The position numbers were made by a program, and so were the translations under genes. Shown here piece after piece: positions 1 through 64,000 of a DNA stretch of 64,000 bases (the first letter of the stretch is position 1; every line of letters starts with the position of its first letter). The stretch spans positions 1-64,000 of the forward strand of contig JAFRRN010000091.1 in NCBI GenBank assembly GCA_017428055.1, in the 5' to 3' direction. Under the pieces are notes generated by a model. The model was not told the DNA's origin. It made no database searches and was given only the letters and a program-made list of their open reading frames with translations. The DNA comes from Prevotella sp. (GTDB lineage Bacteria > Bacteroidota > Bacteroidia > Bacteroidales > Bacteroidaceae).

Positions 1-48
1 ACTCGACTGGTGAGCAGACTGTAAATTCATGAACTCTTCTTGTGTCAT
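1..48 (-). CDS. N-terminus of an IS66 TnpA-like accessory protein (partial)
   Basis: Sixteen codons are visible on the minus strand from an ATG at 48: MTQEEFMNLQSAHQSS. The MTQEEF opening resembles the small helix-turn-helix protein encoded first in IS66 elements. The gene runs off the left edge, so neither length nor the rest of the transposition genes can be checked. The good leftward promoter just upstream and the IS66-like terminus at 140 support the reading. It could be another small DNA-binding protein. Confidence 0.4.
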   Translation of the reverse strand, partial: MTQEEFMNLQSAHQSS

Positions 49-86
49 AATCGTAACAGTTGTAGTTTGGGTGCACTATTGCGATG

Positions 87-117
87 CAAAGGTACAAACA
101 AACCACAACTGTCACAA
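87..117 (-). promoter_or_regulatory. Leftward promoter of the IS66-like gene
   Basis: On the minus strand TTG (117-115) is followed after 20 bases by TACCTTTG (94-87) and C, matching the Bacteroidetes sigma-ABfr form. It lies about 40 bases upstream of the ATG at 48. Confidence 0.5.
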
Positions 118-140
118 TGTGTATTATATCGGATGCTTAC

Positions 141-310
141 GGTATTACAGAGAAAAGAAGAATGAATTGGCTATCACATTTGGTGCATTGGCATTGCTAT
201 TCCAACCATTCGTCAAGGTGGCACTTGGCAGGATGATGTGGAATGTAGTTGATGTTATTGTCGCCATCCTACTTATCGCATTATACTTAAGAGAGGGGAA
301 AGAAGTATGA
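141..310 (+). pseudogene. 3' fragment of a DUF6804-like membrane protein gene
   Basis: From about 141 the frame reads RYYREKKNELAITFGALALL, then a second hydrophobic stretch with WNVVDVIVAILLIAL, ending at a TGA at 310. This resembles the C-terminal half of the small multi-pass DUF6804 proteins. The open frame extends left to an ATG at 29, but those residues are Cys/His-rich, do not look membrane-like and fall inside the IS-like end. I therefore read this as a gene cut by the insertion rather than an intact 93-residue protein. Confidence 0.5.
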
Positions 311-365
311 TGGAAGATGAGTTCAGATAGAGAAAATATCGAATAGAACAAAACATTATATAAAT

Positions 366-917
366 ATGAATGAGATTCAGAACATAGTAACGAAGGAGGG
401 TATGGAAAGCCTTTATGTCAGTGTAAGGGAAATGCTTGCCAATGCCAGAAAGCGGGCTTATACAGCAGTAAACTATGCCATGGTGGAAAGCTACTGGCTC
501 ATTGGTCAGCAAATTGTAGAGCATGAGCAACATGGCGAGGCAAGGGCTGATTATGGCAAGGGGGTTCCTGAGGGAGTTGGCAGCAAAACTGACAACAGAC
601 TTTGGCAAGGGGTTTGACGAGAGCAATCTTAGATATATGCGCTTGTTTTACAGGTGTTTCCCGATTCGTGACACACTGCGTCACGAATTGACATGGTCGC
701 ATTATCGCCGCCTGATTAGCGTGGATGATGAGAATGCTCGCCTATGGTACATGAATGAGGCCGCTAATAGTGTGTGGAACACAAGGCAGATGAAAAGAGT
801 GAGGCTATCGTAAAGTACTCCGTATTGAATGAGGGCAAGCAACTCTTCGCCTCTCGATATAAGCTCTATTTGCCTACAGAAGATGAGTTCAAACACATGT
901 TGGAATCATTAGAATGA
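366..917 (+). pseudogene. Broken DUF1016 (YhcG-like) nuclease gene
   Basis: The first frame (366 to about 560) encodes MNEIQNIVTKEGMESLYVSV and continues with the DUF1016 N-terminal features AVNYAMVESYWLIGQQIVEHEQ. A +1 shift near 560 moves the reading to a second frame with DFGKGFDESNLRYMRLFY and RHELTWSHYRRLI. About residue 130 the text jumps from YMNEAANSVWNTRQ straight to the C-terminal end KYSVLNEGKQLFASRYKLYL, stop at 917. Intact family members are about 350 residues; only about 184 codons remain, and the PD-(D/E)XK nuclease core is missing. Intact relatives are common in restriction and defence islands. It is not functional as it stands. Confidence 0.75.
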
Positions 918-967
918 TTATCGTTGAGTCAAAACGAAAAAAGCCGGCGACGATATTGAAGAAGTAA
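914..967 (+). pseudogene. 17-codon start remnant of a DUF6939-like gene
   Basis: The ATG at 914 overlaps the stop of the DUF1016 remnant as ATGA. It opens MIIVESKRKKPATILKK and stops at 965-967. The MIIVES(K/R)RKK opening is what I recall for DUF6939-type proteins, which are many times longer. ATGA coupling suggests an original operon with the DUF1016 gene. The match is short, so the family name is tentative. Confidence 0.35.
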
Positions 968-1002
968 GTGAACAATTGTAGAAATAATAACGCTTAAACA
1001 AT

Positions 1003-1133
1003 ATGGATAAGGAGAATAAGATAATACTGTATAAGGACGAGAACGGCAGGGTGAGTGCGAAATGTGAATGTTGGGGAGTGACTTCGACAAAGTTATCATG
1101 CAACTGAATATCTTGGGGAACGATGGAGAATAA
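1003..1133 (+). pseudogene. Internally deleted RhuM-like gene remnant
   Basis: The ATG at 1003 opens MDKENKIILYKDENGRVSAK, like the start of RhuM-family proteins found next to restriction genes. The homology stops after about 20 codons. A different frame then reads SDFDKVIMQL before a TAA at 1131-1133, resembling the family's C-terminal end. Start and end appear kept with the middle lost, as in the DUF1016 remnant. RhuM proteins are normally over 300 residues. Confidence 0.45.
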
Positions 1134-1144
1134 AAAGGAAAACC

Positions 1145-2548
1145 ATGAATATTGAAAAGATAAAAAAGTACAAGCAAGATTTCCTCCACTGGCTCTATGA
1201 CGTGAAAGATAGCATGAAGGAAAAAGGTGGGTTAACAGAAATCATCATTACATTTATCATCAGCCTTCTCATCTTTCCGTTTGTGTTAGTATATTACCTT
1301 ATCATTAAACCTATATTCAATAGTATCTTAACGCTAATTGACATGAGGAAAATCGGTCTGAAGAAAGCATTTCGCAAGCATTTCTATGACGAAGATGGCA
1401 AGTATGATTATGAGGCAGAGAAAGAATTAGAAAAACGGCTCACCCTTGACCATGAGTTGCACAAGACATTCCATGCCAAGGATTTGTGGCCTGATGCCGT
1501 GGTGAAAGACGGCATGGCTCTCTATGGCGTAGAAGGCCGCACCCTCCTCTATGTGCATGAGGATGTGGAAGAGTTTGAAATACCTGATGGCGTGGTGAAT
1601 GTATATCATAAATGCTTCCATCTTTGCACCAAATTGAAGAAAGTGACTTTTCCTTCCACGATACAAAGGATTGGCAACCAAGCTTTCTCTGGTTGCATAT
1701 CGTTGCGAGAAATGGCAATACCAGAATCGGTGATATCCATTGGCGATGCCGTATTCAAGAATTGCGTAGCCCTGGAATCGGTCACCCTCCCATCAATGAT
1801 GATTGAAATTACAGAGAACATGTTTGAAAATTGCAGGTCATTAAAGACCCTCACCCTTCCCAAGGAAATCATCATGATTTGCAAAAAGGCATTCAAACAT
1901 TGCATATCATTAGAACACATTGAGCTAAATGACAAGCTTGAAATGATTCGCGAAAAGGCATTTGAGGATTGCTGGTCATTGAAAGAATTGATCATGCCCG
2001 ACAGCGTTAGATTCATTGAGGAGGGTACTTTGAATAACTGTTATGCACTGGAAAAGCTGCACATATCGAAGATCATGAAAAACTTTGGTGGCAGTTGCTG
2101 TGAGAATTGTTGGAGTCTGAGAGAAGTAACGATGACAAAAGACGATAATTTCATTGCTTGGAGACATAAAGATTGGGAAGAACATGCCAAAACCGTCAAG
2201 CCAGAAGATTCCGAATGCCCATATCCTGAAAACATTTATTGGAGTGACGGAAAGGCAGTATATGTCAACATACCCCGCTTGTCTAACGTCGTCCTTGTCC
2301 TTTGTCTGTCGAAAGAGGAGGAATTCACCATACCAGACTTTGTGGCAGAGGTCAAGCAATTTGCCTTTACAACCTGCAAAAAACTTCATCGCCTACGGTT
2401 AAGTCCACGATTGCACCCGAAAGCAAGGAATTGGAGCGAGATGAGTTATATCAATCATGAGTTTATCTATGAGTGTTGGCCTCAGGTCGATGAGATTTTT
2501 TTCGATAAAAGTCTCGACCATAAACCGTTTGACATGCATTACATATAA
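1145..2548 (+). CDS. Membrane-anchored BspA-type leucine-rich-repeat protein
   Basis: A 467-residue protein. A hydrophobic segment at about residues 32-60 (IIITFIISLLIFPFVLVYYL) is most likely a transmembrane anchor; there is no clear cleavable signal peptide. A charged stretch follows. From about residue 140 to 330 come roughly eight repeats of about 23 residues of the BspA/LRR_5 kind, with AFxxCxSLxxxxxPxSVxxI periodicity (for example AFSGCISLREMAIPESVISI). A more divergent C-terminal part ends the protein. Such repeats mediate protein binding and occur in Bacteroidales adhesins, but the partner here is unknown. It starts 11 bases after the RhuM-like remnant and is followed 21 bases later by an unrecognised gene, probably co-transcribed. 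Confidence 0.75.
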   Translation: MNIEKIKKYKQDFLHWLYDVKDSMKEKGGLTEIIITFIISLLIFPFVLVYYLIIKPIFNSILTLIDMRKIGLKKAFRKHFYDEDGKYDYEAEKELEKRLTLDHELHKTFHAKDLWPDAVVKDGMALYGVEGRTLLYVHEDVEEFEIPDGVVNVYHKCFHLCTKLKKVTFPSTIQRIGNQAFSGCISLREMAIPESVISIGDAVFKNCVALESVTLPSMMIEITENMFENCRSLKTLTLPKEIIMICKKAFKHCISLEHIELNDKLEMIREKAFEDCWSLKELIMPDSVRFIEEGTLNNCYALEKLHISKIMKNFGGSCCENCWSLREVTMTKDDNFIAWRHKDWEEHAKTVKPEDSECPYPENIYWSDGKAVYVNIPRLSNVVLVLCLSKEEEFTIPDFVAEVKQFAFTTCKKLHRLRLSPRLHPKARNWSEMSYINHEFIYECWPQVDEIFFDKSLDHKPFDMHYI

Positions 2549-2569
2549 AGAAGTGGAGGGAACAGCATC

Positions 2570-3682
2570 ATGATAGATAATGCAGACGTTAAATGTAGGG
2601 CACAGTCATGCTTGGTGGAATTCAAGGGGTTAACCTTTGGGGATTTCCAAAGAGCTATCTACATAGAGAATGAGTACGACCCTCGTGTCAATCGCTATTT
2701 GCGTTGGAATCGCCGCTATCTCCAAAAACATGTTTTCCATACTTACAAGGGGGGATATACCGACCTTTATTATCTTCCTCATGAAGTAAAGAAACTAAAA
2801 CAAAGGAAACAACTCTTATATCGATGTCCTTTCCTCTCACAAGACCAGTTAAAACAGACCCATTCCATCGGTACAGAGTTTTTCCTCCAGTATCTCGCCG
2901 ACCCCGATGATGCACGTTTCCTCAAGCCCGGCTTTCTCTTCTACAGGGGCAGTAAGCCTAATGGCATAACAGTTTATGAATATTATCCTCTGTTCACGAA
3001 CGTACCTGTCAAGATTAAGAAGCTGATCAAGGAAATCCTTAAAGCGCATCATGAGAAGATTGACCATTACAGACATGAGGAGAGTTTTATCCATGGGGGT
3101 GACCGTTATGGACAAGGTCTTTTCATGACATACGAACCCACTGACGAGAATCTTGCCGATAGGAAATTTCACGAACACGACGTAAAGATTTCCTCGCTAT
3201 TAGTAAAGCTTGAGAAGAATGTGCAAGAGCTCAAACAATATGGTGTGCCGATGACAGTATTAGAAGAAATCATCCATCAAGATGACATCATCAGCAGACT
3301 TGTCATCACCAAAGACCATCGAATCTTCTTACCCGAATACCATAACATGGAAATCAAGATGGAACCATTGGTCAAGGCTGTTTTTTTCTTGTTCCTCAAA
3401 CATCGAGAGGGAATCATCTTCAAGTATCTGCCTGACTATCGGGAGGAACTGATGAGCATCTACAAGGAACTGCGCCCGTTGGGATTGAGCAAGAAGACCA
3501 TCCAAAGCATCGAGGACGTGACCAATCCCTGCCTCAATTCCATCAACGAGAAATGCGCCCGCATCCACGCAGCCTTCACCAAGGAGTTTGACGACCATTT
3601 GGCACAGAACTATTACATCACCGGCAAGAGAGGAATGGAAAAGAAGATTTCCCTTCCAAGGGATATGGTTGTATGGGAATGA
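2570..3682 (+). CDS. Unrecognised 370-residue protein
   Basis: No family recognised. There is no signal peptide or membrane segment. It is rich in Lys, Tyr, His and Phe, with an N-terminal region of many aromatic residues (RWNRRYLQKHVFHTYKGGY) and a C-terminal region containing HREGIIFKYLPDYREEL, probably helical. The start at 2570 follows a purine-rich GGAGGGAAC about 8 bases upstream. It lies 21 bases after the leucine-rich-repeat gene on the same strand, suggesting a shared transcript, while the next gene has its own promoter. Function unknown. Confidence 0.7.
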   Translation: MIDNADVKCRAQSCLVEFKGLTFGDFQRAIYIENEYDPRVNRYLRWNRRYLQKHVFHTYKGGYTDLYYLPHEVKKLKQRKQLLYRCPFLSQDQLKQTHSIGTEFFLQYLADPDDARFLKPGFLFYRGSKPNGITVYEYYPLFTNVPVKIKKLIKEILKAHHEKIDHYRHEESFIHGGDRYGQGLFMTYEPTDENLADRKFHEHDVKISSLLVKLEKNVQELKQYGVPMTVLEEIIHQDDIISRLVITKDHRIFLPEYHNMEIKMEPLVKAVFFLFLKHREGIIFKYLPDYREELMSIYKELRPLGLSKKTIQSIEDVTNPCLNSINEKCARIHAAFTKEFDDHLAQNYYITGKRGMEKKISLPRDMVVWE

Positions 3683-3719
3683 AAATGCCATTTTCGCAAG
3701 CCTTGTGACACAAAAACGT

Positions 3720-3750
3720 TTTGTCATCGATATTGCTTCTTGTATTTTTG
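3720..3750 (+). promoter_or_regulatory. Bacteroidetes-type promoter
   Basis: TTTG (3720-3723), 19 bases, then TATTTTTG (3743-3750) and C. It lies about 28 bases upstream of the ATG at 3778 and makes the following gene a separate unit. Confidence 0.7.
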
Positions 3751-3777
3751 CATGTGAAACAAAACGACAAGAAGACG

Positions 3778-4251
3778 ATGGGAAATTACGAGTACATCAT
3801 GACGAAATGCCGTGAATTTCGTTCCAAGCAATGGGATGAAGAGGAATTGAGACGATGTGTAGAGATGTTGAAGTCGCTTACAAGGGAAGAATTGTTGAAA
3901 GTCCATAATTGCAGATTCTTGGGTGAGAAACACTCATTGAGGGGAGCGGCCTTTAGGACATTGTTTGCGGATAAGATTGGGAAGCGGGAAGAGCGCATTC
4001 GAACAATGCCCGTGGAAGAGTTGATTGCTGAGTTTGAAGACAAAAAGAGTGGCAATGTAGCATTGGCCCGCAAAGAGATGCGCGACCGATATAAACGAAA
4101 CAAGGGAGAAGAAAAGCATAAGATAGCTCTCGCTTTTAACAATTCTACCAAGGGAGACCAACAATGGCTGAAATCACAACAAAGGAAAGAGGAGTATGAA
4201 CGAATCTATGGCAAGCCTTATCCTGAGTGGAGATTTTTGGGGCGGAATTAA
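3778..4251 (+). CDS. Unrecognised 157-residue charged protein
   Basis: The frame is open from a TTG at 3721, but a strong promoter covers that region, so the ATG at 3778 (MGNYEYIMTKCREFRSKQWD) is preferred. The product is small, highly charged and probably all-helical, with no signal or membrane segment. It ends in an aromatic tail, YGKPYPEWRFLGRN. No family recognised. It converges with the LytTR regulator gene, 13 bases away. Confidence 0.65.
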   Translation: MGNYEYIMTKCREFRSKQWDEEELRRCVEMLKSLTREELLKVHNCRFLGEKHSLRGAAFRTLFADKIGKREERIRTMPVEELIAEFEDKKSGNVALARKEMRDRYKRNKGEEKHKIALAFNNSTKGDQQWLKSQQRKEEYERIYGKPYPEWRFLGRN

Positions 4252-4264
4252 TATTAACTCGCCA

Positions 4265-4984
4265 TCAAATCATTGTCCTTTTCTCCAAGAACGCACGGAA
4301 GTTGGCAATGTAGCTGTCTGGCACGTGGATGATTTCGTTTCCGATATAGACGCAATCGTTACGGTCCACCTTCTTGATCTTGTCGAGGGCAATGATGTAG
4401 GAACGATGTATGCGCATGAAGTGTGATGCGGGTAGCAATTCCTCCACGGCTTTCATGGTAAGGTGGGTAATCAAGGGTTTTGGCTCCCCTTCTACATAAA
4501 ACATCACATAGTCTTTCATGCCACAAACATAGACTATCTGGTCAAGCAAGACCTGTCGGAATTCACCGTCAACCTTGATGAAAAGACTGGTTGGCGGTGT
4601 TTCTTCCTCTACATTGGGTTGTGCCACTTGCCATTTCCTTGCTTTCTCCACGGCAGCAAGGAACTTATTATATCGAATGGGTTTCAATAGGAAATCGAGT
4701 GCGCTCACTTCATAGCTCTCATAAGCATATTCCTTGAATGCCGTAGTGAAGATGACACGCGTCGCATCGGGAATCATGCGAGCCAGTTCCATCCCATCTA
4801 AATCGGGCATCTGGATGTCGAGAAACAGCAAGTCTACGGGATGGCTCTTGATGGCGGCAATCGCCTCCACGGAATCCGTGAATGAGGCTACCAAGGACAA
4901 GTCGGGTGTCTTTGCCACATACGATTCCAACAATTTCACCGCCAATGGTTCATCATCCACAATGATGCAAGTCAGTTGTTTCAT
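4265..4984 (-). CDS. LytTR-family response regulator
   Basis: 239 residues from the ATG at 4984. The N-terminal receiver domain carries the acidic pair in TCIIVDDEP, the phosphoacceptor aspartate in LLFLDIQMPDLDGMEL and the conserved Lys in FLLKPIRY. The C-terminal LytTR DNA-binding domain (about residues 140-238) contains IVYVCGMKDYVMFYV and HRSYIIALDKIKKV. The start is fixed by a 4-base ATGA overlap with the upstream kinase gene, the usual arrangement of a LytS/LytT-type pair. The regulator is expected to act on nearby promoters; the adjacent outer membrane barrel gene is the obvious candidate but no site was identified. In-frame codons further upstream lie inside the kinase gene. Confidence 0.9.
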   Translation of the reverse strand: MKQLTCIIVDDEPLAVKLLESYVAKTPDLSLVASFTDSVEAIAAIKSHPVDLLFLDIQMPDLDGMELARMIPDATRVIFTTAFKEYAYESYEVSALDFLLKPIRYNKFLAAVEKARKWQVAQPNVEEETPPTSLFIKVDGEFRQVLLDQIVYVCGMKDYVMFYVEGEPKPLITHLTMKAVEELLPASHFMRIHRSYIIALDKIKKVDRNDCVYIGNEIIHVPDSYIANFRAFLEKRTMI

Positions 4985-6027
4985 ATCTTCATCGTGATTT
5001 TCACATGATACATATCTGATTCTATCGACTGTTCCCATTCGTATTTCCCATGGTACATCAGCTCCATCCGTCGGCGGGTGTTCTCCACCCCTATCCCACT
5101 GCCGCTACGGTCATCCGTATCTTTGGGATAATTCGTATTGTCGCAAATAAACAACAATTCATCATCATTTTGTTGCAAACGAATGTCAATCACGGAAGGT
5201 TTGTTCGTACTCACTCCATGTTTGAAAGCATTTTCTATCAGGGAAATGAAAAGCAACGGGGCGATTTCCACATCTTGTTTTACATCAAAATGGGTGGTTA
5301 CACTTGTCTTTTCGTTGCAACGCAACTTCATCAAGCTGATGTAGTTTTGCATGAATTCCACTTCTCCGCTAATGGGAACTGTCGGCTTGTTGGTTTCATA
5401 CATTGCATAGCGTAGCAAGTCACTCAATTGGGCAATGGAATCTTGCGCCGCATCGGCATCTATCTGTATGAGGCTGGAGATATTATTGAGCGTGTTAAAC
5501 AGAAAATGCGGATTGATTTGGTTCTTGAGCCATGCCAGCTCCGCCTCAGTATGCTTTGCCCGCTCATCCATGAGTTGCCGTTTGACCTTACGCGCTTGGA
5601 TGGCATGGCGGATGCCTACGGCGATGGCCGCTACGAAGCAATTGAGTACCATGAACATCAAAAAGCCGGAGAAAAAGCCCAACCACATGTTGGTGGTCAT
5701 GGCAGGCATATCGGGAATGTTGTTCCTATTGAGGAAGACATAGTAAAAGGGATAGTTCATTCCCAATATCAACACCAGGTTGCATAGCACAAAGAGCCAG
5801 CGACGATGGCGAAAGAACAGGTAGGGACCCAATAGATAGAAATTGACGAAATACACAACCATCGGCGTATGAAACAATCCCCACACAATCCAAAAGGATG
5901 TTTTCGTAGACTCCATGTCTCGTGTACTGACAAACGTTGCCAATGGCATGGCAAACAAGATTGCGACCCATACCACCAATTGCGCCAGCAGCAGCCACAC
6001 GTCGTTTTTCGTTATTTTTATCTTCAT
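4981..6027 (-). CDS. LytS-like sensor histidine kinase (His_kinase family)
   Basis: 348 residues from the ATG at 6027. About four transmembrane segments occupy the first 150 residues (for example LLLAQLVVWVAILFAMPLA and FVLCNLVLILGMNYPFYYV), without a large sensor domain. The His_kinase box follows with the phosphoacceptor in LKNQINPHFLFNTLNNIS, then a HATPase_c region with SLIENAFKHGV and GSGIGVENTRRR. The frame is open 33 codons further upstream, but TATCTTTGC on the coding strand lies directly before 6027, so the longer start would lie upstream of the transcript. It is translationally coupled to the LytTR regulator. The ligand is unknown. Confidence 0.88.
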   Translation of the reverse strand: MKIKITKNDVWLLLAQLVVWVAILFAMPLATFVSTRDMESTKTSFWIVWGLFHTPMVVYFVNFYLLGPYLFFRHRRWLFVLCNLVLILGMNYPFYYVFLNRNNIPDMPAMTTNMWLGFFSGFLMFMVLNCFVAAIAVGIRHAIQARKVKRQLMDERAKHTEAELAWLKNQINPHFLFNTLNNISSLIQIDADAAQDSIAQLSDLLRYAMYETNKPTVPISGEVEFMQNYISLMKLRCNEKTSVTTHFDVKQDVEIAPLLFISLIENAFKHGVSTNKPSVIDIRLQQNDDELLFICDNTNYPKDTDDRSGSGIGVENTRRRMELMYHGKYEWEQSIESDMYHVKITMKI

Positions 6028-6033
6028 CTTGTG

Positions 6034-6041
6034 CAAAGATA
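6034..6041 (-). promoter_or_regulatory. Probable -7 element directly before the kinase start
   Basis: On the minus strand TATCTTTG (6041-6034) plus C lies only about 6 bases from the ATG at 6027. No good TTTG is found at the expected distance upstream. If used, the transcript would be nearly leaderless. Confidence 0.4.
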
Positions 6042-6066
6042 CTGAAAAAGATTGAAAAGCCATTAC

Positions 6067-6141
6067 ATTGAAGATTGAAAATTGAAGATTGAATAATATA
6101 CCGGGCATTCGCAACTTAATCTTCAATTTTCAATCTTCAAT
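6067..6141. repeat. Perfect 24-bp inverted repeat
   Basis: The left arm (6067-6090) and right arm (6118-6141) are perfect reverse complements of 24 bases built from ATTGAA/TTGAAG units, with a 27-base loop. It sits 10 bases beyond the stop of the outer membrane barrel gene and upstream of the kinase gene. It resembles the low-complexity intergenic repeats of Prevotella genomes. It can form a long RNA hairpin at the 3' end of the barrel transcript. Confidence 0.85.
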
Positions 6142-6151
6142 CTTCAACCAA

Positions 6152-8608
6152 TTACTGTTGTACGTTCCCTACGCTATTCAGCACCTCGCCTTGCGACTGC
6201 TGTTCGATATAGTCGTTTTGCACTCGGCTGACATGTTGTTTCATCTGCTTTTTGGTGTTGCCAAACGTATAGGTTACATTCAAGGAAATACTGCTAATGG
6301 GAACACTAATTGTTTGATGACTCAAGAACTGGCTGCCCTTACTATAGGATTCCATCTTCAGGTCTCCACCCTTGGAGAGTCCCATCAATCCCATGACGCC
6401 AATACTTAACTTATCATCAAAGAATGATTTGGAGAGATTAGCAGTAACGAGATTGAATCCATTGCTCCATCCCTGCAAGGTATAGGATTTGGTGGAGTTC
6501 ATCAAATAAGCACCCATCTTCAAGTTCCATGGCAGTGTCTGTTGGAGTCCCACCATCGTGCTGGTTGTCCATCCGCTATTGCTTGCCGAAAGTTCATTGC
6601 TGCGGAGGTCGAGATAATTCACCGATCCATTCACGAAGAGTCGCGTGTTTTTCGTTGCCAACCAATTGGCATAGACATTGACACCTGTCTGATGACGTTT
6701 CACGATGTTGCCATATGTGGTATTCAATAATGTGTTGTCGAAGAAGCTATATTGTTCAATGGCATTGTCGGTGAAGTTGTGGTGCAAGTTCACGTTGAGC
6801 ATCAGCTTTGGGGTAAACATATTATACACCAACGAGATGTTATGTGCCTTCTCCACATCAAGGTTCGTGTTGCCGTATGTCAATGCCGTTGGGTCGCTCT
6901 TGTCAACGTATGGGTTCAAGTAAGTGATGCCTGGGCGCGAGATACGCATGTTGTACGTCAACCCGATGTTGCTCGTCGGCGAGAAGGAATAAGACAGGCT
7001 GGCACTCGGCACCAGGCTTCCATAATTGGTCTCGAAGTCTGTACCATTGCCCAAACGATATTCCACGTTTTGCCAAGTGTGCTCATAGCGTAACCCTGCC
7101 TTTGTCCCGATGTTTCCCCATTTGCCTTCATACTCCGTGTAACCTGCCAAGATGGAGTTCTTGTAGAGATAGTCCATGCTGGAAGCCTCATCATACACAT
7201 CTTTCAGATAGTATTTGGAGTCGGAGTTAGCCCTACGCAACATCAACTTTCCACCAACGTTTAAGGTCTGGCCAATGCCGATAGGCATGGTGTAATCCGT
7301 CTGGAACGTATGGTCGGTGGTGTGTTCCTTGCCCATCGAGTAGCGGTCGGTCAGGTCGATAAACGAGGTGGAGGCGGTATTGAAGCGGTTGCGCTGCTCG
7401 TTCTCCGAGGGAATCATGCTCAGTTGATAGGTGAACGCCAGCCACTGTGTATGTTCCTTATTGAAGAATCGTTGGTAATCCACCGTTCCGCTAAACGAAG
7501 TCCTTTTGTTCTTCATGTTCAGGTCATTTCCATAGCCAAACGCACTGCCATAGTTCCCACCATGCATATTGGTGGTGGTGGTTCCTTCATTCCTCATGTT
7601 CATGCTCGTCAAACTCAACGTAGCACTGACACTGCTCATCGAGTCAAGTTCATATCCCAAGCTGACATTTCCCATCGTAAAGGGCAATTTGACTTTCGTT
7701 TCAGCCGTGGTAAGGATGTTTCCATCGCCGTTCTCCTGCTCCATCTCCACCTTCGTCGTACCGGGCTTGCTATAGTTTTCATTCACATTGGCACTATAGG
7801 AGAACTTCCCTTGCTGGCCACTCAAATAAGCCCCGCCGCCAATAGACCTGTTTCCCACAGAGGCACGGACAGAGCCGTTGTAGCCATTCAAACTCTCCTT
7901 GGCAGCGGGATTGGTCCTGTTCATCACGATATTCAACACACCGGCAGCGCCCTCCGCATCGTATTTCGCACCGGGGTTGGTAATGACCTCAATGTTCTTC
8001 ACCGCCGAGGCGGGCATGTTCTTGAACACCATCGACGGATTGGACGAGAACATCACATTGGGCTTGCCGTCAACATACACCTTGAACGACGAGGAGCCGT
8101 TCACGGAGATATTGTCTTGTCCATCCACCGTCACCATCGGCACCTTGCGGAGCATGTCGAGAACAGTGGCAGACTTGGCATCGGCATCCTCCGACACGTC
8201 GTAACTCATCTTGTCCACCTCCATCTTCACCAATGGCTTTTGCGCTACGATTTCCACGCCCTTCAGCGTCGAGGCACTCTCCATAATATATAATGTATCA
8301 AGGTCAAGCACCTTGTCCTTGCCCAAAACGATACTTTTCTTCAATTCCTCCTTGCCGATACTACTCACTACGAGGTCGAAAGTTCCCTCGCCCTTCACCT
8401 CTTGCTTGAACCGGCCCTCGCCGTCCGTGAGGAACATGGCAACGGGCTTGTCCGTCTTCCCTTGCTTAAAGATACGCACGGTGGCGTATGGCTCGCTCTC
8501 GCCCAGCCCCTTGTCCATCAACACTCCCTTTACCGTGGTGTTCTGTCCCATCACGATGGACGTAGCCATCAACATGATTGTCACACATAAAAATCTCATC
8601 TGTCTCAT
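6152..8608 (-). CDS. Outer membrane beta-barrel protein, TonB-dependent-receptor-like
   Basis: 818 residues. A signal peptide (FLCVTIMLMATSIVMGQ) is followed by a carboxypeptidase-regulatory-like domain (about 25-110). A plug-like region comes next (about 125-235) with VLDMLRKVPMVTVDGQDNIS and VITNPGAKYDAEGAAGVLNI. A long C-terminal barrel of the OMP_b-brl_3 kind follows, rich in alternating aromatic residues. It lacks the full SusC length and has no SusD partner. The start at 8608 has AAAGGA directly upstream. The LytS/LytT-like pair beside it may regulate it; the substrate is unknown. Confidence 0.85.
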   Translation of the reverse strand: MRQMRFLCVTIMLMATSIVMGQNTTVKGVLMDKGLGESEPYATVRIFKQGKTDKPVAMFLTDGEGRFKQEVKGEGTFDLVVSSIGKEELKKSIVLGKDKVLDLDTLYIMESASTLKGVEIVAQKPLVKMEVDKMSYDVSEDADAKSATVLDMLRKVPMVTVDGQDNISVNGSSSFKVYVDGKPNVMFSSNPSMVFKNMPASAVKNIEVITNPGAKYDAEGAAGVLNIVMNRTNPAAKESLNGYNGSVRASVGNRSIGGGAYLSGQQGKFSYSANVNENYSKPGTTKVEMEQENGDGNILTTAETKVKLPFTMGNVSLGYELDSMSSVSATLSLTSMNMRNEGTTTTNMHGGNYGSAFGYGNDLNMKNKRTSFSGTVDYQRFFNKEHTQWLAFTYQLSMIPSENEQRNRFNTASTSFIDLTDRYSMGKEHTTDHTFQTDYTMPIGIGQTLNVGGKLMLRRANSDSKYYLKDVYDEASSMDYLYKNSILAGYTEYEGKWGNIGTKAGLRYEHTWQNVEYRLGNGTDFETNYGSLVPSASLSYSFSPTSNIGLTYNMRISRPGITYLNPYVDKSDPTALTYGNTNLDVEKAHNISLVYNMFTPKLMLNVNLHHNFTDNAIEQYSFFDNTLLNTTYGNIVKRHQTGVNVYANWLATKNTRLFVNGSVNYLDLRSNELSASNSGWTTSTMVGLQQTLPWNLKMGAYLMNSTKSYTLQGWSNGFNLVTANLSKSFFDDKLSIGVMGLMGLSKGGDLKMESYSKGSQFLSHQTISVPISSISLNVTYTFGNTKKQMKQHVSRVQNDYIEQQSQGEVLNSVGNVQQ

Positions 8609-8640
8609 ATCCTTTTGCTTTTAATGTTTCTTTGACGATG

Positions 8641-8670
8641 CAAAGATAAGACACGAAGCAAGAGAAACAA
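8641..8670 (-). promoter_or_regulatory. Promoter of the outer membrane barrel gene
   Basis: On the minus strand TTG (8670-8668), 19 bases, then TATCTTTG (8648-8641) and C. This is about 33 bases upstream of the start codon at 8608. Confidence 0.6.
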
Positions 8671-8743
8671 TCTGGTTTTCGACGAACAACCTTAATTATT
8701 CGACGAACAGACATCCATCATTTCAAAAAGTCAAAAAAGAGTG

Positions 8744-9712
8744 TTATGCCAAAGCCATGACCTCAATAGATTGTTTTTGGTCAAAATTGATAAACTGCTC
8801 TCGCATATTATGATGAGATTGGGTAAGATACCTTTGGATTGCATCACCTACAAACTTGGCAAGATTGACTGGTACGGCATTTCCTATCATCTGCTCCATG
8901 TCTGTTTTGTTCCCTGAAAAAAAGAAACCTCGAGGAAATGTTTGGATATAACTTCTTTCCAAGGTTGTCAAAGAACGAATGCCATCCTTTGATTTCACAG
9001 GGTCATTCGCATGGATTTGATAACCTTCTGGCATAGGGCGATTGACTCCTCGAATGGTGGGGCTCGGCTCATCTATACTAAAAATGCCACGGCGCACATA
9101 ACTCCGAGGATGGCGATAATAGTAATTTACACCCAAAGAATCACCAAAATAATCACGTATAGTCATAGGTTTTGAGGAAAGGGCAGCATTTATGAAATAC
9201 TCCATAAAACCATCATCCTCACCAAGCCTACCAATAAGGAAAAAGCGTTTACGTTTTTGAGGAACCCCACAATAGCTTGCATCGAGTACATGTTGGGACA
9301 ACCCATAACCTGCGTGCTTTAATATACTCTTGGCTTCAATGAGTTTCTGTGTCTTGACGATACGAGAGACGTTTTCCATGACAAACCATTGGGGACGAAC
9401 ATGATTGATTATTTCGGCATAATGAATGGTTAAATCGCCACGACCGCCATCCTCATTCCGTTTCCCTGCGGACGAAAAATCCTGACAAGGCGGTCCTCCT
9501 ATAATCATATCGGGCTGTTTTTGTTTTATGAGAAAAGAACTGAGCTGAACATTGCTTAAATCCAAATTCTCCGCAGGATGAAAGAAATTTTGCCGATACA
9601 CTTTGAGAGCGACATCCCACTTATCGTATGCAGCCACAATGTCAAAGCCTGCTTTTTGAAAACCAAGGCTTAACCCCCCGCACCCACAGAACAAATCAAC
9701 GACCTTTATCAT
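8744..9712 (-). CDS. DNA (cytosine-5) methyltransferase of a type II system
   Basis: 322 residues with the ordered C5-methylase motifs: I (DLFCGCGGLSLGFQKAGF), IV with the catalytic cysteine (GGPPCQDFSSAG), VI (FVMENVSR), VIII (PQKRKRFFLIG) and X (MIGNAVPVNLA). Length is normal for the family. Its first 17 bases overlap the 3' end of the endonuclease gene, so the pair is one transcript with the endonuclease first. Base composition is more AT-rich than the flanking genes, consistent with lateral transfer. The modified sequence cannot be read from the protein; the HindVP-like partner suggests a GRCGYC-type site. It protects the host from the partner enzyme. Confidence 0.93.
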   Translation of the reverse strand: MIKVVDLFCGCGGLSLGFQKAGFDIVAAYDKWDVALKVYRQNFFHPAENLDLSNVQLSSFLIKQKQPDMIIGGPPCQDFSSAGKRNEDGGRGDLTIHYAEIINHVRPQWFVMENVSRIVKTQKLIEAKSILKHAGYGLSQHVLDASYCGVPQKRKRFFLIGRLGEDDGFMEYFINAALSSKPMTIRDYFGDSLGVNYYYRHPRSYVRRGIFSIDEPSPTIRGVNRPMPEGYQIHANDPVKSKDGIRSLTTLERSYIQTFPRGFFFSGNKTDMEQMIGNAVPVNLAKFVGDAIQRYLTQSHHNMREQFINFDQKQSIEVMALA

Positions 9713-10772
9713 CTTCTACAAATATATCAGGACTATTCACCAATACTGCATCAAACCGCCTTTCTGGACTTAACAACTCTTGGCCACCTCCAAGGATGAT
9801 GTTTTTAATCTCATATTTGGATATTCGGGGGTTCGCTATTTCGTCTCCTTGGAGAAAGGCATGTGTCTTTGTACCTGATAAGGCAAAAGCTTTATCATTG
9901 GCAAGATTATAGGATTGCAAACGAATGATTCTTTTGTAATCAAACATATTGTATGTTACATAGTCAAGCAACATCTTATAAAGCCAAATGATGGTGCGAT
10001 TAAAACGATTCAATTTCTTAATATCGAAACTGTCTTCCATGCAGCACATTTGAATAATGGATAGGTTTGACCACACGAAGACATCGAGACATCCCTCTTT
10101 AAGCCGCATCTTATTACCTTCTGTTTTCCATATCGGTTGGATGATAAGAGGTTTTTGGTGGTCACACATATCTGTAGAAACAGAAAGAACGGAAACCAAT
10201 ATCTCATGAAAATGCGGCAAAACCTCATCAGACTCTTCCCAGTGATTGATTTGGGGAACGTTTTGCAACATGCTTCTCAATCTTTCTTTTCCTTCCAATG
10301 TACGATAATTGGAACAGATGCTACACGCAAGGAAGCAGATGGTAGGAGGTCGCATGACGATTTCAGTTCCCCATTCCGATTCGGGCAAAGATTTGGTAGT
10401 GTTGTCTGGCAATGCCGTTAATTTGATTTCCAATCCACATAACAATTCTTTCGTTTGATAATTGCTCATCACAAGGTCTATTTTCTCCCTTTCTCCTTGA
10501 TAGAAATCTTCAAAAGGAGCATATCCAACTTCAAAAGCGTAATAAGCATCCTCGCTCAACGGATTGATACCAAACAACTCCTCGCCGTCTATGTAATTGT
10601 GGACGATATTATTTTCATGATCAGTCTTTATATAAACGGGTTTCAGATTCTTGGAAAACATATAGGCTACAAGAGACGCAGGAAAAGAACTATTAAATTG
10701 GTTTTTCCCCCAACATTCCGCCTTTGTATAGTCGCGGTTAGAATGAATTTGTCCAAAGAGACTTGGTTTCAT
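9696..10772 (-). CDS. HindVP-like type II restriction endonuclease
   Basis: 358 residues. The opening MKPSLFGQIHSNRDYTKAEC and the PD-(D/E)XK-type core, with IDLVM followed by LCGLEIKLTALPDNTT, match the HindVP restriction enzyme family as I know it (HindVP cuts at GRCGYC). Later parts with MRPPTICFLACSICSNY also fit. It precedes and overlaps the C5 methyltransferase gene. A clear promoter lies upstream. The AT-rich composition suggests acquisition with its methylase. Specificity is inferred from the family and not shown by the sequence. Confidence 0.8.
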   Translation of the reverse strand: MKPSLFGQIHSNRDYTKAECWGKNQFNSSFPASLVAYMFSKNLKPVYIKTDHENNIVHNYIDGEELFGINPLSEDAYYAFEVGYAPFEDFYQGEREKIDLVMSNYQTKELLCGLEIKLTALPDNTTKSLPESEWGTEIVMRPPTICFLACSICSNYRTLEGKERLRSMLQNVPQINHWEESDEVLPHFHEILVSVLSVSTDMCDHQKPLIIQPIWKTEGNKMRLKEGCLDVFVWSNLSIIQMCCMEDSFDIKKLNRFNRTIIWLYKMLLDYVTYNMFDYKRIIRLQSYNLANDKAFALSGTKTHAFLQGDEIANPRISKYEIKNIILGGGQELLSPERRFDAVLVNSPDIFVEDDKGR

Positions 10773-10809
10773 AGTTTCATCTGTCTATATAAATCATCAG
10801 GTTTGAGTG

Positions 10810-10839
10810 CAAAATTACAAAAAAAAATGATATAAACAA
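10810..10839 (-). promoter_or_regulatory. Promoter of the restriction-modification operon
   Basis: On the minus strand TTG (10839-10837), 19 bases, then TAATTTTG (10817-10810) and C, about 37 bases upstream of the endonuclease start. Confidence 0.65.
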
Positions 10840-11030
10840 CATATATGCCTACAATTTGAGACTGTTTTTACAAATCAAAGACTTTATTCCAAAACCTTCT
10901 TGTTGATTATAAACACATGAAAAAAAACGGACAAAATCATGTTCGTTATTTTTCATGAAATAGAGAAACGGACGGGGATGGCATGGGAGGTTTTGGGCGG
11001 TTGTATGCGATTAACATTTTTTGGGGGGCA

Positions 11031-11079
11031 GTTATTGACAATAACCGTATCGGTTATCGGGCATAACTGTGGCAGTTAT
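11031..11079. repeat. Phased GTTAT/ATAAC half-sites in the restriction operon upstream region
   Basis: Five alternating half-sites occur at 11031, 11041, 11053, 11063 and 11075, roughly every 11 bases. They form three short dyads: TTATTG-A-CAATAA, ATAACCG-TAT-CGGTTAT and ATAACTG-TGG-CAGTTAT. Nothing else recognisable was found in the rest of 10840-11184. Confidence 0.6.
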
Positions 11080-11184
11080 CGAGGGCGGATGGGGTGTTTA
11101 TTTGCCCCAAAAATGGCACTTTCGGGGCATGGACGAGGGGGTTAAAAACGGAAACTGCTGACTATCAACACGTTACAAAACGCG

Positions 11185-11237
11185 AAAAAAGCCCGTCATT
11201 TCGACCAACTTTTTTGTCGAACGAAATGATGGGCTTA
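11185..11237 (-). terminator. Intrinsic terminator after the DPP IV gene
   Basis: On the minus strand, starting about 37 bases after the DPP IV stop, AAGCCCATCATTTCG pairs with CGAAATGACGGGCTT (one mismatch) and is followed by a T run (11190-11185). Confidence 0.8.
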
Positions 11238-11273
11238 ATTTTGCGCCTAAACGGGAATAAATCTTGACAAATC

Positions 11274-13559
11274 CTATTGCCTCACCTCATCCCATTTTGG
11301 CGGTGTGACATGTAGGAGATGTTTCACGAAGAAGTCGAAGCGTTTGTGCTCGCCATAGCGTTCACCCATGGTATGGTGTACTCCCGGCAGCACCACCAGC
11401 TCAAAATCCTTGTTGGCGCGGATGAGTGCGTCTGCCACTTGCATGGTGCTGGCGGGGTCCACGTTGTCATCCAACTCGCCCACCACGAGCATTAACGGTC
11501 GCTCAAGCTTGCTGGCATGGTAAACGTTGCTGCACTCCACGTATGACGAATCGACGGGATAGCCCATCCATTGCTCGTTCCACCAGATCTTGTCCATGCG
11601 GTTGTCGTGGCATCCACACGACGAATACGCCGCCTTATAGAAGTCTCCATGCAAGAGTACTGCCGTGGTGCTCTCCTGCCCTCCCGCCGACGCGCCGAAG
11701 ATTCCCACGTTGTCAGCATCCATATAGGGGTATTTCGCGGCGGCGGCACGAATCCATGCCTTGCGGTCGGGGAATCCTGCGTCCTTGAGGTTCTTGTAAC
11801 AGACCTCCTCAAACTGCTTGCCTCGCCACGACGTGCCCATGCCGTCGAGCTGCACGACGATGAATCCCAACTCCGCCAACGGCGTCATGTTCCAGTTGTA
11901 AGGATTGAACGACTTGGGCGTATAAGCATCGCCAGGCCCCGCATAGATATACTCAATGATGGGATATTTCTTGTTGGGGTCGAAGTTTGTGGGGCGTTGG
12001 ATGATGCCCCATATATCGGTTACTCCATCCCTTCCTTTAGCTGTAAAAACCTCTGGGGCAACCCAACCGTCGTCGGTGATCTTTGACAGGTCGGCACATT
12101 CAAGCGTCTCCATCAGCGAACCGTCGATTACGCGGCGTATCACCGTTACCGGTGCCTTGTCTACCTGCGAATATGTATCGACGAGAAACTGGTGGTCACG
12201 GGAGAAATGGGCGCGGTGGTTGCCCTCCCCAGGTGTCAGGCATCGCATATCGGTGCCATCCATCTTGATGCTGTAATAATGGATGAGATACGGGTCTTCC
12301 TGTGGATTTACGCCCGAGGCGGTGAAATAGACACGCATGTCATCCTCGTCTACACGTAAGACCTCACGCACACACCAGTTGCCCTTGGTAACTTGGACGA
12401 TGGGCGACAACGAAGACGTGGACGATGAGGCATTGGGCGACACATCGTAGAGATAGAGATGGCTCCAGTTGTCTCGCTCGCTCATCCAGAGCAGATAGTC
12501 GGTGGATGGGGTTTTCTTTTTTCGCTTGCCACCGATTTGGTTGAGCTTGTCCCTGTTCTTCTCATTGGCAGAGAACCAATGGCGATACGTGCGATTATAA
12601 TTGACAAACTTATCGGAATGCTCTTCTATCATGGTGCGCAATCGTCCCGTCTGTGCATCCATCGCAAGAAGGCGGTAGACCTTATGCCCACGCTGGTTGT
12701 ATTCCATCGTCACCTCACGGCTATCATCCGTCCAACGGAACCATTCCAGATCGTATTGGCGGGGACAAAGGGCGGTGTCGGCAACAATTTGGCGGACATC
12801 AATGCCCGCAAGGCCTTTTGCCGTATCGCCTTCAAGGACAAAGATATTGGGGATACGCTGCGGCAGTTCGTCGCCAGGCTTGGCGTACTCCTGCTTGTGG
12901 AGGATGGGTTGCAACTGGTCTTTCGGCGACGACTCCACATAATAAGCATACCGCTTCTCCACGGCACGACGCTTACAGACGAAGAATTTTCGGCTATCGG
13001 GCGACCATAGTATGCGGTTGGAGTAATAATTGCCAATGGTGCCATCTTGCGTCAGCACACGTTTTTCAGAAAACGGCTTGCCCGCTTGATGGAGGACAAT
13101 ATTGTAACCTTCCACCCAGACATCCCATTTGGCATCAGGTGAAGTGACCATTTTGGGCTCATTTTCCTCGTCAACTTCCATCCAATGACGCTCCTTCTGT
13201 CGGAACGGGGTGTCACGGAACGTCGGTCTCCCTCTACCCCATGCGGGATGCTGGTCATCTTTCCTTTGCGTGGGATAAGCTTGGCGCAATGCCTCGTCAC
13301 GCTCCTTCTCGCTCTCGAACATCTGTCTCTCGCCCTTGTCTAAATCATACATGACAAATCGCCTTCCCTCGGGGGTGTAGATGGAATAGCGCACCACATG
13401 CGTAGAGTCATACCACTGTACATCTTGCGCCCAATGATATACATTGGAGGAGTTGAACTTCCCATAGAGCGAATAGGCTCGGTTGTAGTCATCTAACGTT
13501 CCTTGCGCCAAAATCGGCAGGGTAACAAAGGACAAAAAAAACAAGAAATGATTTCTCAT
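11274..13559 (-). CDS. Dipeptidyl peptidase IV-type serine peptidase (S9 family)
   Basis: 761 residues. A signal peptide (FLFFLSFVTLPILAQG) is followed by a DPP IV N-terminal propeller region (to about 500), then an alpha/beta-hydrolase peptidase domain. The catalytic serine lies in GIFGASAGGQES (about residue 624), the aspartate in VVGELDDNVDP (about 695) and the histidine in LPGVHHTMGERYG (about 727). The family removes Xaa-Pro/Ala dipeptides from peptides, here probably in the periplasm. The nucleophile elbow GASAGG differs from the common GWSYGG. It is the last gene of the long minus-strand cluster, 41 bases after the hybrid sensor gene, and has its own terminator. It supports a peptide-harvest role for the cluster. 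Confidence 0.88.
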   Translation of the reverse strand: MRNHFLFFLSFVTLPILAQGTLDDYNRAYSLYGKFNSSNVYHWAQDVQWYDSTHVVRYSIYTPEGRRFVMYDLDKGERQMFESEKERDEALRQAYPTQRKDDQHPAWGRGRPTFRDTPFRQKERHWMEVDEENEPKMVTSPDAKWDVWVEGYNIVLHQAGKPFSEKRVLTQDGTIGNYYSNRILWSPDSRKFFVCKRRAVEKRYAYYVESSPKDQLQPILHKQEYAKPGDELPQRIPNIFVLEGDTAKGLAGIDVRQIVADTALCPRQYDLEWFRWTDDSREVTMEYNQRGHKVYRLLAMDAQTGRLRTMIEEHSDKFVNYNRTYRHWFSANEKNRDKLNQIGGKRKKKTPSTDYLLWMSERDNWSHLYLYDVSPNASSSTSSLSPIVQVTKGNWCVREVLRVDEDDMRVYFTASGVNPQEDPYLIHYYSIKMDGTDMRCLTPGEGNHRAHFSRDHQFLVDTYSQVDKAPVTVIRRVIDGSLMETLECADLSKITDDGWVAPEVFTAKGRDGVTDIWGIIQRPTNFDPNKKYPIIEYIYAGPGDAYTPKSFNPYNWNMTPLAELGFIVVQLDGMGTSWRGKQFEEVCYKNLKDAGFPDRKAWIRAAAAKYPYMDADNVGIFGASAGGQESTTAVLLHGDFYKAAYSSCGCHDNRMDKIWWNEQWMGYPVDSSYVECSNVYHASKLERPLMLVVGELDDNVDPASTMQVADALIRANKDFELVVLPGVHHTMGERYGEHKRFDFFVKHLLHVTPPKWDEVRQ

Positions 13560-13600
13560 ATATGCAATTCTATTGATTATTAAATTCTATGAACTATGAA

Positions 13601-16600
13601 TTAAGAGCCATGGACAGACTTGACATACTCACCCGGTTTCATGCCAAACTGCTGTTGGAAGCATTTGGAGAAATACGAGGGGCTGCTGAAACCCACCATG
13701 TAGCATACCTCGTTGATGCGGTAACGCCCCTCCTGCAAGAGCATAGCGGCACGGCGGAGGCGCACTATCTGAATCATCTCATTGGGCGTGGCATCGGTCA
13801 AGGCTTTAAGTTTGGCGAAGAGGCCGCTACGACTGATGCCCATCTCCGAAGCGATGAACGCCACAGAGAGGTCGTTGTTGTTGATGTTATCCTCTATGAC
13901 TCTGTTGAGTTTCACCAAGAACTCATTATCCAACGGGGTCTTTGCCATTTCGGTAATCGCCTCCGTGGCATTCCGCGAGAACTTGTCGAGCAACAACCGC
14001 CGCATCTCCATGAGGTTGCGGATGGTCGCTTCCAAATATTTCATGGAGAAAGGCTTTTCGATGTAGGCATCCGCCCCCACGTCCATGCCCATCGTCTTGG
14101 AGTCGTTGTCGGTCTTCGCCGTCAACAAGACCAAAGGCAGATGACTCGTTGACGAGTTGGCACGTACCTTTCGACAAAACTCGGCACCGTCCATCTCTGG
14201 CATCATCCAGTCGCTCACGATGAGCGTGACGGGGTATTTCTTCAATTGCTTTAACCCCTGGACACCATTCTCTGCGGTGATGACGGTATAGCTATCCCTA
14301 AAGTGGTCGGAGAGGAAATGCAACATATCCTCGTCGTCTTCCACGATGAGCACGGTAGGTTGGCTATTATGTAGTTCAGGAGTATCAAGGAGTTCGGGAG
14401 TACGGACATTTCCATCTGTATTTTGGGGACAATTGTCTGAATTCTTATAATCCTTAAGTTCTTTCATGTTCTTGCCATCATCCACCACAGCGTCCTTTCC
14501 CTGTGTGACAGGCAAGGTGACAACGAACCGCGCTCCCTTGCCCTCTTCGGACACCACATGCACGTCGCCATGATGGAGTGACACGAGCGTTTGCACGATG
14601 CTCAAGCCGATACCCGTGCCAGGCTTGTTGTCTTTCGACTGATAAAAGGGTCTAAATATCTTCTTTTGCTCAGCATCGCTGATGCCCACGCCATTGTCTT
14701 CTACCGTGATATGGAAATGTTGGTGGTCATCATCCACCGTGCAGCTTAACGTAACATTGTCTTTGGTATATTTTGTGGCATTGGTCATGAGGTTGCTCAC
14801 CACCTTGGTTATAGCCTCCTCATCGACGATGGCGGTGAAGTCGGCGGGTGGGTCGTTGACGGTCAACGTTGCATTGCGTTGCTGCAACGTGGGCGCGAAG
14901 CGGTCGGAAACGGCTCGAATCAGTTGTTTGACATTACAGAGACTGAGACGTAATTGCATACCTTGCTGCTCCACTTTGTTGAAGTCCAATAGCTGGTTGA
15001 CAAGCTCCAACAGGCGGTGTGCATTGCGGTCGATGACATCGAGGTCTTTCTTGAACGAAGAATGGTGAATGAGGAATGAAGAATCTTCATTCAGTTTCTC
15101 TAACGGACCGATGATGAGCGAGACAGGGGTACGAATCTCATGGGCTATCATCGTGAAGAATTTCAAGCGGGCATCGCGCACCTCCGCCTCGTTCTTTTCA
15201 TTCAAACGAGCCAGTTCCTCTTGATGCCGCTGCTCGGCTTTTTGCAACCGAAATTGCGTAAACAACCAGATGGCGGCAAGCAACAGCAGCAGATAGAGTA
15301 TCTTGGCGGGCAGGGTGAGCCAGAATGGCGGATGCACCACTATCTTCAGCGTGGCATCGTGGCTGCTCCAAACGCCATCGTTATTGGTCGCCTTCACACG
15401 GAAGGTATAGGTGCCGTATGGTATATTGGTATAAGTTGCCTCGTTCCTGTCGCCCACATAGTTCCAATCCTTGTCAAACCCCTCAAGCATATAGGCGTAT
15501 TGGTTTTTCCCCGGCGAGCAATAACTCAAGGCGGCAAACGTCAAGCTAAACATGTCCTCTTGATACGAGAGGTCTATTTGGCGGGCAAGGGGCAACGCTT
15601 CTTTCAACTGTCCCGTACCTACCTCAACCGTCTTGTTGTAGAGTTTGAGGGCGGTGATAAACACGGGAGGCTCTATGCGGTTGACCTTAATTTGGTAAGG
15701 ATAGAAAGCATTGAAGCCGCGGGCGGTGCCGAAAAACAACTTTCCGTCTGTTGCCTTGAGAACGGAATTGGGCTGGAATTGCTCGCTGACGAGCCCATCC
15801 TGTCGGGTAAAGACCTGTACCGACTCACCTTCCACATACCTGACCAAGCCCTTGGCGGTAGAAATCCATAAAACCCCGCCATCCTCAAGGATGCCACTAC
15901 AATCATTACTGGGTATGTCTAAGGGAACAGAATCAAAGCAATCATTGCCTTTGTTATATGCAAAGAGGCCATTGACGGTTGTCACCCATAACTTACCATT
16001 AGTGCCGAAACAAACACACGTCGCCTCATTTGTGGACAAGACATGATTCTTCTCATCGGAAGCATAATGCGTCCAGGCGTTTCCCGAGGGGCGATAGCGG
16101 AAGATGCCATTGCCCTGCGTGGCAACCCAAATATTCCCTTCACCGTCTTCGTCAATGTCTATGACCAACGCCCCCATGCTCTTGACACGCTTAAAAGTAG
16201 CCTCCTCACGGTCGTATCGGCAAAGGTCGTCCATCGTACCCACCCATAACTGGTGCTTGCTATCCATGAAAAGGGAGTAGGCACTGGGGTTTAGCAAACC
16301 CTCTCGATAAGAATAATGTCGCATCCTTCCCGTGGCAATGTCTAACTGGATGACACCGTCGCTATATGTGCCTATCCACAAAGCTCCCCCATCCATACAC
16401 AGGGAATGGATGTTGTATCGGGAGAGGGCGGCACTACTGGGAAAGTCCACAAACTTCGCGTCGCGCTGGCTATAACAATTCAAGCCACCATCGTCGGAGG
16501 CAATCCATATCCTCCCCATCCCATCCTCGCAGAAGCGAGCGATGACATTGCCACGGAGTCCATTGCTTGACGAATACGACTCAAACCGTCCCGCCATAGG

Positions 16601-17575
16601 TGAAAGATAACTGACGCCCCCATAAAACGTGCCATACCACAATCCCCCCTCATTATCGCCCATCACGGAATAGACAAAGCGGTCGGTGATGGAAGTTTGC
16701 GCCGTGCCATCTGCCATCATCCGCCGCCATGAATGGTCTTGGGGGTTGTAAGAGATTAGACCATCATCGCACCCGATGAGCAACTCTGTAGGCGAAAGTT
16801 CATAAAGACAATGGATATGGCTCCCCACGCCTGTGAGCGTTGGATTGAGCATCTGTTCGAGAGTGGCATCGTCATTGAGACGGAGCAAGCCATTATTCCA
16901 CGTACCGAGCCATAATGTGCCATCTTTCATCTGCAACATGGAATAAGAGCCAAAGTCGTCTAAAGTGGAATGGAGAGGGATGGTCTCAAAACGATTTTGC
17001 ACCTTGTTGAGCCGTGCCACCATGCCCTCGCCATTGCCTCCGATAGCCCATACATGGTTTTGGGCATCTGCATAGACGATGGTCATCGAGGCAGAGACGG
17101 CAGGAGAGGTATATCGGCTGACGCTGCCCGTCTTGGGTACATAGCAGTATATTGACCTTCCGTCAACGGAAATCCACACATTACCGTCTTGATCCTTGGA
17201 GAATCCTCGTACCGTGACATTGATTTCGGGCGCGAGACGTTCAAACCGCTCTGTCTGAAAATGGAAGAAAAACACCCCCTTGTCCGTACCAACATACAAG
17301 CCTACGGTATCTGCCATTAAAGCAGAAACAAATTGATTGGTGCCATTATCCATGATGCGAAATGGCCGGATAGTGACACCATCATAACGGCAAAGGCCAT
17401 TGTCGGTGCCAAACCAGATGAAGCCATAGCGGTCTTGAACGATGTTACGGACACCATTAGCCAACAATCCGTCTTCCATCGTGATGTTGCGGAACGGCAA
17501 TCCTTGGCGTGTAACTCCGAAGAGAGGTGTCACCAGTAATAAAACAAACGTTAGGGACAGGAGGGATCGCTTCAT
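13601..17575 (-). CDS. Hybrid two-component system sensor/regulator (HTCS)
   Basis: 1324 residues. Order: signal peptide; about 14 Reg_prop-type propeller blades (about 25-700, for example NGLCRYDGVTIRPF, GGLWYGTFYGG, GNIWVATQGNGIFRY); Y_Y_Y domain; one membrane span (ILYLLLLLAAIWLF, about 765); HisKA with the phosphoacceptor in FTMIAHEIRTPVSLIIGPL (about 811); HATPase_c with NLMTNATKYT and GTGIGLSI; receiver with IVSDWMMPEMDG (about 1123); C-terminal AraC-type helix-turn-helix ending near residue 1322. This class senses a periplasmic ligand and activates its own SusC/SusD cluster. It follows the HExxH gene by 10 bases. Two linkers contain residues encoded by intergenic-type repeats (SSFLIHHSSF and TPELLDTPEL). 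Confidence 0.95.
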   Translation of the reverse strand: MKRSLLSLTFVLLLVTPLFGVTRQGLPFRNITMEDGLLANGVRNIVQDRYGFIWFGTDNGLCRYDGVTIRPFRIMDNGTNQFVSALMADTVGLYVGTDKGVFFFHFQTERFERLAPEINVTVRGFSKDQDGNVWISVDGRSIYCYVPKTGSVSRYTSPAVSASMTIVYADAQNHVWAIGGNGEGMVARLNKVQNRFETIPLHSTLDDFGSYSMLQMKDGTLWLGTWNNGLLRLNDDATLEQMLNPTLTGVGSHIHCLYELSPTELLIGCDDGLISYNPQDHSWRRMMADGTAQTSITDRFVYSVMGDNEGGLWYGTFYGGVSYLSPMAGRFESYSSSNGLRGNVIARFCEDGMGRIWIASDDGGLNCYSQRDAKFVDFPSSAALSRYNIHSLCMDGGALWIGTYSDGVIQLDIATGRMRHYSYREGLLNPSAYSLFMDSKHQLWVGTMDDLCRYDREEATFKRVKSMGALVIDIDEDGEGNIWVATQGNGIFRYRPSGNAWTHYASDEKNHVLSTNEATCVCFGTNGKLWVTTVNGLFAYNKGNDCFDSVPLDIPSNDCSGILEDGGVLWISTAKGLVRYVEGESVQVFTRQDGLVSEQFQPNSVLKATDGKLFFGTARGFNAFYPYQIKVNRIEPPVFITALKLYNKTVEVGTGQLKEALPLARQIDLSYQEDMFSLTFAALSYCSPGKNQYAYMLEGFDKDWNYVGDRNEATYTNIPYGTYTFRVKATNNDGVWSSHDATLKIVVHPPFWLTLPAKILYLLLLLAAIWLFTQFRLQKAEQRHQEELARLNEKNEAEVRDARLKFFTMIAHEIRTPVSLIIGPLEKLNEDSSFLIHHSSFKKDLDVIDRNAHRLLELVNQLLDFNKVEQQGMQLRLSLCNVKQLIRAVSDRFAPTLQQRNATLTVNDPPADFTAIVDEEAITKVVSNLMTNATKYTKDNVTLSCTVDDDHQHFHITVEDNGVGISDAEQKKIFRPFYQSKDNKPGTGIGLSIVQTLVSLHHGDVHVVSEEGKGARFVVTLPVTQGKDAVVDDGKNMKELKDYKNSDNCPQNTDGNVRTPELLDTPELHNSQPTVLIVEDDEDMLHFLSDHFRDSYTVITAENGVQGLKQLKKYPVTLIVSDWMMPEMDGAEFCRKVRANSSTSHLPLVLLTAKTDNDSKTMGMDVGADAYIEKPFSMKYLEATIRNLMEMRRLLLDKFSRNATEAITEMAKTPLDNEFLVKLNRVIEDNINNNDLSVAFIASEMGISRSGLFAKLKALTDATPNEMIQIVRLRRAAMLLQEGRYRINEVCYMVGFSSPSYFSKCFQQQFGMKPGEYVKSVHGS

Positions 17576-17584
17576 GGAAAAAGA

Positions 17585-18895
17585 CTAATTGATAACGGAA
17601 GCACCTTTAATCGTGAGTTGGTAAGGCCACTGGGCATCGGGTTCAGGATGGTCTCCCCAAGGCATCGGGTTCATCCAATGCTCAGTGGGTGCACCCATAA
17701 CGATGAAATAGAGGGCTTTCAATGGTTGTCCTTTCGGAGCCGTAAACTTCACCTTGCCCATCATGTCATGGTGGATGTCACCATAAATAGTGGTGTCATC
17801 GGCGGTAACGCCCACAAAGCCATACCGCCAACCCGCCTTCTCGGGATGCTCATAATGGTAGCCTTTCTCATTGAGCAGTCCTTGGAATTGTATGGTAACA
17901 GAGCCTCCTGCCTGAGGAACAGACAGTTTGATGGCATTGAAGCCATAGTTCTCTGGAGCGTAAAGATTAGGAATAACAAACTTATTCTTGCCCTTTGTGT
18001 TCAAGAAAGTAGAGAATGTGCAAGCGTATGGACGTGTTTCCTTTCGAGCATGGGAGAAGTCGAAATTGACCAAATGCTGGTATCCACGGAACATCTCATC
18101 ACAGAAGTCTGCTTGTGAGAGTTGGTACTTTCGCTTATATGTCATCACAGGGTCCTCTCCTTTCTTTCCCTCACGATAGAGTTGCGCAATGGAAGGCTTG
18201 CCCCGCAGCTCGCTCCACCACTCGATGACGTAAGGGGAATGGTAAATATTCTCCATGTGGAGATAGGCCTTATGGGTCAAGTTGCGGAACGCATCGAAAT
18301 GATATTGTTCATCTTTCACCCAGTCGGGGTTTACTTGCCACAGCATCCATTGCGAGGTCATCTCATAGAAACCGCTCCCTCCCCAGGCATCCCCAACGCT
18401 ATCGGCAGGGATCTGCAACTGGAAGCTATGCCCCAACTCATGCGCAAGGCAATTGAGCTTACGGTCTTGGATGCGGTTGGGAGCCACCCACAGGGCACCG
18501 ATGAAATTGTCATACGTTCCTCCGTATGCCGTGCCGTCGAGGGAATAATTGACCATGACCATCATCTTGTAACGTTCAGCCTTGGAACCAGGCAATGAGA
18601 ATTGGAGTGTGTCACGGAAGAAATGGTAGAAACTCTCTACGCGGCTCTTTAGGTTATCAAGGTCGAAGTGCATGGGCTTGCCCTCTAATTGTGGAGGATT
18701 TTGGAGGTCATTCCCAAAACCTTTTTCCCAAAAGAAGATGAGATTGTCGGTTTGGGCGGAACGGGCATAGCTCCATTTGCTTTCTGGGTTGTCAAGATCC
18801 ATCCCCTGCATGTCCTCGGGGATGAAGATTCGTTTCTGTGCCACAAGAAAAAGCGGCAGGGAAATGAGTATGATGGACAGGATGTTTCGTATCAT
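17585..18895 (-). CDS. Secreted HExxH metallopeptidase-like protein (DUF6055-like)
   Basis: 436 residues. The signal peptide is ILSIILISLPLFLVAQ. A HELGHSFQ motif at about residue 152 fits an HExxH zinc-peptidase site, followed by GGSGFYEMTSQWMLWQVNP. A C-terminal beta-rich part includes APKGQPLKALYFIVMGAPTE. I recognise it as like DUF6055 proteins. The third zinc ligand cannot be assigned by eye, so catalysis is inferred. It starts after a hairpin that follows the second SusD gene and is followed 10 bases later by the hybrid sensor gene. With DPP IV it gives the locus a proteolytic character. A second, T9SS-tailed HExxH protein is encoded at 35920-38469. Confidence 0.72.
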   Translation of the reverse strand: MIRNILSIILISLPLFLVAQKRIFIPEDMQGMDLDNPESKWSYARSAQTDNLIFFWEKGFGNDLQNPPQLEGKPMHFDLDNLKSRVESFYHFFRDTLQFSLPGSKAERYKMMVMVNYSLDGTAYGGTYDNFIGALWVAPNRIQDRKLNCLAHELGHSFQLQIPADSVGDAWGGSGFYEMTSQWMLWQVNPDWVKDEQYHFDAFRNLTHKAYLHMENIYHSPYVIEWWSELRGKPSIAQLYREGKKGEDPVMTYKRKYQLSQADFCDEMFRGYQHLVNFDFSHARKETRPYACTFSTFLNTKGKNKFVIPNLYAPENYGFNAIKLSVPQAGGSVTIQFQGLLNEKGYHYEHPEKAGWRYGFVGVTADDTTIYGDIHHDMMGKVKFTAPKGQPLKALYFIVMGAPTEHWMNPMPWGDHPEPDAQWPYQLTIKGASVIN

Positions 18896-18914
18896 AGAAT
18901 AAGCGTTTGTTTAA

Positions 18915-18957
18915 GAAAAAAAGCACGGATGACACGGGGTGTCCGTGAAATCCGTGC
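18915..18957 (-). terminator. Hairpin with T run after the second SusD gene
   Basis: On the minus strand GCACGGAT pairs with ATCCGTGC (18957-18923) with an inner GACAC/GTGTC pairing, followed by a T run (18922-18915). It probably ends or attenuates the SusC/SusD transcript before the HExxH-HTCS-DPP IV part. Confidence 0.65.
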
Positions 18958-18978
18958 CTGTTAAACCATAGCGACCCA

Positions 18979-20760
18979 TCAATAGCCTAAGCCGATTTGG
19001 TCATTCCAATTGAGATACCAGTTACGCGTGTCGTTCAAGTCGCGACCGATGAAAGCCTTGACCTCATCCACCTTGTCTGTGCCACGGCGCATATAGACAC
19101 GGTTGGCAAGATAAGAGGGATCATTGCGGCGCAAGGCAACACGCATGAGGTCATAGAAACGGTAACCCTCGAAAGCAAACTCCAAGGCTTCCTCGTCCAT
19201 GATGAGGTCTTCCACCTTCTCTATCTGGTAATCACGGCGCATGAGAGAGTCGGTTATCAACGTGTCATCAGGTAACACATAGTATTCATTGAACGATGAC
19301 CAACCGCTACCATGCGAGTGGATACCCATGGTGTTTTCTGTCGTTAAGTTACCACGTGTCCGAAGGACATAGTCTGTATTGGGGAAGTCGAACTGGCGAA
19401 TCCACGTGCTATCAGCAGTATAATAAGGAATCACCTCGTTCTCAATCTGCCTGTTATTAACACCATTCTTCAATATCTCGAATGCGAAACGAGGATAACC
19501 TGCACGATTCAATGCCTCTGCCATGCGCAGGTAAACCATCGTGCGGCGATAGATATGCACATTGCGAGTGGCATATTTCGAGATGTAATAGTTGTCCTCA
19601 TTGCTATTACGAGAGATGATGATGACGTTACCCGAACCACTCACCCTGTACTTATTGTACACAGAACTCAAACGGAGATCACCCGTCTGGAAGTCATCCA
19701 ACCCTTGTGGTGCATACACTACATCGTTGGAAACCGTAAGATAGCAATAAGGCTGGGCAGCAGACAGGTCGAACATGTATTGTGAGGGTTTCAACATGGC
19801 ATGGTCTTCATTATTGAGACCATTAAAGATGTTGCGCAACTCGCTATAATTACCTTCCGACGGGATGGAGTCGCCTGGTATCATAGTTATCAACTCAGAA
19901 TAATTATTATAGGTCTCTGATGAAAAACTATTGTAACTCCAACCATCAGATGTATTCCTCCAATGCGAGTCATTGGCTGACCATGAAACGCTATTGGTTG
20001 AAATAGGATATGCGGAATTGGTGCCGTTACGTGTGGAAAGATAGCGATAATAGTTGAGTGCAGCCTCCTTGTAATGCCCTGCCCATAAGTTTAAGTCACC
20101 CAAAAGGATATAGATGGGGAAGTAAAAGAAACGGGAGTCATTGCTGCGGATTGTGCCATAACGGGGTGTTTCTATTGTGGCATACTTCTCAATATCACTG
20201 ATGAAATAGTCACATACTTCTTGAATACCCTTCATGGGATAATCCTTATTCGCATCGGCATTGGAGAGGATGGGCTCGGTAACGAATGGCACCTGCCCAT
20301 AGTTGAGTACCAATTGCAGATAAGTCCAAGCACGGAATGCCTTGACAGCCGCATATTCTCTCATGAAAATGTATTCATTACGGTTATTCTTCAATGCCGT
20401 GTCAGCATTTGCAATGAAATAATTGCAGTTGTTGATGACGGCATAATAGTCACGTGGGGAGTTATAAGCATTGTTATCGCCGATATCAAAACGAGCCACA
20501 TCGCGCAAGTCGGCAGGGGTATAGTCGTTTATATCCATCAAGTCTCCGCGCACCTCTCCAAGGAGAATGGTGCGGTCGGAAATGACTTGCAACTTGTTCA
20601 TGATGCCCGTAACGGAATAAATCGTATCGGTGGCATTGCCTAAGTGTCCCTTGTCGGCATAAATCACATGGTCGGACTCTTGATCAAAGAAGTCACTACA
20701 CGATGCTAACAGGAGCATCATGGCTATAGCGGGGAATGCCTTGAATATATTTCGTTTCAT
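18979..20760 (-). CDS. SusD/RagB-family substrate-binding lipoprotein
   Basis: 593 residues from the ATG at 20760; an in-frame ATG five codons upstream is less likely. The lipoprotein signal is FPAIAMMLLLASC, then SDFFDQESDHVIY. The body has the SusD helical features (AAVKAFRAWTYLQLVLNYGQVPFV, RMAEALNRAG) and the C-terminal SusD region DEEALEFAFEGYRFYDLMR. SusD proteins cover SusC barrels at the outer surface and bind the ligand. It follows its SusC partner by 51 bases. The ligand is unknown; neighbours suggest peptides or glycoproteins. Confidence 0.93.
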   Translation of the reverse strand: MKRNIFKAFPAIAMMLLLASCSDFFDQESDHVIYADKGHLGNATDTIYSVTGIMNKLQVISDRTILLGEVRGDLMDINDYTPADLRDVARFDIGDNNAYNSPRDYYAVINNCNYFIANADTALKNNRNEYIFMREYAAVKAFRAWTYLQLVLNYGQVPFVTEPILSNADANKDYPMKGIQEVCDYFISDIEKYATIETPRYGTIRSNDSRFFYFPIYILLGDLNLWAGHYKEAALNYYRYLSTRNGTNSAYPISTNSVSWSANDSHWRNTSDGWSYNSFSSETYNNYSELITMIPGDSIPSEGNYSELRNIFNGLNNEDHAMLKPSQYMFDLSAAQPYCYLTVSNDVVYAPQGLDDFQTGDLRLSSVYNKYRVSGSGNVIIISRNSNEDNYYISKYATRNVHIYRRTMVYLRMAEALNRAGYPRFAFEILKNGVNNRQIENEVIPYYTADSTWIRQFDFPNTDYVLRTRGNLTTENTMGIHSHGSGWSSFNEYYVLPDDTLITDSLMRRDYQIEKVEDLIMDEEALEFAFEGYRFYDLMRVALRRNDPSYLANRVYMRRGTDKVDEVKAFIGRDLNDTRNWYLNWNDQIGLGY

Positions 20761-20811
20761 ACTTTTATAAATCATAGTTTGTCATTCAATATTCATTGTT
20801 GCAAAACGCCA

Positions 20812-23800
20812 TTAGAGGTTGATCTTGATACCAGCAACGATACTACGGCATTGTGGGAGTTGACCAAGGTCGATACCCTGTCCGAGGACACTTGAAGTCA
20901 TGGAGAACTCAGGGTCGGAGCCAAGATATTTGGTGAAAGTCAACAGATTGTTGCCTTGAATCCAGAATTGGAAGCCCTGGAAATAGGTAGAATGAACGGG
21001 GAGGTTGTAACTCAACGTCACCGTCTTGAGACGGAGATAGCTACCATCCTCAATCCATCGGTCGCTGAAACGGCTGTTACCCATGGGGTCTTGGAATGTC
21101 ACTTTAGGGATATCCGTGACTTGTCCCTCCGTCTGCCAAGCCCTTGTCATGGCAGTGGTCTGGTTCATGAAACGGCTTCCACTCTCCAATTGGTTTCTCA
21201 TATAATTATATACATCATTGCCAAGGCAATAATTGAAGTTGACATCGAGTTTAAACCGCTTGTAAGACAAAGACGTAAAGATGTTACCGTAGATGTCTGG
21301 ATTGGGGTCACCAATGAAAGTCATGTCGGCCTCAGTGATTTGGTTATCTCCATTACGATCCTCAAAGTGTATGTCACCTGCCTTGAAATAGTTTTTGTCA
21401 ATGCCATTCTCTCCCATCAAGAACAGGCTGGCAGCATTGGCATTCTCACTTGTCGTGAATACGCCCTCTGGACTCAAGTCATCTTTCACCACCTTGTATC
21501 CATAGAACATATTGGCAGAATGACCCACCTCCGTACGGATGTTAGCACCATAGACTGTTGTCTCGAAGTAGCCATCGCTATTGGCGAGACTCTTAATCTT
21601 GTTGACATAATGTCCCATACTGGCACCCAATTCCCATTGGAAGTTTTTCAAGGAAAGAACTTTGGCAATTGCTGTCACATCAAAACCCTCGTTCTTCATC
21701 TTGCCACCATTGCTCCAATTACGTTCCAAGCCAGAGAGGAAACCCAGAGTCTGGAAGGTAAGGAGATGGTCGGTGGTGCTATTGAAATAATTGAACTTCA
21801 CGTTGAGACGATTGTTAATGACATTGGTCTCAAAGCCTGCGCTAAATCGCCGTGTGGTTTCCCATTGCAGGTTGGTATTACCGATATTGTCGAAAGACAA
21901 CCCGGAAATGTCATCCAAGAATCTGCTGGCACGGAAATAGCTACGTGCGGCATAATAATCGAGGTCATCGTTACCGCTGATGTCATAACCAACATTCAGG
22001 CGCAAGTAATCTACGCCTTTGACACCTGCAAACCAAGGCTCGTTACTCACCACCCAAGCTGCCTGTACACCTGGGAATATACCCCAAGCGGCATCGAACA
22101 ATTTGAGGGAGTTGTCGGCATCCTCGCCAAAGCGAGACGATGACTCTGCCGTTAAGTTTGCTTGCAGATAATAACGCTGGAGATAGTTATACCCTGCTTG
22201 TGCATACCAAGCGATGGAATTCCAGTTATCGTTGATACCTGTGGTCTGTGCATTAAGCAACCCAGAACTCATGAACGGAGTCTTGTCGTTACCCGTATTG
22301 TAACCCAACTGGGAATTGAGCGTATAGCCTTCCCAATTGATGCGCACACCACCAAAGAGATGGATGGCATGTGCAGCATAGCGGTTGTGCCAATCGATTC
22401 TTGTATCGCTCATCACGGAATTCTGCTTGGCAGCCAACGAGCGAACCTCATTCTCTCGATAGGCATTTACACTCGACACATAGTAACTGGGTACACCATT
22501 AATGGGAATATAGAATTTCTCATTCGTGTTCACGAGGTTGTAACTAAAATGCTCGCTCAACGACAGATGCGAATTGAACTGGAACTTCGGTGTCACAGAG
22601 AGATTAACCATCGAGTTCTCAAAACGGTTCTTGTTCTCAGCCTCACTATATTCATTGACGGCAAGTGGGTTTGCCAACTTATAGTTATAGTTAGAGTATT
22701 CGGTCAAAGCCTCATCAAGATAGCTCTCGTCGGTGATGTCGATATAACTATCAGACAACACGCCGTTGGCATAAGTGTATGGACTCAGCATCGGACTCTT
22801 GGCGTACGCGAGGAATGCGGGCGAGGTGGGGGTACCTTCCACATAGTTCTCAGGGGCGCCATCGTTGCGGATGTTGCGTGTCTGGTTAGCAAAGGAGGCA
22901 TCAAAACGCACACTGAACTTCTCCGTCAAGTTGATATCCGCATTGAAACGGATATTCAGTCGGCTGTGGTTATTGTACTCCAACACACTTTGGTTCTTCA
23001 CATAGCCGAGCGACAAGTTGTAGTCGGCCACGTCGTCACCACCCTCTACATTGATGCTGTAGTTTTGCGTCACGGCAGTACGATACACCAAATCCTTCCA
23101 ATCGGTGTTGTTGTGATACATCGGATAATAATAATAGGAAGGATCCTCGTTAAGGAACTTGAAGTCATGAATCTTTGTGTCAACGCTCTGCAACATATCG
23201 GAAGCATAACTCTTGTATTGCGTGGCATTCATCACATCAATGAATTTCGGCTCCAATGTCACGCCGGCAGAGATACTGGCCGTAATGCGTGTCGCCATGC
23301 TATGGTTGCGGCGTGTGGTAATAAGAATCACGCCATTCGCTCCCTTAGCACCATAAAGAGCCGTTCCATTGCGCATCACCGTGACATTCTCGATGTCAGT
23401 GGGACTGATGTTGGCAAGGATGTCATTATAGAACCCCTCATGCAACACGGTGCGACCGTACTGTTGGTCGAAGATCACACCATCCACAACGATGAGCGGC
23501 TGTGCATTGATGTTGAGCGAATTGACACCATTCATAAACATCACACCACCGATGCCCGACGTACCATTGCGCAAAACGGTATGCACGTCAGCACCCAAGC
23601 GTTTCTGTATCTCATCCTCAATGGTCACGGCATTGGAATAACGGAAGTCTGTAGTATAGGCATCCGCACCCACGTTAGTTCCCTGCCGGTATTCGGAATT
23701 GAAGGTGATGGGGTAAAGAGCAACCTCGCGCTGCTGCTCGTCCTTGACAAGACCCACCTTCGACATATTCATGTCAGGTGCGGAGATGTCAAGAGAGGTG

Positions 23801-24078
23801 GCAAAGAGGGGAACCTTGATTTCATACGTGCCATCGCTATGGGTCAAGGCACTATAGCCTTCCACCTCGCCAACACGTACCATGGCACCCGATATGGGGT
23901 TCTTGGACGTACCGTTGATGACACGACCCTTGACTACACGTGTTGGATATTGTTTTTTCACTGCCGTCGGCTTCACTGGTCTTCTTACTTCCAGCTCTTC
24001 GGTCTCATCGTCCTGCGCCACGACAGTAGTCGTGCCGAGCATGAGGAGAGACAGGCAAAATATTACATATTTTTTCAT
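20812..24078 (-). CDS. SusC/RagA-family TonB-linked outer membrane transporter (second copy)
   Basis: 1088 residues. A signal peptide (IFCLSLLMLGTTTVVAQ) and an acidic stretch precede a carboxypeptidase-like domain (VVKGRVINGTSKNPISGAMV). The plug follows with VTVMRNGTALYGAKGANGVI, the SusC signature region, then a long barrel ending CRSIVAGIKINL. It imports ligand delivered by the SusD partner using TonB energy. The plug carries a GTSGIGGVMFMNGVNSLNI segment. It lies 20 bases downstream of a FAS1 lipoprotein gene, within one operon. The two SusC proteins of the locus are clearly different in sequence, so they may take different ligands. Confidence 0.95.
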   Translation of the reverse strand: MKKYVIFCLSLLMLGTTTVVAQDDETEELEVRRPVKPTAVKKQYPTRVVKGRVINGTSKNPISGAMVRVGEVEGYSALTHSDGTYEIKVPLFATSLDISAPDMNMSKVGLVKDEQQREVALYPITFNSEYRQGTNVGADAYTTDFRYSNAVTIEDEIQKRLGADVHTVLRNGTSGIGGVMFMNGVNSLNINAQPLIVVDGVIFDQQYGRTVLHEGFYNDILANISPTDIENVTVMRNGTALYGAKGANGVILITTRRNHSMATRITASISAGVTLEPKFIDVMNATQYKSYASDMLQSVDTKIHDFKFLNEDPSYYYYPMYHNNTDWKDLVYRTAVTQNYSINVEGGDDVADYNLSLGYVKNQSVLEYNNHSRLNIRFNADINLTEKFSVRFDASFANQTRNIRNDGAPENYVEGTPTSPAFLAYAKSPMLSPYTYANGVLSDSYIDITDESYLDEALTEYSNYNYKLANPLAVNEYSEAENKNRFENSMVNLSVTPKFQFNSHLSLSEHFSYNLVNTNEKFYIPINGVPSYYVSSVNAYRENEVRSLAAKQNSVMSDTRIDWHNRYAAHAIHLFGGVRINWEGYTLNSQLGYNTGNDKTPFMSSGLLNAQTTGINDNWNSIAWYAQAGYNYLQRYYLQANLTAESSSRFGEDADNSLKLFDAAWGIFPGVQAAWVVSNEPWFAGVKGVDYLRLNVGYDISGNDDLDYYAARSYFRASRFLDDISGLSFDNIGNTNLQWETTRRFSAGFETNVINNRLNVKFNYFNSTTDHLLTFQTLGFLSGLERNWSNGGKMKNEGFDVTAIAKVLSLKNFQWELGASMGHYVNKIKSLANSDGYFETTVYGANIRTEVGHSANMFYGYKVVKDDLSPEGVFTTSENANAASLFLMGENGIDKNYFKAGDIHFEDRNGDNQITEADMTFIGDPNPDIYGNIFTSLSYKRFKLDVNFNYCLGNDVYNYMRNQLESGSRFMNQTTAMTRAWQTEGQVTDIPKVTFQDPMGNSRFSDRWIEDGSYLRLKTVTLSYNLPVHSTYFQGFQFWIQGNNLLTFTKYLGSDPEFSMTSSVLGQGIDLGQLPQCRSIVAGIKINL

Positions 24079-24098
24079 TGCGTATAAGTTCTAAAGGG

Positions 24099-25814
24099 TT
24101 ATTGGTTATTTCTCTTGGCATTATCAGGCTCTGTCGCCTCCACATGCGGCACGAACAGGAAGCAGTCAATGTGCAAGGTACGAGAATATGTGGAAGTCTG
24201 TCTACTTGTCACCGTACTTCTGATTTGCAACTTCAACTGCGGTTCAGAAAGACCGTAGGAACAAGTAGGGAACGTATAATTACTCTGTAACAACACCGTA
24301 TCGACCACATTCGTCTCACCATTCTCATCGGCAACGGTATTATAGGTCTTATTGATTGTCCTATCACCCATCTTTCCGTTTTTATCGGTTACCCTGAAGA
24401 GCGGGCGGAAAGCATTGGGAAGGCGTTGCTGATGCGTTGCCAACGTATCGTAGGCTGCGTAAGGAGCCATCACGGCATAAATGTCATAACCCACATTCGA
24501 GAGGACATTGGGAATGTTAAACCGCACCAGGGGATTCGTGGAAGACGTCTTAGGAGTCACGTCCACAAAGGCGTTACCCGAAATCTTATCATAGAAAGGA
24601 TTGTCGGCTGTCACCCTACGCACGGTCAATGGCTCTTCCGCATCCTGGATGGTATCCTGGTAAAGCACCGACTCTGCCTCCACCTTGATGGTCTGGAGGA
24701 AAGTGTTACGGTTATCAATGTTCAAGGTTTTGGCCTTGCGCACATGACCATTGCTGCAAACGATGTCTTCTGTACCGTCAAAGATGTTTCCCGATGCAAA
24801 TGGCTTATAGAAGATGTAATAAGGGTCTTCTTCCAACAAGCGGCGAGTGGTATAGCTCAAGGCGGAGGTGGAGACGGCCGAGTCATTGAAAGCCTCATCG
24901 GGGTTCTCTGTCCTGCTGAAGATAGTTCCTCTCACTATCGCCAATCGTGCATTGGCATACTGCATGGAGTCGTACTTGGCAACATTCGTGGCATAGTTGA
25001 AATAGTCGGTATATTCACTCACCAACTTGTTCCACTCATCATTGACGGGTGCCACCATCCAATACGTACTATCCTCGGAATTGATTTCACCGAGCGCATT
25101 GAAAAGGATATTGTTCAACACCGTCACGGAATCCAAGTAAACCGTCCGTCCATCAACAATACCACCGGGTACGCTCATCGAAGGCTGGAACACATATTCG
25201 CTATAACTGTTGATGAAGTTATACACACTATCAAGTTCATTGTCAATGCCCAAATATTCAAAGACATTGGGGAAATACTTGATTTGGTCTCCAAGGGTGA
25301 ACAACACTCCATTGCTATAAAGCGTGTTCTTCGACAGGAAGTTCATGCCGTCAATGGCATTGGGTGTCAACACTGCATACTTGCCATTCATCAACATAAT
25401 GGAGTCGTTGGTCAAGCTCGACACGGGATGCTTGTACAGGGAGATGTGATTTTGCAGGAACTGCCTCACAACAGTATTGTCATCACTGCTCACCCCATTG
25501 GCTTTCTGTGTATTGAACGATGCTATCAGGCTGTCTGCCTGGTCAGAGGTAAGGCGGTCATTCGTGGGTGCGAAAACCGAGAACGTCTGACTGCCATTGA
25601 GGATAGCACTATAGCCACAACCCTCTACGACCCTGGCAAAGTTGCTCAAGTTGCCGTCAGCGGTGATGGCGTTCCACAGGGTACCATTATTCACCATCGA
25701 CGCATCATTCATGTCATAGTGGTCATTCCACTCATCGCTACAAGCATTGCAGAGCAGTGCCGTAGCCACAGCGGCGAAAACCATCTGTTTAATATATAGA
25801 TTCTTCATTTTCAT
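24099..25814 (-). CDS. FAS1 (fasciclin) domain lipoprotein
   Basis: 571 residues. The signal sequence with lipobox is MVFAAVATALLCNAC, then SDEWNDHYD. The first FAS1 domain (about 40-190) has FSVFAPTNDRLTSDQA. A more divergent second one follows (about 195-330) with TYWMVAPVNDEWNKL. The C-terminal third is a beta-rich domain without a recognised family. FAS1 domains mediate adhesion or protein binding; here the protein is probably displayed on the outer membrane next to the SusC/SusD pair. It lies between the other FAS1 gene (39 bases) and the second SusC gene (20 bases). No catalytic motif was seen. Confidence 0.85.
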   Translation of the reverse strand: MKMKNLYIKQMVFAAVATALLCNACSDEWNDHYDMNDASMVNNGTLWNAITADGNLSNFARVVEGCGYSAILNGSQTFSVFAPTNDRLTSDQADSLIASFNTQKANGVSSDDNTVVRQFLQNHISLYKHPVSSLTNDSIMLMNGKYAVLTPNAIDGMNFLSKNTLYSNGVLFTLGDQIKYFPNVFEYLGIDNELDSVYNFINSYSEYVFQPSMSVPGGIVDGRTVYLDSVTVLNNILFNALGEINSEDSTYWMVAPVNDEWNKLVSEYTDYFNYATNVAKYDSMQYANARLAIVRGTIFSRTENPDEAFNDSAVSTSALSYTTRRLLEEDPYYIFYKPFASGNIFDGTEDIVCSNGHVRKAKTLNIDNRNTFLQTIKVEAESVLYQDTIQDAEEPLTVRRVTADNPFYDKISGNAFVDVTPKTSSTNPLVRFNIPNVLSNVGYDIYAVMAPYAAYDTLATHQQRLPNAFRPLFRVTDKNGKMGDRTINKTYNTVADENGETNVVDTVLLQSNYTFPTCSYGLSEPQLKLQIRSTVTSRQTSTYSRTLHIDCFLFVPHVEATEPDNAKRNNQ

Positions 25815-25853
25815 CTTGTCTGATTCTTTTAGAATTAAACTTCACTTCCTACA

Positions 25854-27875
25854 TTAAAGCATGTCCTCAATCTGTCCCTCGTCGGTCACACCATAGATGC
25901 TCTTGGGTACCAACTCAAGATAGTCAAGCATGAATTCATTGTCATTACCCATCTTGGAGGAGACGCTACGGATGCGAAGGAAATGATCTTGGTTAGGATC
26001 CATGTGTACCGTACAGAGCACGATACGGAATGTCTGCGTCTGCGTGGCAAACACTGTCGTCGTCGTTCCGCCCGCTCCGTTGTAACGATAACCTCCTGCT
26101 GCTCCGCGATAATAGCCCTTGTTCTTCAAGGTCTTCTGGTCTTCAGAGAGCTGAGTGGTCGTCATGCTGGTATAGTCGCTCACCCATGAAGAGCCCAAGA
26201 TAGACGCGTCGTTGAGCGCAATTGTCATGTCAAGGGGGATTCCTTGCGGCTTACCATCAAAATAGACCTGTGCGATACCACGCGTCGGCTCTTGTGCATA
26301 TCCCATACGCACCTGCCACTCGCCCTCGTATGGCACTGGAGGAATCTTGAAGGTGATGTCGTAGTTGCCAAAGAGGTTCATCTCGTCTCCCTCATAACAG
26401 TCATAATAGTCATGTGGACGGCGATAGATGAAATAACCCGCACACTTCACGTTCTTCAGGTAACCGTCGGGGAAATAATAGTTCCGCCCATACTTGGCTG
26501 TCTCGTCATAGTCCGGGTCTTGGTATTTCGGGTTACCGTTTTGGCGGATGTCATTGGTCATCAACTCGGGGAAGATAGTAGAGAAGTCCATGCGGATGCG
26601 GCAGTTATCCACGATGTCACGGGTGGTCTCGCTAAATGCCACGATGTCGTCAATATAGAAGTAGCGGCCATTGAGGGCATCCTGCGTGTATTCCTTCTCG
26701 ATGGAACGCTGCACCTGGGTACCGAGAATCTGATAGTCGTCGTCGTAGCGGCGGTTGATGTACCGCTGCCCTACCGTACTCGTCCCCGCGAACTTACGGA
26801 CGGTCAGCCTCTCAAACTTCATCATGGTGTGCGGCAGCATCGTCTCATACCAATCTACGGGGTTCATCAACGTCGTGATGATACCGATGTCGTTCAATGG
26901 GGTGAGATAGTTCCAGCCCTTTACGTCACGTTCAAGGATATGATAAGCAACAAAGCGGTTCAAAGGGTTCCTCCTGTCCGTTAAGTTGGCATAGTCATGG
27001 GCTTCAGAACTGGCATCCTCGGGATAGGTGGCATCATAAATCTCGCAAGCCTTTTGGTATAGCTGCTCTAAGTTGGTGATGCCGTACAGGGTATTTAATA
27101 CCGAGTCCGTCGGCACGAAAGCCGTGAACCCATACTTCTTCTCGTCGGGCGCGGTCGCCGTCTCCTTGTTCACATGCGACGTGTACTTGTAGCGTGGGTA
27201 GTCTTTTGCGTTATAATCGTCATCGCGGTACTTATACAACGAATCCACCAACCCCGTCGCCACAAGGGCAGAGAAGAACAGGGAGATTCTCGGATTGGAA
27301 CGCATCACGTCGGGCAACATGCGGTTGCTGCTCTCCAGCACCTCCGTCACGGGCTGCATGATGCCATTCTCCACGGAGTCGTCCTGCATGGTGAAAATGA
27401 TGTGTGCTGAGCGGTTGAGGAACACCACGGCATTGCTATCGCTATCCAAGTCGTGCGACACCTCGATGTAACGGCGGTTCATGTTGGCGGTTGTCAACAC
27501 GCCATCGTTCATCTCCGAGGTGGCATACATGTTACCCACGAGGTGGGTACGGGCAATGGTATCACAGTCGGCATCCGTCAAGTCGTCAATCGACCTGATG
27601 CCCCGTTTCTGGTAATATCTCTCGAAAGCCTCGTTGGTCGGGGCAAAACAGGTATAATGACCGTAGGCGGAGAGCAAGTCCATCATCTCGGCACGCTCCA
27701 CGATGGCGGTGAATTCGCTGAACTCGCTATGGTTCTTGAGATACTCACTCATCATCTCACCCGTAAACGTGTAGTAATTGGACGCGTCTGGCTCATCACT
27801 ACATCCCGTCATCATACCGAGCGAACAGGCAACGAGTGCCGTCATCAAACAATATTTAAACTTCTTCATATTCAT
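25854..27875 (-). CDS. FAS1 (fasciclin) domain lipoprotein with C-terminal jelly-roll-like domain
   Basis: 673 residues from the ATG at 27875. The ATG four codons further upstream contains the AAAGGA that looks like the ribosome-binding site for 27875. The lipobox is CSLGMMTGC. Two FAS1 domains carry the typical motifs TCFAPTNEAFERYY (about 75) and TAFVPTDSVLNTLYG (about 253). The C-terminal region (about 440-673) looks like a beta-sandwich (YDITFKIPPVPYEGEWQVRM), possibly a ligand-binding module. It follows the first SusD gene by 35 bases in the same operon. No enzymatic motif was seen. Confidence 0.85.
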   Translation of the reverse strand: MNMKKFKYCLMTALVACSLGMMTGCSDEPDASNYYTFTGEMMSEYLKNHSEFSEFTAIVERAEMMDLLSAYGHYTCFAPTNEAFERYYQKRGIRSIDDLTDADCDTIARTHLVGNMYATSEMNDGVLTTANMNRRYIEVSHDLDSDSNAVVFLNRSAHIIFTMQDDSVENGIMQPVTEVLESSNRMLPDVMRSNPRISLFFSALVATGLVDSLYKYRDDDYNAKDYPRYKYTSHVNKETATAPDEKKYGFTAFVPTDSVLNTLYGITNLEQLYQKACEIYDATYPEDASSEAHDYANLTDRRNPLNRFVAYHILERDVKGWNYLTPLNDIGIITTLMNPVDWYETMLPHTMMKFERLTVRKFAGTSTVGQRYINRRYDDDYQILGTQVQRSIEKEYTQDALNGRYFYIDDIVAFSETTRDIVDNCRIRMDFSTIFPELMTNDIRQNGNPKYQDPDYDETAKYGRNYYFPDGYLKNVKCAGYFIYRRPHDYYDCYEGDEMNLFGNYDITFKIPPVPYEGEWQVRMGYAQEPTRGIAQVYFDGKPQGIPLDMTIALNDASILGSSWVSDYTSMTTTQLSEDQKTLKNKGYYRGAAGGYRYNGAGGTTTTVFATQTQTFRIVLCTVHMDPNQDHFLRIRSVSSKMGNDNEFMLDYLELVPKSIYGVTDEGQIEDML

Positions 27876-27910
27876 GTTTCCTTTCATTCGTCAGTATATT
27901 TGTCATGATA

Positions 27911-29635
27911 CTAATTCTTGGAATAAGAGTTATTCTCGCCACTGCCGAAGGCTGGATTCTGCGTCAGGCTGGAATTCACCTTCAACTCATCCTTGTTGTA
28001 TGGCCAGAAGATGGCATCCATCCTCGCCAGTTTACTCTGTGTGACACTGGCATTGTCTGAGCCCTTCCGCATCACGGCTGATATCAAGTAGTTGGTGTTA
28101 CCGTCGCGAAGAGAACGGCGCACGAGGTCAAACCATCTCTTGCCTTCAAACATCAACTCCCTCTGCCGCTCGTCCATCACGAGATTGGCCATCTGGTTCT
28201 TGCTGCTGTAGGAGTCGTACTTGATGTCTTGATTGGACGTGGCGCAATTGGAACGCTTGTTGATGGTGTTCACGATGTTGTAAGCCTGTACGAGGAGGCT
28301 ATCGTTGTTTTGTTTTCCTATGGCAGTAGTGTCGTCACTATTGACCATCTGCACCAAAGCCTCTGCCTTCATCAGCATCACGTCGGTAAGGCGATACAAT
28401 ATCCAATTGGAATGGCAATAGCCCTCGGCTGCCCTCGACCCGTATGAAGTCTTATAGTCAGAACTTGACACATCGAGGTAAGCAGATGACACATATTTAT
28501 TAATACCATAGTCTGAGGAGCCGATGGCTTGGACATTCTCGTATGAACGGGTATCATACTTCGTCAAGTAAACGGCAAACAATTCGTCTTTCACGTCGGA
28601 GCCGATGAAGTCAGCGGGCTTCACAAAGCCAGGGAAAGTCCTGCTATTGCCATATCTCACACTGACGGCAGCATTCGACAACATGTTGTCATCGTTCATG
28701 TAGATCAACTCCAATATGCTCTCACGGCTATTACCTGTCTCAAATATGCTATTGAAAGCATCGCCGTAGGTATTTCCCGAAGTAGGCTTGTCGCTAATGA
28801 GTGGGTAACCATCTATCAACTGTTCGGTACTGGAGATTGAGCCTCCCCGCCTACTGAGCCTGTCCTCATAGTCTTTGGTCAACGACTCTATCACCATGTT
28901 GGCATATTTCACAGAATTGGTGTAGTCTTGTTTCCAGAGATACATCTCACAAAGCATCGCATGGATGGCATCTTGCGTGATACGCCCCTTTTGGTAATAA
29001 GTCTTGGTCTCGGGATATTTCTTCAACGCATCATCTTGCACTTTCTCCAAGTCCATGATTAAGCTGTCGAGCACCAAGTCAAACTTAACTGCCGGCTGGT
29101 CCATCTTCTGTGTATCGTCGAGGTATGGAACGGTGGTATATGGCACGTCACGGAATGCACGAATCAGATAGAAATAGCAGAGGTCGCGCAGGGCAGACAC
29201 CTCGGCAACGGTTGCAGATAGCTCTGACTGAGTGAAGTTAGGGTCTTTCTCTGCCACCGTTGGTGCATAATAGATGACCGTGTTGCATCGGTTTATCACA
29301 TCATAGAACTCACCCCATGAAGTGTAAGCGTTGCTGGCATTGAGGTTCTCCTTGAAGATGTTTTGCAGGCTGGCGTCATTCTGGATATTGGTGCCGCCCA
29401 CCACATTGTCGGAACGGAACTCACCCCAAGCCATCATGCGGTCTACGACGACTTGCGTCTGCAAGGCGGAATAGCATCCCGCCACGATGTTCTCGACATC
29501 GCTCTCCTCGTTCCAGAACTTCTCCAACACGATGTCGTTAAGAGGCTCGATCTCTAAGAAGTCGGAACATGAGCTGACCGATGCGCCTATCAGGAGGGCA
29601 AGGCCCATATTGATGATATTATTCTGAAGTTTCAT
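27911..29635 (-). CDS. SusD/RagB-family substrate-binding lipoprotein
   Basis: 574 residues from the ATG at 29635, which gives the natural signal MKLQNNIINMGLALLIGASV with lipobox SSC; an ATG four codons upstream is possible. Typical SusD features: SDFLEIEPLNDIVLEKFW, the helical LRDLCYFYLIRAFRDVPYTT, LTDVMLMKAEALVQMV and VMDERQRELMFEGKRWFDLVR near the C-terminus. It partners the first SusC protein, whose stop is about 15 bases upstream. FAS1 genes lie on both sides of this SusC/SusD pair. Confidence 0.94.
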   Translation of the reverse strand: MKLQNNIINMGLALLIGASVSSCSDFLEIEPLNDIVLEKFWNEESDVENIVAGCYSALQTQVVVDRMMAWGEFRSDNVVGGTNIQNDASLQNIFKENLNASNAYTSWGEFYDVINRCNTVIYYAPTVAEKDPNFTQSELSATVAEVSALRDLCYFYLIRAFRDVPYTTVPYLDDTQKMDQPAVKFDLVLDSLIMDLEKVQDDALKKYPETKTYYQKGRITQDAIHAMLCEMYLWKQDYTNSVKYANMVIESLTKDYEDRLSRRGGSISSTEQLIDGYPLISDKPTSGNTYGDAFNSIFETGNSRESILELIYMNDDNMLSNAAVSVRYGNSRTFPGFVKPADFIGSDVKDELFAVYLTKYDTRSYENVQAIGSSDYGINKYVSSAYLDVSSSDYKTSYGSRAAEGYCHSNWILYRLTDVMLMKAEALVQMVNSDDTTAIGKQNNDSLLVQAYNIVNTINKRSNCATSNQDIKYDSYSSKNQMANLVMDERQRELMFEGKRWFDLVRRSLRDGNTNYLISAVMRKGSDNASVTQSKLARMDAIFWPYNKDELKVNSSLTQNPAFGSGENNSYSKN

Positions 29636-29650
29636 ATTCTTACACATTAA

Positions 29651-32600
29651 TTAAAAGTCAACAGTGATACCAAGCGTATAAGATTTGGCGCGTGGGGTCT
29701 GTCCGTTGTCCACGGCGGCACCATACCCACCGTAGCCGACCTCCGGGTCCACACCCATGTACTTGGTCAAGATGAACAAGTTGTTGGCACTGGCATAGAA
29801 ACTGAGCCTGTTGATGCCGATGTACTTCTTGACAAACTTAGGATCGAAAGAATAAGAGAGCTGCAAATAATTGAGGCGGAGGAACGAACCATTCTCCACA
29901 AAGCGGTCGCTCACCAACGTGTTGAAGTTGGACTCGCTGCCATACATCGCCCTGGGGATAGTAGTGATGTCACCCTCCTTGCGCCAACGGTAGTTCACAG
30001 CCTGGCTTTGGTTGTTGTTACTAATCATGGCCTCCGCGTCAAGACGTGCCAAGTTGAGGATCTTGTTACCCACACGGTAGTTGAACTGCGTGTTCAACTT
30101 CCAACGCTTGTAATTAAACGTGAAACCAAAACCACCCGTCAACTTGGGAAGGGAACTACCGAGGTAGACTATGTCAAGGGCATTGATGTTGCCGTCATTG
30201 TTGATATCCTCATAGACGGCATCACCACCCTTGAACTTATAGTTCTTTCCCGTGCCGTCGTTGGTGTAGGCATACATCATGCGCACGGGGTCTCCATTGT
30301 CATCATAGATAATCTTGCCGTCAGCGGTTTGGGCAACTGGTGCGGTGTGTCCCTCTGCGAGGAACTGCTGCCGCTCGGCATCTGTCATGTCCTTGAACGT
30401 CTCATACTGGTATTCATAGACACCCTTGTAACGGAAACCATAGATGGCACCGAAGGGATTGTGCAACTGCACGCGCTGCAATACCTCGCGGTTGCCGAAA
30501 TAGAAGTCTGAATTAAGCGACTCCAATACCGTCTCGTCCATCGTCAGGATCTCATTCGAGTTGTTGCCAAACGTGGCATTGATGTCCATATAGAAGTCTC
30601 CTGCCTGGACAAGCTTGTTGGTGTTGATGTTGAATTCCCAACCAATGTTGCGCATAGACCCCACGTTCCTGTAAGCCAGGTTATAGAAACCGGAGTTGGA
30701 GGGGATGCGCACCGAGGGCATCAACATGTCGCGGCGGGTGGCATGGTACCACTCCATTGTCAACTGCAGGCGGTTGTCGAAGAATCCGAAGTCCATACCC
30801 ACGTCGTAAGTGGAGGTAGTCTCCCAGCGCAGGTCAGTCAGTCGGATGTTATTAGGCTTCATGGCTGCCATGTCGATGTAGCGCGAGGTGGAGCCGTACT
30901 TACTCTCATAGAGATAATCGGTATTAGGCTGGTTACCCACCATACCCCAGCTGGCACGCAACGACCACATGTAAAGCCACTTGTCGGTGAAGTTCATGAA
31001 CGGCTCGTCGGCAATGTTCCAACGTGCCGACACGGCGGGGAAGTAACCCCAGCGGCGGTCGGGGCCGAACTTGGTCGTACCGTCTGCACGTACCGATACG
31101 TCGAACATATACTTGGAGTCATACGCATAGTGTGCCGAGAAGGTGTAGTACATCGAACGCCACTGGCTGAAATTGGAGTTGAGTCCCGTGATGATACCTC
31201 CTGCATCAGGACTTGACGGACCGCCCGAGGGCAATCCCTTGCCATTGGTACCTTGTCCCGTAGAGCTACCCGATGTCAACTCGAAACGTCCGAGCATCGA
31301 CAGCTTGTGCTTCTCGTTGCGGAAATAGGGATAGAAGGTCAGGGTCTGTTTCGTGTTGAATGCCACGCTCTTGGTACTTCCCATATAGGAGGTGTTCACG
31401 CCATTGTTCCAAGACACGGTCTTCAGTTCCTGTGGATAGAACTGGTCCACATATTCATTAAAGATATTCATGTACACACGACCATCCCAGTCAAGGCGAG
31501 TATGCTGCTCATCCATGCCAAGGAGGCGATAGTTGATGACAAACTCCGGCGAGATGTCATACGTGCGGTCGTCGTTCTTGGCGAGATTGGCACTGGCAAC
31601 GGGGTTGACATAACCCTTTTGGTCGTCATTGAACTGGCTTGACCCTGTCTGCAACATCGTGTAATACTTGTCAGTGTCCTGGCCGGTCAACGGGTCTTGC
31701 TCGTAGATGCTCATATTAGGCATCTTCTTGTAAGCCAACGAGAGGAGGTTGTCTGAATTGCGCTTGTTCTTGGTGTACGTCAAAGAGAAGTTGGTGGAAA
31801 TCTTAATGCGGTCGCTCACATAGTAGTCGAGGGCAACACGCGTGGCGAAACGGTCGAGCTGCTGCTTGATGACCGAGCCCGTCTCATGGTCATAACCACC
31901 AGAGATACGGAAAGTAGCTTTCTCTCCACCACCGGTAATCGCCAAGTAATGGTTCTGTCGCAAACCCCATTGTGTCACGGCATCGAGCCAGTCGGTATTG
32001 TTGTTGTATTGCTCATACTCAGAGAACGTGGGGTCATAGTTCAACTCGCGGATGTTGGATGCACCATCATTCTGCTCGGGATTGAAGTATGCCTCCTTGA
32101 GGAGCATCGTATAGTCGTCTCCGTTAAGCATCTTGTAGCCCTCTGGCTGGTACGTTCCCGTCAGGCGGAGCGAATACGTGAGTTTCGGCTTGCCACGTGT
32201 ACCACGCTTGGTGGTGATCTCAATCACACCATTGGCACCCTGCGAACCCCAGATGGCGGTGGCGGCGGCATCCTTCAACACGGTGATGCTGGCGATGTCC
32301 TCGGGGTTGACGTTGAGTAACTGCGCAAACTGCTCGTCGTTGGCGTTGCTGACATCGAAGTTGGTCATATCCACGTTCCACGTGTTGCCATTGACGACAA
32401 TCAAGGGATTGGAACTTGTCAGGGTACTGATAGACGACGCACCGCGCAAGCGCATGGTCGTTCCCGCTCCCAAGTTACCGGAAACAGACACGATATCGAG
32501 ACCGGCAATACGACCTTGCAACGCCTCGTCGATGGTGTTCATACCCAGTCCCTCAAACTCCTTGGTGTCAATGGTCTGTGTGGCGAACGAAATCTCTCTT

Positions 32601-32977
32601 TCGGGAATGGCAAGACCACCTCCATTGAGACGGCGCTTGGCAACGACAGTCACCTCCTTGAGGTTGGTCTCCGACTTCATCTTCACCTCATACTCCTCGC
32701 GGTCGATGGGCAGGGTGATGGTCTTGAATCCCACGTAGCTGAAACGCACCTTGTCCTTGGGATTGCTGATCTTCATCGAGAAGTTACCGTTGATGTCGGT
32801 CACGGTCGCCTCGATGATACGTCCACTCCCGTCAACCTCGCAGACGGAGGCACCCGTCAGCTCGCCGAACTCATCGGTGACGGTACCGTGGATGGCTGTT
32901 ATCTGTGCCGAGGCACCCAGTGCTACCGTGCAAAGTAGCATCAAAACGAAATATTTAATGGAGCCATTCATAATCAT
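29651..32977 (-). CDS. SusC/RagA-family TonB-linked outer membrane transporter (first copy)
   Basis: 1108 residues. The signal peptide is FVLMLLCTVALGASAQ, followed by a carboxypeptidase-like domain (AIHGTVTDEFGELTGASVCE). The plug has LQGRIAGLDIVSVSGNLGAG and ITVLKDAAATAIWGSQGANG, the hallmark SusC sequence. A long barrel ends RAKSYTLGITVDF. It overlaps the preceding FAS1 gene by four bases. A second ATG two codons in (32971) has better spacing from GGAG and could be the true start. It works with the SusD encoded next; ligand unknown. Confidence 0.95.
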   Translation of the reverse strand: MIMNGSIKYFVLMLLCTVALGASAQITAIHGTVTDEFGELTGASVCEVDGSGRIIEATVTDINGNFSMKISNPKDKVRFSYVGFKTITLPIDREEYEVKMKSETNLKEVTVVAKRRLNGGGLAIPEREISFATQTIDTKEFEGLGMNTIDEALQGRIAGLDIVSVSGNLGAGTTMRLRGASSISTLTSSNPLIVVNGNTWNVDMTNFDVSNANDEQFAQLLNVNPEDIASITVLKDAAATAIWGSQGANGVIEITTKRGTRGKPKLTYSLRLTGTYQPEGYKMLNGDDYTMLLKEAYFNPEQNDGASNIRELNYDPTFSEYEQYNNNTDWLDAVTQWGLRQNHYLAITGGGEKATFRISGGYDHETGSVIKQQLDRFATRVALDYYVSDRIKISTNFSLTYTKNKRNSDNLLSLAYKKMPNMSIYEQDPLTGQDTDKYYTMLQTGSSQFNDDQKGYVNPVASANLAKNDDRTYDISPEFVINYRLLGMDEQHTRLDWDGRVYMNIFNEYVDQFYPQELKTVSWNNGVNTSYMGSTKSVAFNTKQTLTFYPYFRNEKHKLSMLGRFELTSGSSTGQGTNGKGLPSGGPSSPDAGGIITGLNSNFSQWRSMYYTFSAHYAYDSKYMFDVSVRADGTTKFGPDRRWGYFPAVSARWNIADEPFMNFTDKWLYMWSLRASWGMVGNQPNTDYLYESKYGSTSRYIDMAAMKPNNIRLTDLRWETTSTYDVGMDFGFFDNRLQLTMEWYHATRRDMLMPSVRIPSNSGFYNLAYRNVGSMRNIGWEFNINTNKLVQAGDFYMDINATFGNNSNEILTMDETVLESLNSDFYFGNREVLQRVQLHNPFGAIYGFRYKGVYEYQYETFKDMTDAERQQFLAEGHTAPVAQTADGKIIYDDNGDPVRMMYAYTNDGTGKNYKFKGGDAVYEDINNDGNINALDIVYLGSSLPKLTGGFGFTFNYKRWKLNTQFNYRVGNKILNLARLDAEAMISNNNQSQAVNYRWRKEGDITTIPRAMYGSESNFNTLVSDRFVENGSFLRLNYLQLSYSFDPKFVKKYIGINRLSFYASANNLFILTKYMGVDPEVGYGGYGAAVDNGQTPRAKSYTLGITVDF

Positions 32978-35565
32978 TTTCTCCTCCCTTTAGCGTCGTT
33001 GGTTGTATTCAAAGCGTTTACCTCATCCCTCCAGGATGTCAACTGGTCATTGTCATAAAAGAGCGCACCGTCAATCTGATGCACCACGACATCCGAGGCA
33101 TTATATATCAAGTTTGTCTGGCCAGAGGTCTGGATCCAGTACTCACGCCCGATCTGGTTGTACAAGCCACCTGTCTTCACCACGTTACGCACGTTGCCCA
33201 ACTGGTCTGTGATGGTCATCCTATCGTCATCGGCAGACACCGTGAGGCTGAAGAAGCGGCTGTTGAGGGGGTTCAGCTTTGACGTCTCATATTTCACGCT
33301 GCTCAATGGCTCACCGCCTATGAACACGGAATTGTCTTGGATGTGATAGCGCAAGAAGTTGGAGATGCGGTCGGAAACGATGGTCTGCGCCTTCTTCAGC
33401 AACGCGGCATCGCCATCGAATTGTTCTGCCGTGAGGTCGTCATAGTCGCCCCAGTCGGGTAATATGCCGTCTGCCTGCAACTTCTCTATGACATCGTTGG
33501 TGGGTACATACACCGTATAGTTGTACGCATCAAAGAGGTTGACGTTGTAGTCTATACAATTGTACCTTGACGAAAGGCGCGTGGAGAGCAGCTTGCTGCC
33601 GAACAAAAGCTCATAGAACTTGCTGTACTCGGGGTTATCCTTCAAGATGGAATAGGTGGAACGCTTGCTGGTGAGCGGCATCTGGTCGTTCACCACGTAC
33701 GATTTACCATTACCCGTTTGCGACTGGTCGTAGATGGTGGTGACGGTGATAGGCGTGTTGGTCTCTATTTGCAAGCCACCGTAGACGGTCATCACGCCCT
33801 CCTGACCAGAGTTAGACACCATAACGGGGCTGCCACCCTTACTCTTATAGTAGGTATGTCCATCCTCCACATTGCCCACGATGATCAAACTGTTGAGCAG
33901 GTCGGTCAGTCGGTTGGACACTTCCTCAGATGTGGCATCGCTCAGCGACGTACCTGTCTGGATTTCCTGCGTGGCGAGGTCATACCCATAGCGGTGTGCC
34001 TTGACAGTCTTGGCATCGGTATCGTAATAGAACTCATAGAGGATGGAAACGGAAGATTTGAATGAACATGGGTCTACATAGCGCAACATCGCCGTGTTGG
34101 TTGGGATAAAGAAGCTATAATAGGAGTCCATGGAGTTGAGGTAAGGCTCGAAATTGAGGTTTTCAATACCCCAGTAGATGACATTCATGATGTTCTCGTT
34201 AATCAATGCGGGGAAGGAAACCGATGAATAGGCCGCCGGCGAGAACACCTTATTAATTAGGTAAACCACTCCGTTGCATCCCATGAAGCAACTGTCCACG
34301 TCGTTGGCAGTGATGCCGAGCGACACCTTGGTGGTGTTATCCACGATATAGTCGAACTTGGAGGGCACCGTCTCGGAGAACGTGTTGATCATATTGATGT
34401 TCATCATCTGCGCCAACACCTTCAAAGGAACGTTTTCCCACTTCCCATACATGTCTTGCAGAGCCTTTCCATCATGGTTCCACCAATAGTCGAGAGCTTC
34501 ATTGGTAGGCACGAGCATGGCACCGGCATCATAATGGAGGTCGCGCCCGGCGGTGTTGGAATACATGTACTGGTTCCATCCCGGGTCGAAACTGAGCTGT
34601 GCGTCCACCAAGTCGCCATCGGGACCGGCACTCAAGTCGCCCGTAGCCGATGTGCTGGAGAAGTAGCGCATCACGAAAACGGAGTCGTTGTTGTTGTACA
34701 GACGATTGTACTCCTTGGTTGCCGCCTCGTTGTAATAGGGTGCGCTGTACCTGTCGAGCAAGCTGCCGAACAGCGACATGTTGGCATGGCTGTGGATGAT
34801 GCCCGCCATGTTGTCGGAGGAGGTCATCACGCCGTCCACCTTGTGGATGTATCCATTCTTGCAGGCAATGTCGCGCTCGGTAATCTTCTTGCCATTCACC
34901 CACGCATCCGTGACAGAATTGGAGGCGCCATTGGTAAGAATCGACAGGTCTTCGCCCGTGATCTTGTTGAGCTTCATGTAAGCCGGCAGGAAGTGAATCA
35001 TCGGCTTCGAGGTGTTGTCGCGCAAGAGGACGATGCCTTCCTTGTGGTCCTTGTACTTGGCCCAATACTGTGTGTTGGGCATTTCATCAGGCTTAATCCT
35101 CGCGACGGAGTCGTAAATGGAGACGGCCGTCTCCCTTCGCATACATTCACCCTCCGATGGCGGGTTGCCACTCACGTTGGAGAGCAGCTCCACGAGGTAG
35201 GCATTGTTGACCATCGCCGCGTTGAGCAACAGTTTCTTTTGGGCTGCGGAGAGGTCCTCGTACCTCCTCACCCCCCATGAATTACTCTTGAAGAACTCGT
35301 TGTAGGCGTTATCGTCTGCCACGAACAAGGTCTTACTACCCGTCTGGCTTAACACCGATGTCTGGTTCAGGTCATCGATGAGCCGCAAAGTGTAGGTGTA
35401 GTTGCCATCCTCCTGTAGGCGTTCATAGATGGAGTTGCCGAGCCACGACGGCTGACCTGTCAGCTCGTCGGTCTGGCACGACTGCAACATCCCCGCCCCA
35501 GAGAGCATCAGCGATGCCGCGAGGGCGACCACACAGTCTCTTTTCTTAGGTATGATACTTTTCAT
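32974..35565 (-). CDS. Large lipoprotein with four FAS1-type domains
   Basis: 863 residues. The signal with lipobox is ASLMLSGAGMLQSC. Four FAS1 H1-type motifs are visible: KTLFVADDNAYNEFF (about 79), AMLVPTNEALDYWW (about 348), SFFIPTNTAMLRYV (about 485) and TVYVPTNDVIEKL (about 685). FAS1 domains are known from adhesion and matrix-binding proteins; a role as surface capture protein for the adjacent SusC/SusD is inferred. It is the first gene of the operon, downstream of a strong promoter, and its stop overlaps the SusC start. Domain boundaries are approximate. Confidence 0.85.
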   Translation of the reverse strand: MKSIIPKKRDCVVALAASLMLSGAGMLQSCQTDELTGQPSWLGNSIYERLQEDGNYTYTLRLIDDLNQTSVLSQTGSKTLFVADDNAYNEFFKSNSWGVRRYEDLSAAQKKLLLNAAMVNNAYLVELLSNVSGNPPSEGECMRRETAVSIYDSVARIKPDEMPNTQYWAKYKDHKEGIVLLRDNTSKPMIHFLPAYMKLNKITGEDLSILTNGASNSVTDAWVNGKKITERDIACKNGYIHKVDGVMTSSDNMAGIIHSHANMSLFGSLLDRYSAPYYNEAATKEYNRLYNNNDSVFVMRYFSSTSATGDLSAGPDGDLVDAQLSFDPGWNQYMYSNTAGRDLHYDAGAMLVPTNEALDYWWNHDGKALQDMYGKWENVPLKVLAQMMNINMINTFSETVPSKFDYIVDNTTKVSLGITANDVDSCFMGCNGVVYLINKVFSPAAYSSVSFPALINENIMNVIYWGIENLNFEPYLNSMDSYYSFFIPTNTAMLRYVDPCSFKSSVSILYEFYYDTDAKTVKAHRYGYDLATQEIQTGTSLSDATSEEVSNRLTDLLNSLIIVGNVEDGHTYYKSKGGSPVMVSNSGQEGVMTVYGGLQIETNTPITVTTIYDQSQTGNGKSYVVNDQMPLTSKRSTYSILKDNPEYSKFYELLFGSKLLSTRLSSRYNCIDYNVNLFDAYNYTVYVPTNDVIEKLQADGILPDWGDYDDLTAEQFDGDAALLKKAQTIVSDRISNFLRYHIQDNSVFIGGEPLSSVKYETSKLNPLNSRFFSLTVSADDDRMTITDQLGNVRNVVKTGGLYNQIGREYWIQTSGQTNLIYNASDVVVHQIDGALFYDNDQLTSWRDEVNALNTTNDAKGRRK

Positions 35566-35629
35566 GCTTATAATATATTATAATGTGTATATGCAGATAA
35601 GCTTCTCGTTAGGTTTTTAGATTATTTTG

Positions 35630-35661
35630 CAAAAATAACATCTTTTTTTCTTTCGGGCAAA
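35630..35661 (-). promoter_or_regulatory. Promoter of the FAS1/SusC/SusD operon
   Basis: On the minus strand TTTG (35661-35658), 20 bases, then TATTTTTG (35637-35630) and C. The 5' leader would be about 58 bases. No operator repeat was recognised upstream of it. Confidence 0.75.
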
Positions 35662-35765
35662 CTTTTTCAAAAGAATATATAATTCGTAATGATTTGGTAA
35701 CAGCAAAAAAAATCGCCAACATCATGGACGGCAAGCCATTTCCACCAATACCAAAAACGATACCA

Positions 35766-35855
35766 CCATTTGGTACTGGGCGTACCACGGTTTGGCACGG
35801 CCCGTACCACGTCGTGGCATTCACCGTACCAAACCGTGGTACGCCTGCCAAATGG
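35766..35855. repeat. Nested palindromic element
   Basis: The outer arms CCATTTGG (35766-35773) and CCAAATGG (35848-35855) enclose a long inverted repeat with GCGTACCACGGTTTGG against CCAAACCGTGGTACGC, plus an inner CCACG/CGTGG. The motif GTACCACG and its complement recur three times. It lies between the HExxH gene (ends 35920) and the FAS1 operon promoter; no T run follows on either strand. Confidence 0.85.
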
Positions 35856-35919
35856 GGCATTTGATAAACAGGACTCATATCTTTGACTCTTATAGGCGGC
35901 ACCGAAAGGCTCGCCATCA

Positions 35920-38469
35920 TCACTTGACGATGAGTTTTGACGATGACTTTTGCCCGCCATCCTCGGCATAGAGGATGTAGATACCTGGCACCAAGGCGGA
36001 AGGAAGGTGGTATTCGCCATCGCGCATAAAGCTCTGGGAATAAACCCGTTGCCCACTCGTGTTAAACAATTGCACCGTCACCTGCAACTGGGTGGCCGCC
36101 CCGATGTGCAAAGGGATGCTCTCCCCTGCCCTCACCACGGTCTTCGCAGGGACGACAGCAAATGTCGCGCTCTCCTCGACGGGTGTCTCAATGCCCGTGA
36201 TAAACTCGGTGTCGCGGATGGTCTGCGCATACTCGTACCACTTGAGTTGCGCCTTGGCGGGCTGGTAGACATTCTCGCCCATCTTCAGGTGGTAGTTGTA
36301 ATGCGCCTTGCGCGTCGCCTCACCTTTATATATATAGTCGGTGTTGCACACCACGGCTATCACCACGCCATTGGCAGGAGCCTCCTGAAGCTTCATGACC
36401 ACCTCACCCTCGCCCTCCACGGGGCGCGAATAGTAGACATGACCGTTCTTGGCACGGTAGCAGAGTTGGCACACCATGTTCTGCCCGAGGGGCTTGAAGT
36501 GGATGCTCACCATGTTGCCCGCCTTGCCATTGACATGGAGAGGTATCTGATTGGCACCGCTCCACCCCGGGGTGGTGCGCCATTCGGGCTTCCACCAGCC
36601 TACGCTGTCTACCTCGTCGCAGGGGTACATGTTGGCGTAAGGTGTCACTTTCCAAGGCTCGACCTTCTTCCAATAAGGACTCCATTCCTGCTCTATGTTC
36701 CCCAACCAATTGTCATTGATCAACTTCTTGCAAGCCTTGCTCCATTGTCCCACGTCAATCATCGCCTGGCGAGAGCGGTATTCCATGATGAGATGACGCA
36801 TCTGACTGTCGCCAAGGGAGTCAGCCATGCCCTCGAGGACACGGTTCTTACAATACCGCCATATCCATGGAATGCTGCCACGACCGAGGATTTCGCTCAC
36901 GAAATGTGGGAACAACTCGCCGTATTGCACACCGCCAAGCAACTTGCGCCATGTGCAAATCTGCCCCGATGACCCGTACATATTGACACCCTCGGCACTC
37001 GGACCGCCAAAAGAGTCGTCGAGCAGCCACCCGGAATAGCATTCTATCGGCATGAAAGGGGCTATCATGTTGCCTGCACTGAGCCATCCCATGCTCTCAG
37101 GGTCTTTGCCCGTCTTCACCAATTCCGCCTCCCCTTGCAGCCAAGTGTTGCCCGCCTCCTGGTACCAAGCAGAATTCTTGCACCCCTCAAGGTCGGCAAA
37201 GATGGCATGAATGCCCTCATGTACACAGGCGTTTTGCTGGTAAGTCTGGTCATTGACGCTCCGTTTCTGGTAACTATCGTATGTAAATTTGGGGTCAAAG
37301 CAAGCGATGGGATAATAACTCAGATAGACCATCGGCCAACTGCTGCCGTTGTAACTCGTGGCACTCTGCCAGCCGCCGAGGGCTGTAGAATCCTCACCAT
37401 CGGAATAGAGTCCGCTGCCATAGACATAGACGGTGCTATAATAGCCGTTGCGGGCGCGCTTGTCGGGCGGCCAGCCCATCTCGTCGCGGAAGAAGGCAAA
37501 GTCCTCGTTCATCTTCTTCAGCAATCCTTCCTTGGCTGTCTCCGTGACATAATGGCTCGTCTTTGGCCCCCAGGCGACAGCCCACCAGCCGTCAGCCTTG
37601 TAGCCGCGCTGGTTGTTGTTTTCGGGAAGGAACTTGGTGGGCGGGTCCAGTTTGGGGTATTCGCTCCTGTAATCATAGAATAATGTGGGCGAATAGGCGG
37701 GCCATTGGTAAGACTCCGATGGGTCGTAGACAACGAATGTCATGCTCGTGATGTTACCGCAGGGGCGTTGGTAGCTGACTGCATACTCACCGGGGGCGTT
37801 GGCCGTGATGGATGGCGTGGTGGCAGTGGTGCCATCGGGAAGAGTCCAGTTCCATATAGCCTCTTCCTCCTCGCCCCCGGGCAACGTCAGGTTGGGCGCG
37901 AGAACAATCGGCTCGCCACGATAGGGCAACAAAGTCTCGCCTTCGAGCAAGGCGGCTGCGCAGACCTCGCCGAGATAACCCACAAGGCGCACCTCGCGGA
38001 TGCCACATGCCACGTCGCTCCTCATATAGATGCGGAGGCGGTTGGTGGTGAGTGTGTCGTTAGTGATGGAGCGGTTTTGCTTGTCGGCGGCATTGAGCGT
38101 GTGTGCCTTCACCCAGTTATGCCCGTCCCAAAAGGCAAGGTAGGCATCGGTGGGCAGGGCTATGCTGTCGCCCGCCACCGCCCAATAGACGGTGGATTGG
38201 AGGATTTCGTTGTGGCGATCCCAGTTGAGTTCCACGTAGTCATACTGCCCATAGTGGCCTTGTCCTTGGTAACTGCTCCAATAGGAGGCGGCTCCCGAGC
38301 TGCCGTCGTTGATGAGCGACACGGGATGGGTGATGGATGAATACGATGCGGAGACGCTGACCGTCTCACGGGCGAGGTTGACCTTGGCAGCCCCATGTGC
38401 GCCAAGGGGAACGCCCATGACGATGCACGCCCATGCCCATGCGGGCAATAAATACCATGATTGTTTCAT
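35920..38469 (-). CDS. T9SS-exported HExxH metallopeptidase-like protein
   Basis: 849 residues. After the signal peptide (ending GVPLGAHGA) comes a discoidin-like domain (about 35-170: SSITHPVSLINDGSSGAASY, NRLRIYMRSDVACGIREVRL), then an Ig-like segment. A catalytic-like region has VHEGIHAIFADLEG at about 418 (HExxH) followed by AWYQEAGNTWLQGEAE. The C-terminal 80 residues form a type A T9SS sorting domain (VQLFNTSGQRVYSQSF, VPGIYILYAEDGG). It should be exported across the outer membrane by T9SS; the machinery is not in this window. It resembles the DUF6055-like protein at 17585-18895 in the active-site area. It is divergent from the DUF4859-like gene and has its own promoter. Confidence 0.75.
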   Translation of the reverse strand: MKQSWYLLPAWAWACIVMGVPLGAHGAAKVNLARETVSVSASYSSITHPVSLINDGSSGAASYWSSYQGQGHYGQYDYVELNWDRHNEILQSTVYWAVAGDSIALPTDAYLAFWDGHNWVKAHTLNAADKQNRSITNDTLTTNRLRIYMRSDVACGIREVRLVGYLGEVCAAALLEGETLLPYRGEPIVLAPNLTLPGGEEEEAIWNWTLPDGTTATTPSITANAPGEYAVSYQRPCGNITSMTFVVYDPSESYQWPAYSPTLFYDYRSEYPKLDPPTKFLPENNNQRGYKADGWWAVAWGPKTSHYVTETAKEGLLKKMNEDFAFFRDEMGWPPDKRARNGYYSTVYVYGSGLYSDGEDSTALGGWQSATSYNGSSWPMVYLSYYPIACFDPKFTYDSYQKRSVNDQTYQQNACVHEGIHAIFADLEGCKNSAWYQEAGNTWLQGEAELVKTGKDPESMGWLSAGNMIAPFMPIECYSGWLLDDSFGGPSAEGVNMYGSSGQICTWRKLLGGVQYGELFPHFVSEILGRGSIPWIWRYCKNRVLEGMADSLGDSQMRHLIMEYRSRQAMIDVGQWSKACKKLINDNWLGNIEQEWSPYWKKVEPWKVTPYANMYPCDEVDSVGWWKPEWRTTPGWSGANQIPLHVNGKAGNMVSIHFKPLGQNMVCQLCYRAKNGHVYYSRPVEGEGEVVMKLQEAPANGVVIAVVCNTDYIYKGEATRKAHYNYHLKMGENVYQPAKAQLKWYEYAQTIRDTEFITGIETPVEESATFAVVPAKTVVRAGESIPLHIGAATQLQVTVQLFNTSGQRVYSQSFMRDGEYHLPSALVPGIYILYAEDGGQKSSSKLIVK

Positions 38470-38543
38470 AAAAGTAGTGTATTTTTGGTTTACGAATTTC
38501 CATCCGAAGGGTGTTGGGAAAGCCCAACACTAAAAAACGATGG

Positions 38544-38575
38544 CAAATATACGGCATATTTTCGTCTCCAACAAA
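38544..38575 (-). promoter_or_regulatory. Promoter of the T9SS HExxH gene
   Basis: On the minus strand TTTG (38575-38572), 20 bases, then TATATTTG (38551-38544) and C, about 75 bases upstream of the start codon. Confidence 0.75.
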
Positions 38576-38636
38576 CATATTTTAAGAAAAAACTTGTTAA
38601 AAGAGCAAAAAAAATGAATGCGAAAATGATTTGTGG

Positions 38637-38670
38637 AAATATCGTCCAAAAGATGAAAATATCGTCTAAA
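38637..38670. promoter_or_regulatory. Two direct repeats, candidate operator
   Basis: AAATATCGTCYAAA occurs at 38637-38650 and again at 38657-38670, exactly 20 bases apart (two helical turns). The second copy ends 23 bases before the -33 element of the rightward promoter. This is the layout expected for an AraC-type activator such as the nearby HTCS. Confidence 0.55.
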
Positions 38671-38693
38671 CAGACCTTTTTTAAACGTATTTG

Positions 38694-38725
38694 TTTGGAA
38701 CATATATATTTTTTTCATAGTTTTG
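38694..38725 (+). promoter_or_regulatory. Promoter of the DUF4859-like gene
   Basis: TTTG (38694-38697), 20 bases, TAGTTTTG (38718-38725) and C; about 44 bases upstream of the ATG at 38770. Confidence 0.75.
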
Positions 38726-38769
38726 CGAAAACATTTGACGAAATATTTATTAACTCAAAATTATTATAC

Positions 38770-41208
38770 ATGATGATGACTACTACTCATTTAAGAAACC
38801 TGCTCTTAGCAGTGATGTGCCTGTTCACGGGAATGGCGGCACAGGCGCAGTTTACGGGGACTATTGAATTGCCAGTCTCCGCAAAGAACTTCACCACCAA
38901 TGCCATTAGCTTCAAGCTGTCGGAGGTGGCCGCCACGGTGGAAACCGATGCTGCCACGCTCGCCGCAGCCCTTGACGCTTGGGAGGCTGGCACCAATGAC
39001 ATGTTCTTCCTCGTAAACCCACAAGACAATTCCCTGCAAAACAACTACACCCAGGGCGGCAAGGGCGGCTTCTGGGTGACGGCAGAAGGCATCGCCGAGC
39101 CTTGGGGCACGGAAGGCCTGACATGGTTCAACACCATCGGATGGGACGTGGAGGCTGACGAATTTGTTATCACGATGGGGCAATACCCTGATGTATCAAA
39201 GGAGGGAGACCAATACCCAGCGCAGTTCGTCCTGCAATACGGCGAGAAGCAAGCCACGTTCAACGTGACGCTCTCCATGACCGCGACGGAGGATATTGAT
39301 GCCCCAGAGCCAGCCACCGTGATTGAAAAAGACTTGAACATCGTCGGTGAGGCCTCTGTTGACGTGACACGCATGACCACGCAAGGTTACGAGGCAACCG
39401 CCGTGAAGATGGAACTGCCCGGCATAGCAGAGAAATTCGGCATCACAATGAATATGCTTGGCAAGGTGTTGGACGACATCCTTTACACTCCACACATCGA
39501 TGCTTATGGTGGAAAGTTAGACTCACTGACCAACGAGAGCACGGCAGGTGCGCCGGGATGGTGGTATAGCCGTCAGTCAGAAGATGAAACGGGCAACATC
39601 CCCAACGAGGTGGTTGCTGACGGATACGGTGCATCGAGCTTGTACTTCACAGAGGGATTCAAGATTGAGGATGACTCTCTCGCCTTCAACCTCGGACAAT
39701 ATCCTGGCCATATAAGCGGAAATGAGACATTATATAATAATGTATACATTATGTATGGAGATAAGGCTTACCGAATTCGCGTAAATGTGACATTTGAGAA
39801 GCCCGAATGGAAAGGCTTGGATGAAATGACGAAGGTAGGCGAGAAGCAATTTGAGATCTCGCAAGCCATCAATACTGGTTATAATACCACGACCATCTAC
39901 CTGCCCGTAGAGGAAATCGAGACAGGATTAGGATGTGCTTTGAGCGAGGCAAGCTTCATGGCCATCGACAACAATGGCGACCTCTCTGGCAACATGACTG
40001 CTGAGTCGCGCGGCTACTGGTTAGATGCTGGCGGACAGATCTGCTCTTGGGGATCCACGGCTGCAATGTACGTTCTCCCCGTTGAAGACACCGACGTGTC
40101 GAGCCTCAATGTGGCACAGATGCCCAATGGTGCGCTGAAGATTGGCGACGTGTGCAATGCCAACCTTTACCTCGTCAACTCGAACAACGGTACATATTAC
40201 CAAATCGGCATCCAGTTGACCGTGACTGACAAGCAAGCCATCGAAGACCTTTATACCATCGTGGCAACCCGTACGGCTTTGGTGCAAACTTTGGTCACTT
40301 CTAACTATTCAGTATCAAACACCTATACCTTGCCCACTGAGCAGATTGAAGAACTCCTTGGCATCCGCAATCCTAAACTGTATGCAGCCGACTCCACCTT
40401 TGCCACCACGGGTAGCAAGTATTCTGATGCGTATAGCTGCGACCCGAAGCCTGGCTTCTGGTTGAGCAAAGACGGCTATGCTTCTGTTTGGAGTTCCGAA
40501 TCGCCCGTAGGCATTTCCATGCTCCAGTCTGGCGGCGAGGCAACAGGCGTGTTCCAGTTGTTCCAATATCCTGGAGCCAACAACGTGGGTGATGTGTTCA
40601 AGGCTTCTCTCTTCATGGCAAACGACGAGACGAAGAAGATGATTCAGATTAACTTCACCGTGCAATTCGTGGCAGACCTTATCGACTACGAGACGGTAGG
40701 CGAAGAGTCAATCCTCCTCCCCGTTGACATGGCTGACATGGTTATCGACATTGACTTGCAGAAAGCCGCCACGGCATTGGAGACCACAGTGGATAACTTG
40801 ATGGATGGATATAAACTGAAAGGCATGGCAGAGACATCACTCTATGGCGAGGGATTCAACCCCGTGGAGAACGGCTTGTCATTCAACATTGCCAATGGCG
40901 CATACGATGAACTCGGACAAATCCACCTGCTCTTCGTTCAAGAGGGCGACGGATATGTCATCGACATCATTTCCGACGAGGAAGTGGAAGATGGCTACCG
41001 CACAGAGGGTGACATGTGCTTTGAAATCGACACCAAGCGCTACGTCTACCACCTCACATTCGTTGACCCTGAGACATATACTGGCATCAGCAATGTGGTG
41101 GAGAAGAATGGCAAGGACGGCAAGACCTACGACTTGAGCGGACGTATGGTCAACAATCCAGCCAAGGGCATCTATATCCAGAACGGCAAGAAATACGTAG
41201 TAAAGTAA
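38770..41208 (+). CDS. Secreted four- to five-repeat protein (DUF4859-like) with T9SS-type tail
   Basis: 812 residues from the ATG at 38770; the open frame extends upstream, but through a strong promoter. Signal peptide: NLLLAVMCLFTGMAAQAQ. Four repeats of about 130-160 residues follow, each starting with a beta-strand/LP segment (FKLSEVAAT, KMELPGIAEKF, IYLPVEEIETGL, YTLPTEQIEELL), then an aromatic (G)(F/Y)W turn (GGFWVT, PGWWYS, RGYWLD, PGFWLS) and a Q(Y/M)P motif. A partial fifth unit follows. The tail YDLSGRMVNNPAKGIYIQNG is the Prevotella form of a T9SS sorting end. It resembles DUF4859 proteins. No catalytic motif was seen; a surface binding role beside the divergent HExxH protein is inferred. 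Confidence 0.75.
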   Translation: MMMTTTHLRNLLLAVMCLFTGMAAQAQFTGTIELPVSAKNFTTNAISFKLSEVAATVETDAATLAAALDAWEAGTNDMFFLVNPQDNSLQNNYTQGGKGGFWVTAEGIAEPWGTEGLTWFNTIGWDVEADEFVITMGQYPDVSKEGDQYPAQFVLQYGEKQATFNVTLSMTATEDIDAPEPATVIEKDLNIVGEASVDVTRMTTQGYEATAVKMELPGIAEKFGITMNMLGKVLDDILYTPHIDAYGGKLDSLTNESTAGAPGWWYSRQSEDETGNIPNEVVADGYGASSLYFTEGFKIEDDSLAFNLGQYPGHISGNETLYNNVYIMYGDKAYRIRVNVTFEKPEWKGLDEMTKVGEKQFEISQAINTGYNTTTIYLPVEEIETGLGCALSEASFMAIDNNGDLSGNMTAESRGYWLDAGGQICSWGSTAAMYVLPVEDTDVSSLNVAQMPNGALKIGDVCNANLYLVNSNNGTYYQIGIQLTVTDKQAIEDLYTIVATRTALVQTLVTSNYSVSNTYTLPTEQIEELLGIRNPKLYAADSTFATTGSKYSDAYSCDPKPGFWLSKDGYASVWSSESPVGISMLQSGGEATGVFQLFQYPGANNVGDVFKASLFMANDETKKMIQINFTVQFVADLIDYETVGEESILLPVDMADMVIDIDLQKAATALETTVDNLMDGYKLKGMAETSLYGEGFNPVENGLSFNIANGAYDELGQIHLLFVQEGDGYVIDIISDEEVEDGYRTEGDMCFEIDTKRYVYHLTFVDPETYTGISNVVEKNGKDGKTYDLSGRMVNNPAKGIYIQNGKKYVVK

Positions 41209-41230
41209 CGAAATTGACTTACCAATACAA

Positions 41231-41272
41231 AACGCCGCCGAGGCCCTTAACAAACCTCGGCGGCGTTTTTTA
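41231..41272. terminator. Strong intrinsic terminator
   Basis: AACGCCGCCGAGG (41231-41243) pairs perfectly with CCTCGGCGGCGTT (41255-41267), followed by a T run on the plus strand. It ends the DUF4859-like gene and may also serve the opposing nucleotidyltransferase gene. Confidence 0.92.
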
Positions 41273-41285
41273 TTATTAAAATTTA

Positions 41286-42425
41286 TTATCCCTTCCCAAA
41301 ATAACGCAGAAAAAGGTCTTTATAATAATCTTTTATAACTGGCCATGTAGCTCGAGGAGATGCAAGAAAACACCAAAACTTCAATTTATTGAAATAGACA
41401 GCCGTCATCCATTTATGGACAATAACACCCTTCTTCACACTGTCTATGACCATATGCTGGTATTGTTCTTGACCAAAATTACCATACTCCATGGCGATGG
41501 AAGCCAATTTCTCACCCAAGAATCTTTTTCTATTGCTATACAAAGGACATTTTTCCCGTGGAAGACCTAATTGATCTACAGCCACATGACCGAAAGCCCT
41601 CCATACTCCCAATAAACCAAAACGTTGAAGAAGCGATTTCAATTCTTCCTTATCCAAGCAATCTGCCACTTGATAAAGGCACATCGTCCAGTCGCAGAAC
41701 TGGCGGATGCCAGTGCCACCTTTAACAAAATGCCACCACAGATGCTGCATAACAAAAATGGCATCAAATAATTCAGAGGGTATTGTAACGTCTATCTCTC
41801 CTATTCGTAAGAGGCGGTTGTGGCCTGAATTGAGTTCTTTTTCCGTCCATTCATACAATGCTTTGTTGTCCTTAGTATCCACAAGGTCAATCGCTGTGCG
41901 GTGCAGCTCCACCTCTATACCCTGCCATCTCATATTGCCATGTTTCTCATTGCCATTTGAGTCATCCTCAAACTGATTGTATTCCTTTAACATGGCAAAT
42001 GCTTTATCTGCATAATCCTTGCCCAAGTACAAGTCAATATCGCCACAATAGCGAAATTCGGGTTTGAAATAATAAGCAGCAACGGCCTGGCCTTTCAATA
42101 AAATGGGTTCGATGCCTTTCTCTTTAAGCACATTTACGACACTGTTCAACGTAGGAATGACAGAATTAGTAACCCGTATAACAGAGAACTGAAGGGTGAC
42201 ACATTTATTAATTATTTCATTCGGCAATATATCCTCCCCTAATCCTAAATCTTCCAAACGACGGATGGCAGAAGCAACAAGGGATATTGTTCCTTGCTTT
42301 TCTGCTATGCGAAGAATATCACCCCAATCGACTCCTTTCTTAAAAAGACTCAAGTCTGCATCTGTATTCCACAGAGCAGACCTGAGAAGATGTAATGTCA
42401 ATTTCTCATTAGAAGTCATAATCAT
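41286..42425 (-). CDS. Nucleotidyltransferase family protein (PF14907-like)
   Basis: 379 residues. The centre carries PILLKGQAVAAYY and RYCGDIDLYLGKDYADKAF, where the DxD pair of a nucleotidyltransferase fold is visible, then IEVELHRTAID. This pattern matches the PF14907 family as I know it; members occur in some ribosomal-peptide (for example lasso) gene clusters as accessory tailoring enzymes. The gene overlaps the 3' end of the His-rich membrane gene by 17 bases, so they are one transcript. An ATG two codons in is an alternative start. The substrate is unknown; the divergent 52-residue peptide is a candidate. Confidence 0.75.
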   Translation of the reverse strand: MIMTSNEKLTLHLLRSALWNTDADLSLFKKGVDWGDILRIAEKQGTISLVASAIRRLEDLGLGEDILPNEIINKCVTLQFSVIRVTNSVIPTLNSVVNVLKEKGIEPILLKGQAVAAYYFKPEFRYCGDIDLYLGKDYADKAFAMLKEYNQFEDDSNGNEKHGNMRWQGIEVELHRTAIDLVDTKDNKALYEWTEKELNSGHNRLLRIGEIDVTIPSELFDAIFVMQHLWWHFVKGGTGIRQFCDWTMCLYQVADCLDKEELKSLLQRFGLLGVWRAFGHVAVDQLGLPREKCPLYSNRKRFLGEKLASIAMEYGNFGQEQYQHMVIDSVKKGVIVHKWMTAVYFNKLKFWCFLASPRATWPVIKDYYKDLFLRYFGKG

Positions 42426-43059
42426 TCACATCAAACCTGTCACGAAGAGTGACGATATAAAAGACCCCTACTGCAATACATGCCAAATCAGCATATATAT
42501 TCGCACCATTCAATCCGATAAGGCTTAAAGCCATGGATAAAATGATATATGTCATCATGGTAACTCCCAACTTAGCCATGCTATCACGGTATTTCTGTTT
42601 AAGCTTAAAACCTAATGCAAAATACGTAATGGTATTAGCCATATAGAAAAAAACGCCAGCGTCACCGAGGAAAGAAGTCCAATTGAACAATAAGCAGATA
42701 CAAGTCACTACATGGAATAATACAAAGAAAAAGATAGCAGCAATAAAATAGGGTTTTAAAGGATAACGCAAGGAAGCCATTCCCTTCATCAGACAATAAA
42801 GCAAGAATCCTTCACCAACCGTTCTCAAGAAATGAGCGAGTAGCACAAAAGATGTGCCATCTGACCCTAATACCGCTGAAATGCTGAAATTTGCCAAGAA
42901 AAAAAGCAACTGTCCTAACACGGCGGCGGTAAATGCCAAATTCAATACATTCTTACTTACATTTGTTTCTACTTGGTAAACATAGACATTTTCTGAACGA
43001 TGCTGTCCATGATGATGTCTATGCGAATGGCTGTGAGTTTTGTTTTCAGTTGATTCCAT
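42409..43059 (-). CDS. His-rich six-span membrane protein, unknown function
   Basis: 216 residues. The cytoplasmic or exposed N-terminus has a His cluster, HSHSHRHHHGQHRSE. About six transmembrane segments follow, such as LNLAFTAAVLGQLLFFLANF, YFIAAIFFFVLFHVVTCICL and MMTYIILSMALSLIGL. No family recognised. The His run could bind metal. It is the first gene of a two-gene unit with the nucleotidyltransferase and has its own promoter about 30 bases upstream, placed back to back with the promoter of the 52-residue peptide gene. Export or immunity for the peptide is a speculative role. Confidence 0.65.
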   Translation of the reverse strand: MESTENKTHSHSHRHHHGQHRSENVYVYQVETNVSKNVLNLAFTAAVLGQLLFFLANFSISAVLGSDGTSFVLLAHFLRTVGEGFLLYCLMKGMASLRYPLKPYFIAAIFFFVLFHVVTCICLLFNWTSFLGDAGVFFYMANTITYFALGFKLKQKYRDSMAKLGVTMMTYIILSMALSLIGLNGANIYADLACIAVGVFYIVTLRDRFDVNDYDF

Positions 43060-43087
43060 ATATATATTATTAATAATGTTTGATGTG

Positions 43088-43118
43088 CAAAATTACATTT
43101 TTTAAGATTATAAGCAAA
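43088..43118 (-). promoter_or_regulatory. Leftward promoter of the membrane protein/nucleotidyltransferase unit
   Basis: On the minus strand TTTG (43118-43115), 19 bases, TAATTTTG (43095-43088) and C. Confidence 0.8.
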
Positions 43119-43135
43119 ATTTTTTTATACATTTT

Positions 43136-43166
43136 TTTGGTAGTTAGAAAATAATATGTAATTTTG
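43136..43166 (+). promoter_or_regulatory. Rightward promoter of the 52-residue peptide gene
   Basis: TTTG (43136-43139), 19 bases, TAATTTTG (43159-43166) and C. Its -7 element is identical to that of the leftward promoter, and the two -33 elements are only 17 bases apart. The peptide leader would be about 90 bases. Confidence 0.8.
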
Positions 43167-43262
43167 CATCGAAAATAAGACATTTATAGTTCTCAACAAG
43201 ATGAGATTAATTGAAGTGTTAATATGAATTATTGATTTTTTCTTTTTTTAATTTTATATAAA

Positions 43263-43421
43263 ATGAAGAAAGCTTACGTATGTCCAAAAACAAGACCTTT
43301 GTCATTAGCACAAACGCTCATGCAATTACCTGATGCAAGCGGTACCAGCGTTGCTGGTGATGGTGCTCCTGTAATGGGTAACGATGTCAAAGGCACAGCT
43401 GCGTCTGGAAGACTGTGGTAA
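43263..43421 (+). CDS. 52-residue peptide, possible precursor of a modified peptide
   Basis: An ATG at 43263 opens MKKAYVCPKTRPLSLAQTLM and the frame ends at a TAA at 43419-43421, 52 codons. It has no hydrophobic signal, one cysteine near the N-terminus, and a Gly/Ala/Ser/Asp-rich C-terminal half (DASGTSVAGDGAPVMGN ... SGRLW). The MKKxYxxP opening occurs in many small Bacteroidales peptides of unknown role. It has its own promoter, a leader of about 90 bases without a Shine-Dalgarno (normal here) and a terminator. It is divergent from a nucleotidyltransferase and a membrane protein, which suggests a leader-plus-core precursor, but no core or modification site can be named. It could also simply be a small structural or stress peptide. 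Confidence 0.65.
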   Translation: MKKAYVCPKTRPLSLAQTLMQLPDASGTSVAGDGAPVMGNDVKGTAASGRLW

Positions 43422-43472
43422 TCAAATCACACGAACAGACTTGTTTTTAAATTCTAATTTAACTCACTTAAG

Positions 43473-43506
43473 TCCCGGTGGAAGCAAGACTCCCATCGGG
43501 ATTTTT
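43473..43506 (+). terminator. Intrinsic terminator of the 52-residue peptide gene
   Basis: TCCCGGTGG pairs with CCATCGGGA (one G-T wobble), followed by TTTTT, about 50 bases after the peptide stop. Confidence 0.85.
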
Positions 43507-43546
43507 GCGTTAATGAGATTCCTGTCAATGGGAAAATGGGCTGGAA

Positions 43547-43578
43547 TTTGCAATTAAAGAAAAAAATGATTATTTTTG
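43547..43578 (+). promoter_or_regulatory. Promoter of the topoisomerase IV operon
   Basis: TTTG (43547-43550), 20 bases, TATTTTTG (43571-43578) and C, 60 bases upstream of the start codon. Confidence 0.75.
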
Positions 43579-43638
43579 CACATCATGACATAAACATGCA
43601 ACAAATAACAAAACGTGTAAACTCATCAGTTACGTAAC

Positions 43639-46398
43639 ATGGAAGACGACAACATCAAGGAAGAAGTCCAGGAAAATGAAGCAATAAACGAAGGCACAAC
43701 CGAAGACACCGAGAACTTGAACGATATGAACGAGGACGGCGAAGAAGATTCCCATTCCAATTATAAACCAGTCAACCGTTTCGATGCCTCCGCCGTCCAT
43801 CATTTGAGCGGCATGTACCAAAATTGGTTTTTAGACTATGCCAGCTATGTTATCTTGGAACGCGCCGTGCCACATATCGAAGACGGGCTGAAGCCCGTGC
43901 AGCGTCGCATCCTCCATTCGATGAAGCGAATGGACGACGGACGATACAATAAGGTGGCAAACATTGTAGGTCACACGATGCAATTCCACCCCCACGGCGA
44001 TGCCTCCATCGGCGATGCCCTGGTGCAGATGGGGCAAAAAGACTTATTGGTGGATACGCAGGGCAACTGGGGCAACATCCTTACTGGCGACCGTGCCGCC
44101 GCCCCTCGATACATTGAAGCCCGTTTGAGCAAGTTCGCCCTGGATGTCGTCTTCAACCCGAAGACCACAGAATGGCAATTGTCATACGATGGCCGAAACA
44201 AGGAGCCCATCACTCTCCCCGCCAAGTTCCCCTTACTGTTAGCGCAAGGTGCCGAAGGAATCGCGGTCGGTCTCAGCTCCAAGATCCTTCCCCACAACCT
44301 CAACGAGATTTGCGATGCCGCCATTTGCTACCTCAAGGGCGAGCCTTTCCAACTATATCCCGACTTCCCCACGGGCGGCAGCATCGACGTGTCGAAGTAC
44401 AACGACGGCCAGCGTGGCAGCGTACTCAAGGTTCGGGCGAAAATCGAGAAACTCGACAACAAGACCCTTGTCATCAAGGAAATCCCCTACTCCAAGACCA
44501 CCGTCACCCTCATCGACTCCATCTTGAAAGCCATCGAGCGCGGAAAGATCAAGGCAAAGAAAGTTGACGACAACACCGCTGCCGAGGTAGAGATACAAAT
44601 CCACCTCGCTCCCGGCATCTCCAGCGACAAGACGATAGATGCCCTTTATGCCTTCTCCGACTGCGAAATCAACATCTCCCCCAACTGTTGCGTCATCGAG
44701 GAGAACAAGCCCTGTTTCCTCACCATCAGCGACGTGCTACGCCACAACGTCGATTACACGATGGGACTTCTCCGCAAGGAGCTTTCCATCCGTCGCAACG
44801 AACTGTTGGAACAACTGTTCTTCGCATCCCTTGAAAAAATTTTCATCGAGGAGCGCATCTACAAGGACAAGAAATTCGAGAACGCCGAGAACATGGATGC
44901 CGTCGTCGAGCATATCGACAACCGCCTGGAGCCTTTCAAGAAAGACTTTATCCGCGAGATCACCCGCGACGACATCCTCCGCCTGATGGAAATCAAGATG
45001 CAGCGCATCCTCAAGTTCAACAAGGACAAGGCCGACGAACTCATTGCCCGCATCAAGGCAGAAATTGAATCCATCGACTACGACCTTGCCCACATGGTGG
45101 ACGTAACCATCAATTGGTTCACCTTCATCAAGGAGAAATACGGTCCCAACTACCCCCGCCGCACCGAAATCCGCAACTTCGACACCATCGAGGCAGCCAA
45201 GGTGGTCGAGGCCAATGAGAAGTTGTACATTAACCGTGCCGAGGGATTCATCGGCACAGGGCTGAAGAAAGACGAGTTCGTATGCAACTGCTCCGACATC
45301 GACGACATTATTATATTCTATAAGGACGGCAAATACAAAGTCATCCGCGTAGCGGAAAAGATTTTCGTGGGCAAGAATATCCTGCATGTGCAAGTGTTCA
45401 AGAAGAATGACACCCGCACCATCTACAATGCCGTCTACCGCGACGGCCGCCAAGGATTCACCTACATCAAGCGATTCAACGTACCCGTTGTCACACGCGA
45501 CCGCGAGTACGACTTCACCCAAGGCACACCAGGGTCCAAAGTCCTTTATTTCACCGCCAACCCCAACGGCGAGGCAGAGGTCATCAAGGTGACATTAGAG
45601 TCCGGTCCCACCATCAAAAACATCTTCCTCACACGCGACTTCTCGCAAGTGCTCATCAAGGGACGCACCTCCAGGGGCAACATCCTGAGCAAGAAACCCG
45701 TACACCGCATCAGCCTCAAGAGCCACGGACATTCCACGTTGGGTGGTAGAAAAGTGTGGTACGACCCCGATGTCAACCGCCTCAACTATGATGACCACGG
45801 CAAGTTCTTGGGCGAGTTCAACGACGAAGATGCCATCCTCGTCGTCTTGGAGAATGGCGACTTCTACATTTCCAACTTCGATGTCAACAACCATTACGAG
45901 GACAACATCAAGATTATCGAGAAATGGGACCCAACGAAAGTTTGGTCCGCCGTCCTCTACGATGCTGACAACCAAGGTTATCCCTACATCAAGCGTTTCA
46001 CGATGGATGCCCTCAAGAAGAAACAAAACTACATCGGCGACAATTCCAACAGCAAGCTCGTCCTCCTCACAGACCAGCCCTACCCGCTCATCCGCATCAC
46101 TTTCGGCGGCTTGGATGCCCATCGGGAGCCAATGGAGATAGACATCGAGGAGTTTATTGCCGTCAAGGGATTCCGCGCGAAGGGCAAGCGCATCACCACC
46201 TGCCACATCGAGTCTATCGAGCAATTGGAGCCAAGACGAATGCCAGAGCCAGAGGCTTCCGCCGAGAATGCCGCAGATGATGACGAAGAGCCACCGACTG
46301 ATGACACACTTCCCGATATAATGGAGGAAGAAACCCCTACTGCAAGACGAAAAGACACATCAGCACAACTCAGCCTTTTTACTGATGAAGAAGCATAA
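43639..46398 (+). CDS. parC: DNA topoisomerase IV subunit A
   Basis: 919 residues. After an acidic N-terminal extension of about 50 residues, the type IIA breakage-reunion domain begins with YASYVILERAVPHIEDGLKP and QRRILHSM. The catalytic tyrosine is in APRYIEARLS (about residue 158). A coiled-coil region follows (about 350-480), then a beta-pinwheel C-terminal domain and an acidic tail. The pinwheel lacks an obvious GyrA box (QRRGGKG-like), favouring ParC over GyrA. It decatenates daughter chromosomes with ParE, not encoded here. The DUF3316 gene overlaps its 3' end by 14 bases. Annotations of this family in Bacteroidetes often say gyrase/topoisomerase IV subunit A. Confidence 0.9.
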   Translation: MEDDNIKEEVQENEAINEGTTEDTENLNDMNEDGEEDSHSNYKPVNRFDASAVHHLSGMYQNWFLDYASYVILERAVPHIEDGLKPVQRRILHSMKRMDDGRYNKVANIVGHTMQFHPHGDASIGDALVQMGQKDLLVDTQGNWGNILTGDRAAAPRYIEARLSKFALDVVFNPKTTEWQLSYDGRNKEPITLPAKFPLLLAQGAEGIAVGLSSKILPHNLNEICDAAICYLKGEPFQLYPDFPTGGSIDVSKYNDGQRGSVLKVRAKIEKLDNKTLVIKEIPYSKTTVTLIDSILKAIERGKIKAKKVDDNTAAEVEIQIHLAPGISSDKTIDALYAFSDCEINISPNCCVIEENKPCFLTISDVLRHNVDYTMGLLRKELSIRRNELLEQLFFASLEKIFIEERIYKDKKFENAENMDAVVEHIDNRLEPFKKDFIREITRDDILRLMEIKMQRILKFNKDKADELIARIKAEIESIDYDLAHMVDVTINWFTFIKEKYGPNYPRRTEIRNFDTIEAAKVVEANEKLYINRAEGFIGTGLKKDEFVCNCSDIDDIIIFYKDGKYKVIRVAEKIFVGKNILHVQVFKKNDTRTIYNAVYRDGRQGFTYIKRFNVPVVTRDREYDFTQGTPGSKVLYFTANPNGEAEVIKVTLESGPTIKNIFLTRDFSQVLIKGRTSRGNILSKKPVHRISLKSHGHSTLGGRKVWYDPDVNRLNYDDHGKFLGEFNDEDAILVVLENGDFYISNFDVNNHYEDNIKIIEKWDPTKVWSAVLYDADNQGYPYIKRFTMDALKKKQNYIGDNSNSKLVLLTDQPYPLIRITFGGLDAHREPMEIDIEEFIAVKGFRAKGKRITTCHIESIEQLEPRRMPEPEASAENAADDDEEPPTDDTLPDIMEEETPTARRKDTSAQLSLFTDEEA

Positions 46399-47227
46399 AT
46401 ACCTTCTTTTCGCCACCCTCATCTGGACATTGACACCCTCTTCCCCCCTCCCCGCCTCCGCCCAAGAGCAAGAGACGAGGTGGGGGGAGTCACTTTCCAT
46501 CGCCCAAAAGGAGAAAGCCACCATGTTCGCCATCGGCTCCGCCAATGTCCTTGACACATATCTCTCCGCAGAGAAATACCATGGCACGGAATTTCGCATC
46601 GTCACCAACACCCGAAAACCGTTGTCCAAAAGACAACTCATCCAGTCCATCGCCCACCAAGGGGCATTCACCACGGTCGAGAACCGCGCCAAGAACAGCA
46701 ACGAGTTAGGGGCGATGTACCATTTCAGCTATGCCTTGCGCCGCCATTGGGCACCATCGTCCCCCTGGCTCATCGAGGCAGGGGGCGGCATCGATGCCCA
46801 CCTTGGGATGCTCTACAACACCCGCAACTCCAACAATCCCGTACAGGCATACGCCGCCATCCACCTATCGCCATCGGTCGCCGTCAGCTATCGGCAACGT
46901 CTATGGCATCGCAACATCACCCTGCGCTACGTGGCGAAAGCCCCTCTTGTAGGCATCATGTTCTCGCCCAACTATGGTCAATCGTATTATGAGATATTCT
47001 CCCGTGGCAATTACGACCACAACATCGTACCTACCACTATCGTTTCAACGCCCTCGCTCTGCCATGCCGCCACCATCGACATCCAGCTCAAGAAGTCTAA
47101 CCCACGCTCCTTCCTGCGCTTAGGCTACCTCGGCGACTACCAACAGAGCAACATCAACCACCTCAAACGCCATCATTACAGCCACCTGTTCCTCATCGGA
47201 TGGGCCAAGACCCTGTCATCGCCATGA
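46385..47227 (+). CDS. DUF3316-family exported protein
   Basis: 280 residues. A signal peptide (LLFATLIWTLTPSSPLPASA) is followed by SANVLDTYLSAEKYHGTEFR, SIAHQGAFTTVENRAKNSNE and a series of beta-strand-like segments ending NHLKRHHYSHLFLIGW. This fits the DUF3316 family of Bacteroidales, probably an outer membrane or periplasmic beta-rich protein. It starts inside the end of the topoisomerase gene and ends with a 4-base ATGA overlap with the S41 peptidase gene, so the three form an operon. Function unknown. Confidence 0.78.
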   Translation: MKKHKYLLFATLIWTLTPSSPLPASAQEQETRWGESLSIAQKEKATMFAIGSANVLDTYLSAEKYHGTEFRIVTNTRKPLSKRQLIQSIAHQGAFTTVENRAKNSNELGAMYHFSYALRRHWAPSSPWLIEAGGGIDAHLGMLYNTRNSNNPVQAYAAIHLSPSVAVSYRQRLWHRNITLRYVAKAPLVGIMFSPNYGQSYYEIFSRGNYDHNIVPTTIVSTPSLCHAATIDIQLKKSNPRSFLRLGYLGDYQQSNINHLKRHHYSHLFLIGWAKTLSSP

Positions 47228-48243
47228 AAAAATACGCCTCCATCATATTCCTATACCTGTTCTCACTCGTCCTATTCTCATGTGTAGACGAAGATGAACA
47301 CCCCAACTCGCCGCAGGGAAACTTCGAAGCCCTCTGGCGCATCATCGACGAACACTATTGTTTCTTCGACTACAAAAAAGCCGAATATGGCCTCGACTGG
47401 GACGAGGTACGCAACCGTTATGCCAAGCAAATCGACGAGGGGATGACCACCAAGCAACAATTCGAGGTGCTCACCAACATGCTCGCCGAGTTGCGCGACG
47501 GCCATGTCAACCTCTACACCACTTTCGACATCGGGCGATATTGGGCATGGCACGAGGACTACCCGTCCAACATCAGCGACACATTATTAAATATATATAT
47601 GGGAACGGACTATCGCATCGCCACCGGTCTGCGCTACCGAATCCTCGAAGACAACATTGGATATATCCGATGCACCACGTTCAGCAATGACTTCGGCGCG
47701 GGAAACCTCGATGAAATCCTCACCTTCCTCGCCCCATGCCAAGGCCTCATCATCGACCTGCGCGACAATAGCGGCGGTCTTCTCACCAGTGCCGAGGAGT
47801 TGGCGGCGCGATTCACCAACGAGAATACCCTCGTCGGCTATATGCAACACAAGACCGGCACCGCCCACGATGCCTTCTCCCCCATGGAGGAGCAATGGCT
47901 CAAGCCCGCCAAGGGGGTGCGCTGGCAGAAACGAACCGCCGTCCTCACCAACCGCTCCGTGTTCAGTGCCGCCAACGAGTTTGTCAAATACATGAAATGC
48001 TGCCCCAATGTCACCATCATAGGCGACAAAACAGGCGGCGGCGCAGGCCTCCCCTTTTCCAGCGAACTGCCCAATGGTTGGAGTGTGAGGTTTTCCGCCT
48101 GCCCCATGTACGACAAGGAAAAAAACAACACCGAGTTTGGCATTGCCCCCAACTATGCCGTCTCCTTGCAAGACAGCGACTTCCAAAAAGGCAGGGACAC
48201 CATCATCGAATTTGCCCGCCAATGGTTGGCAAAACGCCCATAA
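47224..48243 (+). CDS. S41-family peptidase lipoprotein
   Basis: 339 residues from the ATG at 47224, which overlaps the upstream stop. The signal with lipobox is IIFLYLFSLVLFSC. A short N-terminal helical domain is followed by the C-terminal-processing-protease core with GLIIDLRDNSGGLLTSAEEL and the nucleophile region NRSVFSAANEFVKYM, then IGDKTGGGAGLPFSSELPNG. There is no clear PDZ domain, as in the short S41 branch. It probably acts in the periplasm; substrate unknown. Confidence 0.85.
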   Translation: MKKYASIIFLYLFSLVLFSCVDEDEHPNSPQGNFEALWRIIDEHYCFFDYKKAEYGLDWDEVRNRYAKQIDEGMTTKQQFEVLTNMLAELRDGHVNLYTTFDIGRYWAWHEDYPSNISDTLLNIYMGTDYRIATGLRYRILEDNIGYIRCTTFSNDFGAGNLDEILTFLAPCQGLIIDLRDNSGGLLTSAEELAARFTNENTLVGYMQHKTGTAHDAFSPMEEQWLKPAKGVRWQKRTAVLTNRSVFSAANEFVKYMKCCPNVTIIGDKTGGGAGLPFSSELPNGWSVRFSACPMYDKEKNNTEFGIAPNYAVSLQDSDFQKGRDTIIEFARQWLAKRP

Positions 48244-48329
48244 AACAGAAAAAACGCCGCCTTTTTGAAAAAAATCCTTACATTTATCATCTATTTATGA
48301 TTTTTTTCTTACCTTTGCACCCACGTTAA

Positions 48330-48411
48330 GCGCTTGTGGCGGAACTGGCAGACGCGCCAGACTTAGGATCTGGTGTCTTACGACGTGAAGGTTCGAGTCC
48401 TTTCAGGCGCA
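48330..48411 (+). tRNA. tRNA-Leu (TAG)
   Basis: A class II tRNA with acceptor GCGCTTG/CAGGCGC, anticodon loop ACTTAGGAT giving TAG, a long variable arm and GGTTCGAGTCC in the T arm. The CCA end is not encoded. Upstream TACCTTTGC (about 48310) is a plausible -7 element. Confidence 0.95.
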
Positions 48412-48418
48412 CACAGAA

Positions 48419-48492
48419 GTCGGCATAGCTCAGCTGGTTAGAGTATCACCTTGACATGGTGGGGGTCCTTGGTTCGAGTCCAAGTGTCGACA
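48419..48492 (+). tRNA. tRNA-Val (GAC)
   Basis: Acceptor GTCGGCA/TGTCGAC with anticodon loop CTTGACATG giving GAC and T arm GGTTCGAGTCC. It lies 7 bases after tRNA-Leu and is likely co-transcribed. The acceptor contains a G-T pair. Confidence 0.95.
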
Positions 48493-48533
48493 CAAACGGA
48501 GGAGGCAACCGCTGGTTGCCTCCTCCGTTTGTG
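48491..48533 (+). terminator. Perfect 20-bp hairpin overlapping the tRNA-Val 3' end
   Basis: CACAAACGGAGGAGGCAACC (48491-48510) pairs perfectly with its complement at 48514-48533 around a 3-base loop. There is no T run after it, so it is an unusual terminator or a processing structure. Confidence 0.6.
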
Positions 48534-48557
48534 CCATACCTTTCCCAATTAAGCCTT

Positions 48558-48596
48558 TTAAAAAAGGAAGGGGGCGATTTCGCACCGCTCCCTTCC
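48558..48596 (-). terminator. Intrinsic terminator of the pectinesterase-domain gene
   Basis: On the minus strand GGAAGGGAGCG pairs with CGCCCCCTTCC and is followed by a T run, 28 bases after the stop codon. Confidence 0.85.
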
Positions 48597-48623
48597 CATG
48601 GTTTCCCTCGCAAGGGGAAGTCG

Positions 48624-51600
48624 TTACTTCACGACTTTCTTGCCATTCACGATGTAAATGCCCTTGCCAGCCTCCGTCATGCGGATGCCTTGGAGGTTGT
48701 AGATCACAGCGTCGCCCTCGCTTGCCGATACGGTATTGATGCCATCCACAAGACCGCCATCCTCGCCTATCGCGCCTTTGGCGACCTCTGCGGCGGGACC
48801 GAAGCCACCCATCTGGTTGGCGGCGCGGATGGTGAGGTTGTCATTATCCGTCGCGTCGGTCTCAAACATGCCGTCGAAGCTGAGTCCCAGGAACTCGCCA
48901 TTCTTGAACAGGGCGTAGGCAATGGCCCCATTGTTGGCTGGTGTCCATGTGATGACACCGTCAGCGTATCTTGCGTCGTTGGGTGCCTCTACCTGTACGG
49001 TCATCGTTGCGGGATCCCAGTCTGTAAACATCTTATCGTAGCTGTAAGCGGCAGCGGCATCTGCCGAGAGGATAGTCTCAAAGGTGCCACCGTAAGAAGT
49101 GATGGTGTTGCTTGTGGGAGTGATGTTGTTGCCAGCCTCGTCCATCGTGTTAAACTCGCCAAAGACCTTCGGGTCGCGGTTGTTCATGCCCTTCTGTGTC
49201 CAGCGCGAGCTCACCAATGTCTTGGCACTGTTGTCGTCGAGCGTGGTGTTCAGGTAGATGCAGATGGGATAGTTCTGCCATGTGCGTCCAAAGTTCCAGT
49301 CACCCTTGCCCTCGGCGAGGTCCACCACCTTGCATCCGTCAAACACATAGCCGAAGTTACCCTGCGTGGTGGGAGCGGTGATGGTACGTCCGCCCGTGCC
49401 ATTGGCTGCGCGTGGCTCGAGCGAGAGTGTCGTGTTCACGAAGCGCACGTCGCCTCCGCCGCAGATGAAGTCCACCGTGCCGTGGATGTCGCAGTCCTCC
49501 CAATACGACTGCTTGGTGTTCTGGCTATAATACGTATCTTGGTAAGAGAGCATCTTCACGTTCTTCAGGATGGCACGGTCACCCTTGTCCTGGAAGCAGA
49601 CGGCGCGTCCGGCAGAGCCTGCCGAATAATAGTCGAGCGCGTTCTGCATCGTGAGGTCCTGCATATATAGGTTCTGCGTGGAGTTGACGAGGATGGCTGT
49701 CGTGCCGATGCCCTCCGTTGCCACGTCGGGTGCGTTCTTGATGATGGTGCCTTCGGTAGACTGTCCGATGATGGAGATGTTATGCCCGCTCACGGCGGTC
49801 AACACGGTCTCGCCGAGGTCATACAAGCCATCGGGCACGAAGATGTAAGACCGCTCGGCATCGGCGGAGGCGTTCAGGCCGCTCACCGTCTCTATCACGT
49901 CGATAAAGCTGCTGGCGTCGCCCTGCTTCACGAAGAACCACTGTCCGTCTTGCGTGTAATTGGTCACCTTGGTGTTCACAATCTTGATGTTGTGGATATA
50001 GACGGCACCTCCCGACTCAATCTCCATGTAGAGCTCGCCGGGTGCTCCCTCGTAAGCGAACACGTCAATCTGGCCGTCGCCCTCGCCCTTGCCGACGATG
50101 CGACCCACTTCGTTGCCATTGGCATCCTTGAAGACGAGCTGCGCACTGCCATTGGAATACTGGCAGTTAGTCACGAAGATGTTGGCCTTCTCGCCCACGA
50201 GCAACGTAATCACGTCGCCATTGCCGAAAGCCCATCCGTGCTGCACGTCGTGCCAATAGCCGGAGCCAGTGGCAACAAATGCCTCATGGTCCTCGGGATA
50301 GAAATTCACATCCGTCAAGTTGAAGTTGTACTTCTTATAGTCGTGTGGCACCTCGATCTCCGTTGCCACGGCATAGAGGCTGACGTCGCCGGTGATGATG
50401 TCGTCGGTGGTGTATTTCCTTCCGCCCGACTTCTTCTCAAACCAGCCGCGCACCTTGTAGCCCTCCTCGGCTGCCGCCTCGTTGTAATCGACGGCAAACT
50501 CGGTGATGGCGGCATCCTTCTCCACCGACTGCGTGCCCATGGTAGAGCCGTCGGTGTTGACGTATGTCAGCGTGAAGTCGGGTTTCTGCACGAAGGTGAC
50601 GATGTAGTTGATCACCATGTCGCCCAATGCCACGGGGATGGTCACCACGCACTGCGTGTCATCGCCCTCGTAGGCCAGCTCGCCCACCTCGCCGGAGAGA
50701 GCCTCCACGTCGGCCAGCGGGTTGTTGGGAGAGACCATCTCCACGCTCTTCGACAATTCGATGGTGGCCTTATAGTCGTCGCCGTCGGCCTCAAACACGT
50801 CGTCAGCCACGTAGCTCGTGCCATTGGCGGTAAACGATGCCAACATGGGAACCGACAACACCTGGCCGTCAAGCACTCCCTCTATGACGATGTCGGCAAA
50901 GCCGATCTGCTTGCCATTCTGCAAATGGTACAGGTTGACCTGCAAGCCGCAGACACCCTCGCCGGGCGTGGCTCCCGTCACCTCATACGACAGGTCGCTG
51001 TATTTCATGCCCTCCTCGGCGGCGATAGCGGGATTGGTGCCGCTGTTGCGGTTGGGTTTCACCTCCGTAGCCAATGACACGGTGGTGCCGTCGGGGTTAA
51101 TCCAGGCGATGTCGAGCAACCCGTTGTCGGTGCCGAAGCGTGTGCTCTTCAGCGCCACCCTCGTCGGGGTGAACGTCAATCCGAACTTCGGTTGGATGAC
51201 AAACTGGATGATGTTCGTCTCGTCTGCCGCGTTGTTTTGCGCGTAAGGCTCAAAGCGGGTCTGCGCGAAGCCCGCGCCCGAATTGGCATCCTTCAGTTGC
51301 AAGCCACTGCCATACAGCACCTTGCTGTTCAGGAAGTAGTCGGCGGCATTGCCGAAGTCGGCCTCCTGCCCCTCCGTGCCAAGGTTGAAGGGGAACGTAG
51401 CGGTTGCCTCCACGTCTTCCAACTTCACGGGAGCCTTGTCGGGATTCTGCACCACCTCGATGCCGTAGATGTAGTTGTTGCCGGCGGTTGCCGTCACCTC
51501 CACGTAGCCCTGGCTCACCTCGCCGTTGGTGGCGGTATGGCTCACCACGTTCACGGTGCCGTTCTCCTCGCCTCCCACGGCGAAGTGGCAGTAGCCGGGA

Positions 51601-51908
51601 TAGCCTTCCACCGTCACCACGTCCTCATTGGAGACGACGGGCACCTTCAATACCGTGCCGGGGTTCATCTGGGCGTTGTTGCGCCCCACGCAATAGAGTT
51701 TGCCGCCCGTGGCATCGACGGTCATGACGATGCCCTCCACGTCCGACGGCACGTCCGCCGTCACGCCCTGGTAGTTGGTGGCGTTCTGGATGCCCGATGG
51801 GATGTCGTTCTTGAAATCCCACTTGGCGGTCACGCTTTCCGCACGTGCGACCATCGTCGCCAGCATCATGAAGCATGTCGCCATTGTCATCAAATAGATT
51901 TTCTTCAT
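48624..51908 (-). CDS. Large secreted protein with pectinesterase (CE8) domain and T9SS-type tail
   Basis: 1094 residues from the ATG at 51908; an in-frame ATG at 51971 would fall on the promoter. Signal peptide: MTMATCFMMLATMVARA. The N-terminal half is beta-rich without a clear family (about 30-450), followed by an InlB-type B-repeat (about 465-545: FTLTYVNTDGSTMG, KVRGWFEKKSGGRKYTTDD). The right-handed helix of carbohydrate esterase family 8 follows (about 690-960) with SYQDTYYSQNTKQSYWEDCD and the catalytic aspartate in GTVDFICGGGDVRF. The tail YNLQGIRMTEAGKGIYIVNG is T9SS-like. CE8 enzymes de-methylesterify pectin. It stands alone, with no pectate lyase or SusC/SusD partner in the window. 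Confidence 0.83.
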   Translation of the reverse strand: MKKIYLMTMATCFMMLATMVARAESVTAKWDFKNDIPSGIQNATNYQGVTADVPSDVEGIVMTVDATGGKLYCVGRNNAQMNPGTVLKVPVVSNEDVVTVEGYPGYCHFAVGGEENGTVNVVSHTATNGEVSQGYVEVTATAGNNYIYGIEVVQNPDKAPVKLEDVEATATFPFNLGTEGQEADFGNAADYFLNSKVLYGSGLQLKDANSGAGFAQTRFEPYAQNNAADETNIIQFVIQPKFGLTFTPTRVALKSTRFGTDNGLLDIAWINPDGTTVSLATEVKPNRNSGTNPAIAAEEGMKYSDLSYEVTGATPGEGVCGLQVNLYHLQNGKQIGFADIVIEGVLDGQVLSVPMLASFTANGTSYVADDVFEADGDDYKATIELSKSVEMVSPNNPLADVEALSGEVGELAYEGDDTQCVVTIPVALGDMVINYIVTFVQKPDFTLTYVNTDGSTMGTQSVEKDAAITEFAVDYNEAAAEEGYKVRGWFEKKSGGRKYTTDDIITGDVSLYAVATEIEVPHDYKKYNFNLTDVNFYPEDHEAFVATGSGYWHDVQHGWAFGNGDVITLLVGEKANIFVTNCQYSNGSAQLVFKDANGNEVGRIVGKGEGDGQIDVFAYEGAPGELYMEIESGGAVYIHNIKIVNTKVTNYTQDGQWFFVKQGDASSFIDVIETVSGLNASADAERSYIFVPDGLYDLGETVLTAVSGHNISIIGQSTEGTIIKNAPDVATEGIGTTAILVNSTQNLYMQDLTMQNALDYYSAGSAGRAVCFQDKGDRAILKNVKMLSYQDTYYSQNTKQSYWEDCDIHGTVDFICGGGDVRFVNTTLSLEPRAANGTGGRTITAPTTQGNFGYVFDGCKVVDLAEGKGDWNFGRTWQNYPICIYLNTTLDDNSAKTLVSSRWTQKGMNNRDPKVFGEFNTMDEAGNNITPTSNTITSYGGTFETILSADAAAAYSYDKMFTDWDPATMTVQVEAPNDARYADGVITWTPANNGAIAYALFKNGEFLGLSFDGMFETDATDNDNLTIRAANQMGGFGPAAEVAKGAIGEDGGLVDGINTVSASEGDAVIYNLQGIRMTEAGKGIYIVNGKKVVK

Positions 51909-51968
51909 GTTGAAATGATTTGAATTAGTTATTAAAAAGAAAAAATTGCCTATTGGTAGATTCATGTG

Positions 51969-52000
51969 CAAATATACGTTTTTTCATGCAACCAACCAAA
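51969..52000 (-). promoter_or_regulatory. Promoter of the pectinesterase-domain gene
   Basis: On the minus strand TTTG (52000-51997), 20 bases, TATATTTG (51976-51969) and C, about 60 bases upstream of the ATG at 51908. Confidence 0.75.
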
Positions 52001-52068
52001 CAAACGACTACAAAAATGTCAAGAAATAGTCACGTTTTGCCCCTCCGTGGTTGCGTTATTTGCCACCA

Positions 52069-52276
52069 ACTTGTATTTTGGCCAAAACAAGCCCGTTTTT
52101 CGCGATTCTCCTATGTCGTTGATTACCAACGATATAGGAAAAGAAGGGGGCATCCGCAGCCGACAAATGCCCCCTTTTAACATTTTTTCTGATACCTTCG
52201 CGCCCCGTAAATGCCCCCTCCGCGGCCGGCGGATGTGGCATCTATGCCCGGCGGATGCCACACAAAAAATGTTAAA
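52069..52276. repeat. Run of four inverted repeats
   Basis: In order: a near-palindrome around TTTTGGCCAAAA (52069-52091); CCTATGTCGTTG (52110-52121) against CAACGATATAGG (52127-52138), one mismatch; GGGGGCAT (52146-52153) against ATGCCCCC (52167-52174), followed by TTTT; and TTTAACATTTTTT (52176-52188) against AAAAAATGTTAAA (52264-52276) flanking a GC-rich core that holds GTGGCAT/ATGCCAC. No gene was recognised in 52001-52482. Confidence 0.75.
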
Positions 52277-52419
52277 TGGATATTTTCGACCGGAAAAACC
52301 GGATTTATCGGAGATTTCGGGGCATTCGGTTTCGCCCCGCCATTCTATTTCACGATTTTTGGCGAGGGGTGTTTTGTCAAGCTTTTTCATGGCTTTCACC
52401 ACGAAAAATCCAACGAGAG

Positions 52420-52450
52420 TTGGCAGTTTGGAATATTTTGCGTAATTTCG
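52420..52450 (+). promoter_or_regulatory. Possible promoter of the type IIG-like gene
   Basis: TTG (52420-52422), 20 bases, TAATTTCG (52443-52450) and C. The -7 element departs from the consensus by one base. Confidence 0.4.
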
Positions 52451-52482
52451 CAAACGGTATTCCAAAAAGGCAACCGACATCC

Positions 52483-55053
52483 ATGGAGACAGGGTATTAT
52501 GGCAACATCCTTGAGGAGGAGCTGAAAAACAAGGTGGGGAACGACCTGTTCGGCGCATTCGACACCACGCAAATCATCGGGCGCGTGGACTTCTGCGTGT
52601 CATTGCCCGCCGACCCATTGGGGCTGAACGAGACGGAGTCGCTGCTCTGGGCGGAGGCGAAGAAAGGCGCAAGCCACGACATCGACGAGTCGTTCATCCA
52701 ACTCATCCTCACCCTCGGCAAGGAAAGGCCGCAAGACCGGATGCTGCCGCCCGCATTCCTCGGTGCCTTCGACGCGGCGAAGATTGCCTTCCTGCCCTAC
52801 AACGCCATCCTCGACGTATTGCGGCAAAACGACTTCAACTGGAACGTCGCCCCCTCCGACCATGGCACCAAGGAGTTCCGACAGCTCAAAGCCCTCCTCG
52901 CCGACGCGCTGCACCATGGGTTGGAGGTGTACGACTATGAGAAGGATGCCAAGGAGCTGGCGCATTTCATCCGCCAGAACTTCATCCGCCGCAAGCTCGG
53001 GGCGCAGCACATCCGCATCAACAAGAACAACTTCACCCACATCTACCTCAAATGGCTCGACGCGGTCAAGCCCACCATCAACATCGACTGGGAAGCCGCC
53101 AAGCGGGCGGGCATCATCGATGCCGACTTCTACCTCGCCGACATCCTCTCGAAGGACAACCAGACATTGGGCGAGAAACTCTTCGTGCTGCTCCAAGACG
53201 ACCATTACCTCCTCGACAGGCAGGTGAACGACCTCGGATTGGAGAACTTCACCAAGGTGCAGTTCAACGACAACCAGCGGGCGCACACCCTCTTCTGGAA
53301 CCGCTACGCCCGTCCGCCGCGCCGCGAGTACTGGGACGACATCGTGAACCGCCGCGACCTGCTCGTGCCACAGGACGTAAGGGAGCGCAAGGGCTCGTTC
53401 TTCACCCCCGCCCGGTGGGTGGAGCTGTCGCAGCAATACATCGCGGCGGAGCTGGGCGAGGACTGGCAGGAGGAGTATTACGTATGGGACTGCTGCGCCG
53501 GCACGGGCAACCTTCTCGCGGGGCTCACCAACAAATACCACATCTATGCCTCCACCCTCGACAAGGCAGACGTGCAAGCCATGATGCAACGCATAGACGC
53601 GATGAACAAGGCGGCGCGTGACGGCTCCGACGACGGCGGTGCGAACCTCTTGGAGAGCCACGTGTTCCAGTTCGACTTCCTCAACGACACCCTCCTCGAC
53701 GAGACCGACAAGGCTGGGAATGTCATCCGGAAATCGAAACTTCCCAAGTCCCTGCAAGACATCATCCGCAACCCAGAGAAACGCAAACGCCTCGTCATCT
53801 ATATCAATCCGCCGTATGGAGAAGCTGCATCCACAAAGACTAAAATGAACATTGGCGGTAACAAAGAAAAAATAGCTCGTGACAATAGGGTTTTTATGCA
53901 ATATGGAGCAGAGATTGGGTCAGCCGCTAACGAGCTTTATGCCTTATTCTTGATACGATTATATCATGAACTGAAAGGATGCCACGTGGGATGCTTTAGT
54001 ACTTTGAAGGAGCTTTCTTCAAGCAATTTCAATCAATTTCGCAACATCTTCAAGGCATCACTACGGAGGATGTTCATCGTTCCTGCCAATACCTTTGACA
54101 ACGTTACAGGTAAGTTCCCCATCGGCTTCCTTCTTTGGAACACTTCATATATCGAACCGTTCAAAGAAATCATGTCAGATGTTTACGACAGAGAAGGGAT
54201 GGCTCTACCACAAAAGTTTTTCTTTATTCCCCCCAAAAATCGCTTAATCATTGATTGGTTACGGGCTTTTTACGATAAATTCAGCCAATCCATTGGCTGG
54301 TTAAGGATTTTTGGAACGGACATCCAGAACAACGATGGGATATGTATATTGAGCAGCCCATCCGACAATGACTTCAAGAAGAAGATGTTATGCACAATTA
54401 CTGACAGTAATATCTTTCCAACTACTATATATTATTGTGCAAGGAGAATTATTGAAGACACATGGATTAACCATCGTGACCAATACCTTTTTCCCACCGA
54501 CGGCTGGCAGGATGACAAGGAATTTCAAGCAGACTGCCTCGTTTACGCCCTGTTTCATGGGCAGAACCGCATCAGCAGCGAGCATGGCGTGAACCATTGG
54601 ATTCCCTTTACCGAGGCGGAAGTGGACGCTAAAGAGGAATTTGAGAGCCACTTCATGAGCGACCTACTCCGTGGCAAGCACCACCCAGGCACCACCCCAC
54701 CGGCTCCCCCTCAGGGCGACCTCTTCGCCGACGCGCGCCCTGCCGCCAAAGATGTTGCGACATTGCCCCACCCCCTATCCCTATCCCCTGAAGCCGAGGC
54801 GGTGATGGCGGCTGGCCGCGCCCTCTATCGCTACTACCATCGCCAGCCCCATGCCAACCCCAACGCCTCCTTTTACGACATCCGCCTCCACTTCCAAGGC
54901 ACGAAAACCACGCGGAGCGGCAAGATGCAGATGAACGCCGACAGCCCCGACACCACCTACACCGCCCTGCTCTCCGCCCTGCGCGAGGCGATGAGAGCCC
55001 TCTCCCGCCGCATCGAGCCGAAGGTCTACGCCTACGGTTTCCTGAAACAATAA
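52483..55053 (+). CDS. Type IIG-like restriction enzyme/adenine methyltransferase
   Basis: 856 residues from the ATG at 52483 (METGYYGNILEEELKN); the frame is open further left but without family sequence. An N-terminal nuclease-like part includes RVDFCV and SLLWAEAKKG, a PD-(D/E)XK type end. The gamma-class N6-adenine methylase follows, with motif I WDCCAGTGNLL (about 335) and motif IV INPPYGEA (about 440). The region after about residue 446 should hold target recognition. The first 1300 bases are GC-rich, about 53822-54490 is clearly AT-rich, and the 3' end is GC-rich again, suggesting replacement of the specificity segment. No separate specificity or methylase gene lies nearby. Confidence 0.8.
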   Translation: METGYYGNILEEELKNKVGNDLFGAFDTTQIIGRVDFCVSLPADPLGLNETESLLWAEAKKGASHDIDESFIQLILTLGKERPQDRMLPPAFLGAFDAAKIAFLPYNAILDVLRQNDFNWNVAPSDHGTKEFRQLKALLADALHHGLEVYDYEKDAKELAHFIRQNFIRRKLGAQHIRINKNNFTHIYLKWLDAVKPTINIDWEAAKRAGIIDADFYLADILSKDNQTLGEKLFVLLQDDHYLLDRQVNDLGLENFTKVQFNDNQRAHTLFWNRYARPPRREYWDDIVNRRDLLVPQDVRERKGSFFTPARWVELSQQYIAAELGEDWQEEYYVWDCCAGTGNLLAGLTNKYHIYASTLDKADVQAMMQRIDAMNKAARDGSDDGGANLLESHVFQFDFLNDTLLDETDKAGNVIRKSKLPKSLQDIIRNPEKRKRLVIYINPPYGEAASTKTKMNIGGNKEKIARDNRVFMQYGAEIGSAANELYALFLIRLYHELKGCHVGCFSTLKELSSSNFNQFRNIFKASLRRMFIVPANTFDNVTGKFPIGFLLWNTSYIEPFKEIMSDVYDREGMALPQKFFFIPPKNRLIIDWLRAFYDKFSQSIGWLRIFGTDIQNNDGICILSSPSDNDFKKKMLCTITDSNIFPTTIYYCARRIIEDTWINHRDQYLFPTDGWQDDKEFQADCLVYALFHGQNRISSEHGVNHWIPFTEAEVDAKEEFESHFMSDLLRGKHHPGTTPPAPPQGDLFADARPAAKDVATLPHPLSLSPEAEAVMAAGRALYRYYHRQPHANPNASFYDIRLHFQGTKTTRSGKMQMNADSPDTTYTALLSALREAMRALSRRIEPKVYAYGFLKQ

Positions 55054-55112
55054 CCATTGGATGCCCGAAAAAAGAATTACAAAAGGCCTCCTTTCATTTT
55101 TATTCACGTATT

Positions 55113-55144
55113 ATTTGGCAATATCAAGAAGTCTTTGTATTTTT
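55113..55144 (+). promoter_or_regulatory. Promoter of the small protein/retropepsin unit
   Basis: TTTG (55113-55116), 20 bases, TATTTTTG (55137-55144), 30 bases upstream of the ATG at 55174. Confidence 0.75.
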
Positions 55145-55173
55145 GTGCTGTAAACCAAGAGGAGGAAGAAAGC

Positions 55174-55347
55174 ATGTTTAGTTTTAATGATGCAAAGGAA
55201 GAAAACTTCAAGCGAATAAAGGGCATCTGCCAAGACGTTGACCTTCATGTCAAGAAGCGTGTCACTTTCTATCGCACGAAGCCTGGATGCTATACACCGC
55301 CACCCTATCAATTGAAATACCGAAAACTGTCAGAAATAATGAAATGA
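55174..55347 (+). CDS. 57-residue basic protein, unrecognised
   Basis: The ATG at 55174 (MFSFNDAKEENFKRIKGICQ) has a strong AGGAGG-type site upstream and follows a clear promoter. The product is short, soluble and basic in its second half (VKKRVTFYRTKPGCYTPPPY). No family recognised. Its stop overlaps the start of the retropepsin-like gene as ATGA, so the two are translated together. It might be a partner or substrate of the protease, but nothing in the sequence proves this. Confidence 0.65.
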   Translation: MFSFNDAKEENFKRIKGICQDVDLHVKKRVTFYRTKPGCYTPPPYQLKYRKLSEIMK

Positions 55348-55775
55348 GTTATAAGAAAGACTATGAAAGACAAGTAAAAGCCATACTGACCAATGCCTAT
55401 ATCTTTGAGGCTGTTAACCTCGACAATGTTCCATTACCACCCAATCACATTTTCACAGAATCCGCAGCATGGGACACCGGGGCTGAAATATCCATCATTT
55501 CCCCACGTGTTGTTGCCACTTTGGGGATAAAGCCATTTGCGGAAACTTCTATCATGGGTGTTGGAGGCGACGAAAGAGTTGGAGTATACAAGATTCATGT
55601 CGGGTTACCCAATGGTTATTTGTATGAAGACTTGATTGTTTATTGCAGCGACATCGATGATTATGACATCCTGATTGGCATGGATTTGATTTCACAATCA
55701 GACTTTTTCATTACCATCATCAATGGCAACAATCATTTCTACTTCCAATTGCCCGCCACAGGACAGATAGGATAA
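55344..55775 (+). CDS. Retropepsin-like aspartic protease
   Basis: 143 residues from the ATG at 55344. The active-site motif AAWDTGAEISIIS (DTG) and the later YDILIGMDLIS are the two signatures of single-lobed, dimeric retroviral-type aspartic proteases. The protein has no signal peptide, so it is probably cytoplasmic. It is coupled by ATGA to a 57-residue protein gene and lies directly after a type IIG-like restriction gene. Bacterial relatives exist as stand-alone genes with largely unknown substrates. Confidence 0.8.
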   Translation: MSYKKDYERQVKAILTNAYIFEAVNLDNVPLPPNHIFTESAAWDTGAEISIISPRVVATLGIKPFAETSIMGVGGDERVGVYKIHVGLPNGYLYEDLIVYCSDIDDYDILIGMDLISQSDFFITIINGNNHFYFQLPATGQIG

Positions 55776-55789
55776 GGATGTTTACCGAC

Positions 55790-56815
55790 TTATGGAAAGA
55801 ATTGGGAATAACGCTTCTTCCCCTTGATATAATATTGGTATAGGAGGAAGAGGGGGCTGCGCCCGTCGTCATCGCGTGCCGCCACCCTGCTCGCTTGTAT
55901 CTGTTGGCGGTCCTCACGGAATTGCGGGAGCCAGCGGCGGAATGCCCTCCTTGCCCGGTAGATGGCGAGAAAGTCCTTCCAGTTGCGATTGAGGATGAGC
56001 GTCTGCCATGCGGCGAGGTAGTCTAAGAACCATCGCAAGACCATCACCTTGGGCAATTCGTCGGCGGGGAGGTTCTTGTAGAGCATGGTCAAATTGTTGC
56101 GGAAATTATAAAATGTCTTCATCGGGTTTGCCTTGGGCAACGTGCCGCCGCCCACGTGGTACACCTCGCTGGCGGGGACACACGCCACCCGCCTCCCCAA
56201 GAGCCGCAGCCGCCAGCAGAGGTCGATTTCCTCGTTGTGGGCGAAGAAACGCCCGTCGAGGCCCCCTGCCGCCCAATAGTCCTCGCTGCGTATCATCAGG
56301 CAGGCCCCTGTTGCCCATAGAATCTCGACAGGCGTGTCGTATTGCCCCTCGTCTTGCTCCACCACGTCGAAGATGCGCCCCCGGCAGAAGGGGTAGCCGT
56401 ATCGGTCGATGAATCCCCCAGCCGCTCCCGCATACTCAAACCGTCCCTTGTCGTGCACGGCGAGCAGCTTGGGTTGGCAGGCGGCAACATCGGCATGTTC
56501 CTCCATATATGCCATCAAGGGGGTGAGCCAATGGGGTGTGGTCTCCACGTCGCTATTGAGAAGGACGAAATAGTCGGCATCCACCTGTCGCAGGGCTTGG
56601 TTGTACCCCTCGGCAAAGCCATAATTCCTGTCGAGGAGGATGGTTTTCACATCCGGAGAAAAAGTCTCCAAGAGGGAAAGGGAGTCGTCGGTGGAGCCGT
56701 TGTCTGCCACATAGATGGCTGCCTCTTGCCTGGAGTGCTCGATCACGGTGGGCAGGTAACGCTCCAGCATCTTGCGCCCGTTCCAGTTCAATATGACGAT
56801 AGCCACCTTATCCAT
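55790..56815 (-). CDS. Family 2 glycosyltransferase (rhamnosyltransferase-like)
   Basis: 341 residues. GT-A fold signatures: VAIVILNWNGRKMLERYLP, YVADNGSTDDSLSLL, the metal/nucleotide site FVLLNSDVETTPHW and the acceptor region FFAHNEEIDLCWRLRLLG. It resembles rhamnosyltransferases of cell-surface polysaccharide synthesis, but sugar and acceptor cannot be read. It has no membrane span strong enough to call. The start overlaps the mtaB 3' end by 8 bases, so it is co-transcribed with that gene. It converges with the retropepsin gene. Confidence 0.88.
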   Translation of the reverse strand: MDKVAIVILNWNGRKMLERYLPTVIEHSRQEAAIYVADNGSTDDSLSLLETFSPDVKTILLDRNYGFAEGYNQALRQVDADYFVLLNSDVETTPHWLTPLMAYMEEHADVAACQPKLLAVHDKGRFEYAGAAGGFIDRYGYPFCRGRIFDVVEQDEGQYDTPVEILWATGACLMIRSEDYWAAGGLDGRFFAHNEEIDLCWRLRLLGRRVACVPASEVYHVGGGTLPKANPMKTFYNFRNNLTMLYKNLPADELPKVMVLRWFLDYLAAWQTLILNRNWKDFLAIYRARRAFRRWLPQFREDRQQIQASRVAARDDDGRSPLFLLYQYYIKGKKRYSQFFP

Positions 56816-58169
56816 GTGTCACCTCCCCCATCAATGCGGTCTTATCGTGGTTGAAATCACCCAACCTGACATTCAACAATTGGTTGTCGTATTCAGTTTT
56901 TGCCCTCGTTGGCGGCAATTCCACGCGGATGTAATTGCGGGTGAAGCCGTGCATCGCCCTGCCACGGGGTGCCTTCTCGAACAGCACTTCCGCCTCCTTG
57001 CCGATATGTTGGGCATAGAAAGCGTGGGTTTTCTCATCCGACAGGTCGAGCAATTGCTTAGACCTGAACTTTTTCTCCTTCGCGTCCACCACGTATGGGA
57101 TGCGCAGGGCGGCGGTGCCGGGACGCTCGCTATAGGGGAAGACATGCAACTGGGTGACATCCAAACTACGCAGGAAATCATAACACTCCGCAAAACACTC
57201 GGGGGTCTCGCCCCGTGTGCCGACCATCACATCCACGCCAATGAAGGCATCGGGCATGGATTGCTTGATGGCATGTATCTTGTGGGCGAAAAGCGAGCGG
57301 TCGTATCGGCGGTGCATAAGGCGCAACACCGTATCGCTTCCGCTCTGCAAGGGGATGTGGAAATGGGGCATGAAGGCACGGCTGTGGGCGCAAAAGTCGA
57401 TGAGCTCGTCGCTGAGGAGGTCGGGTTCGAGGCTGCTGATGCGATACCTCCTGATGCCTTCCACCGCGTCGAGGGCCTTGACGAGGTCGATAAACCGCTC
57501 GCCGGTGGTCTTTCCGAAGTCGCCAATATTCACGCCAGTGATGACAATCTCCTTGCCGCCTTCGGCAGCCACGCCACTCGCCTGCCCCACCAATGACGAT
57601 ATGTTGGGGTTGCGCGAGAGCCCCCGGGCAAAGGGGATGGTACAATAGGTGCAGAAATAGTCGCATCCGTCCTGCACTTTAAGGAAATAACGGGTGCGGT
57701 TGCCTCGCGAACAGGAGGGCGCAAAGGTGGTGATGTCTTTGGGTTTGGAGACGGCATGGTATCTCTTCGCATCAGCGGTTGGGGCAATGCCATCCATCTT
57801 GGCACTCCACCCCTCGGAGAGGAATTGTATCAAGTTTGCCTTCTCGTTGCTCCCCAACACGAGGTCTACGCCCTCAATCTCGCTAAGGAGCAACGGCTCA
57901 AGTTGCGCATAGCAACCTGTCACCACCACGTAGGCATGGGGATGCTGGCGCACGAGGCGGTGGATGGCCTGCCGGCATTTATGGTCGGCAACCTCCGTAA
58001 CGGAACAAGTGTTAATGAGACAAAGGTCTGCCTCCTCGCCTTTGCCGGCTGTCACCACGCCCATATCGTGAAGTAACTGGCCGAAAGTGGAAGTCTCGGA
58101 AAAGTTCAACTTGCATCCTAACGTGAAAAATGCCGCTTTCTTACCTTGAAACGCAGAGGTATCAATCAT
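56808..58169 (-). CDS. mtaB: tRNA (ms2t6A37) methylthiotransferase
   Basis: 453 residues. An N-terminal UPF0004 domain has AAFFTLGCKLNFSETSTFG and conserved cysteines (LINTCSVTEVAD, VVTGCYAQ). The radical-SAM cluster is CDYFCTYC in KVQDGCDYFCTYCTIPFARG. A C-terminal TRAM domain (GRAMHGFTRNYIRVELP) completes the MtaB architecture. The enzyme adds a methylthio group to t6A at position 37 of certain tRNAs. On the coding strand TATCTTTGC at 58220-58212 is the likely -7 element, about 45 bases upstream. Confidence 0.92.
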   Translation of the reverse strand: MIDTSAFQGKKAAFFTLGCKLNFSETSTFGQLLHDMGVVTAGKGEEADLCLINTCSVTEVADHKCRQAIHRLVRQHPHAYVVVTGCYAQLEPLLLSEIEGVDLVLGSNEKANLIQFLSEGWSAKMDGIAPTADAKRYHAVSKPKDITTFAPSCSRGNRTRYFLKVQDGCDYFCTYCTIPFARGLSRNPNISSLVGQASGVAAEGGKEIVITGVNIGDFGKTTGERFIDLVKALDAVEGIRRYRISSLEPDLLSDELIDFCAHSRAFMPHFHIPLQSGSDTVLRLMHRRYDRSLFAHKIHAIKQSMPDAFIGVDVMVGTRGETPECFAECYDFLRSLDVTQLHVFPYSERPGTAALRIPYVVDAKEKKFRSKQLLDLSDEKTHAFYAQHIGKEAEVLFEKAPRGRAMHGFTRNYIRVELPPTRAKTEYDNQLLNVRLGDFNHDKTALMGEVTHG

Positions 58170-58459
58170 GTGGATAATATGTCGCTTTACACCTTATTAT
58201 ATTATATAGGTGCAAAGATACAAACTTTGAATGATTTTATGACATCTTTTCAATAATTTTTATGATTGTGTGGGAACACAGAAAAGCATTAACTTTTATT
58301 AAACATTCATAACCTTCTCATTTACAATAACTTACAAAAAAGTTACAAAAAGGGCAAAAAAAAGTTCAAAAAAAATGCTTGGGGTATTGAAAAAATGCTT
58401 ACCTTTGCAGCGTTTTAATAAACAAATGATTGTTTTACAGATTTAAAAAGCAAAGAAAA
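58170..58459. other. AT-rich divergent intergenic region
   Basis: It holds the mtaB -7 element (58220-58213, minus strand) and, on the plus strand, TACCTTTG (58400-58407) and C, a likely -7 element for the small lipoprotein. I see no gene or strong hairpin in the remainder. Confidence 0.6.
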
Positions 58460-58621
58460 ATGAAGAAATTAGTTTTTATGTTCGTGGCTATCGCAGCAAT
58501 CTCTTTCGCATCTTGTGGTGAGCAGAAGCCTGCTCAAGTTGCTGAGGAAGTAGTTGACACTACTGTTGTTGACACTGTTTTGGCTGACACTGCTGCTGTT
58601 GACACTACTGTTGCTGAGTAA
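58460..58621 (+). CDS. Small lipoprotein with Asp-Thr-rich tail
   Basis: 53 residues from the ATG at 58460. A short signal with lipobox (FVAIAAISFASC) is followed by a Val/Asp/Thr/Ala repeat tail (VVDTTVVDTVLADTAAVDTT). Such tiny, probably highly expressed lipoproteins are common in Bacteroidales; their role is not known to me. It has its own promoter region and terminator. Confidence 0.8.
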   Translation: MKKLVFMFVAIAAISFASCGEQKPAQVAEEVVDTTVVDTVLADTAAVDTTVAE

Positions 58622-58646
58622 TTTAGCGCGAATTAAAAGTGAGAAT

Positions 58647-58680
58647 ACCGCTGGACTTCATGAAGTCTGGCGGTTTTTTT
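58647..58680 (+). terminator. Intrinsic terminator of the small lipoprotein gene
   Basis: ACCGCTGGACTTCA pairs with TGAAGTCTGGCGGT (a few mismatches) and is followed by seven T. Confidence 0.88.
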
Positions 58681-58690
58681 CGCGTAAATG

Positions 58691-58721
58691 TTTGTCAATT
58701 AAAATATTATCCTTATCTTTG
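58691..58721 (+). promoter_or_regulatory. Promoter of the DUF4332 gene
   Basis: TTTG (58691-58694), 19 bases, TATCTTTG (58714-58721) and C. Confidence 0.75.
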
Positions 58722-58778
58722 CAAAGCATGGGAATGCGAGACACCAAGAATCAGTCGTTTAACTAATAACTATAAATT

Positions 58779-59186
58779 ATGGCATACAAAATCATTGACG
58801 TCGAGGGAATCGGCGAAGTTTATTCAAAGAAACTCATTGAGGCAGGCATCAACACCGTTGACGACCTGTTGGAGAAGTGTGGCAAACCCGCCGGGCGCAA
58901 GGCTCTGGCAGAGCAGACGGAAATCAGCCCGAAGCTCATCTTGACATGGACCAACCATGCCGACCTGATGCGTATCAACGGCGTAGGGCCACAGTTCTCA
59001 GAGCTATTGGAGGCTGCCGGAGTAGACACCGTGAAGGAGTTCCGCCACAGGAAGGCAGAGAACCTCGTTCCGAAGATGGAGGAGATCAACGAGCAGAAGC
59101 ATCTTGTGGGTCGCGTGCCGAGCGTGACGGAGGTGCAAAAGATGATCGACCAGGCGAAGGAGTTGCCTGCCGTGATGGAGTACTAA
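58779..59186 (+). CDS. DUF4332 helix-hairpin-helix protein
   Basis: 135 residues. It opens MAYKIIDVEGIGEVYSKKLI and contains two helix-hairpin-helix-like units (IDVEGIGEVYSKKL and MRINGVGPQFSELLEAAGVD), the pattern of DUF4332. Such modules usually bind nucleic acid non-specifically or mediate protein contacts. It is a stand-alone gene with its own promoter and a hairpin after it. Confidence 0.85.
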   Translation: MAYKIIDVEGIGEVYSKKLIEAGINTVDDLLEKCGKPAGRKALAEQTEISPKLILTWTNHADLMRINGVGPQFSELLEAAGVDTVKEFRHRKAENLVPKMEEINEQKHLVGRVPSVTEVQKMIDQAKELPAVMEY

Positions 59187-59206
59187 CCGTCTGCGAGAGA
59201 GTAAAA

Positions 59207-59234
59207 GGGAGAGGAAGCCAGTGCTTCTTCTCCC
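59207..59234 (+). terminator. Probable terminator after the DUF4332 gene
   Basis: GGGAGAGGAAGC (59207-59218) pairs with GCTTCTTCTCCC (59223-59234) with one G-T wobble; only a weak T stretch follows. Confidence 0.55.
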
Positions 59235-59372
59235 TTCGCTTGTGCTTAAGGCTAACACTAAAAGCGGCAATCGCACAAGGCGCAAGAATCTTGGCGTTTG
59301 AAAACAAAACAGCTGGGAAATCCCTATCTGCTTGAAAATCACCCCTATAAACGTAAAAAAAAGCCAAATAAA

Positions 59373-59404
59373 TTTTCGTATCACACGAAAAACTCGTATA
59401 TTTG
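59373..59404 (+). promoter_or_regulatory. HU-family gene promoter with internal dyad
   Basis: TATATTTG (59397-59404) and C form a good -7 element. TTTTCGT (59373-59379) and ACGAAAA (59385-59391) make a 7-base dyad at and downstream of the -33 position, a possible operator. Confidence 0.55.
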
Positions 59405-59457
59405 CACTCCGAAATCGTGAAGGGAGAGAAAGACATAATAAAAAGGTTTTACCATAT

Positions 59458-59733
59458 ATGACAAAAGCAGATATAATCAACCAAATCTCCACCACAACAG
59501 GATTGCAGAAAAAAGACGTCTCCGTGGTGGTAGAGAGTTTCATGGAAACCATCAAGAACAGCCTTCTTGAGAAGAAAGACAACGTGTACCTCCGGGGCTT
59601 CGGTAGCTTTATCGTCAAGCACCGCGCCGCGAAAACAGCCCGCAACATCCAGCAAAACACCACCATCGTCATCGAGGCGCATGACCTGCCAAGCTTCAAG
59701 CCCGCCAAGAGCTTCGTGGAAAAGATGAAATGA
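59458..59733 (+). CDS. HU/IHF-family DNA-binding protein
   Basis: 91 residues from the ATG at 59458 (MTKADIINQISTTTGLQKKD); the frame is open 42 codons further left, through the promoter. The fold is typical: N-terminal helices, then NVYLRGFGSFIVKHRAAKTA, the beta-arm with RNIQQNTTIVI, and the closing FKPAKSFVEKM. Such proteins bend and compact DNA and act as cofactors in transcription and recombination. The arm motif (RNIQQNTTIVIEA) differs from classical HU (RNPQTG). Confidence 0.9.
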   Translation: MTKADIINQISTTTGLQKKDVSVVVESFMETIKNSLLEKKDNVYLRGFGSFIVKHRAAKTARNIQQNTTIVIEAHDLPSFKPAKSFVEKMK

Positions 59734-59809
59734 CCGCCCACCCCAATCGGGGAGGCATCCGTGAAAGAGCAATTCAATAAAAGTATAACATTTTTTTAAC
59801 TTAACTATT

Positions 59810-59899
59810 ATGCCAAACGGTAAAAAGAAAAAAGGCCACAAGATGGCAACGCACAAGCGTAAAAAGAGATTAAGGAAGAATAGACATAAGAGCAAGTAG
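59810..59899 (+). CDS. 29-residue very basic protein, possibly ribosome-associated
   Basis: The ATG at 59810 encodes MPNGKKKKGHKMATHKRKKR and continues LRKNRHKSK before a TAG at 59897-59899. More than half of the residues are Lys, Arg or His. It resembles the AURKAIP1/COX24-type (DUF1713-like) mini-proteins found in Bacteroidetes, probably ribosome-associated. It lies between the HU-family gene and RNase G gene. Confidence 0.8.
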   Translation: MPNGKKKKGHKMATHKRKKRLRKNRHKSK

Positions 59900-59910
59900 G
59901 ACTTGCTCTT
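59888..59910 (+). promoter_or_regulatory. Hairpin spanning the 29-residue gene stop
   Basis: AAGAGCAAGT and ACTTGCTCTT form a perfect 10-bp stem with a 3-base loop that includes part of the stop codon, 30 bases before the RNase G start. There is no T run, so it may be an RNA processing or attenuation element. Confidence 0.55.
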
Positions 59911-59939
59911 ATTAGTCTTACTAAGTAAGGAGCAAAGAC

Positions 59940-61514
59940 ATGAACAGCGAAGTAGTAATCGACGTCCAGCCCGAAGAGATCTCGATTGCGCTGATGGAGG
60001 ACGAAAAGCTGGTGGAATACCAGAAAGAACCCCGGACGGCATCATTCTCGGTTGGAAACATCTACATAGCAAAAGTGAAAAAGCTCATGACAGGGCTGAA
60101 TGCTTGCTTTGTGGATGTAGGGTTTGAACGCGATGCCTTTCTTCACTACCTTGACTTAGGAAGCCAATTCCATTCCTTCGAGAAATACCTGAAACAGGTA
60201 CAGAGCGACAAAAAGAAACTTTATCCATTCTCAAAAGCATCCCGACTGCCCGACCTCAAGAAGGATGGCAGTGTGCAGAACACGCTGACCCTCGGGCAAG
60301 AGGTGTTGGTGCAAATCGTAAAAGAACCCATTTCCACGAAAGGCCCGCGCATCACATGCGAACTATCGTTTGCGGGGCGATTCCTGGTACTTATGCCTTT
60401 TTTCGATAAAGTTTCTGTTTCTTCTAAAATCAAGAGCGGCGAGGAACGCGCCCGCCTGAAACAACTAATCCAAAGCATCAAGCCCAAGAACTGCGGCGTC
60501 ATCGTGCGCACCGTGGCAGAAGGCAAGAAGGTGGCGGAGCTGGACGCAGAGATGAAAGTGCTCACCAGCCGTTGGGAAAACGCCATTGCCAAGGTGCAAA
60601 AGACGAAAGAGCGTCCTCAAGTGGTCTTTGAGGAGACGAGCAGGGCTGTGGCATTGATACGCGACTTGTTTGACTCCACCTATGAGAGCATCCATATCAA
60701 CAACGAGGATGTTTACAAAGAGGTGAAGGACTATGTCTCGCTGATTGCGCCGGAGAGAGCCGGCATCGTGAAATTGTACACGGGAAAAGTGCCTATCTTC
60801 GACAACTTTAACGTCACAAGACAAATCAAGTCGGGCTTTGGAAAGATTGTTAACTTCAAACGAGGTGCCTATCTCATCATCGAACACACAGAGGCGATGC
60901 ACGTGGTAGACGTGAACAGTGGCACACGGGCGCGGTCAGAGGACGGACAGGAGGCGAATGCCCTAAACGTGAACCTTGACGCTGCCGACGAACTGGCAAG
61001 GCAATTGCGACTGCGCGACATCGGGGGCATCATCATCGTTGACTTTATCGACATGAAGCTGGCCGAGGATCGCCAAGCACTTTACGAGCGGATGTGCAAG
61101 AACATGCAGAAAGACAGGGCACGCCACAACATCCTGCCATTGAGTAAGTTCGGCCTGATGCAGATTACCCGCCAACGTGTACGTCCCGCCATGGACGTGA
61201 ATGTAGAAGAAACTTGTCCCACATGTTTTGGAAAAGGAACCATTAAATCAAGCATCCTTTTCACCGACCAACTCGAAGGGAAGATTGACCACCTTGTCAA
61301 CAAGATTGGCATCAAGCGTTTTTATCTGCACGTACATCCTTACGTCGCTGCTTACATCAACCAGGGTTTCCCAAGCCTGAAGCGAAGATGGCAGTTGAAA
61401 TACGGATTCGGCGTGCGTGTCCTCTCCTCTAACAAGCTGGCTTTCCTGCAATATGAGTTTTATGACAAGGACCAGCAGTTCATCGACATGAAAGAGGAGA
61501 TTGAAACCAAATGA
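59940..61514 (+). CDS. rng: Ribonuclease G (Rne/Rng family)
   Basis: 524 residues. An S1-like RNA-binding part near the N-terminus (about 38-120: FSVGNIYIAKVKKLMTGLNA, CFVDVGFERDAFLHY) is followed by the RNase E/G catalytic core with the metal-binding aspartates in HVVDVNSGTRA and IIIVDFIDM. The zinc-link CPTCFGKG and a small C-terminal domain follow. It lacks the long C-terminal scaffold of RNase E. It processes rRNA and turns over mRNA. It is followed at once by a strong terminator. Confidence 0.92.
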   Translation: MNSEVVIDVQPEEISIALMEDEKLVEYQKEPRTASFSVGNIYIAKVKKLMTGLNACFVDVGFERDAFLHYLDLGSQFHSFEKYLKQVQSDKKKLYPFSKASRLPDLKKDGSVQNTLTLGQEVLVQIVKEPISTKGPRITCELSFAGRFLVLMPFFDKVSVSSKIKSGEERARLKQLIQSIKPKNCGVIVRTVAEGKKVAELDAEMKVLTSRWENAIAKVQKTKERPQVVFEETSRAVALIRDLFDSTYESIHINNEDVYKEVKDYVSLIAPERAGIVKLYTGKVPIFDNFNVTRQIKSGFGKIVNFKRGAYLIIEHTEAMHVVDVNSGTRARSEDGQEANALNVNLDAADELARQLRLRDIGGIIIVDFIDMKLAEDRQALYERMCKNMQKDRARHNILPLSKFGLMQITRQRVRPAMDVNVEETCPTCFGKGTIKSSILFTDQLEGKIDHLVNKIGIKRFYLHVHPYVAAYINQGFPSLKRRWQLKYGFGVRVLSSNKLAFLQYEFYDKDQQFIDMKEEIETK

Positions 61515-61517
61515 CAA

Positions 61518-61565
61518 AAAGAGGGGTTGGAAATGAAACAATTATCATCCAACCCCTCTTTTTTT
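61518..61565 (+). terminator. Intrinsic terminator of the RNase G gene
   Basis: AAAGAGGGGTTGGA pairs perfectly with TCCAACCCCTCTTT, followed by a T run. It begins a few bases after the stop. Confidence 0.92.
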
Positions 61566-61620
61566 GAAACTTTTTCTTATCTTTGTAGCGATAACATTTC
61601 ACCATCAAACAACAAGTATC

Positions 61621-61938
61621 ATGAAAAGATTCGCATTCAAGATGTTCCTCAAGCCAGGGTGCGAGGAGGAATACGCCAAGAGACATGCCGCCATCTGGCC
61701 CGAGTTGAAACAGATGATCAAGGACCAGGGCGTGGGAAACTACAGCATCTATTGGGATAAGGACACCAATATCCTATTCGCCTACCAAGAGTGCAGCAAG
61801 GACACCAACAGCCAAGACACCACCGACGTGGACCCCATCACGCAAAGATGGTGGGACATGATGGCAGACATCATGGACACCAACCCCGACAACAGCCCCG
61901 TCAGCATCCCCTTGGAAGAGCTATTCCACATGGATTAA
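61621..61938 (+). CDS. rhaM: L-rhamnose mutarotase
   Basis: 105 residues from the ATG at 61621 (MKRFAFKMFLKPGCEEEYAK); the frame is open 19 codons further left, through the probable promoter (TATCTTTG at 61578-61585). The family signature RHAAIWPELKQMIKDQGVGN carries the active-site histidine, and RWWDMMADIM lies near the C-terminus. The enzyme interconverts alpha and beta L-rhamnose for rhamnose catabolism. No other rhamnose gene is present, so it may serve another sugar or act alone. Confidence 0.85.
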   Translation: MKRFAFKMFLKPGCEEEYAKRHAAIWPELKQMIKDQGVGNYSIYWDKDTNILFAYQECSKDTNSQDTTDVDPITQRWWDMMADIMDTNPDNSPVSIPLEELFHMD

Positions 61939-61943
61939 CAAAA

Positions 61944-61979
61944 AAAGAGGGAACTCGCCTTACGGTAAGTTCCCTCTTT
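61944..61979. terminator. Bidirectional intrinsic terminator
   Basis: AAAGAGGGAACT and AGTTCCCTCTTT form a perfect stem with A/T runs on both sides, between rhaM and the opposing tRNA-Ser gene. Confidence 0.88.
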
Positions 61980-61980
61980 G

Positions 61981-62068
61981 CGGAGAGACCGGGATTCGAA
62001 CCCGGGAAACGCTTTTGACGTTTACACGCTTTCCAGGCGTGCCTCTTCAGCCACTCGAGCATCTCTCC
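61981..62068 (-). tRNA. tRNA-Ser (GGA)
   Basis: On the minus strand GGAGAGATGCTCGAG opens a class II tRNA with anticodon GGA in CTGGAAAG, a long variable arm and GGTTCGAATCC. Acceptor GGAGAGA/TCTCTCC with discriminator G. CCA is not encoded. Confidence 0.95.
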
Positions 62069-62167
62069 TTTTGAAAAGCGACTGCAAAATTAACCATTTT
62101 CTCCCAACAAACATCATCTTTTCCCATAATTTATAAAAAATTAATATAATAAATGGGTGAAAAAAGG

Positions 62168-62968
62168 TTATGATATGCCAAAGACCCGTGCCACATTGTC
62201 ATTGGTAGAGTTGGCAATCGTCTCTATCGACACTTGATAAGCCTCTGCCAACCGTTGCATGACATGTACCACGAAAGCACTCTCGTTGCGCTTTCCCCGA
62301 TGAGGAACGGGTGCCATGTAAGGGCTATCGGTCTCCAAGACGATGCGGTCGAGCGGCACGGCAGATGGCAACACCTCGGGCAGATGGCTTTTCTTGAACG
62401 TGAGCACACCACCGATTCCCAATACGAAACGGTCAATGGAAAGGAGTTCGCGAGCCTCTATCTCATTGCCCGTGAAACAATGGAACACCCCTCCAGGCAA
62501 ATCATCGGCATATTTTCGCATTATCTTGACCATCTCATTCTGTGCCTTCCTGCAATGGATCATCAACGGCAAGCCAGTCTCCACCGACCATTTCACTTGC
62601 TCTTCAAACGCCTCCAATTGTTGAGACTCATACTCCCGCGACCAATAGAAATCCAATCCAACCTCGCCAATCGCCACGAATGGGTTGTCTTCAACCTTGG
62701 GAGAATGGCATAGATACGTGGCTTTCATCTCGCCAAGCACCTCATGGAAGTCATCTTTCACCTCCTCAGGGTGCAACCCCACCATGGGATAGGCATAATG
62801 GGGATATTCCCTACACACCCGCAAGATAGCACCCACCGACTGTAGGTCAACGGCCGGCAGAAACACTTTCGAGACTCCCGCCTCTTTCGCCCGTTGGATG
62901 ACGGCTGGAAGGTCATCCCTAAATTCCTCACCATCAAGATGGGTATGGGTGTCTATACAATGTATCAT
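62168..62968 (-). CDS. TatD-family metal-dependent hydrolase
   Basis: 266 residues from the ATG at 62968 (MIHCIDTHTHLDGEEF); the frame is open 16 codons further upstream, but that would overlap carB. Metal ligands of the amidohydrolase-type barrel are seen in DTHTHLD, GEVGLDFYW, MIHCRKAQ and ETDSPYMAP, with HRGKRNES near the end. TatD proteins are 3'-5' DNA exonucleases or quality-control hydrolases. It follows carB by 7 bases and is likely co-transcribed. Confidence 0.88.
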   Translation of the reverse strand: MIHCIDTHTHLDGEEFRDDLPAVIQRAKEAGVSKVFLPAVDLQSVGAILRVCREYPHYAYPMVGLHPEEVKDDFHEVLGEMKATYLCHSPKVEDNPFVAIGEVGLDFYWSREYESQQLEAFEEQVKWSVETGLPLMIHCRKAQNEMVKIMRKYADDLPGGVFHCFTGNEIEARELLSIDRFVLGIGGVLTFKKSHLPEVLPSAVPLDRIVLETDSPYMAPVPHRGKRNESAFVVHVMQRLAEAYQVSIETIANSTNDNVARVFGIS

Positions 62969-62975
62969 CTTATCA

Positions 62976-64000
62976 TTACACATATTCAGCCCAACTCTTG
63001 ATGTCAATATCATCAAGACTTAACGTACAAAAAGCATTGATAAACGCACTCGCCAAACGGCTATTGGTAATCAAAGGAATATTCAAATCGATAGCTGCAC
63101 GACGAATCTTATAGCCATTGGTCAACTCCCTTGGCGTGAGATCCTTGGGGATATTCACCACCATGTCAATTTTCTTCTCATGCAACAGCGACAATGCCTG
63201 CGGCTCATATCCCTCTTCCGACGGCCAATAGACACGAGTATTGGCAATGCCATTGTCTGTCAGGTATTTGTTCGTACCACCCGTGGCATACAATACATAA
63301 CCATGGGCAACGAGCATCTTGGCAGCATCCAGCATATCTGCCTTCTGCTTGGCACTACCCGTCGAGAGCAAAACCCTCTTGTCGGGGATGCGATGTCCCA
63401 CGGAGAGCATACTTTTGAGCAACGCTTGGTTGGTGTCATCACCCAGACAACCCACCTCGCCTGTCGAAGCCATGTCAACGCCCAACACGGGGTCGGCCTT
63501 CTGTAGGCGGTTGAAAGAGAACTGCGATGCCTTGATGCCCACATAGTCGAGGTCAAATAGATTCTTATGGGGCTTGTCTACTGGCAAGCCAAGCATCACC
63601 TTGGTTGCCAATTCGATTAAATTGAGTTTCAAAACCTTGCTGACAAAGGGGAAAGAGCGCGATGCCCTGAGATTGCACTCTATGACAAGAATGTCGTTGT
63701 CACGCGCCATATACTGGATGTTAAACGGTCCATTGATATGGAGGGCATGGGCAATCTGGCGGCTGATGCGCTTGATGCGTCGTACCGTCTCCACATATAT
63801 TTTCTGCGGCGGGAACTGGATGGTGGCATCACCAGAATGCACTCCCGCAAACTCGATGTGCTCAGAAATAGCGTATGCGATAATCTCGCCGTTTTGAGCC
63901 ACGGCATCCATCTCGATTTCCTTGGCGTGTTCAATGAAACGACTCACCACCACAGGATGGTCCTCGCTCACGTTGGCAGCGAGTTTCAGGAACCGTTCCA
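62976..64000 (-). CDS. carB: Carbamoyl-phosphate synthase large subunit, C-terminal part (partial)
   Basis: 341 residues are visible; the gene runs off the right edge. The segment starts inside the second ATP-grasp half (ERFLKLAANVSEDHPVVVSR, IQYMARDNDILVIECNLRAS). It ends with the MGS-like allosteric domain (ADMLDAAKMLVAHGYVLYAT, NIPKDLTPRELTNGYKIRRA). The enzyme makes carbamoyl phosphate for pyrimidine and arginine synthesis together with a small subunit not in the window. Confidence 0.9.
   Translation of the reverse strand, partial: ERFLKLAANVSEDHPVVVSRFIEHAKEIEMDAVAQNGEIIAYAISEHIEFAGVHSGDATIQFPPQKIYVETVRRIKRISRQIAHALHINGPFNIQYMARDNDILVIECNLRASRSFPFVSKVLKLNLIELATKVMLGLPVDKPHKNLFDLDYVGIKASQFSFNRLQKADPVLGVDMASTGEVGCLGDDTNQALLKSMLSVGHRIPDKRVLLSTGSAKQKADMLDAAKMLVAHGYVLYATGGTNKYLTDNGIANTRVYWPSEEGYEPQALSLLHEKKIDMVVNIPKDLTPRELTNGYKIRRAAIDLNIPLITNSRLASAFINAFCTLSLDDIDIKSWAEYV

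Follow-up and report, generated by a model that had tools for sequence, protein, structure and literature searches.

What does a 52-codon gene do when it stands back to back with genes for a nucleotidyltransferase (NTase) and a His-rich membrane protein (MP)? This question is raised by a locus of a Prevotella sp. genome, in a stretch of 64,000 nucleotides (contig JAFRRN010000091.1, positions 1 to 64,000) that we analysed as a whole and refer to as the window. The window belongs to a 4.2 Mb assembly. An earlier note on this DNA had proposed a small modified-peptide system, with the NTase and the MP as its enzyme and membrane partner.

Organization of the divergent locus

The peptide gene is divergent to a two-gene unit of MP and NTase, whose ORFs overlap by 17 nt. 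The ORF list confirmed all three frames where the earlier note had placed them. The features of the locus are as follows:

43263..43421, + strand: peptide gene, a 52-codon small-protein gene (ORF list; syntenic orthologues with 65 and 62% identity in two species)
43136..43166, + strand: promoter of the peptide gene, Bacteroidota-type, TTTG-N19-TAATTTTG (pattern scan)
43088..43118, - strand: promoter of the MP/NTase unit, Bacteroidota-type, TTTG-N19-TAnnTTTG (pattern scan)
43470..43506, + strand: terminator-like hairpin of the peptide gene (43470-43504) and T run (folding; stem kept in three species)
42409..43059, - strand: MP, 216 aa, His-rich N-terminus (ORF list)
41286..42425, - strand: NTase, 379 aa, PF14907, LKG...GDID motif (Pfam)
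38614..41208, + strand: DUF4859 protein, context only, with the tail ...GIYIQNGKKYVVK and no peptide directly behind it (Pfam)

Sigma-70 promoter scans are ill-suited to Bacteroidota. The window contains 11 matches to the pattern TTTG-N18..21-TAnnTTTG, where 0.64 would be expected. Both promoters are of Bacteroidota type. As the earlier note had described, their TTTG elements lie 17 bases apart and the inner element, TAATTTTG, is common to both. In the sister species described below the inner element of the peptide promoter is TATCTTTG, and that of the MP/NTase promoter is identical across the three species. A third match to the pattern, at 43547-43578 and 5′ of parC, is apart from the peptide unit.

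Judged from the promoter position, the untranslated leader of the peptide gene would be about 90 nt long. Its folding is at shuffle level (z 0.14), and Rfam reported two tRNAs and nothing else in the window. The terminator that had been assigned to the peptide gene was borne out by folding: the hairpin, followed by a T run, reaches -22 kcal/mol (z -4.1), and 1 of 200 shuffles was equally good. The hairpin at 43470-43504 is absent from the list of a consensus scan.

Conservation of the peptide in sister species

A search of 398 congeneric genomes found orthologues of the peptide in two sister species, G329 (65% identity) and G407 (62%), and orthologues of the MP in the same two (73 and 70%). 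An MP orthologue is present in 3 of the 398 genomes, namely the window's own, G329 and G407, and all three also have the peptide and the NTase. In both sisters NTase, MP, peptide and parC follow each other in the window's order, with divergent promoters. Simple inheritance may account for this order, given the close relationship of the three species and a downstream flank, parC and the two genes after it, that is likewise syntenic. When 29 further stretches upstream of parC were examined (0.9-1.4 kb each; 23 congeneric, 6 from other genera), none held a start-motif peptide, an MP or an NTase; an old neighbourhood with parC was thereby ruled out, and the unit of NTase, MP and peptide looks confined in its distribution. 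Matches to the peptide in G035 and G037 (E 0.005-0.007) were discarded, since they fall in long frames that contain a stop. Behind the parC unit of G329 (L318, about 300-3500) we observed a short-repeat array in which the frames CISIYSYIKPQ and LWFDVGIDRYTT recur and which is CRISPR-like by eye.

Conserved residues, which the earlier note had proposed to look for in peptides beside homologues of the two partners, were found at both ends of the peptide in the three species. The first 13 residues are identical (window versus either sister: dN 0, dS 0.30). In the last 16 residues, 15 and 14 are common to the window and the sisters despite five synonymous codon changes per comparison (dN 0.03 and 0.09, dS 0.67 and 0.92). 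The middle of 22-23 codons is divergent: window and sisters have 5 residues in common there, with dN of 1.13 and 1.28 and dS of 1.00 and 1.17, which are rough values from few codons. Between the sisters 11 of 22 middle residues are common (dN 0.38, dS 1.6), and the ends carry too few changes to tell. Since the orthologues in two sister species keep their ends despite synonymous changes, the peptide gene is genuine, beyond chance.

As had been noted, the C-terminal half is rich in Gly, Ala and Ser, which make up 46% of the last 26 residues versus 19% of the first 26. Neither a signal peptide nor a double-glycine leader was seen in the peptide by eye. The peptide had no match under E 0.01 in family libraries including PHROGs and PADLOC, and a phage or defence gene was ruled out by the missing PHROGs and PADLOC matches at this threshold.

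A family of small proteins with an MKKxYxxP start

The MKKxYxxP opening of the peptide had struck the earlier reader as conserved. It is conserved, though not as a local oddity, for it marks a family across the genus. The back-translated pattern gave 16 matches in the window's own genome versus 0 for the reversed control, and 357 matches in 60 congeneric genomes versus 28 for the reversed pattern. The figure of 357 overstates the family, because 8 of 29 loci picked automatically from the 60-genome search are antisense-like MKKRY[LF]xPS frames. For a closer description we scanned 103 loci, comprising the window, 13 loci of its own genome, the 29 automatically picked new ones and 60 more taken in order among the matches listed, passing over antisense-like matches of the form MKKRY[LF]xPS and one match interrupted by a stop. 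Two of the 16 own-genome matches, one a 19-codon frame and one antisense-like, were left out. Of the 101 distinct ORFs 87 were kept; the 14 dropped were 8 antisense-like frames and 6 outside 36-110 aa.

Profile A1, built from 57 of 86 sampled peptides with the window's excluded, matched 33 places in the own genome, 27 of them at E<0.01, and 12 of the 33 were present by construction. In a draw across the order, 5 of 198 genomes, the own genome included, matched the family profile at E 1e-4. A named-genome search with one own-genome member returned a single locus (L304, a Bacteroidales MAG titled Tb.RUG.192), where the gene 12 nt upstream of the peptide again encodes a related tail. Family members have the MKKxYxxP start, a short alternating-hydrophobic stretch that often ends LLxxS-like, and a variable middle; a Trp is found within the last 14 residues of 57 of the 86 sampled members. 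A strict promoter lies within 300 nt of 4 of the 21 peptides without an upstream gene (window included) versus 1 of the 66 with one.

Of the 57 peptides scanned, none is described by a model in either Pfam or NCBIfam; Pfam gave one stray match (E 0.008) and NCBIfam gave zero. This appears to be a large, unmodelled small-protein family in Prevotella-like bacteria, marked genus-wide by its start. We found no description of it in a partial literature search that took in portions of PMC7533575, PMC10352776, PMC10202324, PMC7324362 and PMC9266682. Since this coverage is partial and one such paper catalogues thousands of small protein families, the negative result cannot establish the family as unreported.

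The family is not generally linked to the NTase or the MP

The assignment of the NTase to the PF14907 type was upheld (E 7.5e-31, 108 bits versus a cut-off of 31.2), and its DxD motif takes the form LKG...GDID. The MP gave nothing above cut-off in Pfam; a single-sequence model predicts six helices with low confidence (pLDDT 56.5). Among the flanking ORFs listed, part of them Pfam-scanned, we saw no PqqD, cyclase or protease, in agreement with the earlier note, and no radical SAM, YcaO, PCAT or ABC exporter gene.

That family peptides would stand beside homologues of the two partners proved true of the two sister species and, for a PF14907 gene, of one further locus, L150, but not of NTase and MP loci at large. 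The PF14907 sample consisted of 61 loci, i.e. the window and 60 of 96 rows. A profile match was found in 3 of the 61: in L150 at 16 nt, in the window at 838 nt and in L172 at 3.1 kb. A scan for the start motif gave the window, L150 and four chance-looking frames (L138, L143, L176, L186). A link of the peptide to PF14907 in general was ruled out by the 3/61 count. The peptide of L150 (9007-9216, genome G016), which begins MNKTYLRP, is the best profile match in the 61 loci; it follows a PF14907 gene in a polysaccharide-type neighbourhood. Such genes lie within 7 kb in 45 of the 61 loci, the window not among them, and one of two glycosyltransferase clusters is present in 33. Polysaccharide-type here means eight gene clusters, judged by representatives: glycosyltransferases, sugar transferases, hexapeptide transferases, polysaccharide synthesis, Wzz, sugar nucleotidyltransferase and DegT aminotransferase. 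The window NTase thus has its Pfam family in common with the NTases of congeneric polysaccharide loci, and differs from them in being paired with an MP and in lacking the polysaccharide-type clusters around it.

A link to the MP family in general was ruled out as well, with family peptides in 1 of 12 other MP loci and none adjacent there. L325 has two family peptides, 2.4 and 5.7 kb from its MP homologue and neither adjacent to it. Near an MP paralogue of the own genome (L039) a family peptide lies 2.5 kb off, downstream of a tail gene of its own. Two MP paralogues of double length are encoded in the own genome, at L039:10525-11865 and L040:9910-11235, with no adjoining NTase. In another genome (L322:4969-6899) a PF14907 NTase is followed by an MP homologue with 23 nt between them, an order opposite to that in the window. 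The NTase/MP pair therefore recurs where the peptide is absent, and the peptide family occurs independently of the pair. The MP homologues of L322, L323, L324, L325 and L326 have a CxxC...CxxC zinc-ribbon-like start where the window protein has its His-rich stretch. The sequence suggests that the MP N-terminus may be metal-binding.

Most sampled family members follow a gene for a tail-bearing protein

For 66 of the 87 peptides, an ORF of 120 aa or more on the same strand ends 3-137 nt upstream. Sixty-one of these 66 upstream genes, which corresponds to 61/87 peptides, encode a GxYIxNGKKxxxK-like tail, for example GIYIVNGKKVVVK; the tail was called with a regular expression of our own, and 29 of the 66 upstream frames are truncated by the locus edge. 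Two further peptides (L207, L241) lie behind a shortened tail ORF. In the own genome a tail gene stands in front of 25 of the 30 profile-match loci examined, where tails were called by eye, the misparsed L277 was counted as a miss, and 3 of the 33 matches, the window's included, fell outside the 30. Family peptides in L076, L198 and L214 lie behind products ending in VRPVFEF or IRLVFRF, not in the usual tail.

Related partners carry related peptides, with a weak correlation. The Mantel comparison of peptide and partner relatedness gave small values of r: 0.09 for the partner body, a value reached in 6 of 500 permutations, and 0.12 for the tail, reached in 2 of 500. The pairing is one-way: in the 61 loci centred on an NTase there are 4 tail genes that no peptide-like ORF follows.

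Sixteen aligned tails have invariant Gly, Asn and Lys positions. Pfam gave nothing convincing for the tails, and none of six partner proteins had a Pfam or NCBIfam match under E 0.01. Searched against solved chains, the tail profile matched an arabinanase (4kca, 1.1e-8) and a beta-helix protein (7jvi, 2.6e-7). SprA, which we take to be the translocon of type IX secretion, is present in 59 of 60 genomes. In the sole genome of the 60 that is without it (G010), a tail gene lies upstream of 0 of 3 pattern peptides. By their sequence the tails would be type-IX-like, short of proof. Their invariant residues and the presence of SprA resemble what is seen for type IX cargo with a type A sorting tail (TIGR04183, Por_Secre_tail), whereas TIGR04183 itself touches only 2 of the 16 partner tails, with a best E of 0.048. 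A small gene behind the cargo is a further difference, as none was found in the accessible part of a review of this system (PMC10202324).

The window copy is probably a diverged member

The window peptide carries the family start, yet over the whole genome it is the weakest of the 33 matches to profile A1 (E 0.53). A profile of 86 peptides that was built without the window copy finds it at 18.5 bits (E 0.0007), second to L150, in a search space of 4572 short ORFs from the 61 loci. Shuffles that preserve its first 8 residues reach its score in 4 of 2000 cases; for residues 9 to the end 62 of 2000 are as good (33 to 37 of 1000 in a separate run). The G329 orthologue is matched by 0 of 2000 shuffles, with or without the first 8 residues, and has GIMVGS at the position of the family's LLxxS. 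For the G407 orthologue the counts are 7 of 2000 with the start kept and 222 of 2000 without the first 8 residues. Behind residue 20 the window copy has a net charge of -1 versus a family median of -7, so that strong acidity is absent. No tail gene lies directly upstream of it; the nearest ends 2 kb off, with the inverted MP/NTase unit between. We judge the window copy to be a diverged, separately promoted orphan of the MKKxYxxP family.

Possible roles of the peptide

In the modified-peptide system of the earlier note, the PF14907 enzyme would nucleotidylate or glycosylate the conserved C-terminus, and the MP would export or anchor the product. Such a system is possible, if rather improbable, because enzyme and membrane protein are kept beside the peptide in three related species with divergent promoters, because a family peptide directly follows an NTase in L150, and because PsmN, a nucleotidyltransferase-type protein, is reported in the available part of its description to put hexoses on the tail of a lasso peptide (PMC9266682). 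The adjacency of NTase and MP in L322 would suit it too, as would the conserved N-terminus, the almost unchanged C-terminal 16 residues and the conserved Thr and Ser in the C-terminal KGTAASGR[LM]W. What did not stand is the wider association: the profile match in 3/61 PF14907 loci, the polysaccharide-type genes near 45 of these 61, the lack of a further gene for modification or export in the list of flanking ORFs and the tie of the family to tail-bearing genes (61/87) all argue against modification by this enzyme.

The variable middle could also be released as a species-specific message, with the tail proteins unrelated. Many diverse copies per genome and a dN above dS in the middle between window and sisters would agree with such a signal, but we consider it unlikely: inspection by eye showed no signal peptide or double-glycine leader, few parts of the peptide are as conserved as the C-terminus, and between the sisters dN in the middle is below dS, in ratios that are rough for so few codons. 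It is still more doubtful that the locus works chiefly through its transcript, as a regulatory or leader RNA of the divergent unit or of parC, with the peptide as a by-product. The gene does have its own promoter, a leader of about 90 nt and a terminator hairpin; against an RNA role stand the coding constraint at both peptide ends, seen between the window and either sister, the shuffle-level folding of the leader and the Rfam result of two tRNAs only. A spurious open frame, to which the short length and the want of a family-library match under E 0.01 might point, is contradicted by orthologues with conserved ends, by the promoter and by the terminator, and we give it hardly any credence.

We prefer to see the window gene as a small protein of the tail-gene-linked family, whose members would be cytoplasmic accessories of surface proteins, and the NTase and MP as a separate envelope unit; we hold the chances of this to be about even. 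Most sampled members come second in a gene pair, the first gene encoding a large protein with the short GxYIxNGKKxxxK tail that resembles a type IX sorting tail. They would be co-produced with the surface proteins and act as small cytoplasmic accessory proteins, with conserved ends that may contact a shared partner, e.g. the tail or the export path. Such a role, with docking to a common partner, would fit the conserved ends around a divergent middle in the window orthologues and the weak tendency of related partners to have related peptides. The window copy would be a diverged orphan under its own promoter, and the divergent NTase and MP, as a separate envelope unit, may share control with it via the 17-base gap between the promoters. 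More tentatively, and with a probability well short of even, the peptides could form a genus-wide class of cargo-paired small proteins whose ends dock common machinery and whose middle is tuned to the cargo, the orphan of this small clade having been taken over by NTase and MP as a dedicated substrate or regulator.

This genome has about thirty such small genes and its relatives have many more; they mostly travel with large secreted-type proteins and are without a Pfam or NCBIfam model. Should these peptides help to export, anchor or control surface proteins, they would supply a missing component of the envelope biology of these bacteria. The gene pairing makes an accessory role directly testable, gene by gene.

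Comparison with known peptide clusters

The GG-leader RiPP clusters of Bacteroidales, as far as the consulted sections of PMC10352776 describe them, differ from the window locus, which has no nearby radical SAM, YcaO or PCAT gene and no double-glycine by eye; what they have in common with it is a small precursor-like peptide in Bacteroidales. The pseudomycoidin lasso clusters, which contain a kinase and the nucleotidyltransferase PsmN, differ in that cyclase, protease and PqqD were not seen at the window locus. In the portion of PMC9266682 at hand, their likeness to it is a small peptide adjoining a nucleotidyltransferase.
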